Shown here one piece after another: positions 1-38,672 of a DNA stretch of 38,672 nt (the stretch's first letter is position 1; the number at the start of each line of letters is the position of its first letter). The translations under genes and the position numbers were made by a program. The stretch spans positions 1 through 38,672 of the forward strand of contig JAIRVJ010000140.1 in NCBI GenBank assembly GCA_031253955.1, read 5' to 3'. The stretch comes from Burkholderiaceae bacterium (GTDB taxonomy: Bacteria; Pseudomonadota; Gammaproteobacteria; Burkholderiales; Burkholderiaceae_C). Under the pieces are notes generated by a model. The model saw only the letters and a program-made list of their open reading frames with translations. It did no database searches and was not told the origin of the DNA.

Positions 1-636
1 TCCAGAGGCAAGGATTCGATTGCTGCGTGGCTGGAGTTGCGGGAATGTTTCGATAGCGTCAAGCCGTTTTATTTGTACGGGATTCCAGGCTTGGAGTTTG
101 TTGATGAATCGCTGGACTACTTCGAGCGGTTTTTCCAAACAAAAATCATTCGATACCCTCACCCAAGCTTGCATAGGAAGCTGAGGAATTTTGTTTTCCA
201 GCCACCTGAGCGATGCCTGGTGATCGAGCAGGCCATTCGGATGAGAATGCTGCCGAAGTTCGAGTATGAAGATGTCCGGCAGTCTGTGGTTGACAAGTTC
301 GGCTTGCCAGAGGAAACACTGTACGCCGATGGGGTGCGGGCCGCTGATAGCCCGATCCGCCGCTTGGCGATCATCAAGCATGGACCGATTACTTGGAGTC
401 AGCACAAGTACCATCCGGTGTGGGACTGGAACAAGGCCGATCTTGTGGCGTGCTTGAAAAAGCATGGGGTGAGGCTGCCGGTTGACTATGCGCTGTTCGG
501 GCGCACTTTTGATGGCATTGACTTGCGGTTTTTGCTTCCGCTGAAGAAACATCGGCCCAGGGACTACAAGAGAGTGCTGGACTTTTTCCCGCTCGCCGAG
601 TTGGAAATTTTTCGTTGGGAGCGCCGTCATGCTTGA
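1..636 (+). CDS. PAPS reductase-like PP-loop ATPase of phage type (5' end cut by window)
   Basis: The reading frame is open from base 1 and its first codons read S-R-G-K-D-S, a PP-loop (SxGKDS) that binds ATP/PAPS in the adenylyl/phosphoadenosine-phosphosulfate reductase superfamily. The gene therefore starts upstream, and the internal ATG at 37 is not the real start. Downstream are ADGVRAADSPIRR and a Trp/Asp-rich KYHPVWDW stretch, typical of phage-encoded members. I see no C-terminal cysteine pair, so classical thioredoxin-dependent sulfate reduction is unlikely to be its job. Possible roles are nucleotide or DNA/tRNA modification chemistry (DndC-, TtcA- or TilS-like logic), which is inference. 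It overlaps the next gene by 8 bp. The family call is fairly secure; the substrate is unknown. Confidence 0.75.
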   Translation, partial: SRGKDSIAAWLELRECFDSVKPFYLYGIPGLEFVDESLDYFERFFQTKIIRYPHPSLHRKLRNFVFQPPERCLVIEQAIRMRMLPKFEYEDVRQSVVDKFGLPEETLYADGVRAADSPIRRLAIIKHGPITWSQHKYHPVWDWNKADLVACLKKHGVRLPVDYALFGRTFDGIDLRFLLPLKKHRPRDYKRVLDFFPLAELEIFRWERRHA

Positions 637-1081
637 GAAGAAAAAATCTGCCGATCCCAATGAGTTGCGGGAGCAGGCCAAACTGAAGGCTCAAGCGGCG
701 AAAGCCAAGCTTGCGCAGGTGAAGCTGCTCAAGGCCAACAAGCCGCCGCAGTATGTAGAAGAGCCTGAGTACACAGGGGATGGCGAGATTGACGATGCTG
801 CTGACTTGGCCGCCGTGGAATCTGGCTTCAAAAAGCGCGCCAAGGATGAAAACCTCCGGTTCGCGCTGGCGACCGATAGCGAGTATTGGGCCTGTTTGTG
901 TTTCCAGACAAGGGAGCAGAAAGAGGCTTTCCTTTCCGCATTGAAGTTGCTTGCTCTTGGAGACAAGTACATCGACGGGCAACAGGCCGCAAAGGTGCTG
1001 GGCATTGATCTGCCTGCCGCCAATGTGCCGTACAACACATCTGGAAAGATCGATAAGACATGGGCTGGATTCGTTGACTGA
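629..1081 (+). CDS. Conserved-looking phage protein, partner of the PAPS-reductase-like gene
   Basis: This encodes 150 residues and starts at an ATG that overlaps the end of the upstream PP-loop gene, so the two are translationally coupled. The first 45 residues are Lys/Ala/Gln-rich and probably helical or coiled coil. An acidic linker follows (about 46-62), then a compact domain with WACLCFQTREQKEAFL and GDKYIDGQQAAKVLGI. I recognise no catalytic motif. A function tied to the preceding enzyme or to packaging is only suggested by position. An intrinsic terminator follows 27 bases after the stop, so this gene appears to end a transcription unit. Confidence 0.6.
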   Translation: MLEKKKSADPNELREQAKLKAQAAKAKLAQVKLLKANKPPQYVEEPEYTGDGEIDDAADLAAVESGFKKRAKDENLRFALATDSEYWACLCFQTREQKEAFLSALKLLALGDKYIDGQQAAKVLGIDLPAANVPYNTSGKIDKTWAGFVD

Positions 1082-1107
1082 TCCAGTTTGATCCGTTCGT
1101 CAACCAG

Positions 1108-1135
1108 GGCCGTCCTTTCGGGCGGCCTTTTCTTT
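1108..1135 (+). terminator. Intrinsic terminator/attenuator hairpin
   Basis: GGCCGTCC-TTTC-GGGCGGCC forms an 8-bp stem (one G-U pair) followed by TTTTCTTTT. The Shine-Dalgarno of the next gene (GGAG at 1137-1140) begins directly after the T-run. The same hairpin/T-run/SD arrangement recurs before other head and tail genes. Confidence 0.8.
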
Positions 1136-1148
1136 TGGAGATTCCAAA

Positions 1149-1379
1149 ATGGCTACTCGTACAGGAACCACGTTTCGCTTGTCGCGGATGAACGCCGCTC
1201 GTCGCTCTGCATATGCAGCAGCAGGCGGCAGGGCAACTAGTGAATTCAGCTCGCTTAGAACCAATACTGCGCGCAGTGCATATAGGTCGGCCGCCGGAGA
1301 TGCTCCAGCGGGGAATCTGACTTCAATGCGTGCCCGTCATGCGGCAGGTATGGCCGCTGGCAGGGCGGCTGACAGTTAA
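1149..1379 (+). CDS. Small basic, Ala/Arg/Ser-rich phage protein
   Basis: This encodes 76 residues and has a good Shine-Dalgarno (GGAG at 1137-1140, 8 nt before ATG). It is low-complexity and strongly basic, with repeated A-A-R-R/S-A-Y-R/A patterns and no Cys. It ends 2 bases before the small terminase start. I do not recognise a family. The composition would suit nucleic-acid or capsid-interior binding, which is inference. The strong SD and the tight packing between a terminator and terS support it as a real gene. Confidence 0.5.
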   Translation: MATRTGTTFRLSRMNAARRSAYAAAGGRATSEFSSLRTNTARSAYRSAAGDAPAGNLTSMRARHAAGMAAGRAADS

Positions 1380-1381
1380 TC

Positions 1382-1807
1382 ATGGGGTCAATCAGGAAAC
1401 GTCCGCCGCCTCGAAACGGGAAAAAGACAAGCCCGGAAACCGCGGCGGCAAAGGTCAAAGCCGCCAAGGCGCTTGAGCTTCGCATGGAAGGCAAAACCTT
1501 CGAGGAAATTGCCAAGGAAGCCGGATATGCCAGTAAGCAAGCGGCTTTTGATGCTGTTTCCCGTTCGCTCAAGGCGATCGTGCGTGAACCCGCAGAGGAA
1601 TTGCTCAAGCTTGACTTAGAACGCCTTGACACTATGTGGGGCATCCATTTTCTGAATGCGCAGGCCGGTGATGTTCAAGCTCTGGCTGCGTGCATGAGGA
1701 TCATGGAGCGGCGGGCAAAGTTGCTGGGGTTGGATGCGCCAGTGAAGGCTGAGGCAACCGTCAAAACGATGGAGTTGCCGATGGTTTCGATTCATGAATT
1801 CGTGTGA
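1382..1807 (+). CDS. Terminase small subunit (TerS-like)
   Basis: This encodes 141 residues. The N-terminus is basic (RKRPPPRNGKK). An HTH-like segment follows at about residues 28-60 (LRMEGKTFEEIAKEAGY, then SKQAAFDAVSR), as in phage TerS DNA-recognition domains. A helical oligomerisation-type region ends around ERLDTMW and MERRAKLLGLDAP; the RRAKLLGLD signature is common in small terminases. It lies immediately before the large terminase, overlapping it by 4 bp (GTGA), which is the canonical terS-terL order. In this family TerS recognises the packaging site and regulates TerL. Confidence 0.8.
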   Translation: MGSIRKRPPPRNGKKTSPETAAAKVKAAKALELRMEGKTFEEIAKEAGYASKQAAFDAVSRSLKAIVREPAEELLKLDLERLDTMWGIHFLNAQAGDVQALAACMRIMERRAKLLGLDAPVKAEATVKTMELPMVSIHEFV

Positions 1808-3045
1808 GCCTGCTTCCTGCACAAAAAGCGTTTGCCACTTCGCGTGAACCGTTCCCGGCTTTCGTTGGTGGCTACGGGAGCGGCAAAAGTTCGGCGGCGA
1901 TTGCGCGGGCGATGTTTCTCAAGTCGGCGTTTCGCCAGCAGAATGTTGCGTACTACCTGCCTTCGTTTCCGTTGATCGAGGATATTGCCTTTCAACGGTT
2001 CCCGAAGCTGTGCGAGGAAAAGGGTTGGTCGTACAAGCTGAACAAGTCTGGCGGCGCGCCTTACATCGAGTTTCCGAACGCTGGCCGGATTCTGTTCCGG
2101 TCAATGGGAAATCCTGAAGGGATTGTTGGCTACGAAGTGGCGCATTCGATTCTTGATGAATTGGACACGCTTAAATCGAGCAGTGCAGCAGCGGTCTGGA
2201 ATCGGGTGATCGCAAGGAACCGGCAGAAGATGCCGGGGAACTTTCCGAACACGGTGGGCGTGGTGACTACGCCTGAAGGGTTCAGGTTCGTTTATGAGAA
2301 GTGGGTGAAGAATCCTGCGCCTGGGTATGTGCTGTTCAGGGCCAAGACCGAGGATAACGCGGAGCATCTTCCGCCTGGGTATATCGAAAACTTGCGCAAT
2401 ACGTACCCTGCAAATTTGCTTGCGGCGTACATGAATGGCGAGTTTGTGAACCTGACCGCTGGCAGTGTGTACCCTGAATTTGACCGCAAGCTCAATGCGA
2501 GCGCGGAAACAGTGCAGCCGGGCGAGACGCTGCACATCGGCATGGATTTCAACGTGACGAAAATGGCGGCGGTGGTGCATGTGCTGCGCGCCGACGAGCC
2601 GCACGCGGTGGCGGAACTGGTGAATGTGTTTGATACGCCGGCCATGATTGCCATGCTCAAGGAACGGTTTGCTGGGCATTCGATTCTTGTGTACCCGGAT
2701 GCTTCGGGGGGTTCGCGCCGGTCTGTGCTGGCCAGTGAGTCTGATCTTTCGTTGCTTCGCGCCGCTGGTTTCCGTGTGTGTGTGAATGCTGCAAACCCTG
2801 CGGTGAAGGATCGTGTGCTTGCGGCCAATGCGCTGATTCACAAGGACGGGATGCGGCGCTACCGGGTGAACCCACAGGCTTGTCCGCATCTGGTGGAGTC
2901 ATTGGAAAAGCAGGCGTATGACAAGAACGGTGAGCCGGACAAGTCGGCGGGGTTCGATCATGTGATTGACGCGACCGGATATTTCATTGCGTACCGATAC
3001 CCGATTGTCAAGCGCGAGGCGAGTGTGCATGTTTTTCGTATGTAG
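1804..3045 (+). CDS. Terminase large subunit (packaging ATPase/nuclease)
   Basis: This encodes 413 residues and starts at a GTG overlapping the terS stop (GTGA). A Walker A sequence GGYGSGKS lies at about residues 22-29. A Walker B-like ILDELD lies near residues 116-122, with the acidic catalytic pair. The C-terminal RNase H-like nuclease begins at HIGMDFNV (about 244) and contains further acidic positions (VYPDASG; GFDHVIDATGY). TerL docks on the portal and pumps and cuts phage DNA. The length is normal for the family. The portal gene follows after 3 bases. Confidence 0.92.
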   Translation: MSLLPAQKAFATSREPFPAFVGGYGSGKSSAAIARAMFLKSAFRQQNVAYYLPSFPLIEDIAFQRFPKLCEEKGWSYKLNKSGGAPYIEFPNAGRILFRSMGNPEGIVGYEVAHSILDELDTLKSSSAAAVWNRVIARNRQKMPGNFPNTVGVVTTPEGFRFVYEKWVKNPAPGYVLFRAKTEDNAEHLPPGYIENLRNTYPANLLAAYMNGEFVNLTAGSVYPEFDRKLNASAETVQPGETLHIGMDFNVTKMAAVVHVLRADEPHAVAELVNVFDTPAMIAMLKERFAGHSILVYPDASGGSRRSVLASESDLSLLRAAGFRVCVNAANPAVKDRVLAANALIHKDGMRRYRVNPQACPHLVESLEKQAYDKNGEPDKSAGFDHVIDATGYFIAYRYPIVKREASVHVFRM

Positions 3046-3048
3046 ACC

Positions 3049-4431
3049 ATGAGCAACGATGTTTCGATTCAGTCCGGCGAGGTAAAGGCTATGGCCTTGC
3101 ATTGGCCGATGCTGGATGCTCTGCTGGGCGGCACGTCGGCCATGCGCCTGATACGTGAGAAGCTTTTGCCGCGTCAGCCCAGGGAAGACAAGGATGATTA
3201 CGAGTACCGGCTGAGTACGGCGACGCTGTTTCCGGCGTTGGCGCGCACGGTGGGGGTGATGGTGGGCAAGCCGTTTTCCAAACAGTTGGTGTTGAGCGAT
3301 AAGGTGCCGCAGCGTTTGGTGGAGCTTGCCCAGGATATTGACGGCGAGGGCCGCAGCCTGCATGTTTTTGCATCGGACTTGATGTATGGGCTGATTGCGT
3401 TTGGTTTCGGCGGGGTTTTAGTGGACTTCACGAGAACGGATGGACAGATCAAAACGCAGGCCGATGAGAAAACGAGCGGGGTTCGCCCATATTGGGTGTA
3501 TATCAGGCACGATCAGATTCTGGGCTGGCGCGCGGGCAAGAAGGACGGCTCGACGGTTTTGACGCAGCTTCGCATCGCGGAGAGTTCCGAGGTGGAAGAC
3601 GGCAAGTACGGGACGAAAACGGTCAACCGCGTTCGCGTCTATACGCCGGGCGCATGGGAGTTGTACGAGGAAGTGTCGGGGACGTACCAGATGGTTGACC
3701 GTGGCGAGACCACACTGCCGGCGATTGCGTTCGTGCCGTTTTATGGGCGCCGCATTGGGTTTATGCGCGGTGTGTCGCCGCTGCTTGATCTGGCGCACCA
3801 GAATGTCAAGCACTGGCAGCAGCAGAGCGATCAGGATGATTCGACGCGGTTTGCCAGAAAGCGGCTGTTGGTGGCTTCGGGAGTTGATAAGGACAAGATG
3901 AATTCGGCGACGGCTGGCGCTGGCTACATGCTGTCGCTGCCGGAAAACGCGAGTGTGGCGGTGGTGCAAGGTTCGGCTGAATCTGTTTCGGTGGGGCGCT
4001 CGGAACTGGATGCGCTGGAGGCGCAGATGATTCAGACCGGCGCGGAGTTGTTGACGGCCAAGCCGGGCAGCCGCACGGCGACCGAGGCGGCCAATGACGC
4101 GGAAGCCAACAAGAGCGATTTGCAGCGCATCGTTGAAAGCTTCGAGGACGCGCTGGATCAGGCGTTGCAGTTCACGGCGGACTGGCTTGGCTTGCCAGAT
4201 GGCGGCAGCGTGTCGCTCTTCAAGGATTTTGCCGCCGGCAGTTTGAGCGAGGCTTCGGCGCAACTGCTGCTGAGTTTGCAGCAGGGCGCGGTGATTACGA
4301 AGGAAACATTGATCCGCGAGCAGCAGCGTCGGGGTATTCTTTCCCCGGATTTGGAGCCTGCCGCCGAGTTGGAGGCGGTTGCACAAGAGGGGCCGTCGCT
4401 TGGGACGATAGGCGATGGCCACAGCCAATGA
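3049..4431 (+). CDS. Portal protein (DUF4055-type)
   Basis: This encodes 460 residues. Its position directly after terL and the N-terminal pattern (RLIREKLLPRQPREDKDDYEYRL, then LARTVGVMVGKPF) match the DUF4055 portal-like family. The middle contains the conserved YWVYIRHDQILGWR and SPLLDLAHQNVKHWQQQSDQ segments. The C-terminal third is helical (ALEAQMIQTGAELL, then ATEAANDAEANKSDL), as expected for the portal crown and stem. It forms the dodecameric ring at the capsid vertex through which DNA passes. It overlaps the next gene by 17 bp. Confidence 0.88.
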   Translation: MSNDVSIQSGEVKAMALHWPMLDALLGGTSAMRLIREKLLPRQPREDKDDYEYRLSTATLFPALARTVGVMVGKPFSKQLVLSDKVPQRLVELAQDIDGEGRSLHVFASDLMYGLIAFGFGGVLVDFTRTDGQIKTQADEKTSGVRPYWVYIRHDQILGWRAGKKDGSTVLTQLRIAESSEVEDGKYGTKTVNRVRVYTPGAWELYEEVSGTYQMVDRGETTLPAIAFVPFYGRRIGFMRGVSPLLDLAHQNVKHWQQQSDQDDSTRFARKRLLVASGVDKDKMNSATAGAGYMLSLPENASVAVVQGSAESVSVGRSELDALEAQMIQTGAELLTAKPGSRTATEAANDAEANKSDLQRIVESFEDALDQALQFTADWLGLPDGGSVSLFKDFAAGSLSEASAQLLLSLQQGAVITKETLIREQQRRGILSPDLEPAAELEAVAQEGPSLGTIGDGHSQ

Positions 4432-5518
4432 GTGGCTGCAAGCCGAAGCGATCCGGCACGCGGTTGATCTGAGCCATTACAGCAATGGGGTTGTTCAGAA
4501 AATCATCGCTACGCTGAACCGCAGCGATCAGCGGTTGTTTGCCCAGTTGCTGATTGCTGTGGAGCGCGGCGATGCAGGCAGCTTTTCAATAGAGCGGTTG
4601 GATGCGTTGCTTGAAAGCGTGCGGGCGCTAAATATCCAAGCGTTCAATGCGGCGGAACGTGAGTTGACCGATGAACTGAAACGGTTTGTCGAGTATGAAT
4701 TGAATTATCAGCAGCGGTCGCTTGCGACGGCTGTTCCGGTACGGGTGTCTTTGGCGGCGGTGTCTCTGGATCAGGTGTATTCGGCGGCTTTGAACAGGCC
4801 GTTTCAGGGCGTATTGCTCAAAGGCGTTTGGTCTGAACTGAGCGATCAGCGGATGAGCTTGATCCGGCGCACGGTTGCGCAGGGGTTTGTGGAAGCCAAA
4901 ACGACCGATCAGATTGTGCGCCAGTTGCGCGGCACGCGCTCCAAGGGCTACGCCGACGGGCTGGTGAACCGCTCGCGCCGCGATGTGCAGGCGGTGGTGC
5001 GTACCGCAATGGGGCACTATGCCGGGGTGACGCAAGACCGAGTGATAGCAGCCAATAGCGACATCATCAAAGCCGTGCAGTGGCTGGCAACCTTAGACAC
5101 AAGGACAAGCGAAATTTGTAGGCTGCACGATTCGCTGCTGTACACGCCGCAAGATCATGCCCCTATCGGACACAGTGTTCCTTGGGGCGCTGGCCCTGGT
5201 CGTGCTCACTGGTGTTGTAGGTCTAAGCAGGTGGCGATTCTCAAAGGCTGGAAAGAGCTTGGTGTTGATGTGGAAAACGCGCCAGAAAGAACTCGCGAGA
5301 GCATGGATGGGCAAGTGCCGCGCTCACTCTCGTACTTCGATTGGTTGAGTCAGCAGCCGGCGGCGCGGCAGGATGAGATTCTGGGCGTCACGCGCGGCAG
5401 GCTGTTGCGGCAAGGCCAGATACCGATGGAGAGCATGTATACAAACAATGGCCGGTGGCTGACGCTCGATGAGTTGCGGGGGCGTGATGCCCAGGCGTTC
5501 GAGCGGGCGGGCGTGTGA
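4415..5518 (+). CDS. Minor head / head morphogenesis protein (SPP1 gp7 / Mu gpF-like)
   Basis: This encodes 367 residues. The C-terminal half carries the signature of phage head morphogenesis proteins: RRDVQAVVRTAMGHYAG, then TLDTRTSEICRLHD, then a cluster of Cys and His with PWGAGPGRAHWCCRS. The N-terminal half is helical. Its place between portal and scaffold/major capsid genes is the normal position for this family, whose members sit inside the prohead at the portal and may travel with the DNA. The start at 4415 overlaps the portal gene out of frame. Confidence 0.85.
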   Translation: MATANEWLQAEAIRHAVDLSHYSNGVVQKIIATLNRSDQRLFAQLLIAVERGDAGSFSIERLDALLESVRALNIQAFNAAERELTDELKRFVEYELNYQQRSLATAVPVRVSLAAVSLDQVYSAALNRPFQGVLLKGVWSELSDQRMSLIRRTVAQGFVEAKTTDQIVRQLRGTRSKGYADGLVNRSRRDVQAVVRTAMGHYAGVTQDRVIAANSDIIKAVQWLATLDTRTSEICRLHDSLLYTPQDHAPIGHSVPWGAGPGRAHWCCRSKQVAILKGWKELGVDVENAPERTRESMDGQVPRSLSYFDWLSQQPAARQDEILGVTRGRLLRQGQIPMESMYTNNGRWLTLDELRGRDAQAFERAGV

Positions 5519-5528
5519 GAATTTGCCC

Positions 5529-5831
5529 ATGCCGGTTTTTCGCCTTGTTCCGCCAGTAGAGCCTTCCGCCGGGCAGGCCGCGATTTTGCGTCTGAAGCGG
5601 ATGACGCCCGATTGGGTGTTGCAGTGCAACCGTTGCGGCAGCCGCACGAGCATGACGCTGGTCAACGGCGCCGAGGTGAGGAACGGGCGCATTCAGGGCG
5701 GCACGGTGATTTTGCGGCACGTTTGCGCGGAGTGCTACAAGCGCGGCGTGACGCAATTCATGCTGCCAGACCCGCCGCGCCTGGTCAAGCCGCCCAAGCC
5801 CAGGCGGCGCAAGCTCAAGCTGGTCAAGTAG
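5529..5831 (+). CDS. Small zinc-ribbon-like phage protein
   Basis: This encodes 100 residues. The best start is the ATG at 5529 (MPVFRLVPP), 10 bases after the head morphogenesis stop, although the frame is open from 5469. Two CxxC knuckles (CNRCG near residue 31; CAECY near 68) sit about 37 residues apart and suggest a zinc ribbon. The C-terminus is very basic (KPPKPRRRKLKLVK). The Zn-binding and nucleic-acid-binding roles are inferred from these motifs only. A strong terminator follows. Confidence 0.6.
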   Translation: MPVFRLVPPVEPSAGQAAILRLKRMTPDWVLQCNRCGSRTSMTLVNGAEVRNGRIQGGTVILRHVCAECYKRGVTQFMLPDPPRLVKPPKPRRRKLKLVK

Positions 5832-5844
5832 TCAAGACAAGTTC

Positions 5845-5880
5845 AAAAGCCCCGCACGGGAAATCGTGGCGGGGCTTTTG
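5845..5880 (+). terminator. Intrinsic terminator
   Basis: AAAAGCCCCGC (5845-5855) pairs with GCGGGGCTTTT (5869-5879). This is a strong GC stem with flanking A/T runs, so it could work in both directions. It separates the portal/minor head genes from the scaffold gene. Confidence 0.85.
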
Positions 5881-5960
5881 TTGTGCCCGCAAGGAAGGTT
5901 CCGGGTCGGGCGCTCCGGGCCGGAAAGCCCATCAACCAAGGCAGGAAGGCCAAGGAAACC

Positions 5961-6749
5961 ATGAAACTGAAAACTGTCGATATCAACGGCAAAACCTACG
6001 CGGAAGTCCAGGACGGAAAGCCGCTCTACGTTCACGATGACGGCAAGGAAGTTGCATTTGATGCATCTGCCACGGTGTCGAAAATCTCCGCGCTGAACCG
6101 CGAGGCTCAAACACACCGCGAAGCCAAGGAAGCGGCTGAGGCGCGGGCGAAGGCGTTTGAAGGTATCGAGGATGCCGATGCAGCGCGCAAGGCGTTGGAA
6201 ACGGTGAAGAACCTCGATGAAGGCAAGCTGATTCAGGCCGGCAAGGTCGAGGAAATCAAGGCTGCTGCGCAGAAAGCGGCACAGGAACAGGTGGCCGCCG
6301 CGAGCAAGGCTCATGCCGAAGAACTTGCTCGCACGAAACAAGCTTTGGACAAGGTGACGGGCGATTTGTATGCCGAGAAGATCGGCGGCAGCTTCACGCG
6401 CTCGAAGCTGATTACCGATAAGTTTGCGATTCCGGCTGATCTGGTGCAGGCCCGCTTTGGGAATGCATTCAAGGTCGAGGACGGAAAGATCGTGGCCTAT
6501 GACGCTGCGGGTAACAAGATTTTCTCGCGTGTGCGGCCAGGCGAGATTGCGGATTTCGATGAAGCGTTGGAAACGCTTGTCGATCAGTATCCGTACAAGG
6601 AACAGATTCTTAAAAGCACTGGCGCTTCTGGCAGCGGTGCCGGGCCGTCGAGCGGGAAACCGGGAGCTCCGGCTGGAAATTTGGGCGGCAACAGGCAGGA
6701 ACGCATGGCCGCCATTCAAGCGAAATTCCCTGATCTTCCAAAGAACTGA
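5961..6749 (+). CDS. Capsid scaffolding protein
   Basis: This encodes 262 residues from the ATG at 5961, which is preceded by AAGGAA; the frame is open from 5883 but has no SD there. The order before the major capsid gene and the composition fit a phage scaffold. There is a small N-terminal beta domain (MKLKTVDINGKTYAEVQDGKPLY), a long Ala/Glu/Lys/Gln coiled coil (about residues 45-150), a KITDKFAIP-type globular region, and a Gly/Ser/Pro linker before a short basic helix (RQERMAAIQAKF). In scaffolds this helix commonly contacts the coat protein. No protease motif is seen. Confidence 0.75.
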   Translation: MKLKTVDINGKTYAEVQDGKPLYVHDDGKEVAFDASATVSKISALNREAQTHREAKEAAEARAKAFEGIEDADAARKALETVKNLDEGKLIQAGKVEEIKAAAQKAAQEQVAAASKAHAEELARTKQALDKVTGDLYAEKIGGSFTRSKLITDKFAIPADLVQARFGNAFKVEDGKIVAYDAAGNKIFSRVRPGEIADFDEALETLVDQYPYKEQILKSTGASGSGAGPSSGKPGAPAGNLGGNRQERMAAIQAKFPDLPKN

Positions 6750-6796
6750 TCGGGAGTACCGCGCTCAGGAACGGGCGCGCAGCAACAGGGTGGATG

Positions 6797-6828
6797 CCCT
6801 GACAACCCTAGTAAATCGCCCGTCAGGG
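6797..6828 (+). promoter_or_regulatory. Hairpin in the major capsid mRNA leader
   Basis: CCCTGAC (6797-6803) and GTCAGGG (6822-6828) form a perfect 7-bp stem with an 18-nt loop, 25 bases before the capsid start. No T-run follows, so it is not a classical terminator. It may stabilise the 5' end of the capsid message; this is inference. Confidence 0.4.
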
Positions 6829-6853
6829 TATCTCTCATCCGAAAGGAAAAATC

Positions 6854-7828
6854 ATGTCTCTTTCTCAAATGGAAGTGTTCAACCAGTACTTTGTGCCCGC
6901 GACGATTGAGACGCTGGCTCAGATGGTTGACAGGTTCAATGCTGCCAGCGGCGGAGCTATTTTGATGACTACGGAAGGGTTCGATGGAAACTTTCTCCAG
7001 GAATCTTTCTACGCTGCAATCCACTCGGCCCAACGCCGCGTGAACCGCTTCGGCGCGAATGGCCCTGCGCCCGTGACTGATCTGACCCAACTCAAGCATT
7101 CGACGGTGAAGATCGCAGGCGGCTTCGGGCCGGTGCGTTATGAGCCGTCGCAAATGACCTGGCTGAACAAGCCGACCGCCGAAGGTATTGAGATGGCTTC
7201 GCGCAACTTCGCCGAGGCGCTGTTGCAAGACCAACTGAACACGGCGATTGCTGCACTGGTGGCGGCTATCGGTCAGCAAGGCGCTTTGACCACGGTTGAC
7301 GTGTCTGCCACGAAGAAGGTGGACTATGTGACGGTGAATGAAAGTCATGCGCTGTTTGGCGACCATTCGACGCTGCTGGTGGCTCAGGTGATGGATGGTA
7401 TGGCGTATCACACGTTTATCGGTCAAAACCTTGCTAACACCCAGCAACTGTTTGTGGCTGGGAATGTGCGCGTGGTGGATATTCTGGGACGCGTGTCGGT
7501 CATTACAGATGCTCCTGCGTTGTACACGGCTGCCGCTGGCAGTGATCCGGCCAAACGCCGCATTCTGTCTCTGGCCGCAGGTGCGGCGACGGTGCATGAC
7601 AGCCGCGACATCATCTCGAACATCGAGACGACCAACCGCAATCAGCGCATTGAAACGACGTTGCAAATGGATTACTCCTTTGGTCTTGGCCTGAAAGGCT
7701 ACACCTGGGACGAAACCAACGGAGGCAAGTCGCCAGAAGATCCGAATCTTGGCACTGGCGCTAACTGGAAGAAGGTTGCTTCTTCCATCAAGAACACAGC
7801 CGGTGTGATGGCAATCGGGCAAGCCTGA
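6854..7828 (+). CDS. Major capsid protein
   Basis: This encodes 324 residues and has a good ribosome site (AAAGGAAAAATC before ATG). The position after the scaffold and before connector genes, the length, and the sequence character support a major capsid (coat) protein. Supporting segments are NQYFVPATIETLAQ at the N-terminus, EGFDGNFLQESFY, MTWLNKPTAEG, and a C-terminal SFGLGLKGYTWDETNGG, as seen in siphophage coat proteins. It is flanked by a leader hairpin and a terminator, so it has its own high-expression segment. No N-terminal delta-domain cleavage site is evident. Confidence 0.82.
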   Translation: MSLSQMEVFNQYFVPATIETLAQMVDRFNAASGGAILMTTEGFDGNFLQESFYAAIHSAQRRVNRFGANGPAPVTDLTQLKHSTVKIAGGFGPVRYEPSQMTWLNKPTAEGIEMASRNFAEALLQDQLNTAIAALVAAIGQQGALTTVDVSATKKVDYVTVNESHALFGDHSTLLVAQVMDGMAYHTFIGQNLANTQQLFVAGNVRVVDILGRVSVITDAPALYTAAAGSDPAKRRILSLAAGAATVHDSRDIISNIETTNRNQRIETTLQMDYSFGLGLKGYTWDETNGGKSPEDPNLGTGANWKKVASSIKNTAGVMAIGQA

Positions 7829-7842
7829 TCGTCAACAAGAAC

Positions 7843-7863
7843 GGGGCTGTGGCCCCTTTTCTT
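7843..7863 (+). terminator. Intrinsic terminator after the capsid gene
   Basis: A short GGGGC/GCCCC hairpin (7843-7856) is followed by TTTTCTTTT. It lies 15 bases after the capsid stop and directly abuts the SD (GGAG) of the next small gene. Confidence 0.7.
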
Positions 7864-7875
7864 TTGGAGAAATTC

Positions 7876-8109
7876 ATGGATCAAAAGATTGCCTACGAGA
7901 AACATCCTATTTCGCCTGAGCGCGAAAAAGAACTGCGCTCGCAAGGCTTCATCATCATCGACAAGCGGTTTGAGCCGAAGTCCGACGAAGTGAAGGCGTC
8001 TGTTGAAACGCTGCCGGGAGATGTGCATCCCGGTGTTCAGGTTGACGGGCAAGGTTTGGAGCCTGTTGCCGAGCAAAAACGGCGTGGCAGGCCGCCGAAG
8101 GCCAAGTGA
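7876..8109 (+). CDS. Small phage protein with basic C-terminal tail
   Basis: This encodes 77 residues. The ATG at 7876 is chosen because TTTTGGAGAAATTC precedes it; the frame extends to 7849 without an SD. The protein opens with an amphipathic region (EKHPISPEREKELRSQGFIIIDKRF) and ends in KRRGRPPKAK, an AT-hook-like basic tail. It lies between the capsid and connector genes, a spot that often holds head-decoration or small structural proteins. I cannot assign a function. Confidence 0.6.
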   Translation: MDQKIAYEKHPISPEREKELRSQGFIIIDKRFEPKSDEVKASVETLPGDVHPGVQVDGQGLEPVAEQKRRGRPPKAK

Positions 8110-8117
8110 GGTCAATC

Positions 8118-8186
8118 ATGGCTGACAAGCGCAAACCCAAACCGAAGCAACCGGCTCCGCCCAAGAGGAAAAATCCGTGCCGCTGA
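8118..8186 (+). CDS. 22-residue Lys/Pro-rich mini-protein
   Basis: The ATG at 8118 opens a 23-codon frame that is almost wholly Lys, Pro, Arg and Gln (MADKRKPKPKQPAPPKRK), with one Cys near the end. It overlaps the start of the next gene by 10 bp and fills an otherwise empty gap. Short KP-rich frames in this position are plausible in phage head operons, but the evidence is only position and composition. No strong SD is visible. Confidence 0.3.
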   Translation: MADKRKPKPKQPAPPKRKNPCR

Positions 8187-8593
8187 TCGTTGCTCCTGAG
8201 CCTGACTTCGATGCGCTGGCGTGTGTCAAGTTTGCCGACGCTTATCACGACAATTACGGCAATCAGGCGTGGTCGGATTTGTCCAGGACGGACAAGGAAG
8301 CGGCGCTGCGGCGGGGTACGCAGTACGTGATGGCGCGGCGGGTGAAGGAGCAATACCTGAACCCGCTGCATTACAACGTGAAGGCCGCCACTGCCGAGGC
8401 CGCGCTGCGGGCGGCTGCGGGGACGCTGTACGCCGATATTGACCCGCAGGCGGTGATGAGCGATTCGGCGGGGCCGATTTCGACGACGTACAGTGCGCCG
8501 GGCAACGGCGGGCGGATGACGTTTCCGGTGATTGACGATCTGCTGCGCGGACTGACTGAGGATGCGTTTGGGATCAAGCTGGTGAGAGCATGA
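8177..8593 (+). CDS. DnaT-like / head-tail connector-type protein
   Basis: This encodes 138 residues and starts at GTG with a good SD (AGAGGA upstream). The pattern FADAYHDNYGNQAWSDLSRTDKEAALRRGTQYV resembles phage proteins annotated as DnaT-like ssDNA-binding or head-tail connector adaptors. The C-terminus (FPVIDDLLRGL) also fits this group. In head operons this position after the capsid is normally the adaptor that docks under the portal. I favour the connector role over any replication role. It overlaps the next gene by 4 bp (ATGA). Confidence 0.6.
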   Translation: MPLIVAPEPDFDALACVKFADAYHDNYGNQAWSDLSRTDKEAALRRGTQYVMARRVKEQYLNPLHYNVKAATAEAALRAAAGTLYADIDPQAVMSDSAGPISTTYSAPGNGGRMTFPVIDDLLRGLTEDAFGIKLVRA

Positions 8594-9021
8594 CCATCAT
8601 TGCCTACGACGGTAAAACGGTAGCTGCCGACAAGCGCGAAGTGGACTCTTTCGGTCTTGTGCGCACGGTGACAAAGATATTCCATCATGATGGTTTGGTC
8701 GCCGCGATCACTGGAGAGCATTCAGCCGGTATCGAGATGTACCAATGGTGGCGCGCTGGAGCAAAGCCAAAGGATTTTCCGTCCAGCGCGCGGGATGATA
8801 AGGCCACGTTGATCGTTATCGGAAGTGGATCAATCTTGATCTACACAACAGGCCCGCATTCTGTGCGGCAAGAAGAAAAACAGGCGGCTTTTGGCTCAGG
8901 GCGTGACTTTGGCCTTGCTGCGATGGCGTTTGGAAAAACAGCCGCCGAAGCCGTTGAATTTGCCTGTCGCTTTCAAGCTGATTGCGGCAATGGGATCGAC
9001 GTGCTGGAGCCTAAACCATGA
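8590..9021 (+). CDS. HslV/proteasome-beta-like Ntn hydrolase
   Basis: This encodes 143 residues. It begins M-T-I-I-A-Y-D-G, so removal of Met exposes a Thr as the N-terminal nucleophile, as in HslV and proteasome beta subunits. The next conserved blocks are present: A-A-D-K-R (Asp14, equivalent to Asp17), T-K-I (Lys29, equivalent to Lys33), G-L-V-A-A-I-T-G, and a later FGSGRDFGLAAMAFGKTAAEAVEFA helix like the GSGxxxAxxAA helix of HslV. It lacks the length of host HslV (about 175 residues). It lies between head connector genes, and no HslU-like ATPase is seen in the window. It could be a prohead maturation or host-directed peptidase; this is inference. The fold call is moderately secure. Confidence 0.65.
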   Translation: MTIIAYDGKTVAADKREVDSFGLVRTVTKIFHHDGLVAAITGEHSAGIEMYQWWRAGAKPKDFPSSARDDKATLIVIGSGSILIYTTGPHSVRQEEKQAAFGSGRDFGLAAMAFGKTAAEAVEFACRFQADCGNGIDVLEPKP

Positions 9022-9383
9022 ACAAATTCAACTACGCGCGCACGGCGGCATCGGCGGTGCGGCTGATTGGGAAATTCGGGGCTTCGGCCATGCTGCGGCG
9101 CAAGTCGGGCGCGCAGTATGACCCGGCCACGTCCAGCGTGGTGGACACATGGCAAGAATGGCCTTGCACTGTGGCTGTGGTCGATTACACCGCCAAGGAT
9201 ATAGACGGCACGCTGATTCTGGCTGGAGACCGTCGGCTGCTGGTGGCGCCAGATATTGCCACGGTTCCAAAGGCTGGCGATGTGTTCGTGTTTCAGGATT
9301 GGATGACCACGGTTATCCGTGTGAAAACCACGGCTCCGGCGGGTACGGCGGTGCTGCATGACGTGCAAGCCAGGGGCCAGTGA
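9018..9383 (+). CDS. Head-tail joining / head-closure-type protein
   Basis: This encodes 121 residues and overlaps the preceding gene (ATGA) and the following gene (TGATG). It appears beta-rich in its second half (CTVAVVDYTAKDIDGTLILAGDRRLLV, VFVFQDWMTTVIRV), as in small head-closure/stopper proteins. The assignment rests mainly on gene order: adaptor, closure, gp10-like, tail terminator. No motif is decisive. Confidence 0.5.
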   Translation: MNKFNYARTAASAVRLIGKFGASAMLRRKSGAQYDPATSSVVDTWQEWPCTVAVVDYTAKDIDGTLILAGDRRLLVAPDIATVPKAGDVFVFQDWMTTVIRVKTTAPAGTAVLHDVQARGQ

Positions 9384-9784
9384 TGTCGAATCTGGGCGGG
9401 CAATTGCGGCAGATCGCGCAGCGCAAGAAGGTTGCAATGGAAACCGTGGTGCGCATGACCGTAAAGCAAATGAGCGATGACATGGTGGCTATGTCACCGG
9501 TCGATACGGGCAGGTTCGCGAGCAACTGGATGCCAGGAATCGGTTCCATCAACCACGATACAAGCGCAGAACCGGACAAGACGGGCGACAGTTCAAAGAA
9601 ACGTATTGAGATTGCCATTGCTTCATGGAAGATGGGTGAAACCCTCTACATATCGAACTCTCTGCCCTATGCCCAACGGTTGGAAAACGGCTGGTCGAAG
9701 CGCGCGCCCACCGGAATGGTTGGGGTGACGATGACTAACTTTGAGACGATCTTTGCGCGTGCGTTGAGTGAGGCACAGACATGA
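9383..9784 (+). CDS. HK97 gp10-like tail-completion / head-tail connector protein
   Basis: This encodes 133 residues from the ATG at 9383, coupled by TGATG; a GTG one codon earlier is also possible. The HK97-gp10 hallmarks are visible: SPVDTGRFASNW in the first half and YISNSLPYAQRLENGWS-RAPTGMVGVT in the second half. Members act at the head-tail junction or tail completion. It overlaps the next gene by 4 bp. Confidence 0.82.
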   Translation: MSNLGGQLRQIAQRKKVAMETVVRMTVKQMSDDMVAMSPVDTGRFASNWMPGIGSINHDTSAEPDKTGDSSKKRIEIAIASWKMGETLYISNSLPYAQRLENGWSKRAPTGMVGVTMTNFETIFARALSEAQT

Positions 9785-10194
9785 GTCAGACGCGCATCCG
9801 CTCCGCTTTCGAGTCTCGCCTTGCTTCGTGGGCTGCTACTCAGTCGCTGCCGGTGGTCTGGCAAAACGTGGCCGCTGAGTTGCCCGTTGTCGATCACCTG
9901 CGCGCTTATCTGCTGCCGGCGGAAACGGCGGCGCGCGACCTGGCCGGCGACAACCGCAGCTATCGCGGCATTTTTCAGGTGAGCGTGTTTGCCGCGCCGG
10001 GCCAAGGCGCGGAGCGGGTCGAACAGATCGCACGGGCGCTCGATGAGTTGTTTCCGGTGGCGCTGCGCATGGAAAGCGGCGGGCTGGCCGTGCTGGTGCT
10101 CACGCCGATGGCGGCTAGGCCCGCGATTCAGGAGCCGGGCTGGTTCAGCGTGCCGGTGAGTTGCCGGTATGCGGCGGAAGAAACGAAGCCATGA
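9781..10194 (+). CDS. Tail terminator-like protein (DUF4128-type)
   Basis: This encodes 137 residues. The pattern RIRSAFESRLASWA, then LPVVWQN, then HLRAYLLPAETAARDL, then YRGIFQVSVFAAPGQG and a final GWFSVPVSCRY is that of the small phage protein family (DUF4128) found just before the tail tube. In lambda terms it occupies the position of gpU, which caps the tail tube. It is coupled by ATGA on both sides. Confidence 0.75.
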   Translation: MSQTRIRSAFESRLASWAATQSLPVVWQNVAAELPVVDHLRAYLLPAETAARDLAGDNRSYRGIFQVSVFAAPGQGAERVEQIARALDELFPVALRMESGGLAVLVLTPMAARPAIQEPGWFSVPVSCRYAAEETKP

Positions 10195-10295
10195 AGATTT
10201 CCACGGTGATTTTGGTCGAAACGCTGATCCGCCTGGGCAAGGGGGTTATCAGCGCGGTCGAGCGTTGGCTGCAAGAAGCCAGGCAGGGCCGCTGA
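10191..10295 (+). CDS. 34-residue phage mini-protein
   Basis: ATG at 10191 overlaps the upstream stop (ATGA) and has GGAAG upstream. The product MKISTVILVETLIRLGKGV... starts with a hydrophobic amphipathic helix and ends with charged residues (ERWLQEARQGR). It could be a small membrane-associated protein. Coupling and coding-like codon use support it; the function is unknown. Confidence 0.35.
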   Translation: MKISTVILVETLIRLGKGVISAVERWLQEARQGR

Positions 10296-10408
10296 AACAG
10301 GCAATGGCGCTCGCAGGCCGCCGCGACAGAAAGTCTGCTACATCCCTAGCTGCCACGGGGCCGGTAACTCGCTTTGATGCGCCGGCCATTTCCATCGCAG
10401 AAATTGCC

Positions 10409-10435
10409 GCTTTCGGGCGGTTTTCTTTTTTCCTC
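10409..10435 (+). terminator. Weak hairpin plus T-run before the tail tube gene
   Basis: The sequence around GCCGC-TTTC-GGGCGG is followed by TTTTCTTTTTT, the same design as the other intercistronic terminators. The stem is short and imperfect. The 155-base gap 10296-10449 holds nothing else I can support. Confidence 0.4.
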
Positions 10436-10449
10436 GAAAGGGAAACATC

Positions 10450-11103
10450 ATGTCCTACTCTTTTTCCGACGGCAGTCGGTTTTTTCTTGGCAAGACTCTG
10501 GGCGCCGTAAAGAACATCACGGATGCAACGAATGCTTCGCCGGTGGTGCTGACGGTTGACAACAACTTCTCGCCGGGCGATGAGGTGCTGGTGACTTCCG
10601 GCTGGGACGATCTGACCGATACGGTGTATGTGCCCAGCGAGGTGACCTTTAACAGTCTGACGCTTGGGGGCGTCATACCGATTGACACCACGGATGTCAA
10701 CTTTTTCCCGCCAGGTTCCGGCATGGGCACGGTGCAGAAGGTGGAAAGCTGGGTCGAGATCGGGCAGACGCTGGGTATCAATAGCAGCGGAGGCGATCCG
10801 AAGTTCGTCAATATCGATCCGCTGGCGCGGCGCAACGCGATTCAGGTGCCGGTGGGCTTCAACGCGCATAGTCTGACGATTGATATTGGTTATGACCCGA
10901 CGCTGCAAGGCTACCAGGAACTGGTGGCGGCGGCGCGGGCGCTGCAACGCAGGGCGTTCAAGTTCGTTCTGACTGGTGGGCAGACCGGCTACGGCTTTGG
11001 CTATGTGGCGGTCAACGAAATGCCCAAGCTGCAAAAGGGGCAGCCCAACCAGGTGAGCGCGACGATTTCGCTGCTCGGCAAGTTTGTCGGCTACCAGCAG
11101 TAA
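10450..11103 (+). CDS. Major tail (tube) protein
   Basis: This encodes 217 residues, preceded by AAAGGGAAACATC. It lies between the tail terminator and the assembly chaperone, the usual place of the tail tube subunit. It has the beta-rich pattern of siphophage tubes: DGSRFFLGKTLGAVKNIT, an internal FSPGDEVLVTSGW insert, SLTIDIGYDPTLQGYQELVAAAR, and a C-terminal NQVSATISLLGKFVGYQ strand. Stacked hexamers of this protein form the tail tube around the tape measure. Confidence 0.82.
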   Translation: MSYSFSDGSRFFLGKTLGAVKNITDATNASPVVLTVDNNFSPGDEVLVTSGWDDLTDTVYVPSEVTFNSLTLGGVIPIDTTDVNFFPPGSGMGTVQKVESWVEIGQTLGINSSGGDPKFVNIDPLARRNAIQVPVGFNAHSLTIDIGYDPTLQGYQELVAAARALQRRAFKFVLTGGQTGYGFGYVAVNEMPKLQKGQPNQVSATISLLGKFVGYQQ

Positions 11104-11163
11104 TTGCTGGCGGGGCCGATTGCGTGATCCGTCAAGGCTTGCGTCTTGGCGGGTTTTTCCATA

Positions 11164-11195
11164 CCCGCATGGTTTTTCCTTGCGGGTTTTCTTTT
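11164..11195 (+). terminator. Intrinsic terminator after the tail tube gene
   Basis: CCCGCA (11164-11169) pairs with TGCGGG (11181-11186), followed by TTTTCTTTTT. An alternative hairpin upstream (GCGGG 11149-11153 with CCCGC) shares the CCCGC arm, so two mutually exclusive structures are possible. Confidence 0.7.
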
Positions 11196-11208
11196 TGAAA
11201 GATACAAA

Positions 11209-11598
11209 ATGGCAAAGTTCAAGTTCGGCGCTCCGCCCAAAACATTCAAGCGCAACATCAAGTTCAAGACGCTCGAAGGCGTGGATGAAAACTTCGATGT
11301 GACGTTCCGCTTCCGCACGCGCAAGGAGTTCGGCGTGCTGATCGACGAGATGAGTTCGGCGGCCAGGGAGCGCGGGGCCAAGGCCAGGGATGGCGAGGAA
11401 CTCACACTGGCGGAAATCATGGCGGCAACGACCGGCGACAACGGCAAGTACCTGCTCAAGGCGCTGGAGGGCTGGGAACTTGAATCGGAACTGAACGAGG
11501 CCAACGCCGAACGCCTGTGCAACGAGTTTCCGGCGGCTGCGGGCGCGATCATGGAGGCGTATCGCGTGGCGTGCGCCGAGGGCCGCCTGGGAAACTGA
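11209..11598 (+). CDS. Tail assembly chaperone, short form (lambda gpG-like)
   Basis: This encodes 129 residues from the ATG at 11209 (MAKFKFGAPPKTF); an upstream in-frame ATG at 11146 lies in the terminator and is unlikely. Its position between tube and tape measure, its size, and the ending GRLGN followed by a -1 slippery heptamer mark it as the tail assembly chaperone. Such proteins bind the tape measure during tail assembly and are made in two forms at a fixed ratio by frameshifting. The stop TGA (11596-11598) comes immediately after the slip site. Confidence 0.82.
   Translation: MAKFKFGAPPKTFKRNIKFKTLEGVDENFDVTFRFRTRKEFGVLIDEMSSAARERGAKARDGEELTLAEIMAATTGDNGKYLLKALEGWELESELNEANAERLCNEFPAAAGAIMEAYRVACAEGRLGN
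11589..11595 (+). promoter_or_regulatory. Programmed -1 frameshift site G-GGA-AAC
   Basis: In the zero frame the codons are CTG GGA AAC TGA, so the heptamer GGGAAAC fits X-XXY-YYZ exactly and both tRNAs can re-pair after a -1 slip. The lambda site is GGGAAAG. A GC-rich inverted repeat (TGCGC 11606-11610 / GCGCA 11622-11626) lies about 10 nt downstream and could stimulate slippage. Confidence 0.85.
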
Positions 11599-11921
11599 GA
11601 CAGCTTGCGCGGGCGCTGTGCGCGCATGAGGATCGGCTGCTGCCAACAGCAAGGGTGGCGGGCTTTGACTTCTTTTCGCTCGCGCAAGAAACCGAGGTGC
11701 TGATCTGGCCGGAAAACGAACTGGCTTACGGCGTGTTCGTGCGGCTTTTGACGCAGTGGCGCGTGGGCATGGGCGGCGCTACCGGGCTGGACTATACGGC
11801 GGTGCTGGCGTTCATTCGCACGCTGAGGCTTTCGCGCGTAGAGGCCGAGGAACTGTTTGCCGATATTCAGGTAATGGAGAGCGCGGCTTTGGAAGCTATG
11901 GCAGAAAAACGCAATGGGTGA
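11595..11921 (+). CDS. -1 frame extension of the tail assembly chaperone (DUF1799-like, lambda T-domain equivalent)
   Basis: This is the -1 frame entered by slippage at 11589-11595; it adds 108 residues and gives a fusion of about 237 residues (from 11209). The extension contains FSLAQETEVLIWPENELAYGVFVRLLTQWRVGMGGATGLDY, the hallmark of DUF1799 phage proteins (WPEN and QWRVGMGG-TGLDY). The frame has no good independent start: candidates are GTGs without an SD. Frameshifted expression is therefore the best model. The longer form is expected to bridge the tube protein and the tape measure. Confidence 0.8.
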   Translation: MRQLARALCAHEDRLLPTARVAGFDFFSLAQETEVLIWPENELAYGVFVRLLTQWRVGMGGATGLDYTAVLAFIRTLRLSRVEAEELFADIQVMESAALEAMAEKRNG

Positions 11922-11932
11922 GGCTCATGCGT

Positions 11933-12130
11933 TCATGGCCTGCCGCGCGCATCGACTAAAAAACCGCTGCGGCTCATGCCGTGGCTTTTGGCGTAGCTGT
12001 CGATGCGGGTCAGGATGGTTTGCGGGACGGTGATGTTGATCCGTTGGGCAGGCCCAAGGTAGTGCTCGACCGGAATATCAATCACTGCCCAGATTCCGCC
12101 AGCGTAGAACCGCTGGCTAGCACCGAGGTT
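11933..12130 (-). pseudogene. HicB antitoxin C-terminal remnant
   Basis: On the minus strand the last 65 or so residues of an open frame read WAVIDIPVEHYLG, then RINITVPQTILTRIDSYAKSHG, then SRSGFLVDA. This is the C-terminal part of HicB antitoxins (linker strand plus ribbon-helix-helix DNA-binding domain). The upstream part of the frame does not resemble the HicB N-terminal domain, no HicA toxin is seen, and I see no SD. It is probably a decayed fragment lying between tail genes and opposing the late operon. If translated, a free RHH domain could still bind DNA. It is the only recognisable content of the 340-base gap 11922-12260. Confidence 0.6.
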
Positions 12131-12187
12131 ATCGCGCGAGGCGTGGGCGCACTGGCCCACCGTCCTTGCTGATGAACTGAAAAAAGC

Positions 12188-12222
12188 GAAGCCCCCGCGC
12201 TGTTGACGCAGCCGGGGGCTTC
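12188..12222. terminator. Bidirectional terminator before the tape measure region
   Basis: GAAGCCCCCG (12188-12197) pairs perfectly with CGGGGGCTTC (12213-12222). An A-run on its left side gives a T-run for minus-strand transcripts (the HicB side would read away from it). It isolates the 11933-12130 remnant from the next late gene. Confidence 0.75.
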
Positions 12223-12260
12223 TTGCATTCAACCTTGATACAGGCAAGGAAGACGCATCC

Positions 12261-12407
12261 ATGAAGTTTAGCGTATCGAAAGAGGTTGTCCAAATGCTCG
12301 CATTACTTGAGCAATCGCCGCGTGTCAGGCGCTTGATCTATGGCGCCGAGGCTGTGGTGGGCTTGTTCGCGCTGGCCGCGCTGATTCACGCTGTCCGTTG
12401 GTGGTAA
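12261..12407 (+). CDS. 48-residue single-TM phage protein before the tape measure
   Basis: The ATG at 12261 is preceded by AAGGAAGACGCATCC. The product has a cytosolic-looking N-terminal half (KEVVQMLALLEQSPRVRRLIYG) and one strong hydrophobic segment (AVVGLFALAALIHAV, about residues 31-45). It ends 3 bases before the tape measure start. It may be a small membrane protein co-expressed with tail genes; its function is unknown. Confidence 0.5.
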   Translation: MKFSVSKEVVQMLALLEQSPRVRRLIYGAEAVVGLFALAALIHAVRWW

Positions 12408-12410
12408 ATC

Positions 12411-15400
12411 ATGTCCGACGATGTAGGCGCTATTGGCTTCAAGGTTGAAACCAGCGATATTGACCGCGGCGGTGTTGCGCTGGAAAACTTTGCCGCCAAG
12501 GGCGATCAGGTCGATAAGGCGGTTGCAGGTATTGAAGGCGCGGTCAAGCGCGCTGGCAAAAGCCTGGACACGCTCGGACAGAGCGCGCAGGGGGCTGCCA
12601 AGGTTGCTGACGTGGGCGAGGGCGCCAAGAAAGCGGCGGACGGGATTGGCTCTATGGGTGACGCTGTCACGCGCGGCGTGCAAGGGCTGAAAAGTTATAT
12701 CGAGTCGCTTTCGCTTGCTGGCAAAGCGGCCAAGGCTGCTGCGCAGCAACAGGCTGAGTTCGTGCAAAGCATGAACGCCGGCAGTTTCGCCGAAAACGAG
12801 CGTAAGCAGATTCAGGCCCTGGTTGACAAGGCCACGCAGCTTCGCATGACGGCGGGCGAGTACCAGCGGTACACGATGGCACAGCAGGGCATGAGCGCGG
12901 AAGCCCAGAAGTTGGGCGGTGCGCTGGCCGATCACATTGAAAAGCTCAAACAAACCGGTGACGCGGCCAAGGGCGCGAGCACGGGGATGAACTTGCTGCA
13001 ATCGGTGGCGGGACGGGTGGTGGCGGCGTTTTCCGTGTGGAAGGTGGCCGATCTGATCGTCGATATGACGAAGCTGGCAGCGCGCTACGAGACGATGGGC
13101 GTTGTCATGGAAGTGGCCGGGCGCAACGCTGGCTACTCGCGCGGTCAGATGGACGCTTATGCCGCTTCATTGCAGAAGTCTGGCATCTCCATGATGGAGT
13201 CGCGCAATGTCTTGACGCAGCTTGCCACGGCCCATATCGACCTTGCCAGGGCATCAGAGCTTGGCCGCGCCGCGCAAGACTTGGCGGTGGTGGCAAACGT
13301 CAATTCCAGCGAGGCGCTGGCGCGTGTGGTACAGGGAATCAAAAGCGGGCAAACTGAGATTCTGCGCACAATGGGGCTAAATGTCAATTTCGAGCAAAGC
13401 TACAAGGATTTGGCTAAAACGCTTGGAAAAACAACCGAGCAACTAACCGAAAAGGAAAAAGTGTTGGCTCGCACCAACGCGACAACGAAAGAGGCCAAAG
13501 CCTATACCGACCTGTACGAAGCGGCAATGGGTACCGCAGGTAAGCAGATGACTTCGCTTACCCGGTATTGGGATGATTTCAAAACGGTGGCCGGCGACGC
13601 ATTCCTGCCATTACTCGCGGAAGGTGTTAAAAACCTTACCATATCTCTCAAGGCGGCCAATAATACTTTGAAAAGTATGGGCGTCGGGGAAATGACTAAT
13701 GAGGAAAAAATCAACAAATTATTGGAACAGCGTATAAGAATACGTAATAGTCTTAACCATGCAAATAGCAGTATATGGGATTTGTTGAACCACCCTATCA
13801 CTCCAGACACTACCAGCATTGATAGGCTTTTGATCGGCAGCAACGCATACTTTGATGCCCAGAAACAGTACGATGATTTAGGCACACAAATAATACAGTT
13901 GCGCGGCACAGAGGATGCAAGGAAGATTCTGGCTGAAAAACAAAACAAAAAACAACAGGAAGCCGATGCCGCGACTACCTTACAGAAAGCGCGCGAAGAT
14001 TTCCTGAATCAGTTTGCCACCGACAACGAAAAACTGAGCAAGGAAGTAGAGAAATGGAAAGCTGCTCTTGGTAATTCGTTTACGCCGGCTGATGAGCAAA
14101 AAATCCGCTACAGGTTTGCCAAAAAGGATCGCGGCGAGGGCAGGATGGACAGCTTGCTTGGTCAAGATGACGACAGGCTCACCAAGCTACAGGCCGAGCG
14201 CGAGCAACTGGAAGCCTCTGATGGGGCGGTGGAAAAGCTTACCCAGGGACAGCTTGATCTTGCCGTGGTGCAGCAGCACTTGGCGGAAGGCACAGACCTT
14301 TATGGCAAGGCGCTGACCAGCCAGACGCGTGCGCAACTGGAATTGCACGAGGCCAAGCTCAACGAAATTGTGGACGGTGAGCTGTACAACGGAATGCTCA
14401 AGGATGAGGTTGCTGCTCGTGAAGCAGCGAAGAAGGCCGCCGAAAGTTGGTTGTCTTCCATACAGCAGAGCAACGAGAACTTGCAGGCGCAAGTGGATGC
14501 TCACGGAAAAAGCACGCTTGCCATTGAGCAGGAAAAGCTTGCCCGTATGCAGGCCGCGCAGGTCATGGGCACGGAAATCAAAATTGGCAAGGAGATGGTT
14601 TCCGTCACGGGCGAAATGACGGAAGCGCAAAAACAGCACGTTGCCTTGATGCAGCAACTGGAATTGCAGGCATGGCACGACAGTCTGGATAAGGAAATTT
14701 TTGCCGCCAAAACCCAGCTTGAGCTTGGCAACGAGGAATTGAAACTGATTGGTCTGACCGGCGTGGAGCGCGCCAAGATTGTTGCGCTGCGCAAGGTGGA
14801 GTTTGAGTACGCGAAGAAGGTGCATGACTTGGACGCTCAACTGAAAAATGGAGCGATTGACCAAGCCGAGTACAACGCAAGAAAGATCGAGATCAACGAG
14901 TGGAAGCAGATTAAAAGCTCTGCCGCAATTAACAAGGTTATTCAGGACGACTTCCAGAAGACCGCCGATCAGATCAACCAGTCGCTGACCGATGCGCTGC
15001 TGCGTGGTTTCGAGGGCGGGAAAGGGTTTGCCAAGAACTTTGCAGACACGCTCAAGAACATGTTCAAGACGATGGTGCTGCGGCCCATCATCAGCTTCAT
15101 CGTTCAACCTATAGGCAATCTTGTTTCCGGTGTGATTTCCGGGATGCTTGGCGGAAACGCTGGCGGCGGCGGTTTTGGCAATTTGCTGGGCATGGGCAGC
15201 AACGCTTACAGCGCGTATGGTGCGGTGACGGGGCAAAACTCGATGCTGGGCGGGGTGTGGGACTGGGCCAGCGGGTTGTTTGGCGGGGGCGCGGCTGCGG
15301 CTACCTCGCCGATGTATGTTGGAGGGACGGTCGGGCAATTGGCTGGCTCAATGCCTCTACCGGCGTTTACGGGCGGGGTTCCAGCGTATGGAACCCTACC

Positions 15401-18122
15401 TGTGGCTGGCAGCCAGCTTACGTTTTCTGGCGCTCCTGCGACGTATGGGGCTACCCCGGCGGTGACTCCGGGCGCGGTCGGCGGCTGGGCCTCTTCGGGC
15501 ATGGCCGCTGCGGGCACCATCGCCATCCCGCTCATCGTCGGCATGTTGGCCGAGATGTTCGACAACGATTACACCCGGCACTGGGGGGCGGCTTCGACCA
15601 GCGACTATCTGCCGGGCGTCAAGCCGGGCGGCACGCGGTTTGATCTGACCACGGGGCAGTTGCCCGACCGCGACGCGATCATCGCGGCCATCAACGCCAG
15701 CGCCGACAAGTTCAATACCGGGCCGCTGGGCACGGGCCAGCAGGTAGCGTATTTGACCGCCGCCGATCTGGAGGGCGTCAACGACCGCACGCTGGCCGCG
15801 TACCTTGACAACGGTATGAACATGGGCCGCTGGAGCGGCGCGCTCGATCTGGGCGATCTGGCGCAATCGGTGCGCGACTATTCACGAACCTTTGGCGTGG
15901 ACGACTATTACCGCGGCGCGGGCTATGTCGACCCGGAGTCGCGCGGCTGGTGGGGCGACTTCGATCACGACCCGTCGCTCAACGACCCGCGCATGATCGA
16001 GGCCAGCCGCCAGGCGGCGCTGGGTATTCAGAAACCCATCGAGGGCGTGCTGCGCGCGCTGGGCCAAAGCGCCGACGATCTGCAAACCGAATTCGGCTTT
16101 GCCTATGAATCGGGCAAGCACAACAGTTGGTACGGGCACCTGAACATCAAGCATGGCGATGAGGTGCTGCAAGACTTCGGCACCGTGCATGACCAGGACT
16201 ATTCGACCCACTGGAAGAACCAGGATGAAATGTTCAAGGCGATGTACGGCGCGGCGCTGGACACGTTCAAGAACCTTGACTTGCCCGATTACGCGGGCAC
16301 GCTGGTCGATGCGGCCAAACAGCAATTGGGCAAGCTGTCGGGCGATGACGTGGCAGGGCAGGCCGCCGCGCTGTACCAGCAGGCCAGCGCCAATATCGCG
16401 GCCACGTACACGGCCATCAAGCAGCTGATTGACATCTTCCCGGAGTTTTCCGGGGCGTCGCAAGACGCGGTGTACGCCGTCGGCCAGCTTATGGGCGGGC
16501 TGCAAAACCTGCAAGGCGTGTTTGCCCAGTACGTGCAGAACTACTACGGCGCCAGCGAGCGCATGGGCATCGGTTTGAATCAGATGCGCGCGCAGTTCGA
16601 TGCGCTGGGCGTGGCCATGCCCGGCTCGCTGGCGGCGTTGCGCGATCTGGTCAACGCGCAGGATTTGACCACCGAAAGCGGGCAGCAGTTGTTTGCGCAA
16701 CTGCTCAATATCAGCGGCGGCTTTGCCGACATGATGGGCCAGCTGCGCGAGGCGCTGGGCCTGACGCAAGACAGCGTGCGCGGCATCTTCACTTCCGTGC
16801 TGCAAGAGGCCAAGTCGGCGCAAGAGGCGCAGCAGCTGGGCGCGCAAAAGGCGGGCGATCTGTTCGTGGATGCCATCACCAACGCCATGCTGGGCAGTGT
16901 GATGGACACGGTGATGAGCGGCCTGCTCGATCCGCTGGTGCTGCAAATGACCGAAGGCGCGGCGCAGGCAGCGGCCATGAACGCGGCCAGCGCCGCCGAA
17001 AGCGCCGCCATGAACGTGGCCGGGGCCAGCGCCGCCGCCGAAGTCATGGCCGTGGGCGGAACGGCCAGCGCCCAGGCGCTGGCGATAGGCGCGGAAATGG
17101 GGGCCGCCGCGATGGCCGAAGGCGGCGCGGTCAGCGCCCAGGAGATGGCGATGGGCGCCGCCGAGGTGGCCGTGGGCGGTTCGATGGCCGGCAGCCAGGT
17201 GGCCGAAGGCGGCTCCGTGGCGGCCAATAACCTGCTGGCTGGCTCCAGCGCCGCCGCGCAAGGGCTGGCTGCCGTGGTCAACCAGGCGGTGGCCACCATC
17301 AACTCGATGACGGCCATCTTCAGCAGCGCCGATTTCCGCGCCGCCTACGGAGATTTCACCAGCGCCATCGGCCAGATTTCGGGCGCGCTGTTCACGGGCG
17401 TCGGCAGCATCAAGAGTTCGGTGGGCTACGTGGGCAGCTACAGCGCCGCCGTGGCCGATTCGGGCAAGGCCGCCCAAAGCGCCGCCGATCAGGTGAGCAG
17501 CGCCTGGCGGCAGATCGCCGATTCCCTGATGGACGAAGTGCGCCGCATCCGCGGCCTGGTGGCCGAAGGGGGCGATCAGTCGCTGGCGTACTGGCAGGCG
17601 CAATTTGCCATCGCCACCGCAGCCGCGCGCGCGGGCGATCAGGACGCGGCCAAATCCCTGACGGGTCTGAGCGGCTCGGTGCTGGGCGCTGCCGCGCTCG
17701 AAGCGGGCAGTATGCTGGATTTGCAGCGCATCCGCGCCCAGCTTGCCGCCAGTATTCAGGAGACGGCGGACATGGAGTACGCGCTGACGGGCAGCGCGGC
17801 CAGCGCCGCCAGCGCGGTGGCGCAGCAGGCCAGCGCCGCCAGCGCGGGCGGTATGCAGATGATGGGTATCGGCAACGGCGGCAGCGGCGGTTACTTGCCG
17901 CCGGCCGCTGCCACGCCCGCGCCGCCGCTGCTGGCGGCGCCGCAAAACAACGCGCTGCAAGAGCGGCTCGATCAGTTGATCGAAGAGAACCGGCAGCTGC
18001 GCGACGAGCAGCGGCGCCAGGCCGCCGCCATGCTCGATCAGCAGGCGCAGATGGTGCGCCTGCTGCGCAAGTGGGACGCGCTGGGCCTTCCGCCGCCTGA
18101 AGAAGAAGAGGCCACGGCATGA
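12411..18122 (+). CDS. Tail tape measure protein
   Basis: This encodes 1903 residues, by far the largest phage gene, directly after the tail chaperone, which is diagnostic. An N-terminal coiled coil (1-190) leads into a hydrophobic stretch near 200-220 (VVAAFSVWKVADLIVDM). A conserved TMP core follows (about 225-400; AARYETMGVVMEVAG, VVQGIKSGQTEILRTMG), then long coiled coils (500-830). A membrane-active segment lies near 885-915 (MVLRPIISFIVQPIGNL). A separate C-terminal half (about 1030-1900) has an Ala/Gly/Met-rich repeat zone (about 1517-1625) and a terminal coiled coil (LQERLDQLIEENRQLRDEQRRQ). Residues 404-520 are encoded by unusually AT-rich DNA. At about 0.15 nm per residue the tail would be long, if the whole protein serves as ruler. 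Confidence 0.92.
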   Translation: MSDDVGAIGFKVETSDIDRGGVALENFAAKGDQVDKAVAGIEGAVKRAGKSLDTLGQSAQGAAKVADVGEGAKKAADGIGSMGDAVTRGVQGLKSYIESLSLAGKAAKAAAQQQAEFVQSMNAGSFAENERKQIQALVDKATQLRMTAGEYQRYTMAQQGMSAEAQKLGGALADHIEKLKQTGDAAKGASTGMNLLQSVAGRVVAAFSVWKVADLIVDMTKLAARYETMGVVMEVAGRNAGYSRGQMDAYAASLQKSGISMMESRNVLTQLATAHIDLARASELGRAAQDLAVVANVNSSEALARVVQGIKSGQTEILRTMGLNVNFEQSYKDLAKTLGKTTEQLTEKEKVLARTNATTKEAKAYTDLYEAAMGTAGKQMTSLTRYWDDFKTVAGDAFLPLLAEGVKNLTISLKAANNTLKSMGVGEMTNEEKINKLLEQRIRIRNSLNHANSSIWDLLNHPITPDTTSIDRLLIGSNAYFDAQKQYDDLGTQIIQLRGTEDARKILAEKQNKKQQEADAATTLQKAREDFLNQFATDNEKLSKEVEKWKAALGNSFTPADEQKIRYRFAKKDRGEGRMDSLLGQDDDRLTKLQAEREQLEASDGAVEKLTQGQLDLAVVQQHLAEGTDLYGKALTSQTRAQLELHEAKLNEIVDGELYNGMLKDEVAAREAAKKAAESWLSSIQQSNENLQAQVDAHGKSTLAIEQEKLARMQAAQVMGTEIKIGKEMVSVTGEMTEAQKQHVALMQQLELQAWHDSLDKEIFAAKTQLELGNEELKLIGLTGVERAKIVALRKVEFEYAKKVHDLDAQLKNGAIDQAEYNARKIEINEWKQIKSSAAINKVIQDDFQKTADQINQSLTDALLRGFEGGKGFAKNFADTLKNMFKTMVLRPIISFIVQPIGNLVSGVISGMLGGNAGGGGFGNLLGMGSNAYSAYGAVTGQNSMLGGVWDWASGLFGGGAAAATSPMYVGGTVGQLAGSMPLPAFTGGVPAYGTLPVAGSQLTFSGAPATYGATPAVTPGAVGGWASSGMAAAGTIAIPLIVGMLAEMFDNDYTRHWGAASTSDYLPGVKPGGTRFDLTTGQLPDRDAIIAAINASADKFNTGPLGTGQQVAYLTAADLEGVNDRTLAAYLDNGMNMGRWSGALDLGDLAQSVRDYSRTFGVDDYYRGAGYVDPESRGWWGDFDHDPSLNDPRMIEASRQAALGIQKPIEGVLRALGQSADDLQTEFGFAYESGKHNSWYGHLNIKHGDEVLQDFGTVHDQDYSTHWKNQDEMFKAMYGAALDTFKNLDLPDYAGTLVDAAKQQLGKLSGDDVAGQAAALYQQASANIAATYTAIKQLIDIFPEFSGASQDAVYAVGQLMGGLQNLQGVFAQYVQNYYGASERMGIGLNQMRAQFDALGVAMPGSLAALRDLVNAQDLTTESGQQLFAQLLNISGGFADMMGQLREALGLTQDSVRGIFTSVLQEAKSAQEAQQLGAQKAGDLFVDAITNAMLGSVMDTVMSGLLDPLVLQMTEGAAQAAAMNAASAAESAAMNVAGASAAAEVMAVGGTASAQALAIGAEMGAAAMAEGGAVSAQEMAMGAAEVAVGGSMAGSQVAEGGSVAANNLLAGSSAAAQGLAAVVNQAVATINSMTAIFSSADFRAAYGDFTSAIGQISGALFTGVGSIKSSVGYVGSYSAAVADSGKAAQSAADQVSSAWRQIADSLMDEVRRIRGLVAEGGDQSLAYWQAQFAIATAAARAGDQDAAKSLTGLSGSVLGAAALEAGSMLDLQRIRAQLAASIQETADMEYALTGSAASAASAVAQQASAASAGGMQMMGIGNGGSGGYLPPAAATPAPPLLAAPQNNALQERLDQLIEENRQLRDEQRRQAAAMLDQQAQMVRLLRKWDALGLPPPEEEEATA

Positions 18123-19036
18123 ACGCGCGCGGCCTGATCCTCACCGATCCGCTCACGCTGGGGCCACAGCAGTTGGAAGGCACCGACGTGCCCGAAGACG
18201 ACCGCCCGCTGTGGAAGTTAGATCGCACCTACGCGCTGGGCGAGCGCGTGCTGGCCGATCACGCCATCTGGGAGAGCGCGCAAAACGGCAACACCGGAAA
18301 CGACCCGGCCAGCGCCGGCGAGATCTGGTGGCTGCGCGTGGGGCCGGCCAACCGCTGGGCCGCGTTCGATCTGATGCGCATGACGGGCACCGCGCAGGCG
18401 GGCGGGTTCTTCTACGAGTTCAAGGCGCGCTACGCCATCAACGCCATCCATGTGCTGCGGATGCAAGACTGCAACACGCTGCGCATCCGCCTGACCGATC
18501 CGGCAGCGGGCGTGGTGTTCGACACCGGCGTGATCGCCGTGGGCCGCGTCATCACGGCGCCCAGCTGGTGGCAGTGGTGTTTCGGGCGGCGCACGCCGGT
18601 GACGCAAAAGCATTTTTACCGCCTGCCCGCGTACCCCCAGGCGGTGCTGCGCATCGATGTGACGGGCGGCGACGGTTGCGCCGTGGGCCAGATCATGGCC
18701 GGGCAGACCACCTCCTACGGCCTGGGCGTGAATACCGGCTTGCGGCTGGGCATGGACGACTACAGCCGCAAGGAGCGCGACAAGTGGGGCGCCGTCACGC
18801 TGGCCGAGGGCGCGTACTCCGACCAGATACGGCTGCAAATCACGCTGTCCAACCGCGAGCTGGACGCGCTGCATGACTTTTTAGTGCAGCGGCGCGCCCG
18901 CGTGCTGTTCTGGAACGCCTCAGGGCGCTGGAACGCCACCGGCGTGCTGGGCTTTTACAAGAGCTGGGAAATCCTCATCAGCTATGCAATTTATAGCGAC
19001 GTGTCCATTGAACTTGAAGGGATGGATCTGAAATGA
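18119..19036 (+). CDS. Tail-tip/minor tail protein with carbohydrate-binding-like segment
   Basis: This encodes 305 residues, coupled to the tape measure by ATGA. Near residues 35-75 it shows W-K-L-D-R-T-Y-A-L-G-E-R-V, then WESAQNGNTGNDP and WWLRVGP. This aromatic spacing resembles chitin-binding (CBM5/12-like) modules. The rest has beta-rich segments such as RIRLTDPAAGVVFDTGVI and a C-terminal SWEILISYAIYSDVSIELEG. Its place directly after the tape measure is that of distal tail proteins. I cannot assign it to a named family, and glycan binding is inference. Confidence 0.6.
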   Translation: MNARGLILTDPLTLGPQQLEGTDVPEDDRPLWKLDRTYALGERVLADHAIWESAQNGNTGNDPASAGEIWWLRVGPANRWAAFDLMRMTGTAQAGGFFYEFKARYAINAIHVLRMQDCNTLRIRLTDPAAGVVFDTGVIAVGRVITAPSWWQWCFGRRTPVTQKHFYRLPAYPQAVLRIDVTGGDGCAVGQIMAGQTTSYGLGVNTGLRLGMDDYSRKERDKWGAVTLAEGAYSDQIRLQITLSNRELDALHDFLVQRRARVLFWNASGRWNATGVLGFYKSWEILISYAIYSDVSIELEGMDLK

Positions 19037-19683
19037 CAATCAACGTGGTCTTCGCCCCGCCGCTGCCGGGCGATGCGCCCGACATCTTCGATGCCAAGGC
19101 GCAGCAGTTCGCGCTGGACATGAACCCGTTCAGCCAGCAGGCCAACGAGACGGCGCAGGCCGTCAACCAGGCCGCCAGCTCCGCCGCCGAGGCGCTGGAC
19201 GACGCCATCGCTTGGGCCGACGTGGCCCGGCAGGCATCCGAGGCGGCCGACGCCAGCGCCGCGCTCGCAGCTAAGGCTGCCGGAGCCAACGCGCAAACGT
19301 GGACGCCCCAAGCCCAGTACGCGGCCAACGCCGTGGTCTGGGGCGCAAGCGATACGGGGCAGCAGTTTCGCTGCATCGCCGCGCACAGCGGCAGCGCCGT
19401 GGATCCGTGGAACGACCCGGCGCACTGGGTGCTGGTGGGCGCCAGCCCCCCGGCCAGCCCCACGGCGGGGCCAACGCAACAGGTGTTGCAGCGCGGGGCG
19501 GACGGCGCGCTGGCGGGCAGCGCCTTCGTGCAGGACGGCAAGAACGGCACCATGACGCTCACGCGCGACGCGCAGGGCCGCACCGCCAAGGTAGTCACCG
19601 TCTTTAACGGCAAGACGCGCACCGAAACCATCACGCGCGACGCGCAGGGCCGCATCTCTGAAATCAACGCAACCGAGGTTTAA
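19033..19683 (+). CDS. Tail fibre-like protein with coiled coil and carbohydrate-binding-like motif
   Basis: This encodes 216 residues (ATGA coupling). A proline-rich N-terminus precedes an Ala-rich coiled coil (about 33-90). Next comes WTPQAQYAANAVVWGASDTGQQFRC and DPWNDPAHWVLV, the same aromatic pattern as in the preceding gene. The C-terminus has two copies of TRDAQGR (encoded by a perfect 22-bp direct repeat at 19561-19582 and 19633-19654) around VVTVFNGKTRTETI. It is probably a trimeric fibre or an adaptor for the adhesin that follows. Confidence 0.6.
   Translation: MTINVVFAPPLPGDAPDIFDAKAQQFALDMNPFSQQANETAQAVNQAASSAAEALDDAIAWADVARQASEAADASAALAAKAAGANAQTWTPQAQYAANAVVWGASDTGQQFRCIAAHSGSAVDPWNDPAHWVLVGASPPASPTAGPTQQVLQRGADGALAGSAFVQDGKNGTMTLTRDAQGRTAKVVTVFNGKTRTETITRDAQGRISEINATEV
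19561..19654 (+). repeat. Two 22-bp direct repeats, 72 bp apart
   Basis: The bases at 19561-19582 and 19633-19654 are identical and encode the repeated T-R-D-A-Q-G-R segment at the end of the fibre-like protein. They could support copy-number change by recombination. Confidence 0.8.
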
Positions 19684-19687
19684 AGCC

Positions 19688-20305
19688 ATGACCGATATGA
19701 CTGTTTTGGATGCGGTCGAGCAAGTGGGGCGCGACGCCGTCGGCCTGCCGCGCAAGCTATGCACGCAGGAGTTCCTGACCAGCGGCACCTTCACCCCCAG
19801 CGCCCGGCTGCTGGCCCTGGGCGGCGCGGTGCGCGTGCGGTTGGTGGGCGGCGGCGGCGGCGGCGGTTTTTGCAACGGTTCCATGGGCAGCGGCGGCGGC
19901 GGCGGGGGTGGCGGCGGCGAGGACATACCGCAGATCACTACTGTGACCGGCCCTGTGCCTGTGGTGGTCGGCACGGGCGGCAACGCCGGGACATCGGGCG
20001 CGGCGGCCACCAATGGCGGCAACACGTCGTTCGGCGCTCTTGTGGCCTTGGGCGGAGATGCCGGCAGCGCAGGCGGAATCACCGGCGGCGCGGGCGGCGG
20101 CGGGGGACAGGCCGGCAGCAACGGGGGAACTCCGCCGTCAGCGAGTGGTTCCGGCCAGGGCGGCAGCGGCGGTGGCTCCTATGGAAAGGGCGGCAGCCGG
20201 GGCGCCAACGCGGCGCCAGGCAGCGGCGGGGGCGGCGCGGGCAGCGGCGGGGGACAGGCCAGCAACGGCGGCTCTGGCCGCGTGATGGTTGAATGGTGGG
20301 AATGA
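19688..20305 (+). CDS. Glycine-rich tail-tip adhesin
   Basis: This encodes 205 residues. A short N-terminal domain (1-35, then FTSGTFTP-like and ARLLALGGAVRVRLVGGG) is followed by poly-Gly tracts and many GGG/GGAG/NGG motifs up to residue about 195. It closes with SGRVMVEWW. The pattern resembles the glycine-rich (polyglycine II sandwich) receptor-binding tips of phage tail fibres such as T-even gp38 adhesins. The aromatic and polar residues between Gly runs would be the variable receptor-contacting loops. The assignment is by composition and position. Confidence 0.6.
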   Translation: MTDMTVLDAVEQVGRDAVGLPRKLCTQEFLTSGTFTPSARLLALGGAVRVRLVGGGGGGGFCNGSMGSGGGGGGGGGEDIPQITTVTGPVPVVVGTGGNAGTSGAAATNGGNTSFGALVALGGDAGSAGGITGGAGGGGGQAGSNGGTPPSASGSGQGGSGGGSYGKGGSRGANAAPGSGGGGAGSGGGQASNGGSGRVMVEWWE

Positions 20306-20318
20306 GGGGAGAGCAGCC

Positions 20319-20807
20319 ATGAAATACGCACTCATCAAGGGCGGCGCGGTGGTCAATGTGATCGAGGCCGAGGCGGGATTTGCCGCCACGCTCACGGGCT
20401 ATGACGATGTGATCGAAGCCGGCGATGCCGGTATCGGCTGGCTGTGGGATGGCGCAAGCCTTGCGCCGCCCGTGCCGCAAGAGCCGTCCGCCCAGCCGCA
20501 AGCCGAGCGCCGCTGCGTGACGCGGCTGGCCTTTCGCAACCGCTTCACGCTGGTGGAAAAAGCCGCGCTAGAGCTTGCCGCACTGGATAACCCGGCCGCC
20601 GACATGGCCGCGCGCGCCGTGCCCGCCAGCTTGCGCGCGTACATGAAGGATGTGGACGCGGCCACCTTCATCGATCTGGACAACCCCGACGCCCGCGCGG
20701 GCGTGCAGATGCTCGAAGCCATGGGCCTGCTGGCTGCCGGGCGCGCCGCGCAGATTGTGGATGCGCCGGTGCGCGAGGAAGAACGCTACACGGGGGCGCT
20801 GCAATGA
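20319..20807 (+). CDS. Tail fibre assembly-type protein
   Basis: This encodes 162 residues from the ATG at 20319 (GGGGAGAGCAGCC upstream); the frame opens at 20289 without a better SD. The N-terminal module (MKYALIKGGAVVNVIEAE, then GWLWDGASLAPP) and the helical C-terminal module (VTRLAFRNRFTLVEKAALELA, YMKDVDAATFIDLDNPDARAGVQMLEAMGLLA) are a recurring pair in proteins encoded next to phage fibres. The N-terminal part resembles tail-fibre assembly chaperones. It overlaps the next gene (ATGA). Confidence 0.6.
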   Translation: MKYALIKGGAVVNVIEAEAGFAATLTGYDDVIEAGDAGIGWLWDGASLAPPVPQEPSAQPQAERRCVTRLAFRNRFTLVEKAALELAALDNPAADMAARAVPASLRAYMKDVDAATFIDLDNPDARAGVQMLEAMGLLAAGRAAQIVDAPVREEERYTGALQ

Positions 20808-21232
20808 AGCTGGCCCTGCGCGCGGCGGCCAGCAGCAGCGGCTCGTGGCTGGACCGGCTGTTTGCCGCAGTGACGCGCTGGCGGCTGTGCAGCCAGTGGT
20901 GCCACGCGGGGATCGTGGTGGGCGATCTGCTCATTCAGGCCAACGCGCAGCGCGGGCTGCACGGCACATGGGACTGGGAGCCGCTCAAGTGGCGGCTGAT
21001 CGACCTGGGGCCGGGGCGCGACAGGCTGGCGCTGGCGCTCTTTGACGCCCACATGGGCGCTGCGTATGACTGGCCGGGCGTGCTGGGTTTTGTGCTGCCG
21101 TGGGTGCGCGGCAAGCGCCGCAAGCTGTACTGCTTCGAGTGGTGCGCTCTGGCGCTGGGAGCGCCGCCGGCGCGCTGGCAGACGCCGGAACGCCTGCTGG
21201 CGCATATCGTGACGCAAGGGGCGCGGCCATGA
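20804..21232 (+). CDS. NlpC/P60-superfamily (permuted, YiiX-like) cysteine hydrolase
   Basis: This encodes 142 residues. The motifs are CHAGIVVGD near residue 33 (catalytic His), YDWPGVLGFVLPW near 87, and YCFEWCALALG near 110 (candidate Cys nucleophile). The His-before-Cys order is that of circularly permuted NlpC/P60 hydrolases. In the late region it could cleave peptidoglycan peptides during DNA entry, like the lambda K-type tail hydrolase, or assist lysis. Gene order favours the tail tip. It lies between ATGA overlaps. Confidence 0.6.
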   Translation: MKLALRAAASSSGSWLDRLFAAVTRWRLCSQWCHAGIVVGDLLIQANAQRGLHGTWDWEPLKWRLIDLGPGRDRLALALFDAHMGAAYDWPGVLGFVLPWVRGKRRKLYCFEWCALALGAPPARWQTPERLLAHIVTQGARP

Positions 21233-22008
21233 CGATCCTCATCTGTCTTGGCGTGGCGCTGGCCGCGCTGCCCGGCCTGGCGCTGGCGGGCATTGCGTGG
21301 GCGCAGGCCGCCGGGCGGGTGGACGTGGCCTTGCGCGTGCGGGCGCTGGAGATTTCCCAAGCGCACAAGACGGCGGCGCTGGCGTACTTCGAGCGCGTGA
21401 GCGGCCAAGTCTCGCTGTGGCGCACGCTGCGCGATCACCTCATCGCTCCATTCGTGCTGTTCTTCGCGCTGCGCCGCCTGCCGTGGGAAGCCGACGATCT
21501 GCCCGATAGCCTGGCGTACTGGCGCAACAACGTTTCGATCAACGGCGACGGCTGGGGCTGGCGCGATGAAGCGGGCTTCTGGCACCAATGCTCGCAAGAA
21601 CCCACGCCGCCGGGTATGACGTCCGTGCCTTACACCGATCCGAAATACGGCGGCGATGCGTACTACGCGCCGGGCCATCACCCGCGCAGTTGGTACGCGC
21701 GCTGGATATGGCTGGCCTTTCGCAACGTGGCAAGCAAGGTGCAGCAAGACGCCGGGCCGCTGATCGAAACGCGCCCCGTGCTGCTGGCCGGAGCGCCGCT
21801 GGACGATGCGCCGGGTTTCACGTTGTATTGGAACGGCAAGGACGGCGAGGCTGCCGCCTACCAGTGGCACGCCGCCGACACATGGGGGCCGCTGGTGATG
21901 TACACGAACGTGGGCGCGAAATTGGGCGTGCCGTATGCGTGGCCGGAAACGATGCCCTGCCGCGCCATGCTGATCGCCACCTGGCGGGCTTTCAAAGGGG
22001 GACACTGA
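21229..22008 (+). CDS. Phage membrane-anchored protein of unknown function
   Basis: This encodes 259 residues from the ATG at 21229 (ATGA overlap); a much longer upstream frame is not coupled. An N-terminal hydrophobic helix (TILICLGVALAALPGLALAGIAW) and a second one near 65-80 (HLIAPFVLFFAL) are followed by a soluble Trp/Tyr-rich domain (WRNNVSINGDGWGWRDEAGFW, YYAPGHHPRSWYARWIWLAFRN). Phages carry similar Trp-rich proteins beside lysis genes. The role could be host envelope modification or exclusion, but I cannot name the family. Confidence 0.5.
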   Translation: MTILICLGVALAALPGLALAGIAWAQAAGRVDVALRVRALEISQAHKTAALAYFERVSGQVSLWRTLRDHLIAPFVLFFALRRLPWEADDLPDSLAYWRNNVSINGDGWGWRDEAGFWHQCSQEPTPPGMTSVPYTDPKYGGDAYYAPGHHPRSWYARWIWLAFRNVASKVQQDAGPLIETRPVLLAGAPLDDAPGFTLYWNGKDGEAAAYQWHAADTWGPLVMYTNVGAKLGVPYAWPETMPCRAMLIATWRAFKGGH

Positions 22009-22009
22009 T

Positions 22010-22477
22010 ATGCAAATCAGCCGCTATTTCACGCTCACCGAGGCGACGTATTCCGACACCGCCGCGCGGCTGGGCATCGCCAACCAGCCGGACGCCGCCC
22101 AGCTTGAAAACATCCGCCAGGCCGCCGCCCGGCTGGACGCGGTGCGCGAGCGCATCGGCGCGCCGATTGTGGTGTCAAGCTGGTTTCGCGCGCCCGAACT
22201 CAACCGGGCGATCCCCGGAGCCTCGCCCACCAGCGCGCACACCAGCGGCTGGGCCATCGACTGCCATGTGGCGGGCCTGAGCGCGCTCGATCTGTGCAAG
22301 AGCGCCGCCCGCTTTCTGATCGCGCGCGGGATCGCCTTCGATCAGATCATTCACGAGTACGGCCACTGGATGCACCTCTCGTTCGAGCCGCGCGGGCGGG
22401 GGCAGTTGCTCACGATCTTCAGCGGCGTGGGATACGCCCAGGGGCTGCTGACTGAACAAGAGGCGCGCCATGCTTGA
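22010..22477 (+). CDS. Endolysin, M15-family D,D/L,D-peptidase
   Basis: This encodes 155 residues. The zinc-peptidase motifs of M15A are clear: S-A-H-T-S-G-W-A-I-D (SxHxxGxAxD; His and Asp ligands) near residues 77-86 and H-W-M-H (catalytic and ligand His) near 122-125. The N-terminus YFTLTEATYSDTA and SWFRAPELNRAIPGA also match. It cleaves peptidoglycan cross-link peptides during lysis. No signal peptide is present, so export depends on a holin. It overlaps the next gene by 8 bp. Confidence 0.88.
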   Translation: MQISRYFTLTEATYSDTAARLGIANQPDAAQLENIRQAAARLDAVRERIGAPIVVSSWFRAPELNRAIPGASPTSAHTSGWAIDCHVAGLSALDLCKSAARFLIARGIAFDQIIHEYGHWMHLSFEPRGRGQLLTIFSGVGYAQGLLTEQEARHA

Positions 22478-22904
22478 CGACGCGACCAAGAACGCTTTGC
22501 AGGAAAACGGCGGCTCCATTCTGGGCTTGCTGGGCGCGGGCGCGGCGGCGTTTTGGGGACTGTGGAAGGTGCTGCCGGTGTTCAACTCGAACATGGACAA
22601 CGCGGCCAAGGCCGGGGCCATTCAGGGCAATATGCTGACCTTGCTGATCGACCAAAACGACAAGAGGCGCTTGCAGTACGAGTCGCTGGAAAAAAGGTAC
22701 GAAGAGGTGTTCAAGAGCGAGGCCACGTTGCGCGCGCAAGCGTCCGTCTCCGAAAAAATCTGCACCGAGTTGCGCGAGCAACTGGCGCAAACCAGGGCGC
22801 TGATGGCAGAAATGCACGCCCACATGAAGCGCGCCAGCAAGATTATCGACGCCGCGCCGCCCGCGCCAGCCTCACACGATACCCAAGGAGAACATGATGG
22901 TTGA
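22470..22904 (+). CDS. Membrane/coiled-coil lysis-region protein (holin candidate)
   Basis: This encodes 144 residues. One N-terminal hydrophobic segment (SILGLLGAGAAAFWGLWKVLPVF) is followed by a long coiled coil (about 50-125; LTLLIDQNDKRRLQYESLEKRYEEV, then LREQLAQTRALMAEMHAHMKR). Position beside the endolysin suggests a holin or holin partner, but a single TM with such a long coiled coil is unusual for holins. It might instead be an antiholin or an envelope-spanning factor. Confidence 0.5.
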   Translation: MLDDATKNALQENGGSILGLLGAGAAAFWGLWKVLPVFNSNMDNAAKAGAIQGNMLTLLIDQNDKRRLQYESLEKRYEEVFKSEATLRAQASVSEKICTELREQLAQTRALMAEMHAHMKRASKIIDAAPPAPASHDTQGEHDG

Positions 22905-23187
22905 CAAACTCATTGCATCCATTCCCGCGCCCAAAGCGCGCCAGCTTGTGGCCTCGGCGGTGCTGATCGGCTGCGCGCTGGTACTGGCCGCAGCCGGCTT
23001 TGGCATCGGCTGGACGCTGCGTCACGTCGAAGACGAACAGGACATGGAGCACGAGCGGGCGGTGGCCGTGCACGCTTCGCAAGCCACCGAAGAGCAGATG
23101 GTGCGCGATCTGAAACTGCTGCTGTCTTGTCAGCAGGTCGCCGCGCCGCCGCTGGCGGACAAACCTGCGGGGCAGGCCAAGCCATGA
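22897..23187 (+). CDS. Small single-TM lysis protein (holin candidate)
   Basis: This encodes 96 residues. Two adjacent ATGs exist; 22897 is chosen because AAGGAG lies 6 nt upstream of it. One strong TM segment spans about residues 16-41 (LVASAVLIGCALVLAAAGFGIGW), with a charged C-terminal tail (HVEDEQDMEHERAV). Size and topology suit a class III-like holin or pinholin regulator. It overlaps Rz by ATGA. Confidence 0.5.
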   Translation: MVDKLIASIPAPKARQLVASAVLIGCALVLAAAGFGIGWTLRHVEDEQDMEHERAVAVHASQATEEQMVRDLKLLLSCQQVAAPPLADKPAGQAKP

Positions 23188-23768
23188 ACTTGCTGGGCTG
23201 GCTGGCGCCTTCATGGGCCATTGCCCTGGCCGCCGCCCTTGCGGGCGCGGCGCTGGGTGGGGGCGTGCAGCAGTTGCGCATCGCCAGCCGGGATGCGCAG
23301 ATTGCCGCGATCAGGCTGGACTGGCAGACCGAGCGCACTGTGCTGGCCGAGAGCAAGGCCGCCGCCGAACGCCAGGCGCGCGAGGCCGAAACCGCGCTGT
23401 CAGATAAAGAGCGCGCCCTCAACGTCACCCTCGCCAACCACGCCCAGGAGAGAGCACATGAACAACTCGATCATCAAGAGCGCCTTGCTGCCGCTCACGC
23501 TGCTAATCGCGGCTTGCGCGAGCAACTCGCCGCCATCCAATCCGCCTATTCTCGTGGCGCGCCAGATTCAACTGCCCGCCCTGCCGCCGGCCAGCCGCCA
23601 GCCGCTGCCGCCGTCGGCGTGCTTGCCGACTTGCTTGGACGCTGCGAGAGCCGCGCAACAGCAGTCGCAGCTTTCGCTGACGCCGCTCACGCCGCCGGAG
23701 CAGCCTGCCAGCAAGACTATGAGGCTGCCCGGCTGGCAACGATGACAGGAGATGGCATGGGGCGGTGA
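23184..23768 (+). CDS. i-spanin (Rz-like)
   Basis: This encodes 194 residues from the ATG at 23184 (ATGA overlap). An uncleaved N-terminal TM (WAIALAAALAGAALGGG) is followed by a periplasmic coiled coil (SRDAQIAAIRLDWQTERTVLAESKAAAERQAREAETAL). The C-terminal part (RCESRATAVAAFADAAHAAGAACQQDYEA) matches Rz-like spanins of the DUF2514 type. With the o-spanin it disrupts the outer membrane in the last step of lysis. The o-spanin gene is nested inside it in the +1 frame. Confidence 0.8.
   Translation: MNLLGWLAPSWAIALAAALAGAALGGGVQQLRIASRDAQIAAIRLDWQTERTVLAESKAAAERQAREAETALSDKERALNVTLANHAQERAHEQLDHQERLAAAHAANRGLREQLAAIQSAYSRGAPDSTARPAAGQPPAAAAVGVLADLLGRCESRATAVAAFADAAHAAGAACQQDYEAARLATMTGDGMGR
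23458..23745 (+). CDS. o-spanin lipoprotein (Rz1-like), nested in Rz
   Basis: This encodes 95 residues in the +1 frame relative to Rz and lies wholly within it. A strong SD (AGGAGAG) precedes the ATG. The signal peptide MNNSIIKSALLPLTLLIAAC ends in a lipobox with Cys20, so the mature protein would be an outer-membrane lipoprotein. It is proline-rich after the signal (SPPSNPP, LPALPPASRQPLPP), typical of Rz1. Interaction with Rz across the periplasm is known for the family. Confidence 0.85.
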   Translation: MNNSIIKSALLPLTLLIAACASNSPPSNPPILVARQIQLPALPPASRQPLPPSACLPTCLDAARAAQQQSQLSLTPLTPPEQPASKTMRLPGWQR

Positions 23769-23995
23769 GCGTGCAGCGCATAGGCCGGATGCTGCCCGGT
23801 TGCCAGCAAGAACAAAGCCCAGCGGTCGGCTCCCATCTGGCGCTCGGCGGATTCGTAGCGCAGCCACGCCCTGCCGTTAGGCGAGCCGGCCAGCGCGGCG
23901 GCTTGTTTCAGCGACAGCCCGGCGCGCTCGCGCACGGCTTTGATCTCCACGGGAGAGGGCACGGCCACGATGAGCGCGTCTGGGTTGGCAGTCAT
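23717..23995 (-). CDS. Small HTH (XRE-type) regulator, Aca-like position
   Basis: This encodes 92 residues from the ATG at 23995 with AAAGGAA upstream; a longer frame to 24130 exists but has no SD. The HTH lies at about residues 17-48: E-I-K-A-V-R-E-R-A-G-L-S-L-K-Q-A-A-A-L-A, then RAWLRYESAERQM, then WALFLLATGQHP. It is the last gene of a three-gene minus-strand operon at the prophage edge and converges on Rz, overlapping it by 52 bp. Small HTH proteins of this kind repress their own operon in anti-CRISPR loci (Aca). The dyads at 24830-24878 are candidate operators; this link is inference. Confidence 0.7.
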   Translation of the reverse strand: MTANPDALIVAVPSPVEIKAVRERAGLSLKQAAALAGSPNGRAWLRYESAERQMGADRWALFLLATGQHPAYALHAHRPMPSPVIVASRAAS

Positions 23996-24027
23996 GGGTT
24001 TCCTTTGACCATTGCGCTGTGCGCTTG

Positions 24028-24486
24028 CTACAGCTCCACGAATTCCCAGCACGAACACATGCCTACATGTACGTCGCCTAACGCCTGTAGCTCGCGCACG
24101 GCCTTGCCGGACTCTTCGGTTTGCAGCCATTGCCGCACGAAGAACTCAGCGTGCTCGCCCTTGTCTTCTTCCAGCGCGTCGATTAGCTGACCGGGGGCAA
24201 TGTCGTTGATGTAGCGCAGGGCCACCAGTTGGCCGCCTGCGCTGGCGGCCAACGCCCAGCCGCAGCCGTGGTAGGCGCTGCCCAGGGTATCGGGTATTTT
24301 GAAAACTTTGTTGGGCATCGGTCGCTCGATTCGTTCGATAAGCCAGTCTTGCAGTTTTTGCCCGCGCGCGCTGGATATTTTTACCCAGCGCCGCTTGGTG
24401 GCGTAGGGCACTCGCAGGTGGACTGACGAGAGGGCCGGTTGCCCCCTCGCGCTGTCATTCGTCGTTGTCAATTTCTGGCTCGTCAT
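24028..24486 (-). CDS. Unrecognised accessory protein of the right-end operon
   Basis: This encodes 152 residues. The frame overlaps the previous gene by 32 bp, which suggests coupling; no clear SD is seen before 24486. The first 55 residues (VHLRVPYATKRRWVKISSARGQKLQDWLIERIE) look like a small RHH-type or helical DNA-binding segment. The remainder (from MPNKVFKIPD at 24318, a possible alternative start) is a distinct domain ending CSCWEFVEL, with acidic helices (LEEDKGEHAEFFVRQWL). I recognise no family. Anti-CRISPR or other counter-defence activity is possible from context only. Confidence 0.55.
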   Translation of the reverse strand: MTSQKLTTTNDSARGQPALSSVHLRVPYATKRRWVKISSARGQKLQDWLIERIERPMPNKVFKIPDTLGSAYHGCGWALAASAGGQLVALRYINDIAPGQLIDALEEDKGEHAEFFVRQWLQTEESGKAVRELQALGDVHVGMCSCWEFVEL

Positions 24487-24793
24487 TTAGCGCGCCGTAT
24501 TTAACCAGCTCTTTGTACAGCTCTCCCGCCGCCCGTGCACCGCCGTGCCGGCTGAAATCCGTGGCAAGCCCGGCGACAGCCCCGTCTTCGTTTTCATAGA
24601 CGAAGAACCCCGACAGATCGCTGGCGATGTAGTCGCGCCAGGCATCGAACTGTTCTTGCTCACTGCCTCCCGTATCAGGCGTGTCACCGTGCCGAATGTA
24701 GGCCGCCGAAGCACGGCGGATGAAATCTGCTTTATCGGCGCATACCCAGCATGAGGCGGGGCGCTGGTGGGGGATTTCTACGATGTAAATCAT
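24455..24793 (-). CDS. Unrecognised small acidic protein, first gene of the right-end operon
   Basis: This encodes 112 residues with a good SD (GGAG, 5 nt before ATG). It begins MIYIVEIPHQRPASCWVCADKADFIRRAS and ends in a strongly acidic tail (NDEPEIDNDE). It is a compact, probably alpha/beta, acidic cytosolic protein without signal or TM. As the first gene behind a near-consensus promoter it should be the most highly expressed of the three. Acidic proteins of this size are typical of anti-CRISPR and DNA-mimic proteins, but I have no homology to support that. Confidence 0.55.
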   Translation of the reverse strand: MIYIVEIPHQRPASCWVCADKADFIRRASAAYIRHGDTPDTGGSEQEQFDAWRDYIASDLSGFFVYENEDGAVAGLATDFSRHGGARAAGELYKELVKYGALNDEPEIDNDE

Positions 24794-24829
24794 GATAACT
24801 CCATGTGTCTTGGGGTTCCGCCCAAGCGG

Positions 24830-24849
24830 TGCGCTAATTATTTAGCGCA
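24830..24849. promoter_or_regulatory. Operator candidate 2 (dyad at the transcription start)
   Basis: TGCGCTAA-TTAT-TTAGCGCA is a perfect 8+8 bp inverted repeat just downstream of the -10 box. A TTAGCGC half-site recurs at 24487-24493, next to the start of the second gene. It differs from the spacer dyad, so two regulators or two binding modes are possible. Confidence 0.65.
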
Positions 24850-24856
24850 TGATTGA

Positions 24857-24884
24857 ATTATATGGCCAAAGGCCATATTGTCAA
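24857..24884 (-). promoter_or_regulatory. Near-consensus sigma70 promoter of the right-end operon
   Basis: Read on the minus strand, TTGACA (24884-24879) and TATAAT (24862-24857) are perfect -35 and -10 boxes separated by 16 bp. The predicted start is near 24850, about 57 nt before the first gene. The spacer is filled by a perfect dyad. Confidence 0.85.
24860..24878. promoter_or_regulatory. Operator candidate 1 (dyad inside promoter spacer)
   Basis: ATATGGCC-AAA-GGCCATAT is a perfect 8+8 bp inverted repeat lying between the -35 and -10 boxes. A protein bound here would block RNA polymerase. The HTH product of the same operon is the obvious candidate ligand; this is inference. Confidence 0.7.
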
Positions 24885-25031
24885 GTATTTTATTGTAAAG
24901 TTTGTGTAAAGTTTTGGTGGTTGAAGGGGCTTTGGCTCCTATGTCGCCGCGCCCCGGACAGCGTTCCGAGGTAGGGCGGCTCGGCAGCGGTTGGGAGGGG
25001 CGCATGGGGTGGCAAAAGTTTCCCGACGTTA

Positions 25032-25051
25032 TGTAGGCACATTTGTAGGCA
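25032..25051. repeat. Tandem TGTAGGCA repeats (possible integrase arm sites)
   Basis: TGTAGGCA occurs at 25032-25039 and 25044-25051, 12 bp apart, about 50-70 bp inside the presumed attR core. Spaced direct repeats near the core are typical arm-type sites for tyrosine integrases. A similar sequence in opposite orientation (GGCTACA at 25067-25073) follows. The call depends on the attR assignment. Confidence 0.4.
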
Positions 25052-25098
25052 TCTTTGCCATGATATGGCTACAACTAGCATAAATACTAGATATTTTG

Positions 25099-25116
25099 AT
25101 CCCTCTCTTTCCGCCA
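25099..25116 (+). other. attR candidate: duplicated 3' end of a serine tRNA gene
   Basis: ATCCCTCTCTTTCCGCCA reads like the end of a tRNA-Ser: 3' half of the T-stem (CCCTC), acceptor strand (TCTTTCC), discriminator G and encoded CCA. No tRNA body precedes it. Instead there is AT-rich phage-like sequence with repeats. Tyrosine integrases that target tRNA genes leave exactly such a 3' fragment at one prophage end. The intact tRNA-Ser would be at the left end, outside the window. Confidence 0.65.
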
Positions 25117-25143
25117 CATCCCCTGGATGTGGTGCATCCAAAG

Positions 25144-25173
25144 CCCCGTAAGTTGTTGAAACTGCGGGGTTTT
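25144..25173 (+). terminator. Intrinsic terminator downstream of the tRNA-Ser fragment
   Basis: CCCCG (25144-25148) and CGGGG (25165-25169) close an imperfect stem with AAGTT/AACT inside, followed by TTTTC. It lies 28 bases after the CCA end and is probably the original terminator of the tRNA gene. Upstream of it a small TGGATG-TGGT-GCATCCA hairpin is also present. Confidence 0.6.
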
Positions 25174-25367
25174 CTTGTTTCTATGGATTCCAGCGAGAGT
25201 CCGCTGCTGCTGCCGACAGCTTGGGCTATGGCTGTTGAAAGTCATCCGCTCGGGGACGGCGATCTCAGGTTATACTTTAAAAGTTTTGCATCTTGCAAAG
25301 CAGCACGCGGCGCGCAGTTCCGGCGCGGCGCGCAAGTCAAATCATTTGGAACGATGAAGGATTCACC

Positions 25368-25634
25368 ATGATCTCCAAAGAGAGCAAGGCCGCCGTGGTC
25401 AAGGACAACGCACGCGCGGCGGGCGATACGGGCAGCCCTGAAGTGCAGGTCGCCATTCTGACGGCCCGCATCAACGAGCTGACGCCCCACTTTCAGCAAC
25501 ACGCCAAGGATCACCACGGCCGCCGCGGTCTGCTGCGCATGGTCAGCCGCCGCCGCAAGTTGCTGGACTATCTGAAGGACACGGACGCCAACCGCTACGT
25601 GGCCATCATCAACAAGCTGGGCTTGCGCAAGTAA
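25368..25634 (+). CDS. rpsO: 30S ribosomal protein S15
   Basis: This encodes 88 residues from the ATG at 25368 (GAAGGATTCACC upstream); the frame is open from 25293 but S15 begins at [11 protein letters not shown]. Family signatures are all present: [42 protein letters not shown] and the C-terminal IINKLGLRK. It binds 16S rRNA and S6/S18 during 30S assembly. It is followed by a terminator and then pnp, the conserved bacterial rpsO-pnp order. The prophage sits just upstream, but the gene itself is intact. Confidence 0.97.
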
Positions 25635-25642
25635 GACCGGCG

Positions 25643-25677
25643 CGAAACGCCTGATGCTTTCGGGCGTTTCGTTTTTT
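25643..25677 (+). terminator. rpsO intrinsic terminator
   Basis: CGAAACGCC (25643-25651) pairs with GGCGTTTCG (25663-25671), followed by six T. It lies 8 bases after rpsO and would attenuate read-through into pnp. Confidence 0.85.
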
Positions 25678-25720
25678 CTTTCAACCGACAGGGGTCCGGC
25701 CACGTTCAGGCGAAGCTGTG

Positions 25721-25761
25721 TCATTCCACAAGTCACGCGGGGGGCGAGGTTTGTGGAATGG
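25721..25761 (+). promoter_or_regulatory. pnp leader hairpin (possible RNase III/PNPase autoregulation site)
   Basis: CATTCCACAA (25722-25731) and TTGTGGAATG (25751-25760) form a perfect 10-bp stem, extended by wobble pairs, between rpsO and pnp. In E. coli a long stem in this place is cut by RNase III and then used by PNPase to repress its own mRNA. The analogy is positional. Confidence 0.55.
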
Positions 25762-25835
25762 CATCGTGTTCTGAACCAAATCTGGCTCCATCCCAGGTAC
25801 TGCTTGGGAAGCTAGCTATCAATCAAGGAGCTGAC

Positions 25836-28151
25836 ATGAGCATGTTCAACAAGGTCACCAAAACTTTTCAGTGGGGCGGCAAGACGGTCGTCATGGAAAC
25901 GGGCGAGATCGCCCGGCAAGCCGCTGGCGCGGTGCTGGTGGATATCGACGGCACGGTGATTCTTGCCACCGTGGCGGCCAGCAAATCGGCCAAGCCGGGG
26001 CAGGACTTTTTTCCGCTGACGGTGGATTACATCGAGAAAACGTATGCGGCGGGCCGTATTCCCGGCAGCTTTTTCAAGCGCGAGGCCAAGCCCAGCGAGC
26101 TGGAGACGCTGACCAGCCGCCTGATCGACCGGCCCATCCGCCCGCTGTTCCCGGACGGCTTTTTCAACGAAGTGCATGTGGTGATCCATACGCTCTCGCT
26201 GAATCCGGAGGTGGACGCCGATATAGCCGCCATGCTCGGCGTGAGCGCGGCGCTGTCGGTCAGCGGCATTCCGTTCAACGGCCCCATCGGCGCGGCGCGC
26301 GTGGGCTATGTCAATGGCGAGTACGTGCTCAACCCCGGCCAGACGGCGCGCAAGAGCAGCCAGCTTGATCTGGTGGTGGCGGGCACCGAGAGCGCGGTGC
26401 TGATGGTCGAGTCCGAGGCCGATCAACTGTCGGAAGATGTGATGCTCGGCGCAGTGGTGTTCGGCCACGAGCAGGGCCGGATCGCCATCAACGCCATTCA
26501 TGAACTGGTGCGCGAGGCGGGCAAACCGCTGTGGTCGCAAGACGGTACCTGGGCGCCAGAGGCCAAGGACGAACCCTTCATCGAGCGGGTGGGCGCACTG
26601 GCGGAACCCAAACTGCGCGCGGCCTACCAGATTCGCGGCAAGCAGGCGCGCACGCACGCGGTGCGCGAGGCTTACGCGGCGGTCAAGCAGGCGCTGGGCG
26701 AGCAGGACGTGGCGTTCGACGAAGTCAAGCTCGAAGCTCTGCTGTTCGAGCAGGAAGCGCGCATCGTGCGCAGCCAGATTCTGGCGGGCGAGCCGCGCAT
26801 TGACGGGCGCGACACGCGCACCGTGCGCCCGATCGAGATCCGCAACGGCGTGCTGCCGCGCACGCACGGCTCGGCGCTGTTCACGCGCGGCGAAACGCAG
26901 GCGCTGGTGGTGACCACGCTGGGCACCGAGCGCGACGCGCAGCGCATCGACGCGCTGGCCGGGGAGTTCGAGGACCGCTTTCTGTTCCACTACAACATGC
27001 CGCCCTTTGCCACCGGCGAAGCCGGGCGCATGGGTTCCACCAAACGGCGCGAGATTGGCCACGGGCGCCTGGCCAAGCGCGCGCTGGTGCCGCTGCTGCC
27101 GGGCAAGGAAGAATTTCCGTACACCATCCGCGTGGTGTCCGAAATCACCGAATCGAACGGCTCCTCGTCGATGGCCTCGGTGTGCGGCGGCTGCCTGTCG
27201 CTGATGGACGCGGGCGTGCCCATGAAGGCGCACGTGGCGGGCATCGCCATGGGTCTGATCAAGGAAGGCAACCGCTTCGCCGTGCTGACCGACATTCTGG
27301 GCGACGAAGATCATCTGGGCGACATGGATTTCAAGGTGGCCGGCACCACCCACGGCATTACCGCGTTGCAGATGGACATCAAGATTCAGGGCATCACCAA
27401 GGAAATCATGCAGGTGGCGCTGGCGCAGGCGCGCGAGGCGCGGATGCACATTCTGGGCAAGATGCAAGAGGCGATGGGCCAGGCGCGCGCCGAGATCAGC
27501 TCGTGGGCGCCCAAGCTCTACACCATGAAGATCAATCAGGAGAAGATCCGCGACGTGATCGGCAAGGGTGGGGCCACCATTCGGCAACTGACCGAAGAAA
27601 CCGGCACCACCATCGACATCGCCGAGGACGGCACCATCACCATCGCCAGCAACGACGCCGCCAAGGCCGATGAAGCCAAGCGCCGCATCGAGGCAATCAC
27701 CGCCGAGGCCGAAGTGGGCAAGGTCTATGAAGGCCCCGTGACTAAGCTGCTGGAATTCGGCGCGCTGGTCAACGTCCTGCCCGGCAAGGACGGCCTGCTG
27801 CACATCAGCCAGATCGCGCACGAGCGCGTGGAAAAGGTGAGCGACTATCTGACCGAAGGCCAGGTGGTGCGCGTGAAAGTGCTCGAAACCGACGACAAGG
27901 GCCGCATCAAGCTGTCCATGAAGGCGCTGCTGGAGCGCCCCGCCGGTATGCCGGAGCACGAGCGCCCGCCGCGCGAGGATCGTGGCGAGCGCCGTGAACG
28001 CGGCGAGCGTGGCGAGCGCCGGGAGCGTGGTGAACGCGGTGAACGTGGCGAGCGCCCCCCGCGCGAAGACCGGGGCGAGCGCGCCCCCCGCGAGGAGCAG
28101 CCCGCACCTCAGGATGCCGCGCCGGATCAGGATGGGTCGCGGCAGCCGTGA
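25836..28151 (+). CDS. pnp: Polyribonucleotide nucleotidyltransferase (PNPase)
   Basis: This encodes 771 residues from the ATG at 25836 (CAAGGAGCTGAC upstream); the open frame from 25758 is leader. Two RNase PH domains are separated by an all-helical domain (PH1 begins [15 protein letters not shown]2 contains [26 protein letters not shown] and [16 protein letters not shown]). A KH domain lies at about 562-618 ([15 protein letters not shown]) and an S1 domain at about 626-699 ([18 protein letters not shown]). The last 70 or so residues are an Arg/Glu/Gly-rich repeat tail ([12 protein letters not shown]), making it about 60 residues longer than E. coli PNPase. It degrades RNA 3'-5' phosphorolytically, often with RNase E. 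Confidence 0.97.
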
Positions 28152-28180
28152 AATCCGTTGGGAACCAGCGGCTTTCTTTC

Positions 28181-28204
28181 CCCTCTCCCGCTTGCGGGAG
28201 AGGG
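28181..28204. repeat. REP-like palindrome CCCTCTCCCGC-TT-GCGGGAGAGGG, copy 1
   Basis: A perfect 11-bp inverted repeat lies between pnp and tpiA. The same 24 bases recur at 33322-33345, and a diverged version lies at 33447-33470. It may also terminate or protect the pnp message. Confidence 0.8.
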
Positions 28205-28239
28205 AAGAATGCGGCCCCGCTTTTTGACTGGAGCAAGGC

Positions 28240-28989
28240 ATGACCCGCAAACTGATCGCCGGCAACTGGAAAATGAACGGCAGCCTGGCCGCCAACGTCG
28301 CCCTGGTGCAACCCCTGCTGGCGGGCGTGGGCAGCACGCCAGGCTGCGACGTGGCGGTCTGCGCGCCTGCGCCCTATCTGGCGCAGGTGCAAAGCCTGCT
28401 GGCCGGGGCGCAAGCCATTGCTCTGGGCGCGCAGGATGTTTCGCAACACGAAAGCGGCGCGTTCACCGGCGACGTGTCGGCGGCCATGCTCAAAGACTTC
28501 GGCGTGCGCTACGCCATCGCCGGCCACAGCGAGCGGCGGCTGCATCAAGGCGAAACCGATATGCAGGTCGCCGCCAAAGCCAAGCGCGCGCTGGCTGCCG
28601 GCATCACGCCCATCGTCTGCGTGGGCGAAACGCTGCGTGAGCGCGAAGAGGGCATGACCGAATTCATCGTCAAACGCCAGCTCTCGGCGGTGATTCATCT
28701 CAACGGCCACTGCATCAGCGAAATCGTGGTGGCCTACGAGCCGGTCTGGGCCATCGGCACCGGCCAGACCGCCACGCCTGAACAGGCGCAGGCCGTGCAC
28801 GCCGTGCTGCGCGCGCAACTGAAAGCCGCTACCGGCCACGCCCAGCGCGTGCGTATCCTGTACGGCGGCAGCATGAATGCCGCCAATGCCGCCCAACTGT
28901 TGGCGCAGCCCGACATCGACGGCGGGTTGATCGGCGGCGCTTCTTTGAAAGCGCCGGATTTTCTGCAAATAATCGCCGCCGCCGCATGA
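28240..28989 (+). CDS. tpiA: Triosephosphate isomerase
   Basis: This encodes 249 residues. The catalytic residues are visible: N9 and K11 in GNWKMNG, H96 in the AGHSERR loop, and E167 in [11 protein letters not shown] (the signature). The phosphate-binding [10 protein letters not shown] and GGLIGGASL complete the barrel. It interconverts glyceraldehyde-3-phosphate and DHAP in the cytosol. It is followed 37 bases later by secG, a gene order shared by many proteobacteria. Confidence 0.97.
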
Positions 28990-29026
28990 GAGCGGCGGTG
29001 GACATCGTGAGTTTTGGAGTCGTCAC

Positions 29027-29452
29027 ATGAACCTGTTGAACAGCCTGCTGCTGGTGCTGCAAATCATCTCCGCGCTGGCCATGATCGGCCTGATCCTGAT
29101 GCAGCACGGCAAGGGCGCCGACATGGGCGCGGCCTTCGGCAGCGGCGCATCCGGCAGCCTGTTCGGCGCGGCCGGCAGCGCCAATTTCCTCTCCCGCACC
29201 ACGGCGGGTCTGGCCACCGTGTTTCTGCTTTGCACCTTGGGGCTGGCCTGGTTCGGCAACGCAACCCCGGCGGCGCAGCCATCGGGCGCCAGCGTGCTGG
29301 AAACCGCATTACCCGCCGCCGTCCCGGGCGCCTCGGCTGCCGCCTCCGCCAGCGGTGCGGCGGCCATCCCCACCGAGCCGGCTGCGTCAAGCGCCGCCGC
29401 ATCCGCGCCCGCCGTGCCTGCCTCCGGCGCGGCGCAGATTCCCGGACGCTGA
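29027..29452 (+). CDS. secG: Protein translocase subunit SecG
   Basis: This encodes 141 residues with an SD (GGAG) before it. TM1 is LLNSLLLVLQIISALAMIGLILMQ and TM2 is TAGLATVFLLCTLGLAWF. The conserved loop between them is QHGKGADMGAAFGSGASGSLFGAAGSANFLSRTTA. The C-terminus is a long Ala/Ser/Pro-rich low-complexity tail (about 85-141). SecG assists SecYE/SecA export. In related genomes secG is often followed by tRNA-Leu and nuo genes. Here a palindromic element and dnaE follow instead. Confidence 0.93.
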   Translation: MNLLNSLLLVLQIISALAMIGLILMQHGKGADMGAAFGSGASGSLFGAAGSANFLSRTTAGLATVFLLCTLGLAWFGNATPAAQPSGASVLETALPAAVPGASAAASASGAAAIPTEPAASSAAASAPAVPASGAAQIPGR

Positions 29453-29511
29453 GCTTTGCTCCTTCCATGCTGGCGTGGGCGCGCGGCGGTTGTTTTAATG
29501 CTATCATTAAG

Positions 29512-29590
29512 ATAGCTAAATGCCTATATATTGTATGCGTTTACGATATTTTATATCGTAAACGCATACTACATATTGGCATTAAGCTAT
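29512..29590. repeat. ATAGCT...AGCTAT palindromic element, copy 1
   Basis: Arms 29512-29549 and 29553-29590 (38 nt each) are inverted repeats with 34 matches. The inner 17 bp are perfect around a 3-nt TTT loop. It is very AT-rich within GC-rich DNA and bounded by ATAGCT/AGCTAT. It could form a cruciform or act as the secG terminator. The 254-base gap between secG and dnaE holds nothing else clear. Confidence 0.85.
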
Positions 29591-29706
29591 TAATTCAGGA
29601 ATTGGCTGGCGGGAGCGCGGGTCTGAACGGCGCAGGTTTGCGCGCATGAGCCGTTGCAGGAGGTGACGTTCATAGAGCGCCCAACGCCAATCGCTAAACT
29701 GTTCCC

Positions 29707-32700
29707 ATGTTCGTTCATCTTCGCCTGCACACCGAGTATTCGGTGGTCGATGGCACGGCCCGCATCGACGATGTGGTAGCCGCCGCCGCTGCCGATGGGC
29801 AGCCGGCGCTTGCCGTCACCGATCTTGCCAACCTATTTGGCGCCGTCAAGTTCTACCGGGCCGCACGCGCCAAGGGGGTCAAGCCGATTTTGGGGGCGGA
29901 GCTGGCGCTACGCGGCGTGGGGGGGGACGGGGAAGCGATTTCGCGCGTGCTGCTGCTGGCGCAAGGCGAGCAAGGCTACCTGAATTTGTGCGAGCTGCTC
30001 ACGCGCGCCTGGACGCGCGGCGTGGTCAAGGCGCAGGCGGTGGCGCAGTGGGAATGGCTGGCCGAATTGGCGGAGGGATTGATTTTGCTTTCCGGCGCCG
30101 CCGCTGGCCCGGTGGGCCAGCATCTGCTAGCGGGTGACGCGGCGCGCGCCGCCGAAGTGGCGCTGCAACTGGCGGGCGCGTTTCCGCAACGCTTTTATTT
30201 GGAAGTGCAGCGCGCCGGGCGCGCCGATGACGAGCGCCACCTGGCCGCCGCGGTGCAGCTGGCCGCGCGTCTCAAACTGCCGGTGGTGGCCACGCATCCG
30301 GTGCAGTTCGTGCACCCGCAAGATTTTCAGGCGCACGAGGCGCGGGTGTGCATCGCCGAGGGCGAGATTTTGGGCAACCCGCGCCGGCCGCGCCGTTTTA
30401 CGCCGGAGCAATATTTCAAGTCCGCCGCCGAGATGCAGGCGCTGTTTGCCGATCTGCCTTCGGCGCTGGCCAACAGCGTGGAGATCGGGCGGCGGTGCAG
30501 CGTGAGCCTTGCGCTGGGGCAGGCGCGGCTGCCGGATTTTCCGATTCCCGCCGGGCATACGGTGGAGAGTTATTTCCGGCAGGCCGCGCGGCAAGGGCTG
30601 GACGAGCGCCTGCTGGCGCTGTACCCCGACGCGGCGGCGCGCGAGCAGGAGCGGGGGCGCTATCTGGAGCGGCTGGAGTTCGAGATTGACACCATTTTGC
30701 AGATGGGCTTTCCGGGCTACTTTCTGATCGTCGGCGACTTCATCCACTGGGCCAGAAACAACGGCTGCCCGGTGGGGCCGGGGCGCGGTTCGGGCTCGGG
30801 TTCGCTGGTCGCGTATGCGTTGCGGATTACCGACCTCGATCCGCTGCAATACGGGCTGCTGTTCGAGCGTTTTCTGAACCCGGAGCGGGTGTCGATGCCC
30901 GACTTCGACATCGACTTCTGCCAGGCCAACCGCGACCGGGTGATCGAGTACGTCAAGGCCAAGTACGGCAAGGACGCGGTCAGCCAGATCGCCACCTTCG
31001 GCGCCATGGCCGCGCGCGCGGCCATCCGCGACGTGGGCCGCGTGATGGACATGAGCTACACCTTCTGCGACGGTATCAGCAAACTGGTGCCCAGCAAGCC
31101 GGGCAAGCCAGTGACGCTGCAATATCCGCCGCCCGACCTGTCGCGTGAGGAGTGCGAGAAATACGCCATTGCCGCCGAACCGCTGCTGCGCGAGCGCATC
31201 GAAAAAGAAGAAGAAGTGCGCACGCTGGTGGAAATGGCGCAGCAGTTGGAAGGCATTACGCGCAACGTGGGGATGCACGCCGGCGGCGTGCTGATCGCGC
31301 CGGGCAAGCTCACCGACTTTTGCCCGCTGTACCAGCAGCCGGGCAGCAGCGCGGCCATCAGCCAGTACGACAAGGACGACGTGGAGGCGGTCGGCCTGGT
31401 CAAGTTCGACTTTCTGGGGCTGGCCACGCTCACCATTCTCGAAATCGCCAGGGAGCTGATCCGCCGCCGCCATCCGGGGCAGGAAAACTTCGCGTTCGAG
31501 AACATCCCGCTGAACGATGCCGCCGTTTACCGGCTCTTTCAGCAGGGCCGCACCGAGGCGGTGTTCCAGTTTGAAAGCGGGGGTATGCAGCGCATGTTGC
31601 GCGAGGCCAAACCCACGCGGCTGGAAGACCTGATCGCGCTCAACGCCATGTTTCGGCCCGGGCCGATGGAACAAATTCCCAACTACATCGCGCGCAAACA
31701 CGGACGCGAGCCGGTAACGTACCCGCACGCGCTGGTGGCCAACATGCTGTCGGAAACCTACGGCATCATGGTCTATCAGGAACAGGTCATGCAGATCGCG
31801 CAGATTCTGGGCGGCTACAGCCTGGGCGCCGCCGACCTGCTGCGCCGCGCCATGGGCAAGAAAAAGGCCGATGAAATGGCCGAGCACCGCGCCACTTTCC
31901 GCGCGGGCGCGGCCCAAAAGGGCATCGGGCAGGACAAGGCCGACGAAATTTTCGATTTGATGGAAAAGTTCGCCGGCTCCGGCTTCAACAAAAGCCACGC
32001 CGCCGCCTATTCGCTGCTGGCCTACCACACCGCCTGGCTGAAGGTGCACTACACGGCGGAGTTCTACTGCGCCAATATGACGGTGGAAATGGACGACACC
32101 GACAAGCTCAAGGCGCTGCTTGAGGACGCGCGGCGCGAGGGCATGGCGTTCGAGCCGCCGGACATCAACCGCGGCGGTTACGGCTTCGAGCCGGTGTCCG
32201 ATCAACTCATCCGCTACGGCCTGGGCGCCATCAAGGGCACGGGGCAGCAGGCCATCGAGGCCATCATCGCCGCGCGCGAAGGGCGCGGGGGCGGCGCCGC
32301 CGGCGGCGAGCGCGGGCCGTTCAAAAGCCTGTTCGACTTTTGCAACCGCGTGGATCGCGCCCAGGTCAACAAACGTCCGGTGGAGGCGCTGATCCGCGCC
32401 GGCGCGTTCGACACGCTGCACCGCAACCGCGCGGCGCTGGCGGCGGCGCTGGACATGGCTTTTGAATACGCCACGGCCAGCGCCGCCAACGTCAACCAGA
32501 GCGGCCTGTTCGATTTGATGGAAGACGGCCACGGCGCCAGCAGCCAGGAGCCGGAATTGCCCCGCGTGGCCCCCTGGAGCGTGAAGGAGCGCCTGTCGCT
32601 GGAAAAAACCGCCATCGGTTTTTATCTTTCGGGCCATCTGTTCGACGAAGCCGAGCGCGAGGTGCGCCAGTTCGCGCGCCGGGGCATTGGCGAGCTTGGC

Positions 32701-33261
32701 GCCAGCCGCGAGCCGCAACTGCTGGCCGGCATCGTGAGCGATCTGCGCCTCATCAACGGTCAGCGCGGCAAGCTGGTCATGTTCCGGCTGGACGACAAAA
32801 CCGGCGTGATCGAAGCGCGTGTCAAAGAGGCTTTGCTGGCTCGGCACCGCAACCAGCTCAAGGACGACGAACTCATCATCGCCCTGGGCCGCGTGCAGCC
32901 CGACCGCTTTACCGGCGGCCTGCTAGCCACGCTCACGCAAATTTGGGATTTGCCCGCCGCGCGCTGCCGCTTCGGCAAGTTTTTGCGCGTGGCGGTGGGT
33001 GGCAAACCGCCCGACGTGCGCCGCCTGCTGGCCGAATTTCCGCCCCAGGTGGAAAGCACCGACCTGGGCGACCTGCTGCGCGGCCTGCCGGTGCGCCTGC
33101 TGCTGGAGCGCCGCGCCGCGCCGGGTAACGGCCACGCCATCGACGGCGTGACCGCCCAAATCGAACTGGGCGAAAACGCCAAATTCTTCCCCAGCGACGC
33201 TGCCCTGGCCGGCTGGATTGCCCAGGCCGACGAGGGACGGGCGACGATCGTTTATGAGTGA
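29707..33261 (+). CDS. dnaE: DNA polymerase III subunit alpha
   Basis: This encodes 1184 residues, the normal length for DnaE1. The PHP domain opens with HLRLHTEYSVVDG. The palm catalytic aspartates are D401 and D403 in P-D-F-D-I-D-F (398-404) and D568 in VKFDFLGL. The GPGRGSGSGSLVAYAL motif lies just before it. A probable beta-clamp binding peptide is QSGLF at 931-935, followed by the OB-fold region (RGKLVMFRLDDKTGVIEARV). It is the replicative polymerase catalytic subunit. The start follows AGGAGG at some distance; I kept the ATG at 29707 because the protein begins as homologues do. Confidence 0.97.
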   Translation: MFVHLRLHTEYSVVDGTARIDDVVAAAAADGQPALAVTDLANLFGAVKFYRAARAKGVKPILGAELALRGVGGDGEAISRVLLLAQGEQGYLNLCELLTRAWTRGVVKAQAVAQWEWLAELAEGLILLSGAAAGPVGQHLLAGDAARAAEVALQLAGAFPQRFYLEVQRAGRADDERHLAAAVQLAARLKLPVVATHPVQFVHPQDFQAHEARVCIAEGEILGNPRRPRRFTPEQYFKSAAEMQALFADLPSALANSVEIGRRCSVSLALGQARLPDFPIPAGHTVESYFRQAARQGLDERLLALYPDAAAREQERGRYLERLEFEIDTILQMGFPGYFLIVGDFIHWARNNGCPVGPGRGSGSGSLVAYALRITDLDPLQYGLLFERFLNPERVSMPDFDIDFCQANRDRVIEYVKAKYGKDAVSQIATFGAMAARAAIRDVGRVMDMSYTFCDGISKLVPSKPGKPVTLQYPPPDLSREECEKYAIAAEPLLRERIEKEEEVRTLVEMAQQLEGITRNVGMHAGGVLIAPGKLTDFCPLYQQPGSSAAISQYDKDDVEAVGLVKFDFLGLATLTILEIARELIRRRHPGQENFAFENIPLNDAAVYRLFQQGRTEAVFQFESGGMQRMLREAKPTRLEDLIALNAMFRPGPMEQIPNYIARKHGREPVTYPHALVANMLSETYGIMVYQEQVMQIAQILGGYSLGAADLLRRAMGKKKADEMAEHRATFRAGAAQKGIGQDKADEIFDLMEKFAGSGFNKSHAAAYSLLAYHTAWLKVHYTAEFYCANMTVEMDDTDKLKALLEDARREGMAFEPPDINRGGYGFEPVSDQLIRYGLGAIKGTGQQAIEAIIAAREGRGGGAAGGERGPFKSLFDFCNRVDRAQVNKRPVEALIRAGAFDTLHRNRAALAAALDMAFEYATASAANVNQSGLFDLMEDGHGASSQEPELPRVAPWSVKERLSLEKTAIGFYLSGHLFDEAEREVRQFARRGIGELGASREPQLLAGIVSDLRLINGQRGKLVMFRLDDKTGVIEARVKEALLARHRNQLKDDELIIALGRVQPDRFTGGLLATLTQIWDLPAARCRFGKFLRVAVGGKPPDVRRLLAEFPPQVESTDLGDLLRGLPVRLLLERRAAPGNGHAIDGVTAQIELGENAKFFPSDAALAGWIAQADEGRATIVYE

Positions 33262-33321
33262 TATGAGTGATGCGGATCAGTCCCTCTCCCTCTCCCGTTT
33301 GCGCGAAGGCTTCTTCTTTCT

Positions 33322-33345
33322 CCCTCTCCCGCTTGCGGGAGAGGG
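33322..33345. repeat. REP-like palindrome, copy 2
   Basis: These 24 bases are identical to the element at 28181-28204 and lie downstream of dnaE. A partial CCCTCTCCCTCTCCCG lies 40 bases upstream. GGGGAGAGGGCC (33348-33359) can pair with GGCCCTCTCCCC (33433-33444), making a composite element of about 190 bases. Confidence 0.8.
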
Positions 33346-33446
33346 CAGGGGAGAGGGCCGGTCGCAAGCCGGGGGGCGTTTGTGCGTGCAATGAGCCACA
33401 TCAAAAAACGTAGCGCCCATCAGCCTTCGGCTGGCCCTCTCCCCAA

Positions 33447-33470
33447 CCCTCTCCCACGGGTGGGAGAGGG
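33447..33470. repeat. REP-like palindrome, diverged copy 3, overlapping the prmC translation start region
   Basis: CCCTCTCCCA (33447-33456) and TGGGAGAGGG (33461-33470) form a perfect 10-bp stem with loop CGGG. Its right arm ends in GGAGAAGG, 4-8 nt before the GTG start of prmC, so the repeat appears to supply the ribosome binding site and could sequester it. Confidence 0.75.
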
Positions 33471-33480
33471 AGAAGGTTGT

Positions 33481-34308
33481 GTGGCCCAAGCCCTGGCCCA
33501 GGCGCAAAACGCCGGCCTGCCCCGGCTGGAAGCGCGCATGTTGCTGCTGCATCTGCTGGCGCGCGCCCCGCACGAGCACGCCTGGCTCATCGCCCATGAC
33601 GGCGCGCCGCTGGACGCCGCTTTGCTGGCGCGCTGGAACGAGCTGATCGCCCGGCGCCTGGCGGGTGTGCCGGTGGCCTACCTTACGGACCGCAAGGCTT
33701 TTTACGGGCTTGATCTGCACATAGATGCCCGCGTGCTCGACCCGCGCGAGGACACCGAAACCCTGGTCGATTGGGCCTTGGCGCTGCTGCCCCAAGAGCG
33801 GAGCGCGCGCGTGCTCGATCTGGGCACGGGCAGCGGCGCGGTGGCGCTGACGATTGCGCGCCAGCGCCCCGCCGCCCATGTGACCGCCACCGACGCCAGC
33901 GCCGCCGCCCTGACCGTCGCGCGCGCCAACGGCGAGCGGTTGAAACTGCCCGTGCAATGGCTGCAAGGCGCGTGGGACGACTGGTTCGCGCCGCTTGCCG
34001 ATGGCGCAAGCTTTGACCTCATCGTGAGCAACCCGCCCTACGTCGCCGAAGCCGACCCGCACCTGCTCGCCCTGGCCCACGAGCCGCAAAGCGCTCTGGT
34101 TAGCGGCGCGGACGGCCTGCGCGACCTGCGCCGCATCATCGCCGCCGCTCCCGCGCACCTGGCCCCCGGCGGCTGGCTGCTGCTGGAACACGGCCACGGC
34201 CAGGCGCAAGCCATGCACACCCTGCTTGCGCGCGCGGGTTTCGCTCAAGCGCAATCGCGCCGCGACCTTGCCGGCATCGAGCGGTGCAGCGGGGGAATCT
34301 GGTGTTGA
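33481..34308 (+). CDS. prmC: Peptide chain release factor N5-glutamine methyltransferase
   Basis: This encodes 275 residues from the GTG at 33481, chosen because homologues begin near (M)AQALAQAQ...LPRLEARMLLLHLL and a GGAGAAGG lies just upstream. In-frame ATGs at 33382 and 33391 would add about 33 residues translated from repeat DNA (GPLPNPLPRVGEGEG). The SAM-binding motif is VLDLGTGSGAVALTIA and the catalytic NPPY is IVSNPPYVAEA. It methylates the GGQ glutamine of RF1/RF2. It is not next to prfA here. Confidence 0.9.
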   Translation: MAQALAQAQNAGLPRLEARMLLLHLLARAPHEHAWLIAHDGAPLDAALLARWNELIARRLAGVPVAYLTDRKAFYGLDLHIDARVLDPREDTETLVDWALALLPQERSARVLDLGTGSGAVALTIARQRPAAHVTATDASAAALTVARANGERLKLPVQWLQGAWDDWFAPLADGASFDLIVSNPPYVAEADPHLLALAHEPQSALVSGADGLRDLRRIIAAAPAHLAPGGWLLLEHGHGQAQAMHTLLARAGFAQAQSRRDLAGIERCSGGIWC

Positions 34309-34334
34309 GTGCGGTTTTCTTATCTATAGATTTG

Positions 34335-34415
34335 ATAGCTGATTGGCAGGATATAACATGTATTTGCTATATAAAATAGGAATAAATACAATGTTATTCC
34401 TTGGCGTAAAGCTAT
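34335..34415. repeat. ATAGCT...AGCTAT palindromic element, copy 2
   Basis: Arms 34335-34365 and 34384-34415 are imperfect inverted repeats bounded by ATAGCT/AGCTAT with an 18-nt loop. The internal sequence differs from copy 1 except at the ends and GGC motifs. It again lies downstream of a gene (prmC) and is AT-rich. Confidence 0.75.
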
Positions 34416-34432
34416 AAATTCTATATTCAGAT

Positions 34433-34460
34433 GTGGGGGCGAAAAATTTTTCGCCCCTAC
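34433..34460. repeat. Perfect palindrome GGGGCGAAAAA|TTTTTCGCCCC
   Basis: This is a 22-bp perfect palindrome (34436-34457), extended by wobble and Watson-Crick pairs to 34433-34460. It has the look of a dispersed intergenic repeat and could serve as a bidirectional terminator between prmC and the minus-strand CBS remnant. Confidence 0.75.
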
Positions 34461-34500
34461 ATAAGCGCCAAGTTTCGCATCCGCCGTAAACACTCCGGCC

Positions 34501-34886
34501 CTATTTTCCTTTTCCGGCCAACAGCGCGCCGACCAGATCGCGGATGGAAACCAGGCCGGCCAGCTGCTCTTCGTCGATCACAGGAAGGTGGCGCAGGTTG
34601 GCCTCAGCCATGATGACCAGGCCCGCCCGCACCGTGTGGCGCGGGCAGGTGCGAGGTCATCACCTCCGACAGCAGGGTGCCCTCGGACGTGCGGCCTTTG
34701 AGCGCGATCTTGCGGGCGTAGTCGCGCTCGGTGAAGATGCCCGGCAGCGAATCTTCCAGCATCACCAGCACGGAGCTGATGCCGCGCTCGGCTATCAGCT
34801 CCAGCGCCTGGCGCACGGTGGCGGTGGCGGCAGCCCGGCCAGCTTGTGATCTTTGCGGGGGAAAGAATGTCGGCAACGGTGGTCAT
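34501..34886 (-). pseudogene. CBS-domain protein, broken by frameshifts
   Basis: Three frames together give a normal tandem-CBS protein. It starts MTTVADILS (from 34886), continues in another frame as ATVRQALELIAERGISSVLVM, then GIFTERDYARKIALKGR and LSEVMTSHL. It finishes in a third frame as RHTVRAGLVIMAEANLRHLPVIDEEQLAGLVSIRDLVGALL and a TAG at 34503-34501. Frames change near 34840-34860 and near 34650. The order of motifs is complete, so decay is recent or these are sequencing errors. Such proteins bind adenosyl nucleotides. It lies next to pyrD in the same orientation, 31 bases downstream of... its stop side faces prmC. Confidence 0.75.
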
Positions 34887-34916
34887 GGTTTGTCTCCTGA
34901 AAGTTGTGACGGGTAG

Positions 34917-35984
34917 TTATTTCCCGGCATCCCGCAGCGCCCGTGCCGCTTCGCCCGCCAGCGTGGGGCCGCGGTAGATGAGGCCGGTGCAGATTTGCAC
35001 GGCGTCGGCGCCGGCCTGGATCTTCTCGACGGCATCCGCGCCGCTCAAAATGCCGCCCACGCCGATGATGGGAAACCCGGCCCCCAGCGCGGCGCGCAGC
35101 GCGCGGATGACGCGGTTGCTGGCCTCGCGCACCGGCGCGCCCGAAAGGCCCCCGGCCTCATCGCCGTGCGGCATGCCTTGCACCGCCTCGCGCGCCAGGG
35201 TGGTGTTGGCGGCGATCACGCCGTCGATGCCGTGCTTGCGCAAGGCGGCGGCGATGGCTTGCACTTGCGCTTCATCCAGATCGGGCGCGATTTTCAGGAA
35301 CAGGGGCACGCGCTTGCCGTGCTCTTGCGCCAATTCGGCCCGGCGGGCGGCGAGCGCGGCCAGCAGCGCGTCGAGCGCGGCGTCGCTTTGCAGGTCGCGC
35401 AGATTCTTGGTGTTGGGGCTGGAGATGTTGACGGCCACGTAGTCGGCCCATGGGTACACGCCGGCCAGGCAAGTGAGATAGTCCTGCGTGGCGCGCTCCA
35501 TCGGCGTGGCGGCGTTCTTGCCGATGTTCAGGCCGAGGATCATGCGTTCGCCCTCGTCCTGCGTGGCTTTGCTGCTATGGAAACGCGAGATGCGCACGTT
35601 GTGCACGAAGGCTTGCAGCCCGTCGTTGTTGATGCCCATGCGGGTGATAAGCGCCTGCGCCCGCGGCAGGCGAAACAGGCGCGGCTTGGGGTTGCCCGGC
35701 TGCGGCAGCGGGGTGACGGTGCCCACTTCGACAAAGCCGAAGCCCATCGCGCCCAGGGCATCGATGGCGCGGGCGTTCTTGTCCATCCCGGCGGCCAGGC
35801 CGACGCGGTTGGGGAACTTCAGGCCCGCCAGTTGCACCGGATCGCTCACGCGCGCATGGCGCCAGGCGCATTGCAGCGGGGTGCCGCCGGCGCGCGCCAA
35901 CAGGTTCATGGTCCACTCGTGTGCGGTTTCGGGGTCGAGCCGAAAGAGCAGGGGCCGCGCCAGATCGTAGGGGAACAATGCCAT
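34917..35984 (-). CDS. pyrD: Dihydroorotate dehydrogenase (quinone), class 2
   Basis: This encodes 355 residues from the ATG at 35984 ([24 protein letters not shown]); the frame runs further upstream through rpiA but that is a shadow. The N-terminal membrane-associating helices are typical of class 2. Conserved FMN/orotate segments are [38 protein letters not shown]-type [19 protein letters not shown] (with the catalytic Ser region), FLKIAPDL and [15 protein letters not shown]. It oxidises dihydroorotate with quinone in pyrimidine synthesis. It is divergent from rpiA, with about 40 bp between the starts. Confidence 0.96.
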
Positions 35985-36024
35985 CGGATAATTCTTCGTT
36001 CGGATGTACCGGAGATTGTCGCAA

Positions 36025-36708
36025 ATGACCCAGATGACCCAGGACCAGATGAAAACCCAGGTCGGCCAGGCCGCGCTGCGGTACGTGCAACCCGGCCAGA
36101 TCGTGGGGGTGGGCACCGGCTCGACGGTCAACAAGTTCATCGCCGCGCTGGCCGGTATGCCGGAGCCGGTCGCGGGCGCGGTTTCCAGCTCCGACGCTTC
36201 CAGCCAACTGCTGCGCGCCGCCGGTATTCCCGTGCTGGATTGCAACCGCGCAGGCGAGCTGGCGGTGTATATCGACGGGGCCGACGAGATCGACGGGCGC
36301 GGCTGCATGATCAAAGGCGGCGGCGCGGCGCTCACGCGCGAAAAAATTGTCGCCGCGCAGGCGCGCCGCTTTATCTGCATTGCCGACCAATCCAAGCGCG
36401 TGCAGGTGCTGGGCGCTTTTGCGCTGCCGGTGGAAGTGATCCCGATGGCCTTTGAACGCATCCGCCGCCAGTTCGCCGCCATGAACGGCCAGGCCGCGCT
36501 GCGCATGAAGGAGGGCAGGCCGCTCGTCACCGACAACGGCCAGCACATTCTGGACGTGCGCGGCCTGCGCATTGACGACCCGCTGGCCTTTGAAACCGAA
36601 GTCAACCAATGGCCCGGCGTGGTGACCGTGGGCGTGTTTGCACGCCAGCGCGCGCATGTTTGCCTGCTCGGCACGCCCGCCGGAGTGGAAACGCTGCGGT
36701 TTGATTGA
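36025..36708 (+). CDS. rpiA: Ribose-5-phosphate isomerase A
   Basis: This encodes 227 residues from the ATG at 36025 (GGAG 10 nt upstream); an ATG at 36004 would add 7 residues. Motifs are [31 protein letters not shown], the D-G-A-D-E-I-D active-site loop, [14 protein letters not shown] and a C-terminal [15 protein letters not shown]. It interconverts ribose-5-phosphate and ribulose-5-phosphate in the pentose phosphate pathway. It shares its upstream region with divergent pyrD. Confidence 0.96.
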
Positions 36709-36725
36709 CCAGGGCAACGGCTTGT

Positions 36726-37913
36726 TTATTCCGTCCGCGCCCCCTGCGCCAATTCCGCCAGCTTTTTTTCCGCCGCCTCGCGCACATCTTGATGTTCGGC
36801 TTTTTTCGCCACAACGGCAAGCAGCGACGGATCGGTTAGTTTTTTCACGGCGGCTTTGCCCAAGTCGGCGGTGTAGTATTCCCACGGTTCGACGGAGGAT
36901 CCGTCATCGCCGGGTGTTTCAAGAAACCGGAAACTGCGTTCAAGGTAATAATCGTGCAAGGCGAGATCGGCGAACAGCGCCTGGTGCCGCCGCTCATCCA
37001 GTTTTTCAAATGCCAGCCAGCGGGCCTTTCTGTTGATGGCATTTTTTGCCACACCGGCAAGCAGCGTCTGGTCAGCTATTTTGATGATGGCAGCTTCGGA
37101 TACATCGTCATCGTCATTCTGTTTTGCAACGTCCGCCAGCGCGGCCTGGTGCTGTCCGTCCAGCTTTCTGATCGCCGCCATGCGCACATACTTGCTTTCA
37201 TCATTTTTTGCAGCCTCGGCAAATACTTCCTGCCACCGTGCATCCAGCTTTCCAATGGCCTCCTGACGCGCCACGGAATTTTTTGCTTTCCTGGCTACGC
37301 TGGCCAGCAATGTCTGATCGGTCAGTCTTTTGACAGCCGCTTCGCTTTCATCATAGGAGAGGCGATCATCGCTTTTTGCAATATCCGTCAACAGCAATTG
37401 ATACAGATTTTCAGCGATGCCTGCGTAGAGGTTCTTGCCGCCGTCACGATCTTCCACGCCATCCGCTGTGATGGCTTGCAATCTCGTAATGGCCTCGCTG
37501 CGCTCGTCACGTTTTTTTGCGTTTTTTCCAATATCGGCAAGCAGGGCTTTGTCCGTCATTTTTCTGATGGCTTCCATGCGTATGCGTTGGCGTGACCATG
37601 TATCCTGGACCAAGGGAGACGAATTGTAGCCACGGACAATCGTGGCGAACAGCGCCTGATGGGATTCATCCAGTTTTTTCATCGCCTCCACGCGCAGGTT
37701 CTCGGACGGGTCGTTCCTGACGATATCGGCGAACAGCCTTTGATGCCGCTCGTCCAGTTTTCCAATAGCCGTTTCGCGCGCTTTCCAATGGGGCGCTTCC
37801 TTGGCTATTTTGGCAAGTTTTTGCTGGTCGGTAATTTCGGCGACGGCTTTTGCGCTTTTATCGCCGTCATCGCTTTGCCAGCCCGCCAGCTTGAAGAGTT
37901 CCGGTAAAGACAT
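36726..37913 (-). CDS. HEAT-like repeat (alpha-solenoid) protein of unknown function
   Basis: This encodes 395 residues from the ATG at 37913 (MSLPELFK; the frame extends to 37976). Nearly the whole protein is built from units of about 30-40 residues of the type L-A-x-I-A-K-x-A, then R-x-x-A-I-x-K-L-D/T-x-Q/R. Examples are KLDERHQRLFADIVRNDPSENLRVEAMKKLDE and KLTDQTLLASVARKAKNSVARQEAIGKLDA. I count about ten, consistent with a helical solenoid that binds partners. There is no signal peptide or TM. Its DNA is visibly less GC-rich (many A/T runs) than rpiA and dnaE, suggesting transfer. It converges on rpiA (17 bp gap). The partner is unknown. Confidence 0.7.
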   Translation of the reverse strand: MSLPELFKLAGWQSDDGDKSAKAVAEITDQQKLAKIAKEAPHWKARETAIGKLDERHQRLFADIVRNDPSENLRVEAMKKLDESHQALFATIVRGYNSSPLVQDTWSRQRIRMEAIRKMTDKALLADIGKNAKKRDERSEAITRLQAITADGVEDRDGGKNLYAGIAENLYQLLLTDIAKSDDRLSYDESEAAVKRLTDQTLLASVARKAKNSVARQEAIGKLDARWQEVFAEAAKNDESKYVRMAAIRKLDGQHQAALADVAKQNDDDDVSEAAIIKIADQTLLAGVAKNAINRKARWLAFEKLDERRHQALFADLALHDYYLERSFRFLETPGDDGSSVEPWEYYTADLGKAAVKKLTDPSLLAVVAKKAEHQDVREAAEKKLAELAQGARTE

Positions 37914-38186
37914 GATGGAAATTTCCCTCTTTATTATTTTACTCGCGCCCGGCGTGCTCTTGACAGGCCTGCGCAACCAGTTGCTATTTGCGCGCCATGA
38001 TCCACGGCCTGCGCCAATCGGGCGGCAATGGCCGCATGCCCGGCGCGCCCGGTTTCGCGGACTTGTTCACCGGGTGTGCCGCTCACCGGAATTTTCTTTT
38101 GCGTTTCATGATCGAGGAACGCCATGCAGATGCTTGACAAAAGCGGCAACACCGCGCCACCGGGCAGGGGCGCGCAGGCGGCGCAT
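37914..38186. other. Gap between the repeat protein and the IS remnant
   Basis: A minus-strand frame at 37934-38152 (starting at GTG, about 72 codons) contains SGTPGEQVRETGRAGHAAIAARLAQAV, which looks protein-like, but I see no SD and no recognisable family. It may be the remains of a gene interrupted by the neighbouring IS element. Nothing else is evident. Confidence 0.3.
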
Positions 38187-38636
38187 GGTATAGTTGACTC
38201 TCCAATAAATTAGACACAGACTATACGCCATGTTCAACCAGGAGATCGTCATGGCCTACAGCACCGATTTGAAACAGCGCGTGCTGGCCTATATTGCCGG
38301 GGGTGCCAGCAAGGTTGAGGCAGCCAGGGTTTTTGCTGTCTCGCGCGCCATCGTGTACCTATGGCTGCACCAACGCCCCGATCACCAAAGAGGCAAACCT
38401 GGCCCCAAAACCGGCCATAAGATCGACCGTGCCAGGCTGGCCCAACTCATCAAAGAGCAGCCCGACTTGTTGCAACGCGAGATGGCCCAAATCATGGAGG
38501 TCAGTCCTACTGGCATCTGGCACACGCTCCAAGCCATGAAGATCATCTGTATAGGGGGTTCCACGCCGGAACCGCCGCAATTTTCGTCACCCTCATCCGA
38601 GCGATGTTACCCAGCCATGTCAGATTGAACTATACC
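38187..38636 (+). mobile_element. Truncated IS630-type element with short terminal inverted repeats
   Basis: GGTATAGTT (38187-38195) and AACTATACC (38628-38636) are perfect 9-bp inverted repeats enclosing about 450 bp. The interior encodes only the HTH half of an IS630-family transposase; the DDE catalytic half is missing. TA lies within the ends, in keeping with IS630/Tc1 TA targeting. It looks like an internally deleted, non-autonomous element. Confidence 0.6.
38251..38628 (+). pseudogene. IS630-family transposase, N-terminal (OrfA/HTH) part only
   Basis: This encodes 125 residues from the ATG at 38251 (AGGAG upstream; a frame from 38230 is open). It starts MAYSTDLKQRVLAYIAGGASKVEAARVFAVSRAIVYLWL, then KPGPKTGHKIDRARLAQLIKEQPDLLQREMAQIMEVS and GIWHTLQAMKI. 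This is the double-HTH region of IS630 transposases. After about residue 100 the sequence stops resembling the family (GGSTPEPPQFSSPSS) and ends at the terminal repeat. No DDE domain follows, so the element cannot move without help. Confidence 0.75.
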
Positions 38637-38672
38637 CTATCCTGATGTCAGATGTTATGCACAGGAAGTGTC

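Follow-up and report, generated by a model that had tools for sequence, protein, structure and literature searches.

Do the three small minus-strand genes at the edge of this prophage form an anti-CRISPR operon? The initial annotation of the window (the whole stretch of DNA that was analysed, 38,672 nt) had argued for an acr-aca operon solely on its architecture. Independent backing for this reading now comes from sequence comparison, with an AcrIIC1 domain in gene 2 and Aca10 as the nearest relative of gene 3 among PDB chains, and we consider it very probable that the locus is a prophage anti-CRISPR operon in which gene 2 encodes an AcrIIC1-type Cas9 inhibitor and gene 3 an Aca10-type repressor. 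The findings that were to count against the proposal, ordinary phage homologues for both small proteins or a helix-turn-helix family never found beside acr genes, were not made for genes 2 and 3. The locus as a whole is of a known kind, and the term undescribed system, for which it had been named the best candidate, is too strong for it; the fusion of an AcrIF25-type segment to AcrIIC1 and a leader element are the parts of which we found no description.

Operon layout and prophage setting

All three frames of the predicted promoter-driven operon are present (Table 1), genes 1 and 2 overlapping by 32 nt. Its promoter is the sole exact TTGACA-N16-TATAAT consensus on either strand of the window; when one mismatch per box was allowed, one other site was among the matches listed. 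The dyads reported together with this promoter proved to be two perfect inverted repeats that are unlike each other in sequence. When the surrounding 107-bp region, picked because of the finding, was shuffled 20,000 times by mononucleotide, 0.26% of the shuffles had at least two such dyads. According to section 18 of PMC9410906, acr promoters combine a consensus with an inverted repeat in the core, and the layout found here agrees with that rule. Such an operon would be expressed in a strong early burst and later shut off.

Table 1. Coordinates of the operon and of neighbouring features in the window
Feature	Position	Strand	Remarks
Rz-like spanin frame, lysis cassette	23127..23768	+	PHROG 312, E 2.6e-16
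Gene 3 (P0003)	23717..23995	-	92 aa; Aca10-like helix-turn-helix protein
Gene 2 (P0002)	24028..24486	-	152 aa; AcrIF25-type N-terminus in frame with AcrIIC1
AcrIIC1 domain (residues 57-152)	24031..24318	-	phmmer and profile matches
AcrIF25-type N-terminal segment (residues 21-55)	24322..24426	-	phmmer E 1.3e-5
Gene 1 (P0001)	24455..24793	-	112 aa, acidic
Leader motif ACCG + hairpin CTTGGG-CGGAAC-CCCAAG	24809..24830	-	just 5' of gene 1 ribosome-binding site
Dyad 2, TGCGCTAA-N4-TTAGCGCA	24830..24849	.	perfect 8-bp arms; in untranslated leader
Operon promoter TTGACA-N16-TATAAT	24857..24884	-	exact consensus match
Dyad 1, ATATGGCC-N3-GGCCATAT	24860..24878	.	perfect 8-bp arms; between -35 and -10
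Probable attachment-site arm, prophage right end	25002..25116	.	repeat in contig C33

As annotated, the operon is opposite in strand to the late genes. The lysis cassette that it opposes encodes an M15-peptidase endolysin and, in a frame that converges on gene 3 and overlaps it by 52 nt, an Rz-like spanin; terminase, portal, head and tape-measure genes lie upstream of the cassette. On the other side, the genome has in its contig C33 an 86% identical copy of the 115-bp stretch that ends at 25116, and homology to chromosomes of the same genus begins no earlier than ~25268. Both observations would fit an attachment site close to 25116 and the annotated position between lysis cassette and attR. 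No tRNA was found in the window or at the rpsO loci of six relatives examined.

The left end of the contig cuts off the prophage, and a self-targeting spacer could not be shown, as might be expected if the operon were a decaying relic inside a defective prophage. Its three open frames, its perfect promoter and the retained AcrIIC1 contact residues (see below) argue against decay, which we regard as very unlikely.

The first small protein is acidic, as had been noted (computed pI 4.45), and remains without assignment: there was no weighty match in Pfam, PHROGs, PADLOC, NCBIfam or the PDB. A match to DUF7501 (E 0.0028) was under the cut-off and was not used. Its relatives, found in four viral contigs and in 12 other genomes out of 399, have no assigned function. 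The suggestion that both upstream genes are counter-defence genes or other morons is backed by homology for gene 2; gene 1 probably encodes another moron. In three viral loci (L001, L003 and L004), its relatives adjoin SSB and NinB-like genes (by reading), and one weak relative adjoins nifL on a Methylococcus plasmid. These neighbours, together with the spread among other genomes, fit an early phage gene of a general kind or a protein that is cellular in origin; the small size and acidity of the product and the place of gene 1 at the head of an acr-aca operon speak for counter-defence, none of them being proof, and we find the two readings evenly balanced.

An AcrIIC1 domain with an AcrIF25-type N-terminus

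The anti-CRISPR AcrIIC1 acts on type II-C Cas9, to whose HNH domain it binds. Six distinct AcrIIC1 chains in the PDB match gene 2 from residue 57/60 to 149/152 (phmmer E 1.4e-14 to 3.2e-9; AcrIIC1Vei, 1.4e-14; chain of 5vgb, 1.2e-9), and the profile match reached E 2.6e-25. The 152-aa protein, annotated as unrecognised like its 112-aa neighbour, therefore has solved relatives. As in the proteins of Neisseria, Brackiella and Vei, the homology spans the whole domain length and the serine that contacts HNH is kept. In PMC9674691, Ser79 of AcrIIC1Nme is described as crucial for HNH recognition and Cys17 and Cys80 as a pair; in the alignments these correspond to Ser145, Cys75 and Cys146 of gene 2. 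The two redox cysteines known from Neisseria are present, although they are not universal in AcrIIC1, AcrIIC1Vei reading SGW. As a positive control, AcrIIC1Boe was recovered, and the gene after it matches Pfam Aca2_YdiL (E 1.2e-10). The partner in Brackiella is an Aca2 gene, whereas here it is Aca10-like; gene 2 also differs from known AcrIIC1 genes in following an unrelated 112-aa gene and in its extra 56-residue N-terminus. None of the three proteins received an assignment above the curated cut-offs of Pfam, PHROGs, PADLOC and NCBIfam, and tblastn of each against phage records gave nothing at E 0.01.

A host with a II-C-type cas9 is a further likeness to AcrIIC1. The same assembly carries an open 1022-aa frame of this type; it lies on another of the 167 contigs, so a binning error is possible. 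Compared with the regions of 11 relatives, the protein was 58-68% identical in eight and 26% in two, and for the remaining one (L069) a wrong frame was compared. Its HNH motif reads Glu-His, that of chain 9ar4 Asp-His. By homology, the C-terminal 96 residues of gene 2 would bind the HNH domain of the host Cas9 and stop cleavage. A search of the host's own genome with two repeat patterns found no CRISPR array, nor was a match to cas1 found; by reading, the contig with cas9 ends in a cas1-like start. None of 331 spacers (20-45 nt, from the arrays of eight relatives, 8 of 14 regions) matches the window, the best among 40 listed matches being exact over 15 nt or, with a single mismatch, 17 nt long.

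AcrIF25 is a type I-F inhibitor unrelated to AcrIIC1, and its C-terminal domain binds Cas7f. Residues 21-55 of gene 2 match residues 11-45 of AcrIF25 (8jdh; Table 1), and residues 1-56 queried alone gave AcrIF25 (E 2.7e-6) as the only PDB match up to E 10. Segment and AcrIIC1 domain share one frame with no stop between them. The likeness is confined to ~35 N-terminal residues: the match ends at residue 45 of 166, and the Cas7f-binding domain is absent and replaced by AcrIIC1, so gene 2 is not a member of the AcrIF25 family. Its first 56 residues are basic (pI 11.3) with a ribbon-helix-helix-like pattern, and a weak Pfam NikA-like match was obtained in three relatives of the segment. By reading, the segment is probably a ribbon-helix-helix domain, through which the gene 2 protein may help control its own operon. 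Dual Acr-Aca proteins are known, and PMC9410881 lists AcrIIA1, AcrIIA13, AcrIIA15 and AcrIF24. Like these, the gene 2 chain would combine an inhibitor with a probable DNA-binding domain; the domains are different ones, DNA binding is predicted here, and the operon has an aca-like gene besides.

Is the 152-aa frame translated as one protein? The segment is missing from seven other AcrIIC1 genes whose start can be read (L005, L032, L033, L049, L050, L053 and L054; the count leaves out L051, which matches the last 35 residues only), and the fusion is therefore known from this assembly alone. Moreover, Met57 is aligned with Met1 of two 86-aa AcrIIC1 chains and has a GAG 6 nt upstream, whereas Met1 has no clear ribosome-binding site. 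Ribosomes starting at Met57 would produce free AcrIIC1, and the frame upstream would be a remnant or a separate product. This we consider rather unlikely, because a single stop-free frame holds both the AcrIF25-type homology and AcrIIC1, in-frame fusions of this segment to other domains occur elsewhere (AcrIF25, N. stercoris, genome G353, viral contigs) and the overlap with gene 1 would permit coupled initiation at Met1. We rejected the upstream extension of a plasmid match (H1, residues 34-56) as a second fusion, since the frame before its Met is unlike the segment; another match (H3, E 0.3) and weak ones in G400 and G476 were taken as chance. Partial coverage of the literature yielded no AcrIIC1 fusion among the matches listed, a weak form of absence, and no publication on AcrIIC1 and AcrIF25 together.

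Across phages and plasmids, no fewer than three other C-terminal domains follow the segment, and it also occurs by itself. By this distribution, the AcrIF25-type N-terminus is a mobile module. It is not always part of Aca10-type operons, as the gene after the segment protein of N. stercoris is STIV B116-like. One protein in which a type II-C inhibitor carries the N-terminus of a type I-F inhibitor suggests that phages put anti-CRISPRs together out of exchangeable parts, and that anti-CRISPR modules may take a regulatory part along. The further C-terminal domains, those of the N. stercoris, G353 and L132 proteins among them, are worth testing as anti-CRISPRs.

Gene 3 and its candidate operator

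The 92-residue helix-turn-helix protein had been put forward as an aca candidate, and Aca10 is indeed its nearest relative among PDB chains (7xi5, the entry named in the Aca10 paper; phmmer E 1.9e-7, followed by Aca3 at 0.17). A profile of nine sequences (A5; 8 of 12 other places used, L010, L011, L013 and L014 dropped) matched Aca10 with E 2.9e-29. Like aca10 of the acrIC7-acrIC6-aca10 operon of Pseudomonas citronellolis, gene 3 comes last, and it keeps Arg44 (as Arg52). It differs in a longer tail and in having Leu29 and Leu45 for Q22 and Q37, the residues mutated in the Aca10 paper, and it stands beside a type II-C rather than type I-C inhibitors. Dyad 1 is an inverted repeat of ~19 bp across the -35 and -10 boxes, in length and place like the Aca10 minimal site. 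The operator core differs: 12 of 19 letters are shared with the Aca10 site (IR2) and 7 differ (by eye), a likeness that is weak alone. We propose dyad 1 as the candidate operator of gene 3, whose product would bind between the two boxes as an Aca10-type repressor.

The gene 3 profile also matches MqsA (E 1.7e-4) and HigA-2 (E 0.0048), and section 16 of PMC9410906 gives only 386 of 2599 Aca-like homologues (15%) as occurring with Acrs. Gene 3 could accordingly be an ordinary MqsA/HigA-type protein with no control of the operon promoter. We hold this to be improbable: Aca10 scores ~25 orders of magnitude above MqsA (with a profile in which eight of nine rows are relatives, not gene 3), gene 3 is last in the operon and a dyad lies inside the promoter. 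With gene 3 as an Aca10-type repressor, AcrIIC1 and Aca10-type control would extend to a prophage whose host has a II-C-type cas9.

Leader hairpin and independent operons

The leader hairpin directly before the gene 1 ribosome-binding site probably controls translation. Its pattern occurred ahead of small genes in 70 viral contigs, compared with 7 for a loop-scrambled control and 7 matches for the reversed pattern, and the stems covary across the pattern matches. Two of the seven loop-scrambled matches also form the stem, so other loops may occur. The AcrIF25-type segment followed 202-726 nt downstream on the same strand in 21 of the 70 leader contigs and in none of the 7 controls, so that leader and segment look like one regulatory unit before CRISPR inhibitors. 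As the hairpin travels with the segment in other phages, the segment or its operon partner may read it. No Rfam 15 family matched the hairpin (window region, two other operons, 8 of the 70 viral loci), and a literature search with GGCGGAACC gave no title on phage leaders among the matches listed.

We tentatively offer a wider model, which we hold to be somewhat less likely than not. The leader (ACCG, a 5-bp covarying stem, a CGGAA loop, then the ribosome-binding site) and the ribbon-helix-helix segment would make up a single mobile regulatory unit carried by phages and plasmids. Within it the segment would act through the leader to repress translation or transcription, either by itself or together with an Aca10-type partner. 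The unit would be set over unrelated anti-defence proteins: AcrIF25, AcrIIC1 and no fewer than three further domains, of which the one beside the STIV B116-family gene in Nitrosomonas would count as a new anti-CRISPR. If this is true, leader and segment are possible baits for anti-defence genes. Such a leader RNA, tied in phages to that regulatory segment, is directly testable with reporters.

Homologues of gene 3 were indeed found beside other small genes. In genome G353 (contig C141), a small gene is followed by the AcrIF25-type segment with a different C-terminal domain and by an Aca10-like gene, and the promoter shares 14 of 17 letters with the Aca10 site (by eye). In four viral contigs (L125, L130, L135 and L173), the leader comes before a small gene, the segment with the C-terminal domain of G353 and, immediately after that, a gene-3-like protein.

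The operon at the prophage edge

The window is an entire contig (C105, 38,672 bp) of a 2.6 Mb assembly in 167 contigs. Its left part carries terminase, portal, head and tape-measure genes and a lysis cassette (M15-peptidase endolysin and Rz-like spanin); its right part, in which we read rpsO and pnp, is chromosomal. Genes 1 to 3 lie at the prophage edge on the strand opposite to the lysis and late genes. In 20,000 shuffles of their promoter region, two or more perfect dyads occurred in 0.26%.

Features of the operon
Feature	Position	Strand	Remarks
Gene 1	24793-24455	-	112 aa
Gene 2	24486-24028	-	152 aa; 32-nt overlap with gene 1
Gene 3	23995-23717	-	92 aa
Promoter	24884-24857	-	TTGACA-N16-TATAAT; sole exact consensus within the window
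Dyad 1	24860-24878		perfect dyad
Dyad 2	24830-24849		perfect dyad
Leader hairpin	24809-24830	-	also at L090 1096-1137, L034 (N. stercoris plasmid) 2938-2980 and viral loci L121-L190

The initial annotation proposed an anti-CRISPR/Aca-type operon of two small genes and an HTH gene, and homology bears this out for two of the three genes: gene 2 (AcrIIC1 and AcrIF25) and gene 3 (Aca10). On this basis we regard it as a predicted anti-CRISPR operon. New in it are the fusion in gene 2 and the leader.

A second copy of the probable attachment-site arm (window 25002-25116) was found at 5047-5161 of contig C33 of the same assembly (L087). It adjoins what reads like the end of an integrase frame and is oriented as a circular phage site would be. 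The window at 38189-38539 is 80% identical to the end of C33 and reads like a transposase gene. Within the chromosomal part, 28182-28203 and 33323-33344 are two copies of the same perfect inverted repeat, CCTCTCCCGCTTGCGGGAGAGG.

The three gene products and the host Cas9

Searched against all PDB chains, residues 57-152 of gene 2 matched six distinct AcrIIC1 sequences (E 1.4e-14 for AcrIIC1Vei to 3.2e-9), and residues 21-55 matched AcrIF25 residues 11-45 (E 1.3e-5). With residues 1-56 as sole query, AcrIF25 was the only match up to E 10, while a four-row AcrIIC1 profile matched gene 2 at E 2.6e-25. Ser79, Cys17 and Cys80 of AcrIIC1Nme correspond to Ser145, Cys75 and Cys146; Ser79 is described as crucial for HNH recognition and the cysteines as a redox pair (PMC9674691). 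These matches argue that gene 2 encodes an anti-CRISPR. AcrIF25 targets Cas7f via its C-terminal domain, according to a review (PMC13131331). Unlike AcrIF25, the gene 2 product has the N-terminal segment without a counterpart of that domain, for which sequence comparison found no match in it.

AcrIIC1 binds several Cas9s at the HNH domain (PMC6282205, PMC10576004). The window's own assembly holds an open cas9, whose 1022-aa product would be the likely target of gene 2; it is among the 14 of 60 searched genomes with a cas9 match above the family cut-off. At E <1e-60 this Cas9 matched four PDB Cas9 chains (9ar4, 8jtj, 8uza, 8uzb), which we take to be GeoCas9-type. A search of the host's own assembly found no CRISPR array. 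Arrays were detectable in 8 of 14 cas9 regions (from 13 relatives), with the repeat core in 15 to 87 copies, and none of the 331 spacers kept from these eight relatives' arrays matched the window. In seven of these eight Cas9-linked arrays (L061, L063-L067, L070, L071; up to 87 repeats), GTTCCGG forms the start of the 36-bp repeat or, with the repeat reversed, its end.

The best PDB match of gene 3 was 7xi5 (E 1.9e-7; next Aca3, 0.17), named in the Aca10 paper (PMC9410881), which makes Aca10 its closest relative among solved structures. When gene 3 was combined in a profile with 8 of 12 other places that have gene-3-like proteins, E was 2.9e-29 for Aca10, 6.2e-5 for Aca3, 1.7e-4 for MqsA and 0.0016 for Aca2, the remaining rows of the profile looking nearer to Aca10 than gene 3 does. 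The critical Arg44 of Aca10 is Arg52 in gene 3, and Q22 and Q37 are replaced by Leu. Dyad 1 equals the Aca10 minimal site in length and place and shares 12 of 19 letters with it, which proves nothing alone. In published acr-aca operons the core promoter holds an inverted repeat and any second repeat resembles the first (PMC9410906). In contrast, dyad 2 of the window is unlike dyad 1, and a second binder is therefore possible.

Relatives of gene 1 occur on four viral contigs and, among 399 genomes, in 12 others. Five aligned members share the N-terminus MIYIVEIPHQ without variation, and in nine of the 12 genomes the match is confined to the first 32-36 positions. A longer but weak relative (L035 3001-3480) adjoins nifL on a Methylococcus plasmid.

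The leader hairpin

The leaders of the window, G353 and Nitrosomonas stercoris operons have in common ACCG-N4-GGCGGAACC and a hairpin directly 5' of the first gene's ribosome-binding site, with a six-base loop in the best fold of the window. Since this likeness was first noticed by eye in three operons, the test is a pattern scan. It found ACCGNNNNGGCGGAACC with GGA and ATG after it in 70 viral contigs, versus 7 for a loop-scrambled control. Among these 70 motif-selected loci there were 47 such hairpins, 45 of them before GGA..ATG, whereas each of six other loops gave 0-1. Watson-Crick pairing at the three variable stem positions held in 45, 43 and 38 of 53 distinct genes (shuffle means 24, 27 and 23); for each pair, none of 5000 shuffles, which ignore relatedness, attained the observed count. 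The covarying stems point to an RNA, and no Rfam family fits the leader. In 149 genomes a shorter pattern gave 11 matches, the window and N. stercoris among them, versus 7 when read backwards, so that much of the chromosomal signal is chance.

A GGA within a hairpin loop recalls CsrA sites, and a precedent would be the binding of RNA by Aca2. In the viral contigs the phage genes that follow the CGGAA-loop hairpin and a ribosome-binding site are small and diverse; in L126, L144, L163, L175, L179, L180 and L185 the product start is DnaJ-like by eye.

Settings of the AcrIF25-type segment

Although the scan used the RNA pattern alone and not the segment, an AcrIF25-type segment is encoded in 21 of the 70 viral loci, 202-726 nt downstream of the leader on the same strand (404 nt in the window). 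These 21 loci are about 15 distinct sequences, because some contigs are near copies, and all have a stem of at least 5 bp, as do 47 of the 70. The segment was found in none of seven control loci and none of L001-L005. From this linkage we infer a regulatory pairing of segment and leader. The pattern of the segment reads to us as a putative ribbon-helix-helix; Pfam NikA-like matches were weak (three relatives, E 0.011-0.19).

The segment is nearly alone in L126 and L144, joined to other domains in L123 and L132, and also present on Pantoea and Salmonella plasmids. Because it stands in front of differing C-terminal domains, it is a mobile module, and its settings number at least five: AcrIF25, AcrIIC1, the N. 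stercoris-type domain, and the domains found in L123 and L132. Gene-3-like proteins occur in six of the 70 loci; in L125, L130, L135 and L173 the protein comes immediately behind segment and domain, as it does in the window.

On contig C141 of genome G353 (L108), a small gene, acidic by eye, precedes a 148-aa protein with an AcrIF25-type N-terminus and an Aca10-like gene; by eye, 14 of 17 letters in the promoter region, TTGCAATACACTCATGGAGTGTGTATATT, agree with the Aca10 site. In its C-terminal domain the 148-aa protein shares 55% identity with the N. stercoris plasmid protein, whose N-terminus resembles AcrIF25 (E 6.7e-10) and whose C-terminus gave no match of weight in the PDB. This unassigned domain, present in 13 of the 70 viral loci, is a candidate new anti-CRISPR. 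On G353 contig C176 it lacks the AcrIF25-type N-terminus and precedes an Aca10-like gene. The next gene on the N. stercoris plasmid is not Aca10-like and matches STIV B116 (Pfam STIV_B116-like 9.9e-11, above cut-off; PDB 3.7e-9). AcrIII-1, an inhibitor of type III systems, belongs to this family.

AcrIIC1 relatives were found on one viral contig, two Comamonadaceae conjugative plasmids, at three genome-collection loci and in two more of 399 genomes, two weak matches from the latter search being set aside. The AcrIF25-type N-terminus was absent from all seven with a readable start. One unfused relative reads as AcrIIC1Boe, followed by a gene matching Aca2_YdiL (E 1.2e-10); this order, the one published for Brackiella, serves as positive control. 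The unfused plasmid relatives (L032 3068-3346, L033 3498-3776) lie between parAB and H-NS/traD genes.
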